In this document: positions 1-16,351 of the stretch, piece by piece
Numbering within the stretch: position 1 is the first letter of the stretch
Layout: each line of letters starts with the position of its first letter
Assembly (NCBI GenBank): GCA_003644265.1
Contig: QNBX01000104.1
Span: 1 to 16,351, forward strand
Reading direction: 5' to 3'
Length of the DNA stretch: 16,351 bases
Origin: Planctomycetota bacterium
GTDB taxonomy: Bacteria > Planctomycetota > B15-G4
The notes under the pieces: generated by a model
The model's input: only the letters and a program-made list of their open reading frames with translations
Told to the model about the DNA's origin: nothing
Database searches by the model: none
Made by a program: the position numbers and the translations under genes

Positions 1-1075
1 CCTCGTCCTCCATGTCGATCTTGAAGCCCTCGCCCCCGCCCATGTCGTCCAGCAGGTTGATCAGGTTGGTGCCGTAGAGCTGACTGGCCGTGGTGGCCAG
101 GCGCGAGGTGAGGTCCTCGTGGCCCACGATGGTGACGCCGTGCTCCACCACCACCTGACCGGGTTGGGTCAGCTCGCAGTTGCCGCCCTGCACCGAGGCC
201 AGGTCGACCACCACCGAGCCGGGCTTCATGGCCGCCACCATGTCCGCCTCCCACAGGATGGGAGCGGGCCGACCGGGGATCAGCGCGGTGGTGATGACGA
301 TGTCGGTCTTGGGCGCGATCTCCAGGAACAGCTTGCGCTCGGCCGCCAGGAACTCATCGCTCATGACCTTGGCGTAGCCGCCGCCGCCGTCGCCCGACTC
401 CTCGAACTGCAGCTCGAGAAACTCGCCGCCCATGGACTCGACCTGCTCCTTGGCCTCGAGCCGGGTGTCGAAGGCGTGCACCACGGCGCCCAGGCCCTTG
501 GCCGCACCCATGGCCGAGAGCCCCGCCACGCCCGCGCCGATCACCAGCACGTGAGCCGGCGGCACGCGACCGGCGGCCGTGATCTGCCCGGCGAAGAAGC
601 CGCCGAAGTGGTTGGCGGCCTCGATCACCGCGCGGTATCCGGCGATGTTGGACATGGACGACAGGGCGTCCAGCTTCTGCGCGCGCGTCACGCGCGGCAC
701 CTGGTCCATGGCAAACGCGGTCACGCCGCGATCGGCCAGGCGCTGCAGCAAGTCGGCGTCGCTGGCGGGCCAGATGAAGCAGGCCAGGAAGCAGCCCTCG
801 CGCAGCATGTCCACCTCGTGCTTGCCCAGGCCGGGGTGCTCCACCGGCGGGCCCACCTTGAGCACAATGTCGGCGCTGCCCAGCAGCTCGGCGGTGTCGT
901 GCACCACCTCGGCGCCGGCCTCGCGGTAGGCGTCGTCGGTGTAGCTGGCGTGGACGCCGGCCTCCGACTCCACCGCCACCTCGAAGCCCAGCTCGATCAG
1001 CCGCCGCACCGTCAGCGGCGTGCCGGCCACGCGCTGCTCACCGGCTGCGATCTCGCGTGGGATGGCGATGCGCAT
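1..1075 (-). CDS. pntA: NAD(P) transhydrogenase subunit alpha, domain I (PntA/PntAA), 3' end cut by window edge
   Basis: The reading frame from the ATG at 1075 stays open for 358 codons to the window edge, so the C-terminus is missing. It begins MRIAIPRE and continues with RVAGTP and GFEVAVESEAG, which match the start of proton-translocating transhydrogenase alpha subunits and alanine dehydrogenase relatives. A Rossmann NAD-binding motif, GAGVAGLSAMGAAKGLGA, lies near residue 180. It is followed by the RQD-loop-like segment GGGGYAKVMSDEF and by TALIPGRPAP, which favour transhydrogenase over alanine dehydrogenase. Family knowledge: domain I binds NAD(H) and passes hydride to NADP bound by PntB, coupled to proton movement across the inner membrane. 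The visible length equals domain I, so it could be the split form (PntAA) or the full alpha subunit with membrane helices; that part is outside. No clear Shine-Dalgarno is visible, and a run of ten G lies 17 bp upstream. It is the last leftward gene, 178 bp after the cytochrome gene. Confidence 0.93.
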   Translation of the reverse strand, partial: MRIAIPREIAAGEQRVAGTPLTVRRLIELGFEVAVESEAGVHASYTDDAYREAGAEVVHDTAELLGSADIVLKVGPPVEHPGLGKHEVDMLREGCFLACFIWPASDADLLQRLADRGVTAFAMDQVPRVTRAQKLDALSSMSNIAGYRAVIEAANHFGGFFAGQITAAGRVPPAHVLVIGAGVAGLSAMGAAKGLGAVVHAFDTRLEAKEQVESMGGEFLELQFEESGDGGGGYAKVMSDEFLAAERKLFLEIAPKTDIVITTALIPGRPAPILWEADMVAAMKPGSVVVDLASVQGGNCELTQPGQVVVEHGVTIVGHEDLTSRLATTASQLYGTNLINLLDDMGGGEGFKIDMEDE

Positions 1076-1091
1076 GGGACGGGCGGTCCGC

Positions 1092-1101
1092 GGGGGGGGG
1101 G
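1092..1101. repeat. G10 homopolymer tract upstream of pntA
   Basis: Ten consecutive G on the + strand (C10 on the coding strand of pntA) lie 16-26 bp before its ATG, where a ribosome binding site would normally be. The 178-bp gap also holds a small inverted repeat CAGGC-CAAT-GCCTG at 1115-1128 and, on the minus strand, a TTGGCA -35-like hexamer without a convincing -10. I see no small gene in the gap. The tract could vary in length by slippage, but it may also be a sequencing-sensitive spot. Confidence 0.6.
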
Positions 1102-1253
1102 CGGGAGTGCGCCTCAGGCCAATGCCTGGGCGGGTCACGCTGCCGCCTATCCAAACAACCGAAGGGTCGCTTTGCCAAGGGGGCGTACAGCAAATCCAGC
1201 TGCGCCCAGTCGGGCTCCTGCCCAGGCAGCTTGGCCGCGGCGCTCCGGCGTGC

Positions 1254-2207
1254 TCAGCCCTCCCCCTCGGCCCAGACGGCGCCCTGCTCGATCCAGCGCT
1301 TCAAGGTCGCGATCTGCTCGGCGCTGAGCACGTCGCCCTTGGCCGGCATGACGTCCAGATCTTCGGGCGGCAGGGACACGCGCGTGAGCAGTTCGCTGGC
1401 GAAGGGCTGACCGGGCACGATGACCCGGGGCGAGTCGCCCTCGTCGAGGGGCAGGTCGAGGCGCAGGTCGCCCTTGGTCTTGGCCGCGCCGTGGCACTCC
1501 ACGCAGTGCGCCACGAAGATGGGCGCCACGTCCCGGACGAAGTCGATCGGGGGCAGGCTGTCGGCAGCCGCAGCGTCAGCGGCATCAGCGGTCGGCTCGG
1601 CGTCGGTGAGCGCGTCATGGGCCGCTGCGTCGCCGGGGGCCTCGACAGACGCGTCGGCGGGCTCGGGCGCCGCCGGCTCCGATCGGCTGGCCTCGCCCTC
1701 GCTCCAACCCAAGGCCTGCCAGAGCGGGCCGCTGACGTACTCACGGCCGTGGACCATCTTGCCGCCCAGGCTGCCGCCGATGCCCAGGAACAGGCACACG
1801 AAGCAGAGGATGAAGCGGCTGGCCTCCACCGCCCGGGGGCGCTGACCCTTGCGGCCGGAGAGGGCCAGCACGGCCGCCACCGGCGCGCCCACGGCCACGG
1901 CGATGCCGAGCCACTCGTGCCACTGCAACAGGTCGGCTACGCCGCGGCCCGGATCGTCGTGCTCGTGCAGCAGCCACCCGCTGAGCCCGGCGGCCACGGC
2001 ACCCAGGGCGCCGAACACGAGGCACGGCAGGGCGCTGGAGGACGGCACCGGCCCGCGCTTGCGCAGGCCCCACAGCTCCAGCAGCAGGGCCAGCATCAGC
2101 AGGGCCACGGGGAAGTGCACCAGCATGGGATGCAGGCGACCGACGAAGAACTCCCAGAGCGGAGGGAGGCCGAGTTGGGAGTCGGCAAGCAGCAGGATCG
2201 GGCTCAT
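1254..2207 (-). CDS. DUF2231-type membrane protein fused to a planctomycete-type cytochrome c domain
   Basis: A 317-residue protein with two parts. Residues 1-150 form a four-helix membrane region with the DUF2231 signature LHPMLVHFPVALL (residues 25-37), further His residues (HEHDD 81-85, WHEW 96-99) and GGKMVHG near 148-154. An acidic/Ala-rich linker spans about 169-218. The C-terminal domain contains PIFVAHCVECHG, a CxxCH heme c motif at 235-239, followed by AKTKGDLRLD and a likely distal Met in DVMPAKG (M287), and ends with LSAEQIATLKRWIEQGAVW. This is the layout of the PSCyt1 family. Inference: the heme domain sits on the outer side of the cytoplasmic membrane and takes part in electron transfer; the donor and acceptor are unknown. 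The ATG at 2207 gives a complete DUF2231 domain, but no strong ribosome binding site is visible. It lies between hrpA (123 bp) and pntA (178 bp), with no evident functional link to hrpA. Confidence 0.85.
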   Translation of the reverse strand: MSPILLLADSQLGLPPLWEFFVGRLHPMLVHFPVALLMLALLLELWGLRKRGPVPSSSALPCLVFGALGAVAAGLSGWLLHEHDDPGRGVADLLQWHEWLGIAVAVGAPVAAVLALSGRKGQRPRAVEASRFILCFVCLFLGIGGSLGGKMVHGREYVSGPLWQALGWSEGEASRSEPAAPEPADASVEAPGDAAAHDALTDAEPTADAADAAAADSLPPIDFVRDVAPIFVAHCVECHGAAKTKGDLRLDLPLDEGDSPRVIVPGQPFASELLTRVSLPPEDLDVMPAKGDVLSAEQIATLKRWIEQGAVWAEGEG

Positions 2208-2279
2208 GGCAAGTCGTACGAGGGCGGGCGGACCGGCAGAGGGTACCGCGAGTGGCCAACTCGGCGCGTAACGAGCCTG

Positions 2280-2298
2280 GGGCGTTTCAGGGACGCCC
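2280..2298 (-). terminator. Possible hairpin after hrpA (weak terminator candidate)
   Basis: GGGCGT (2280-2285) and ACGCCC (2293-2298) are perfect 6-bp arms around a 7-nt loop, about 32 nt past the hrpA stop in the transcript direction. There is no T-tract after it, so an intrinsic terminator is only a possibility. It could equally be a leader structure for the next gene, whose ATG is 72 nt further on. Confidence 0.25.
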
Positions 2299-2330
2299 GG
2301 CGCGGTGGGGCTGAGCCTCCGTGATCGCTG

Positions 2331-5300
2331 CTAGCCCGCGAGCTCAGCCTGCACCTCGGCCAGGGCTCGCTCCAGCCGGCGCTCGCTGACCTTGCCGTCG
2401 GTGCCCAGCTCCTGGGCGAAGACCGAGACGCGGAATTCCTCGAGCAGCCAGCGCAGCGCCTGCAGCGCGGGGGGCGTCGCGCCGCGGGCGGCGGCCTCGG
2501 CGCACATGTCGCCCAGGCGTGCGTCCCAGGGCTGCACGCGGGCGGCCAGCTCGGCGTCCCGGGCGGTGCCGCGCTGGGCCGCGCGCTGCAGCCGGCGGCG
2601 CACGGCCTCCACGTAGCGCGGCAGGTGGGCCAGGCGCGCGCTGGGCGTGCTGGCCACGGCCTCGTCGCTGAGCAGCTGCTGCAGCCGCTCGGTGAGCGTG
2701 GCGGCCAGGGGCGCGAGGGCCGTGGCCTGCACCGCGTCCAGCTCCTGGCGCGCGCGCTGGCCCGCGGCGTAGGCGGCCGCGAGCGGCGGCAGCGACGCGT
2801 CGAGCGCCAGCACCATGCGGTCGCGGCCGCGCCCCAGCAGCGCGCCATAGGTTTCCGCGTTGTAGATCGGATACGGGCGCTCGCTGTCGGAGCAGGCCTG
2901 GGGTACCTGCGCGAGAAACGCCTCCTCGATGGTGCGCGCCACCAGGCCGTCGCGCAGCTCGTCACCGCCGCCGAAGGCCGCGTGCTGCAGCAGCAGCTGC
3001 TGCCACTGCGGGTGACGCTGCATGCGATGCACGCTGGCGCCGCGCACCGAGAGGCTCAGCAGCCGCCCCACGCCGGCGCGGGTGGCGGCGGCCGCCGCGG
3101 CGCGCGTGGGCAACAGCCGCAGGGCCACGGCCTGCCCGGTGTCCACCAGCGCCGGGTACGCGCGGCGACCATCGGGCAGCCCCACGCTGGCGGGCAGGGC
3201 ACCGAAGTCCCAGCGCGTCAACCCGTCGGCGCTCCAACGTGAATCCTCGATGGCAGCCATGGCCAGGCTGGCCTGGGCGCCGAGCTGCTCGCGCAGCGCA
3301 CCCAGGTCCCGCCCCGAAGCCAGCACCTGCCCGCGCGGGTCCAGCACCTCCAGCCGCAGCAGCAGCGCCGGAGCCAGGCGCGTGAGGTCGAAGGCGCGCA
3401 CCGACACGGGCCTGCCCAGCACGCGCTGCACGGCGCGGGCCAGGGCCGTGCGCAGCCCGCCCTCGTGCTCCAGCAGGGCCATGATCTCCACCGCGCGGGT
3501 GGGGATCGGTACCAGCTCCCGGCGCAGCTGCTTGGGCAGGCTGCGCAGCAGGGCGATGACCTTCTCCTTGAGCATGCCGGGCACCAGCCACTCCATGCGG
3601 CCGGCGTCCACCCGCGGCAGATCCTGAACGGACACCAGCGCGGTGACGCCGTCGTCGTCCGCGCCGGGCTCCAGGCGATAGCGCAGGGGCAACACCACGC
3701 CGCCCAGGTCGAGCTGGTCGGGGTGGGCCTGGCGCGCCTCGGCGCCGGGGTCCTGGCGCAGCAGGTCGGCGCGGCTCATGAAGAGCAGCTCGCGATCGTG
3801 CTTCTCGGCCGCTCGGCGCCAGCGTTGGAAGCTGGTGGAGCCCACCACCTCGGCGGGCACGATGCGGTCGTAGAAGTCGTAGCGCGCGTCCAGGTCGGCC
3901 AGCAGCCCGCGCTGGCGTGTGCGCGCCTCCAGCGCCGCCACCTCGTTGGCCAGGCTCAGGTTGTGCTTGAGGAAGGGCGCGTCGGTGTCGAGCTGCCCCT
4001 CGGCCAGGGCGTGGCGCAGGAACAGCTCGCGACAGATGACGGGCTCCACGCGCTCGTAGCGCGCGCGCCGGCGCGGCACCAACGGCAGGTCGTGCAGGGT
4101 CACCTTCTCGAGCGCCAGCACCTGGCCAGCGCCGCGCTCCCACCAGGGGTCGCGGTAGCTGCGCTTCAGCAGCGGGCCGCCCAGCTCCTCCACCACCTGC
4201 GGGTCGATGCGCGCCACGGTGCGGGCGAAGCGCCGGCTGGTCTCCACGATCTCGGCCGCCACGATCCAGCGCGGTCGCTTCTCGAACAACGCCGAGCCGG
4301 GCCAGATCCAGAGCGGCTTGCCGTCGGCGCCCTGGTACTCGTTCTTGTCGCTGCGGTAGGCCACGAAGCTGAGCAGGCCCGTGAGCAGGGCGCGGTGGAT
4401 GGCGGAGCGGTCGCCCGAGCGGCGCCCGGGCAGCAGCCCCACGCTGCGGCACAGCAGGCGCAGCTGGCCGTGCACGTCGAACCATTCCCGCACGCGCGCC
4501 GGCGAGAGGAAGCCGGCCGTGAGCGCCGCGTGCCACTGGCTGCGGGTCTTGCCGTCGCGCAGGGCGCGCACGTGGTCCCAGAGCGTGAGCGACGACATGA
4601 AGTCGCTGTCGCCGTCGAGCAGCCCGCCGTGGGCGCAGCGGGCCTCGCGTTCCTGGCCGGGCGGGCGCTGGCGCGGGTCCGAAGCCTCCAGCGACGCGGC
4701 GATGATGAGCACGTCCGCCAGCACGTCCTCGTCCCGCGCGGCCAGCAGCATGCGGCCGATGCGCGGGTCGACGGGTAGCTGCGCCAGCGTGCGGCCGATG
4801 TCGGTCAGGCCGTCGTCGTCGTCCAGCGCCCCGAGCTCGCGCAGGGTGCGCTTGCCGTCCTCCACCATGGCCTTGCGCGGCGGGTCGAGGAACGGGAAGT
4901 CGGCCACCTCGCCCAGGCCCAGGTCGGCCATGGAGAGCACCACCGAGGCCAGGTTGCTGCGCTGGATCTCGGGGGTCGGGCGCTCGTCGCGGCGCTCGAA
5001 GTCGTCCTGGCTGTAGAGCCGCACGCAGGTGCCGGGGCCCACGCGGCCGCAGCGGCCCTTGCGCTGGTCGGCCGAGGCGCGGCTGATGCCCTCGATCGGC
5101 AGGCGCTGCATGCGCGCGCGCGGGCTCCAACGCGAGATGCGCGCGCTGCCCGTGTCGATCACGGTGGCGATGCCCGGCACGGTCAGCGAGGTCTCGGCCA
5201 CGTTGGTGGAGAGCACCACGCGGCGCCCGCCGTGGGGCGCGAACAGGCGCGCCTGCACCTCGGGCGGCAGGCGCGCGTAGAGCGGCAGGATCTCGGTGGC

Positions 5301-6251
5301 GGGACCGGGCAGGCGGCGGCCGCGCAACACCCGCGCGGTCTCGTGGATGTCGCGCTCGGTGGGCAAGAACACGAGCACGTCGCCGGGCTCGCCGGCGCAG
5401 GCCTGACCCACGGCGTCGGCCACGTTGGCGGGCAGGTCGCTCTCGTCGGCCGGCGGCTTGTATTGCACCCGCACGGGGAAGGTGCGGCCCGTGACCTCGA
5501 TCACCGGCGCGGGCACACCCGCGCGCCCGAAGTGCTCGGCGAAGCGCTGCGGATCGATGGTGGCGGAGGTGATCACCAGCTTGAGGTCCGGGCGCCGGGG
5601 CAGCAGCCGGTGCAGGTAGCCCAGCAGGAAGTCGACGTTGAGCGAGCGCTCGTGGGCCTCGTCGAGGATCAGCGCGTCGTAGGCCAACAGGTCGCGGTCG
5701 CGGCGCGTCTCCGCCAGCAGCATGCCGTCGGTGAGCAGCTTGATCAGGGTGCCGTCGCTGGTCTCATCACCGAAGCGCACCTTGCAGCCCACCTCCTGCC
5801 CGAAGCGCAGTCCCAGCTCCTCGGCCACGCGACGCGCCACGGCGCGGGCGGCCAGGCGCCGCGGCTGGGTGTGCCCGATGGCCCCCGCCACGCCGTAGCC
5901 CAGCTCCAACAGCAGCTTGGGCAGCTGGGTCGACTTGCCCGAGCCGGTCTCGCCGCACAGCACCACCACTTGATGCGCGCGCACGGTGTCCAGAATCTCG
6001 TCGCGGCGCGCGGCCACCGGCAGCTGGTCGGGGTAGCTCACGCTGGGCACCGACGCGGCCCGGGCCTTGCGACGCGCGGCGGAGGCGGCCAGCTCTTCGT
6101 GCAGACGCTTGAGGTTGCGGTCGTGGGGCTTGCCGCGACGCCGGGCCTCGATCACGCGTCGGCGCAGCTTGCGCAGCCGCGCGCGGTCCACCAGCAGCAC
6201 CTGCTCGAGGGCCTCTTGCGGCGGCAGCGGCCGTGTGTCCGAGGCGCTCAC
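2331..6251 (-). CDS. hrpA: ATP-dependent RNA helicase HrpA (DEAH-box)
   Basis: A protein of about 1306 residues, the usual length of HrpA. Visible helicase motifs, numbered from the chosen start, are Walker A GETGSGKST near 100-108, DEAH in LILDEAHERS near 197-200, SAT in ITSATIDP near 229-231, STNVAETSLTVPGI near 347-360, and motif VI QRKGRCGRVG near 395-404. The long C-terminal region beyond the helicase-associated domain is the part typical of HrpA rather than of shorter DEAH helicases such as HrpB. Family knowledge: HrpA unwinds RNA in the cytoplasm and takes part in mRNA processing and rescue of stalled ribosomes. I chose the GTG at 6251 because it overlaps the stop of the upstream LMF gene (GTGA), which suggests translational coupling. 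The longer frame reaches another GTG at 6299, but that would add 16 Arg-rich residues unlike the family. Long open frames on both strands inside this gene are GC-driven shadows. The stop is TAG at 2331-2333. Confidence 0.95.
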   Translation of the reverse strand: MSASDTRPLPPQEALEQVLLVDRARLRKLRRRVIEARRRGKPHDRNLKRLHEELAASAARRKARAASVPSVSYPDQLPVAARRDEILDTVRAHQVVVLCGETGSGKSTQLPKLLLELGYGVAGAIGHTQPRRLAARAVARRVAEELGLRFGQEVGCKVRFGDETSDGTLIKLLTDGMLLAETRRDRDLLAYDALILDEAHERSLNVDFLLGYLHRLLPRRPDLKLVITSATIDPQRFAEHFGRAGVPAPVIEVTGRTFPVRVQYKPPADESDLPANVADAVGQACAGEPGDVLVFLPTERDIHETARVLRGRRLPGPATEILPLYARLPPEVQARLFAPHGGRRVVLSTNVAETSLTVPGIATVIDTGSARISRWSPRARMQRLPIEGISRASADQRKGRCGRVGPGTCVRLYSQDDFERRDERPTPEIQRSNLASVVLSMADLGLGEVADFPFLDPPRKAMVEDGKRTLRELGALDDDDGLTDIGRTLAQLPVDPRIGRMLLAARDEDVLADVLIIAASLEASDPRQRPPGQEREARCAHGGLLDGDSDFMSSLTLWDHVRALRDGKTRSQWHAALTAGFLSPARVREWFDVHGQLRLLCRSVGLLPGRRSGDRSAIHRALLTGLLSFVAYRSDKNEYQGADGKPLWIWPGSALFEKRPRWIVAAEIVETSRRFARTVARIDPQVVEELGGPLLKRSYRDPWWERGAGQVLALEKVTLHDLPLVPRRRARYERVEPVICRELFLRHALAEGQLDTDAPFLKHNLSLANEVAALEARTRQRGLLADLDARYDFYDRIVPAEVVGSTSFQRWRRAAEKHDRELLFMSRADLLRQDPGAEARQAHPDQLDLGGVVLPLRYRLEPGADDDGVTALVSVQDLPRVDAGRMEWLVPGMLKEKVIALLRSLPKQLRRELVPIPTRAVEIMALLEHEGGLRTALARAVQRVLGRPVSVRAFDLTRLAPALLLRLEVLDPRGQVLASGRDLGALREQLGAQASLAMAAIEDSRWSADGLTRWDFGALPASVGLPDGRRAYPALVDTGQAVALRLLPTRAAAAAATRAGVGRLLSLSVRGASVHRMQRHPQWQQLLLQHAAFGGGDELRDGLVARTIEEAFLAQVPQACSDSERPYPIYNAETYGALLGRGRDRMVLALDASLPPLAAAYAAGQRARQELDAVQATALAPLAATLTERLQQLLSDEAVASTPSARLAHLPRYVEAVRRRLQRAAQRGTARDAELAARVQPWDARLGDMCAEAAARGATPPALQALRWLLEEFRVSVFAQELGTDGKVSERRLERALAEVQAELAG

Positions 6252-7792
6252 GGCGAGAGCACCAGACCCACGTCGTCGAGCGGCTCGTGATGCCACCACC
6301 CACCGTCGACGCGGCGCTCATCCGGCGTGGCATAGCGGGCCTCCACCAGAGTCGCGCGCAGGAACGACGGCGGCCCGGCACCCAAGGGCTGGGTCCCCAT
6401 GAGCGCCAGGGCGCCCTGGCGTTCCTGCACCAGGGCCCGCAGCGTGGCGCCGAACCAGGGCGAGCTCTCGTAGGCGTAGCCGCGTGACACGAACCACTCC
6501 CAGCGCAGGGCCTCGAACCACAGGCGCCAGTCGAGACGCGGCATGTGCGGCTGACACCACGCCGGGCGACGAGCCGGGTCTCCCGGCTTGTGGCGGAACG
6601 GCCAGGGCGTCCAGCGCTCGCCGTCGTCGCTCAGTTCCAACAGGATCTCGGGCCGCGTGGTGGTCATGCTGCGGAAGAGCCCGTAGTCGTTGACCAGCAT
6701 CACACGCTGCAGCCGCTGGCGCAGAGGCTCCAACGGCGTGAGCGGCCCGGACAAGAGCGTTCGCGCGCGGCGCTGCAGCGTCGCCGCCCAGCCGTGCTCG
6801 TCGCCGCGCCCCACCCGCAGCGTGCGCGGGTCATCGCCCGGCCCCGCGGCCGAGCGCAGCAACCCGGGCGTACCCGCCGCGAGCGAGACCAGCAGCAGCG
6901 CCAGCGCCGTGCCCCGCTGCCACCAAGACGCCCGTCGGCGAGGCGGCTCCCGCAGACGCAACACACGATCGTCCAGCAGCGCCAGGCACAGCACCGCCGT
7001 GAGCAGGTTGAAGAAGCCGTAGTTGCCCGTGGCGGCGATCACGAGCTGCAGGCCCAGCAGCCCCGGCAGCGCCAGCCGCCGCCCCCAGCGACCGCACACG
7101 ATCAGCAGCGGCAGGGCCAGCTCCACGCCAAACATGGCCAGGGCCTCGAGCTCGTGGGCGCGAGCGGGCAAGGCGTGGACCGCCGCGCTGACGCCGTGGG
7201 GCAAGGGCTGGGTCTGGTGGTGGTAGCTCATGGCCGAGAGGTCGGCCCAGGTGGCGTCGCTCCAGCTCAGCTTGACCAGGCCCGACTCGAGCATGAGCCG
7301 CAACAGGATCCACCACAGCAGCCAGCGCGCGGCGGCGGGCGGCTCGGGATCACCGCGGCGGTCGCGCCACAGACGCCAGGGCGCATAGAGCGCCATGGCC
7401 AGCGAGACCTCCACCATCAGGCTGTCCCACTGGAACGACAAGAAGGCGTCGCTCACCAGCACCTGGCTCAGCGTGACCAGCGCCAGCAGCAGCGCGCCCA
7501 GCGCAGGGGCCACGTCCAGCAGCACCAGCAGCGCCGCGCACACACCCAGGGCGCAGAGCAGATGCAGCCCGAGGTCGCTCGGCAGAAGCCGCAGCAGGGT
7601 AGGGAACTCCAGGGCGTCCGGCGGCTGGGGCAGGGCCTCGATGGCCGCCATGCGCTGGGCCAGGGGCAGGATGCCGGTGGAACCGATCAGCCCCTGGGCC
7701 TGGACCCAGAACGAGAGCTGGGCGCACAGGGCCGTGAAGCCGAAGGCCAGCAGCACCAGCTGCCGGCTGCGTTGATGACTGAGCGCGACCAC
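6248..7792 (-). CDS. Lipase maturation factor (LMF1) family membrane protein
   Basis: A 514-residue protein with several hydrophobic helices in the first two-thirds and a soluble C-terminal part. Segments typical of the LMF1 family are visible: FLSFQWDSLMVEV (117-129), RLMLESGLVKLSWSD (165-179), YHHQTQPLP (190-198), VELALPLLIVCGR, GNYGFFNLLT (256-265), YGLFRSMTTTRPEI, and in the C-terminal domain FRHKPGDPARRPAW, PRLDWRLWFEAL, SPWFGATL and a final GGWWHHEPLD. In animals LMF1 helps fold dimeric lipases in the ER. Bacterial homologues are common in Myxococcota and related groups, and their role is not settled; assisting export or folding of secreted proteins is inference. The GTG at 7792 is the only plausible start; it lacks a Shine-Dalgarno and sits one base after a perfect hairpin (7794-7808). 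It lies 46 bp after the PLP enzyme gene and overlaps hrpA by 4 bp, so it may be the second gene of a short operon. Confidence 0.88.
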   Translation of the reverse strand: MVALSHQRSRQLVLLAFGFTALCAQLSFWVQAQGLIGSTGILPLAQRMAAIEALPQPPDALEFPTLLRLLPSDLGLHLLCALGVCAALLVLLDVAPALGALLLALVTLSQVLVSDAFLSFQWDSLMVEVSLAMALYAPWRLWRDRRGDPEPPAAARWLLWWILLRLMLESGLVKLSWSDATWADLSAMSYHHQTQPLPHGVSAAVHALPARAHELEALAMFGVELALPLLIVCGRWGRRLALPGLLGLQLVIAATGNYGFFNLLTAVLCLALLDDRVLRLREPPRRRASWWQRGTALALLLVSLAAGTPGLLRSAAGPGDDPRTLRVGRGDEHGWAATLQRRARTLLSGPLTPLEPLRQRLQRVMLVNDYGLFRSMTTTRPEILLELSDDGERWTPWPFRHKPGDPARRPAWCQPHMPRLDWRLWFEALRWEWFVSRGYAYESSPWFGATLRALVQERQGALALMGTQPLGAGPPSFLRATLVEARYATPDERRVDGGWWHHEPLDDVGLVLSP

Positions 7793-7793
7793 G

Positions 7794-7808
7794 GCGCCAG
7801 CTTGGCGC
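7794..7808 (-). promoter_or_regulatory. Perfect hairpin directly before the LMF start codon
   Basis: GCGCCA (7794-7799) and TGGCGC (7803-7808) form a perfect 6-bp GC-rich stem with a 3-nt loop, ending one base before the GTG start at 7792. It occupies the place of a ribosome binding site in the 46-bp gap after the upstream gene. It has no T-run, so I read it as a possible translation-blocking or mRNA-processing structure rather than a terminator. Chance is not excluded in such GC-rich DNA. Confidence 0.35.
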
Positions 7809-7838
7809 GCGCGGGCCGGTGCGGCAAGCGGCCCGGCG

Positions 7839-8912
7839 TCAGACCGCGGGCAGTACGTCGAGCCCCAGCAGCTCGATGCGCGGCGACAGGTAGTGTTCGA
7901 GTACGGGCTCGGTCTTCACCAGGTCCGTGCTCAGGTACTTCTTGTGGGAGTCGGCAAACACGGTGGCCAGCACCGACCCACGCCCCTGGGCCGCGGCCAC
8001 GGACAGGGCGCCGATCAGGTTGGCGCCCGAGCTGATGCCCACCGCCAGCCCCAGCTCGCTGGCCAGGCGCTGGGCCATGAGGATGGCGTCGCCGTCCCAG
8101 GCGTCGATCACCTCGTCCAGCACCGAGAGGTCCACCAGGGCCGGCACAAACTCGTCGCTGATGCCCTGGATGCGATGGCTGCCGACGCGCTTGCCGGTGC
8201 GCAGCGTGGGCGAGTTGGCCGGCTCCAGCGGATGGATGGCCACGTCCGCCAGGGCCTCCGTGAAGCAGGCGCCCACGCCCGTGACCGTGCCGCCCGTGCC
8301 CACGCCCGCCACGAAGCCCGAGGGCGTGCGCCCCACCGAGCGCAGCTGCGAGAGCAGCTCGGGACCGGTGCCGCGCTCGTGCGCCTCCGCGTTGTCGGCG
8401 CTGGAGAACTGCTGCGGCCGCCACACGCCCGGGCGCGAGGCCGCGTAGGCGTCGGCCGCCGCGATGGCGCCCAGGAAGCCGCCCTGCGCGTGGCTGATGG
8501 GTTCCACCGTGGCGCCCAGGGCGGTCATGACGGAGGTGCGCTCCACGCTCATCCAGTCCGGCATGAAAATGCGCACGGGGTGGCCCATGGCGCGCCCCAC
8601 CGCCGCAAAGGAGATGCCGGTGTTGCCGCTGCTGGCCTCGGCGATCTCGTCGCCCGGCTCGATGTCACCGCGCTCGTGGGCGCGGGTGAGCATGTGCAGC
8701 GCCATGCGGTCCTTGACGCTGCCCGTGAAGTTGGCGGTCTCGTGCTTGGCCCAGACCGTGTGCCGCGCGCCGTCCAGCAGGCAGTGAATGCCCAGCAGCG
8801 GCGTGTGCCCCACCAGGTGGGTCAAGCCGCTCGCACGCCTGAGCACCTCGCTGCGATGCCGGCCGACATCGTGCTCGCGGGGCTTGGCGTGGCGGGCCGA
8901 GTCGAGACTCAT
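7839..8912 (-). CDS. PLP-dependent cysteine synthase/cystathionine beta-synthase family enzyme
   Basis: A 357-residue fold-type II PLP enzyme. It has TPLLGI near 37-42 and the Schiff-base lysine K67 in NFTGSVKDRMA. The substrate-loop motif is SSGNTGIS (94-101), the phosphate-binding loop is GVGTGGTVTG (203-212), and RIQGISDEFVP (247-257) and SSGAN (294-298) follow. FADSHKKYLST near the C-terminus is like the end of CysK proteins. Family members make cysteine from O-acetyl- or O-phosphoserine and sulfide, or cystathionine from serine and homocysteine. The asparagine-rich loop of classic CysK is replaced here by HETANFTGS, so the exact substrate is uncertain. The frame is open up to 9050, but I chose the ATG at 8912: it has GGAG six bases upstream (8919-8922), and the region beyond it holds the divergent promoters and lacks coding character. 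It faces selD across 106 bp. Confidence 0.88.
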   Translation of the reverse strand: MSLDSARHAKPREHDVGRHRSEVLRRASGLTHLVGHTPLLGIHCLLDGARHTVWAKHETANFTGSVKDRMALHMLTRAHERGDIEPGDEIAEASSGNTGISFAAVGRAMGHPVRIFMPDWMSVERTSVMTALGATVEPISHAQGGFLGAIAAADAYAASRPGVWRPQQFSSADNAEAHERGTGPELLSQLRSVGRTPSGFVAGVGTGGTVTGVGACFTEALADVAIHPLEPANSPTLRTGKRVGSHRIQGISDEFVPALVDLSVLDEVIDAWDGDAILMAQRLASELGLAVGISSGANLIGALSVAAAQGRGSVLATVFADSHKKYLSTDLVKTEPVLEHYLSPRIELLGLDVLPAV

Positions 8913-8940
8913 GGGGAACTCCAGGGAGACCCCTGAACAT

Positions 8941-8962
8941 AACATCATTTCGAAGTCATGTT
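8941..8962. promoter_or_regulatory. 22-bp near-palindrome in the divergent region (operator candidate)
   Basis: The half-sites AACATCATTTC and GAAGTCATGTT are reverse complements at 18 of 22 positions, centred on TTCGAA (8949-8954). This lies in the only notably AT-rich patch of the region, between two divergent genes, and overlaps the -10 and spacer of the predicted promoter of the PLP enzyme. That layout fits repressor control of that gene and possibly of selD. I do not recognise the binding protein. Confidence 0.5.
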
Positions 8963-8972
8963 TCGAGATCAA
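8944..8972 (-). promoter_or_regulatory. Sigma70-like promoter for the leftward PLP enzyme gene
   Basis: On the minus strand TTGATC (8972-8967; 4 of 6 to TTGACA) and AATGAT (8949-8944; 4 of 6 to TATAAT) are separated by exactly 17 bp, and lie 32 bp upstream of the ATG at 8912. For selD in the other direction only a weak -10-like TATCTT (8987-8992) is visible. Confidence 0.4.
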
Positions 8973-9006
8973 GGGCCGCCCCGGGCTATCTTCAGCGCTC
9001 GTCCCC

Positions 9007-9012
9007 GGAGGA
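9007..9012 (+). promoter_or_regulatory. Shine-Dalgarno of selD, fixing the upstream start
   Basis: GGAGGA ends six bases before the ATG at 9019. This is the best ribosome binding site in the window. It supports initiation upstream of the in-frame TGA rather than at the GTG at 9103, which has no such site. Confidence 0.85.
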
Positions 9013-9018
9013 AGCCCC

Positions 9019-10065
9019 ATGGCCCTGAGCGGCCGCAAACTGCGCCTCACCCGCTACGCCAACTGCGCCGGCTGAGCGGCCAAGATCCCCGCTGCGGACC
9101 TCGTGCAGGTCCTCTCCAAGCTACCGCAACAGGACGACCCGCGCCTGCTGGTGGGCGCCGATCACTTCGACGACGCCGGCGTGGCCCTGCTGCCGGACGG
9201 CTCGGCCCTGGTCCAGAGCGTGGACTTCTTCCCGCCGGTGGTCGACGACCCCTGGTGGTTCGGGCGCATCGCGGCGGCCAACGCCCTGTCCGACCTGTAC
9301 GCCATGGGCGCGACGCCCTTCAGCGCCCTGAACCTGGTGGTCTTCAACACCAAGGCCCTGCCCATGGAGGTGCTGGGCTCCATCCTGGAGGGCGGCTCCC
9401 ACGCCCTGACCGAGGCCGGCGTCATGCTGCTGGGCGGACACTCGGTGGAGGACGAAGGCGTCAAGTACGGCATGGCGGTCACGGGCCTGGTGCCGGCCGG
9501 CCAGCAGGTCACCAACGCCGGCGCGCGCCCGGGCGACGTGCTCTACCTCACCAAGCGTCTGGGCACGGGCTGCCTGACCACGGCCGCGCGTAAGGGCAAG
9601 GTCTCTGACCAGGACCTGGAGGCCGCCTGCCAGCAGATGGGCGCGCTCAACAAGGCCGCGGCAGAGGCCATGCGCGCGGCCGAGGTGCGCGCGTGCACGG
9701 ACGTGACGGGCTTCGGCCTGTTGGGGCACAGCCACGAGCTGGCGGCGGCCAGCGGGGTGCGCGTGGCGCTGGTCGGTCGCGATCTGCCGCTGCTGTCCGG
9801 CGCGCGCGAGCTCATGACCAGGGGCTTCGCCAGCGGCGGCGCGGCGCGCACGCTGAGCCATCTCAAGGACGTGCTGCAGCTGCACCCAGACGTCGACGAC
9901 GTGACCACGCGGCTGGCCGCTGACTCCGAGACCTCGGGCGGGCTGCTGATGGCCGTTCCCGAGGCGCGCGTGGCGCAGCTCGAACAGGAGCTCGAGCAAC
10001 GCGAGCTGCTGGTGGCGCGGGTGGGTCGGGTCGAGGCGGGCGAGGGTGTCGCGCTGCTGCCGTAA
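9019..10065 (+). CDS. selD: Selenide, water dikinase (selenophosphate synthetase), itself a selenoprotein
   Basis: SelD makes selenophosphate from selenide and ATP, the selenium donor for selenocysteine and 2-selenouridine. From the ATG at 9019 the frame reads RLTRYANCAG, then TGA at codon 19, then AAKIPAADLVQVL. E. coli SelD has its active-site Cys17 and Lys20 in GAGCGCKI, so the TGA falls exactly at the catalytic Cys position and K22 matches the essential Lys. Read through as Sec, the protein has 348 residues, the normal family length. Later motifs are DHFDDAGV, SVDFFPPVVDDPWWFGRIAAANALSDLYAMGA, LGGHSVEDEGVKYG, CTDVTGFGLLGH and DSETSGGLL. A SECIS-like stem-loop follows the TGA (9096-9112). 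C16, three residues before Sec, gives a CxxU pair, while the second Cys of the E. coli CxC motif is Ala here. Expression of a functional enzyme requires selenocysteine machinery (SelA, SelB, tRNA-Sec) elsewhere in the genome. It converges on ogt after a 100-bp gap without a clear terminator. Confidence 0.95.
9073..9075 (+). other. In-frame TGA read as selenocysteine (Sec19 of SelD)
   Basis: The TGA lies between codons for conserved SelD residues on both sides (CAG before, AAKI after), in the same frame and with a good ribosome binding site upstream. It replaces the family's catalytic Cys. A nonsense mutation at exactly this position, with the rest intact, is much less likely than Sec recoding. 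Confidence 0.92.
9096..9112 (+). promoter_or_regulatory. Bacterial SECIS stem-loop of selD
   Basis: GGACCT (9096-9101), loop CGTGC (9102-9106) and AGGTCC (9107-9112) form a perfect 6-bp stem with a 5-nt loop. The loop starts 26 nt after the TGA. Bacterial SECIS elements lie within the coding region just downstream of UGA, with the apical loop roughly 16-37 nt away and a G among its first two bases; here G is second, followed by U as in the GU of the E. coli fdhF loop. The expected partner is SelB. Confidence 0.8.
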
Positions 10066-10165
10066 ACGCAGTGCCCTGCCGGCGAGCGGGTTCCCGGCCA
10101 ACGCAGGTCTTGCCCGTCCCCGAGCCCGGCAGCGCGCGTGCGTGCAGGTCTCGTGCAGCGTGAAC

Positions 10166-10663
10166 TCAGCGGGCCGGCGCGGCGCCTTCCAACGCGAGCA
10201 GCTCGCGCTTGCGCCAGAGCCCGCCGCCGTAGCCTCCCAGCGTGCCGTCCGACGCCACCACGCGATGACACGGCACCACGATGGCCAGGCGATTGGCCGC
10301 GTTGGCCCCCGCCACCGCGCGCTGCGCCGTGGGGCGCTCGATGCGTCGCGCCAGCTCGGCGTAGCTGATGGTGCCGCCGAAGGGGATGCTGCGCAGCTGC
10401 TCCCAGACGCTCTCCTGGAAGGGCGTGCCGGCCAGGGCCAGCGGCACCTCGAAGCGTTGCAGCTCACCGGCGAAGTACGCGCCCAGCTCACGAGCCAGCT
10501 GCTCGGTGTGGGCGTGGGGCCCGTCCACCGGCGCCACGCCGAGGTGCTGGGTCAGGGCGCGCATCTGCCGCGCCAGACGGCGCGGATCAGCAAACTCGAG
10601 CAGGCACACGCCGCGCTCGACGGCCGCCACCACCAGCTCTCCGATGGGAGAGTCGAGCTGCAT
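10166..10663 (-). CDS. ogt: Methylated-DNA--[protein]-cysteine S-methyltransferase
   Basis: A 165-residue protein matching the Ogt/Ada C-terminal family. It contains DSPIGELVVAAVERGVCLLEF at the start, GTPFQESVWEQLRSIPFGGTISYAELARRI (79-108), NAANRLAIVVPCHRVV (121-136) with the alkyl-acceptor C132, and DGTLGGYGGGLWRKRELL. It repairs O6-alkylguanine in DNA by irreversible transfer of the alkyl group to C132, acting once. The frame is open to a start at 10834, but the ATG at 10663 gives the normal length, has AGGTGG about nine bases upstream, and leaves the perfect inverted repeat at 10678-10695 in the untranslated leader. An intermediate ATG at 10729 is less likely. It converges with selD and diverges from msrA. 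No Ada-like regulatory domain is fused to it. Confidence 0.93.
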   Translation of the reverse strand: MQLDSPIGELVVAAVERGVCLLEFADPRRLARQMRALTQHLGVAPVDGPHAHTEQLARELGAYFAGELQRFEVPLALAGTPFQESVWEQLRSIPFGGTISYAELARRIERPTAQRAVAGANAANRLAIVVPCHRVVASDGTLGGYGGGLWRKRELLALEGAAPAR

Positions 10664-10677
10664 CACGTGCGCCACCT

Positions 10678-10695
10678 GTTCCGACGGATCGGAAC
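10678..10695. promoter_or_regulatory. Perfect inverted repeat in the ogt leader (operator or hairpin)
   Basis: GTTCCGA (10678-10684) and TCGGAAC (10689-10695) are perfect 7-bp arms around CGGA, 14 bp upstream of the ogt ATG. It could be an operator for a dimeric regulator, or an mRNA hairpin just before the ribosome binding site. It does not match the LexA boxes I know, in which GAAC and GTTC face the other way with N4 between. Confidence 0.45.
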
Positions 10696-10795
10696 GATGC
10701 CTCAGCGTCTGGCGCCCCGCAGCATGCATGGACGCAGCTTCACCTGTCGCGGCGAGTGCGTCTACCTCAGAATGATCTTGTCTCGCAATAGCGTG

Positions 10796-10808
10796 CGCCG
10801 CAGCGGCG
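10796..10808. promoter_or_regulatory. Short GC palindrome before msrA
   Basis: CGCCGC-A-GCGGCG is a perfect 13-bp palindrome ending 13 bp before the msrA ATG. Its simple GC composition makes chance likely. The 158-bp divergent region between ogt and msrA shows no clear -35/-10 pair for either gene. Confidence 0.2.
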
Positions 10809-10821
10809 ATACAGTGGCACC

Positions 10822-11499
10822 ATGCCCAGACCACTGATGCCTCGATCCCGCCTGTTCAGCCTGCTGCTGGTGCTCGCCGCCTGCGGCGTCTCCATGGACG
10901 CGTCGCAATTGAGTGACCCCGCGGCCACGCCGGCCGGCAGCGCCTCCCTCCTCACTGAGAGCCCCCCCATGAGCACGGACGCCGACCTCTCAACCGCCAC
11001 CTTCGGGGCCGGCTGCTTCTGGTGCGTAGAGGCCGTTCTTGAGCAGTTCGACGGGGTGCACGACGTGTCCAGCGGCTACATGGGCGGCGAGGTGGATGCG
11101 CCCAGCTACGAGGACGTGTGCAGCGGCGCCAGCGGTCACGCCGAGGTGGTGCAGCTGCGCTTCGATCCAGAAGTCATCAGCTACGAGACCCTGCTGGACT
11201 GGTTCTGGCGGCTGCACGACCCCACCACGCTCAACCGCCAGGGCGCGGACGTGGGCACGCAGTATCGCTCGGCCATCTTTGTGCACGACGAGTCCCAGCG
11301 CGCCGCCGCCGAGGCCGCCCTGCGCGCCGCGGACGACGCAACGGCCTTCGACGCGCCCATCGTGACCGAGATCAGCGCGGCCTCGCGCTTCTACCCAGCC
11401 GCGGGCTACCACCAGGACTACTATCGCAACAACAAGAACAAGGGTTACTGCCAGCTCGTCATCAGCCCTAAACTGAACAAGCTGGGGCTCGATCACTAG
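10822..11499 (+). CDS. msrA: Peptide-methionine (S)-S-oxide reductase MsrA, lipoprotein form
   Basis: A 225-residue protein. Residues 1-21 are a lipoprotein signal (charged MPRPLMPRSR, hydrophobic LFSLLLVL, lipobox LAAC with C21), followed by a Ser/Pro/Ala-rich linker to about 50. The MsrA domain starts TATFGAGCFWCVE (C65 catalytic, C68), then GVHDVSSGYMGGE, YEDVCSGASGHAEVV, FWRLHDPTTLNRQGADVGTQYRS, AAGYHQDYY and GYC (C210, likely resolving). It reduces methionine-S-sulfoxide in proteins using thioredoxin-type reductants. The signal implies it acts on envelope proteins, so an electron supply across the membrane would be needed. The active site is Cys, not Sec, despite selD nearby. An in-frame ATG at 10969, directly after a C7 run, would give a cytosolic 176-residue form; I prefer the upstream start because of the well-formed lipobox. 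The ribosome binding site at 10822 is weak. Confidence 0.93.
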   Translation: MPRPLMPRSRLFSLLLVLAACGVSMDASQLSDPAATPAGSASLLTESPPMSTDADLSTATFGAGCFWCVEAVLEQFDGVHDVSSGYMGGEVDAPSYEDVCSGASGHAEVVQLRFDPEVISYETLLDWFWRLHDPTTLNRQGADVGTQYRSAIFVHDESQRAAAEAALRAADDATAFDAPIVTEISAASRFYPAAGYHQDYYRNNKNKGYCQLVISPKLNKLGLDH

Positions 11500-11573
11500 C
11501 GGCCGAGCGAAGGAATACGCGCCCCGCGCCTGCCCCCGGCGCGACGTGGGCGAGGAGAGAGCGAGGGACGTCC

Positions 11574-12083
11574 ATGCTGCCTCATTCCCTACCCCGGCTC
11601 ATGGCCTGCTGCGTCCTGGCCCTCGGCTTGTTTCACGAACTGCCTGCGGTGGGCCAGCTCTGCTCAACCGTCTTGTTCGATGCCGAGTCGATGGGGCGCA
11701 GGCAGCTCGAAGCGACCTACGCGCCCCTGCTGGAGCTGATCGATCACGCCGTTCCCGCGGACGCCCCCGTACGCCTTGTGACGTCCTACGAGCCACTGTA
11801 TGCATGGCTGCGCTTCGCCCTCTACCCGCGACACGTGTCCGTCGGAAACGGGGTCTTCGCGGAGCATGCTCGGGGCACGCCCAGCGCCCCGGGCGAGCAG
11901 CGCTCTGCCCAGGCGAGCTTCGTCGTGGTCGACCTGGACCTCCCGCTCCAGGGTCGGAGGCAGTCGGCGGGCGACTGGCTCGCCTACCTGTCCAGGACCC
12001 TCCAACCCGCGTCCGTGCGTGCCTGCGCGGCTCCTGTCGCCGGCGTAGCCGTGTTCGAGGTTGAGCATGTGGCAGGGGGCTGA
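11574..12083 (+). CDS. Small exported protein of unknown function, paired with the GT-C gene
   Basis: 169 residues. The N-terminus (LPRLMACCVLALGLFHELPAVG) looks like a signal sequence or single membrane anchor. The rest, about 140 residues, is soluble and has no motif I recognise. The stretch RLVTSYEPLYAWLRFALYPRHVSVG resembles the YxxLYP-type segment seen in the extracytoplasmic parts of some polytopic glycosyltransferases and their small companion proteins; this is a resemblance, not an assignment. GAGGGA (11563-11568) lies five bases before the ATG. Its 3' end overlaps the next gene's ATG by 17 bp, which suggests coupled translation and joint function at the membrane. Two Cys in the mature part (CSTVL, ACAAP) could form a disulfide. 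Confidence 0.7.
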   Translation: MLPHSLPRLMACCVLALGLFHELPAVGQLCSTVLFDAESMGRRQLEATYAPLLELIDHAVPADAPVRLVTSYEPLYAWLRFALYPRHVSVGNGVFAEHARGTPSAPGEQRSAQASFVVVDLDLPLQGRRQSAGDWLAYLSRTLQPASVRACAAPVAGVAVFEVEHVAGG

Positions 12084-13632
12084 CGTGTGGGTCCACAGCC
12101 TGCTCTGCGGCGTCGCGTGTGTGGCGGTGAGCTTGATGGGAGCCCGCTGCCTGAGCTCGGCGCCCGGCAGCTCGATCGCGTCGCGTGGCCTGGCAGGCAG
12201 GCTCGGCAGCGGCTTCACGATGGGCAGCGGGATCATCAGCGTGGAACTGCTGCTCATGGGCTACGCAGGCGTGCCCTTCAGCCGTGGGCTCGCGCTGGCG
12301 GCTCTGTTCGTTCCGGTCGCGTTGATGTCGCTCTCTCAACGTGTGCTCAGGCGGCGGCGCAAGCACGGCCAGAGCCGCCTGCCGACGGGCCGGGTCATCA
12401 AGCGCGACAGCGATCGGAACCCGCGAGGGTGGAACATCACGGCCTGGGTGGTGGCGACCCTGCTCGCCGGGTACGTCCTGATGCTCGCGCTGGTCACGGT
12501 CTCGTACGGCGCCTCGTTTCCGGACGCGCACAACATCTGGCTGCTGAAGGCCCGCGCGTTCTTCGTGGATTCAGGCTTCGACGGGGACTACTTCCGCTCC
12601 TGGCCCGATTGTCATGACCGGCGCAGCTACCCGCCGGGCGTGTCGTTGTTCGCGACCTGGATCTACCTGCTGATTGGCGACGCCGACAGCCAGGCGGTCA
12701 AGCTGCTCTGGATCGGGTTCCTGCTCGCCACGGCCGGATGGGTGCGCGACAGCGTGCGGCGCTGGTCGACGCGCTCGCTCGCGCTCGTAGCTGGAGTGCT
12801 GACCTTGCTCTCGCCGATGGGCATGGTGCTCAGCATGTGGGGCGCCGCAGACCTGGCGCTCGCGGCGTACGGCATGGCCGCCGTGGCCCTCACGCTCGAC
12901 TGGGTGGCGCGTCGACATCCCCGCGGCATTCCCTGGCAGGTCGGCATCTTCCTGGGCTTCGCCGCGCTGACCAAAGGGGAGGGTGCCGTCATGCTGGTGA
13001 GCGTTCCCTGCAGCATGCTCCTGGCGGCATGGGTCATGGCTCGGCGCGCTGCAACCGCCTCACGGGATGAGCCGCGCCCCCGGCAGCTGCTGCCGCTGGC
13101 CCGGCAGATCGGCGTCGCCTGCGCAGCGCCCATGGCGCTCGTGGCGAGCTGGCACGCCTTCCTGGCACATCGCGCGGTCGTCTTGGTCCCCGTGATGCCC
13201 GGGACGTCCGAGAGATCGGGACGCCTGTCCCAGCGCTTGGCGGTCATCGCTGACGCGGCCATCGAGCAGTTCTTTCTGCCGTCCTGGATGTACGTCTGGC
13301 CGCTGAGCCTCGCGGCCTGCTGCTGTCTGCTCGTCCTGCCGAGGTACCGCCGGCAACTCAGCGCGGGCTGGTTGCCGTTGGTCTGCTTCTGGGTCGTGGC
13401 GGCCCAGCTCGGGGCCTACGCCATGGTGTACCTGCTCTTCCGGGGGGATCTCGTGTACCTGCTTGAGACGACTGCCGGGCGCATCCCCTTCCACGTCTGG
13501 CCGATCGCGCTGTGCGGGCTCATGCTCGCGCTCTCGGGACCTCGCGACGCAGGCGACAAGCCGGGAGCCCTGGCCCCGGACCATGACACGCGCTCGGACA
13601 CGCGGTCAGACTCCAACGCTCAGCGCACGTAG
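12067..13632 (+). CDS. Polytopic membrane glycosyltransferase, GT-C/GT39-like
   Basis: 521 residues with about ten or more hydrophobic helices and no signal-type soluble domain. After helices up to about 145 comes the loop FPDAHNIWLLKARAFF (151-166), the D-x(3)-W-x(3)-K pattern of GT-C enzymes with the acidic residue D153 at the catalytic place. YPPG (188-191) and LTKGEG (301-306) also recur in such proteins, and LLETTAGRIPFHVWP (465-479) is like their last periplasmic loop. GT-C enzymes transfer sugars from polyprenyl-phosphate donors on the outer side of the membrane; the acceptor here is unknown. The Arg/Lys-rich loop 92-122 is probably cytoplasmic. I chose the ATG at 12067; a TTG two codons upstream is the alternative. 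It overlaps the small exported protein gene and ends 13 bp inside the convergent sulfatase-fold gene. Confidence 0.75.
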   Translation: MWQGADVWVHSLLCGVACVAVSLMGARCLSSAPGSSIASRGLAGRLGSGFTMGSGIISVELLLMGYAGVPFSRGLALAALFVPVALMSLSQRVLRRRRKHGQSRLPTGRVIKRDSDRNPRGWNITAWVVATLLAGYVLMLALVTVSYGASFPDAHNIWLLKARAFFVDSGFDGDYFRSWPDCHDRRSYPPGVSLFATWIYLLIGDADSQAVKLLWIGFLLATAGWVRDSVRRWSTRSLALVAGVLTLLSPMGMVLSMWGAADLALAAYGMAAVALTLDWVARRHPRGIPWQVGIFLGFAALTKGEGAVMLVSVPCSMLLAAWVMARRAATASRDEPRPRQLLPLARQIGVACAAPMALVASWHAFLAHRAVVLVPVMPGTSERSGRLSQRLAVIADAAIEQFFLPSWMYVWPLSLAACCCLLVLPRYRRQLSAGWLPLVCFWVVAAQLGAYAMVYLLFRGDLVYLLETTAGRIPFHVWPIALCGLMLALSGPRDAGDKPGALAPDHDTRSDTRSDSNAQRT

Positions 13633-16010
13633 CCCAGGGCGCGCAGCTGCTCCAGTACGTCGTCGCCCAGCTCGGCCGTGTCGGCTCTGCGACCGCCCCG
13701 CGCCAGCAGCTCCTGCAGCGCGGCCATGAGCTGCTGAAGGCTCAGCGCGTCGTCCGGGCGCGCGTCGGCCAGGTCGTGCTGCTCACCGGGATCCAGCGAC
13801 AGGTCGAACAGGCTCCACTCGGCGGACGCGGGCACACGCAGCTCAGGGTCCGTGCTGCCCCAGTGCAGCTTGAGCGAGCGCGCCTGCAGCGCGTTGCGGC
13901 GCGACACGGCCAGGTCGAGGTGCGCCAGCACGGGCTCGCTGGGCGGCAGCGGCGCGTCGCCCCGCAGGAACGGCGCCAGCGAGCGACCGTCGGCGGCCGG
14001 CAGCGGGGGCAGCCCCAGCAGCTCCAGCAGCGTGGGCGCCAGGTCGAGGATGGAGCTGGGCTCGTGCACTCGCCGCGCGGGCGCGCCAGGCACGCTCACC
14101 AACAGCGGCACGTGCAGCTGCTCCTCAAACAGCGTGAGCCCGTGCGCCAGGCCGCCGTGCTCCCAGAACTCCTCGCCGTGATCGCTGGTGATGACCACGA
14201 CGGTGTTCTCGAGCAGGCCCTGCCGCTCCAGCCGCTGCATCAGGCGGCCGAGCTGCTGATCGGCGTAGCGGATGGTGGCGTCGTACAGATCGACCAGATG
14301 GCCCACGTCGTCGGGCGTGGGCTGCGCGCCCGGCGCCATCCAGTCCAGCATCAGCCGCCCGGGCATCTGGCGCCGCCAGGGGGCGTCGGGGTGCGCGTCG
14401 AAGCGCTCCAGCAGATGTGGCGGCGGCACGTAGTTGTGGATGGAGAACGTGTGCAGAAACAGGAACCAGGGTTCGTCGCCGCGGTCCTCGGCCCAGGCCG
14501 CCACGCGCTCGATGCCCCGTGCAGGAGCGTCCGCACGCGCGTCGCGCACATCCAGCGGGTCGGTGCTCACGAAGCGGTCGAAGCCGGCGCCAAAGCCGTA
14601 GTCGTCCGACATGATGGCGCCGCCCGTGAAGGCCGCCGTGGCCCAACCGGCCCGCGCCAGCAGCAGCGGCAGGTACGGCAGCTGATGACTGGGCACGCGC
14701 TGGTACATGCGCACGGCGCCGTGCTGAAGCGGGTGCAGTCCGGTGAACAGCGACGCATGCGTCGGCAGGGTGTAGCTGCTCACCGAGTGGTGCTGGAGGA
14801 ACGCGCTGTGTTGCTCGGCGAAGGCGTCCAGGAACGGGCTCGTGTCGCGCGCGTAGCCATGGTATCCGAGGTGATCAGCGCGCAGCGTGTCGAGCGACAC
14901 CAGCAGCAGATTGGGGCGCTGGGCGGCGGGTGGCCCGCGCACCACCGCCTCTGCCAGCACCAGCGGCCGCGGCCCCACGGGTTCGATGGTCAGGCGGACA
15001 GCCCCCCCCGAGGCCAATTCCGGCGGCCAGTCCAACGTCTGGTCCACGAAGTGCGGGCCGGCGCCGTCGGGGTCGCCGGGCGGCTGCTCGCCCATGGCGT
15101 GCTCAACCCCGGCCACATGCAACGAGACGCGCCAGCCCGGCGTCCCGTCCGTGTCGGGCATGCGCGCCACGGCAAAGCTGAATCGCTCCGCGCCCGCGGG
15201 CAGGTTCAGCGACCAGCGCAGGCCCCCGCGCGGCACGCGCAGCGCAGAGCGCAGATCGCCTCCCAGCTTGAGTCCGAAGACGGCGTCGGCCGAAGCGGCG
15301 GCCGCGCCCTCGGATGAGGAGCCGGCTGCAGCCACGACCTGCTCGCCGTCGCGCAGCGAGGGCGCCGATCCGGCCACCACCGAGGCACGCATCATGCGCA
15401 GAGCCTCGCCGCGCAGGGGCAGCATGAGCACACCGACGCGCTCCCTCGCCGCGCCGTCGAGGGTGTGCTCGGCCTCCACCAGACCCAGTTGAGCATCGAC
15501 GCGCTGGATGCGTCCCCCAGGCCTGTCCTGCAACGACGCGAGCCGCGCGGGTAGCCGCTCCAGGAGCTGCTCCGGCCCGGACGCGCTCAGCGCCAACAGC
15601 CACAGCGGCGTGCGCTCGAGGTCGGGCGCGTCGCTGCCCAGCTGCACATGAGCCATCCAGCTGCGGCCCGGAGGCAGAGTCAGCGTGCGCAAGAGCACGC
15701 CGCGCAAGGGCGGCAGGCTGAGCACCCCGGTGCGCACGGAACCGCCGACCTCTTCGATGGACCGCCAGCGCGCGCCGCCCTCATGCTCGATCAGCAGGCG
15801 CCAATGGTCGAGCGATGCGTCCAGCGCGAAGTCCTGCCAGAACAGCGCGTCGGCCCCCGGCGCGCCGCGCGTGAACAGGCGCACGGGGAACTGAGCCCCC
15901 GGCTGGTCACTTGCCAACTCCGGCTCACCGCAGGCGCTCAGCAACGCGAGCAGCAAGACCGACAGCCAGCCGCCCCGGTGGGCAACGACGCGGGGATGGG
16001 GCATGTGCAT
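13620..16010 (-). CDS. Sulfatase-fold (alkaline phosphatase superfamily) lipoprotein
   Basis: 796 residues. The N-terminus has a lipoprotein signal with WLSVLLLALLSAC (C27). Residues 28-365 form a region without recognised motifs, probably beta-rich and exported. The catalytic domain begins RPNLLLVSLDTLRADHLGYHGY (D373, D378), has SYTLPTHASLFTGLHP (412-427), ITSDHGEEFWEHGGLAHG (D610, H611, H618, H623), HVPLLVSVPG and LFDLSLDPGEQHDLA, and ends EQLRALGYVR, a tail common in this group. In true sulfatases the nucleophile is formylglycine from C/S-x-P-x-R. Here the aligned residues are T414 and H418, so no formylglycine can form. Thr nucleophiles are known in phosphotransferases and phosphodiesterases of this superfamily, so a phospho- rather than sulfo-substrate is likely. 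Location: lipid-anchored, facing the periplasm or outside. It converges with the GT-C gene, overlapping by 13 bp. The ATG at 16010 was chosen; an ATG two codons later (16004) is equally possible. Confidence 0.88.
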   Translation of the reverse strand: MHMPHPRVVAHRGGWLSVLLLALLSACGEPELASDQPGAQFPVRLFTRGAPGADALFWQDFALDASLDHWRLLIEHEGGARWRSIEEVGGSVRTGVLSLPPLRGVLLRTLTLPPGRSWMAHVQLGSDAPDLERTPLWLLALSASGPEQLLERLPARLASLQDRPGGRIQRVDAQLGLVEAEHTLDGAARERVGVLMLPLRGEALRMMRASVVAGSAPSLRDGEQVVAAAGSSSEGAAAASADAVFGLKLGGDLRSALRVPRGGLRWSLNLPAGAERFSFAVARMPDTDGTPGWRVSLHVAGVEHAMGEQPPGDPDGAGPHFVDQTLDWPPELASGGAVRLTIEPVGPRPLVLAEAVVRGPPAAQRPNLLLVSLDTLRADHLGYHGYARDTSPFLDAFAEQHSAFLQHHSVSSYTLPTHASLFTGLHPLQHGAVRMYQRVPSHQLPYLPLLLARAGWATAAFTGGAIMSDDYGFGAGFDRFVSTDPLDVRDARADAPARGIERVAAWAEDRGDEPWFLFLHTFSIHNYVPPPHLLERFDAHPDAPWRRQMPGRLMLDWMAPGAQPTPDDVGHLVDLYDATIRYADQQLGRLMQRLERQGLLENTVVVITSDHGEEFWEHGGLAHGLTLFEEQLHVPLLVSVPGAPARRVHEPSSILDLAPTLLELLGLPPLPAADGRSLAPFLRGDAPLPPSEPVLAHLDLAVSRRNALQARSLKLHWGSTDPELRVPASAEWSLFDLSLDPGEQHDLADARPDDALSLQQLMAALQELLARGGRRADTAELGDDVLEQLRALGYVR

Positions 16011-16226
16011 GGCTGATTGGGCGGGAGGCGCGGCGCGGAGTGTAGCGCAGCCAGCTGCTCAGTCTGCTCACCCAGCGCTCGTCTTCTCTGCGGTGCTCGC
16101 CTGCCTTTGTCGCGAGACCCGCGGCGACGGCACCGAATGCTCCCTGGGGCCGGCAGCCTGGGCCCCCGGCAGCCTCGGCCCGTCACCCCGCGCACCAACC
16201 GCCCGCGGCTGGTAGATTGGCGCCGC
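16011..16226. other. Intergenic region upstream of the sulfatase-fold gene, no gene seen
   Basis: 216 bp with no convincing coding frame on either strand; the small open frames here merely run into the tandem repeats or extend the neighbouring gene. It should hold the leftward promoter of the sulfatase-fold gene, but I see no clear -35/-10 pair. No tRNA and no T-tailed terminator are visible. Confidence 0.5.
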
Positions 16227-16351
16227 CCACCTCTCCACCTCTCCACCTCTCCACCTCTCCACCTCTCCACCTCTCCACCTCTCCACCTCTCCACCTCTCC
16301 ACCTCTCCACCTCTCCACCCCTCCACCCCTCCACCTCTCCCCCCCTCCACC
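16227..16351. repeat. 8-bp tandem repeat array (CCACCTCT)n, running off the window
   Basis: Eleven perfect copies of CCACCTCT (16227-16314) are followed by two CCACCCCT copies, one perfect copy, one CCCCCCCT copy and a partial unit at the edge: 15 units plus 5 bp. One strand is almost purely pyrimidine. The other, AGAGGTGG, has paired-G runs that could form a two-layer quadruplex. Because the unit is not a multiple of three, all frames stay open and give a spurious eight-residue repeat (ERWRGGEV) on the minus strand. The degenerate copies sit at the right end. Confidence 0.95.

Follow-up and report, generated by a model that had tools for sequence, protein, structure and literature searches.

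A probable selenocysteine-containing form of selenophosphate synthetase (SelD), read through an in-frame UGA, in a contig of a Planctomycetota bacterium

The gene at positions 9019–10065 of the forward strand of the analysed DNA (a stretch of 16,351 nt from a Planctomycetota bacterium, referred to below as the window) very likely encodes the selenoprotein form of selenophosphate synthetase (SelD; selenide, water dikinase), with a probability estimated at about 96%. In this reading, the in-frame TGA at 9073–9075 specifies selenocysteine (Sec19) of the active site. The estimate draws on homology, conservation of the codon, enrichment of a hairpin across the family, and the co-occurrence and linkage of sel genes in the relatives, all observed in the sequences compared here; the actual decoding of UGA in the source organism and the chemistry of the enzyme would follow from known biology.

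As read from the sequence, the frame opens with ATG at 9019–9021, carries the TGA as codon 19, and ends with the TAA stop at 10063–10065; with UGA read as Sec, its product comprises 348 residues. Aligned with SelD families, as the initial annotation had proposed, this read-through product scored 355.3 bits against TIGR00476 (cut-off 125) and hence passed the family cut-off. It contains both Pfam domains, AIRS and AIRS_C, and matched the structures 3u0o (E 5.4e-62, 213 bits) and 2yye (E 1.6e-59), from E. coli and Aquifex, respectively. In the alignment with 3u0o, codon 19 stands opposite the first Cys of the GAGCGCK loop, presumably the essential catalytic Cys17 of the E. coli enzyme, and Lys22 (9082–9084, three residues after Sec; forward strand, like the other features of this gene) stands opposite the Lys of the same loop. 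Thus, the TGA does occupy the position of the catalytic Cys, as had been claimed from the sequence alone. The window protein shares with 3u0o the family, the loop and the Lys, but it would carry Sec where 3u0o has the catalytic Cys, and it has Ala in place of the second Cys (+2). The ribosome binding site, described earlier as strong, is a Shine–Dalgarno-like GGAGGA, likewise read from the sequence, at 9007–9012, with six nucleotides between its end and the ATG.

A scan of genome contigs yielded five loci, four of which (L001–L004) represent SelD with TGA at the site, the fifth (L005) being a weak match without TGA. A further search covered 98 relatives of the genome harboring L001 (G001). Some match at E 1e-3 was recovered from 88 of them, the weak ones possibly representing other AIRS-type proteins; 76 matches had E below 1e-40, of which 61, each from a different genome, contain a single TGA and 15 are free of stops. 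The active-site codon was compared at 74 reading places, i.e., 71 of these 76 matches together with L003, L004, and the window; the remaining five were the match in G036, which starts too late, the copies of G006 and G084, and the second copies of G050 and G078. The codon was TGA in 64 places including the window, TGC in seven, and TGT in three, with no other codon represented. This is the pattern by which bacterial selenoproteins are recognized, i.e., an in-frame UGA opposite Cys in homologues (64 TGA vs. 10 Cys codons). A second, partial match in G064 (E 4.2e-35), outside the 74, also contains one TGA. Five genomes were found to possess, besides TGA-SelD, another SelD-type copy free of stops: in G009, G030, and G076 the second copy has Cys at the site, and in G050 and G078 it lies within frames of more than 750 aa.

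The sequence flanking the TGA, held to be conserved in the initial annotation, indeed behaves as coding on both sides. For the window and L026, the 16-codon segment upstream of the TGA has seven identical, eight synonymous, and one non-synonymous codon, and the downstream segment of equal length five, eight, and three, respectively; the same counts are 7/5/4 before and 6/6/4 after the TGA for L027, and 6/6/4 and 8/3/5 for L028. All 64 TGA forms have Gly before the TGA and Lys at +3. In five more distant loci, non-synonymous codons equal or outnumber synonymous ones before the TGA (e.g., 4/1/11 in L029 and 4/6/6 in L003); hence, the argument for two-sided coding depends on the closest loci and on residues conserved throughout the set.

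These comparisons bear on the reading in which translation of the real protein begins with the GTG at 9103–9105, so that the N-terminal loop is missing, the TGA being the ordinary stop of an unrelated short frame. This GTG is the start chosen by the gene caller: the database copy of the window SelD (P0002) is 320 aa long and begins with VQVLSK, just the truncated call, deprived of the active site, that had been predicted. Late starts also occur among the best 120 of 7999 scored homologues (P0002 included), of which 79 start only past residue 19, 39 carry Cys at this position, one has Ser, and one is a longer protein aligning only later. All 69 homologues listed among these 120 at an identity of at least 57% begin after the active-site residue, and for 56 of the 79 late-starting ones the alignment starts at residue 29, i.e., at the residue of GTG 9103. 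Still, a genuine start at this GTG is very improbable: the codons before the TGA correspond to the conserved N-terminus of SelD, in which the closest loci (L026–L028) differ mostly by synonymous changes, Cys homologues run through the site both in the protein list (39 of the best 120) and in the genomes (10 of the 74 reading places), and the GTG itself sits within the loop of a SECIS-like hairpin.

Yet less probable is that the TGA at 9073 arose by a sequencing or assembly error, or that selD has decayed; the window is a single record, but the identical TGA is found in 63 places from other genomes, at about 38–70% identity, the matches of the 61 related genomes contain no other stop, and error or decay is already excluded as the cause of the TGA for the SelD family. 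Genome-wide reassignment of UGA (e.g., to Trp, Gly, or Cys), which would make codon 19 something other than Sec, is just as hard to credit, since no point in its favor was found, five of the nine stops read in window genes are TGA, so that UGA is not reassigned throughout, and selA, selB, and tRNA-Sec accompany TGA-SelD in most of the relatives (see below).

The selenoprotein form of SelD encoded in the window has a further Cys, Cys16 (codon TGC at 9064–9066), three residues before Sec19, in a CxxU arrangement. Cys at −3 is found in 34 of the 64 TGA forms (the window included) and Cys at +2, as in 3u0o, in eight; one more form has Cys at −2, and 21 have none of the three placements. No TGA form has Cys at both −3 and +2, a mutual exclusion that may stem from shared ancestry. 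Cys and Sec of the CxxU forms may constitute a redox pair.

Downstream of the TGA, at 9096–9112, the window harbors a bacterial SECIS-like hairpin (GGACCT/CGTGC/AGGTCC). The bSECIS model, as described in passages of a 2026 review (PMC13188914), comprises a loop of 3–9 nt, a stem of 4–16 bp, and G in loop positions 1–2, 16–37 nt after the UGA. The window hairpin fits this model, with six base pairs and a 5-nt loop (CGUGC) starting 26 nt after the UGA and having G at position 2, followed by U. Taken alone, it is not above chance: its energy is −7.7 vs. a mean of −4.5 kcal/mol in synonymous-codon shuffles (p 0.143), the total folding energy of the 48-nt segment gave p 0.453 in shuffles of the same kind, and the comparison with dinucleotide shuffles gave z −0.38. 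Of the stem-loop noted in the initial annotation, therefore, the fit to the model and the enrichment across the set stand, while the window hairpin by itself lies within chance. The enrichment is seen from the presence of a model hairpin in 60 of the 64 TGA forms vs. 4 of the 10 Cys forms (Fisher p 1.9e-4), and from the energies of the TGA forms relative to synonymous shuffles, both for the hairpin (mean −8.0 vs. −3.5, Wilcoxon p 2.4e-10) and in total (−16.4 vs. −13.7, p 8e-7), the set-wide p values being too small because the sequences are related and not independent. Tested singly, 26 of the 64 genes had a hairpin, and 12 a total energy, with p below 0.05. No such excess over shuffles was seen in the 10 Cys forms, where the respective energies were −1.1 vs. 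−1.7 (p 0.16) and −11.8 vs. −11.1 (p 0.63).

Covariation was assessed in an alignment of 20 of the 64 TGA forms: 19 with the loop starting 26–27 nt after the TGA, and L028, which lacks a model hairpin (L085 was left out of the 20 forms with this spacing). In this alignment, 95% of the cells of the six-pair stem are paired. Changes on both sides were found at two stem pairs, in one sequence each, and the five covariation measures were matched by 14–36 of 500 shuffles. When the stem was slid by −1, the covariation score was 0.171 vs. 0.127 in place, yet only 55.8% of the cells were paired. With so few two-sided changes, shuffles matching the measures, and a slid stem scoring higher, covariation is weak evidence.

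The components of the Sec machinery were scored with limits of E 1e-60 for selB, the family cut-off for selA, and 1e-11 for tRNA-Sec, the sets of genomes being assigned by eye. In the four genomes G001–G004, tRNA-Sec and selB over its cut-off were present in all and selA in three; ARAGORN identified the best tRNA match of each of four loci as tRNA-SeC with the anticodon TCA. Among the 61 genomes with TGA-SelD, selB was found in 59, selA in 60, and tRNA-Sec in 57; all three parts were present in 55, two or more in 60, and every genome had at least one. The complete Sec machinery that the initial annotation predicted for the source organism is thus borne out in most of these relatives. The absence of one or two parts from the other six may be due to incomplete assembly or to stricter filters for tRNA-Sec. 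In the 37 genomes without TGA-SelD, selB was found in 12 (in G088 below the family cut-off), selA in 10, and tRNA-Sec in 11, with all three in seven.

The genes are linked as well. In G001 and G002, selA and selD are matched on one strand, with 29–35 bases between the end of the former match and the latter; within L001, the reading frame of selA extends to 10004, overlapping the selD start at 10001; and in G004, selA, selB, and selD follow in a row on one 6.1-kb contig. Within the window itself, no selA, selB, or selC was seen, nor was any tRNA or any Rfam match at the gathering score.

Some of the related genomes display a more elaborate arrangement. The locus L108 (G076:C3:76500-87500) harbors, at 1349–9761 on the minus strand, a single cluster with two selD copies, comprising, in this order, Cys-SelD (8721–9761), selA (7255–8721), Sec-SelD (6101–7147), a double-cubane anaerobic reductase, a 4Fe-4S protein, selB (1533–3455), and tRNA-Sec (1349–1445). 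In G005 (L065, 672–3047), G006, and G084, selA, selB, and tRNA-Sec are present and the only SelD match over the family cut-off lies within a long frame of 792, 736, and 751 aa, respectively; in G005, a pyridine-nucleotide oxidoreductase precedes SelD in the fusion, and the active-site residue is Cys. The NCBI model for long frames of this type bears the name fusion_not_SelD, in contrast to the prediction, given in passages of PMC4561486, that SelD fusions generally retain activity.

As to its surroundings, the window selD stands alone, divergent from a gene for a PLP enzyme (Pfam PALP) of the kind to which cysteine synthases belong, which did not reach the cut-off of any listed NCBIfam model for cysteine synthase; selA is not adjacent. 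Shared synteny with L001–L004 was considered and rejected: in a tblastn search with 11 window proteins, SelD alone had a good counterpart in these loci, the window sulfatase having a weak one in L001 (28% identity). Judging by the best hits of SelD and HrpA, the source organism probably represents an unsampled lineage in the neighborhood of planctomycete MAGs. A scan of 8880–10200 for promoters and terminators found nothing. The MsrA encoded near selD (10822–11499) has ordinary Cys (GAGCFWC) and an N-terminus that looks lipoprotein-like by eye; the 523-residue frame at 12061–13632 looks like a membrane protein, also by eye, and is without a Pfam match. An 8-bp tandem repeat (CCACCTCT, 15.6 copies) occupies 16227–16351, up to the end of the window, and is perhaps where the assembly stopped.

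The selenocysteine design of SelD is already well known in bacteria. According to passages of a 2006 paper (PMC1794560), FdhA and SelD are the most widespread bacterial selenoproteins, and according to those of the 2026 review (PMC13188914), SelD is the second most expansive prokaryotic family. Compared with the Sec-SelD of bacteria and archaea outlined in these passages, the window gene shares Sec as the catalytic residue of the N-terminal loop, the hairpin 3′ of the UGA, and sel genes in the relatives; it differs in lineage and in the Cys at −3, which it has in common with 33 further TGA forms. Complete gene sets for Sec insertion in Planctomycetes were published in 2016 for strains P1 and P2, G. 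obscuriglobus, and I. pallida (PMC4807772), so the phylum is shared; in contrast to the case presented here, SelD is unnamed among the selenoproteins in the main-text passages of that paper. The available main text of PMC5029168 contains no word beginning with “planctomyc”, and a search by title and start of abstract, with subscription papers and supplements mostly outside it, found no paper on Sec-SelD in this lineage. The initial annotation, which saw the novelty in the annotation and the lineage, put it fairly.

By analogy with known systems, translation would start at 9019, and the complex of SelB, GTP, and Sec-tRNA(Sec), held by the hairpin 21–37 nt downstream, would put selenocysteine at the UGA at 9073 with no termination. 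Sec19 in the N-terminal loop would then handle selenide, and SelD would make selenophosphate at the expense of ATP. Since SelA would need selenophosphate for the formation of Sec-tRNA(Sec), full-length Sec-SelD would depend on its own product.

For the family, the finding points to a systematic fault of annotation, in which the listed close database copies of the window SelD lack the end with the active site. Truncated entries of this kind appear inactive, though SelD serves as the marker gene for the use of selenium; within the window, it is a GTG formed by the SECIS-like loop itself that gives the false start. A more far-reaching and rather unlikely suggestion is that Sec-SelD forms a putative self-sustaining selenium switch, with a Cys-SelD pilot copy in some lineages and the CxxU pair as a redox gate. 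If true, full-length SelD would appear only in cells with ongoing selenophosphate synthesis, the pilot Cys-SelD would start the loop in some lineages (the cluster of L108 has both forms), and the CxxU pair would represent a redox gate absent from the E. coli enzyme. The Cys and Sec copies of L108 offer a natural system for studying how a SelD needing its own product gets started.
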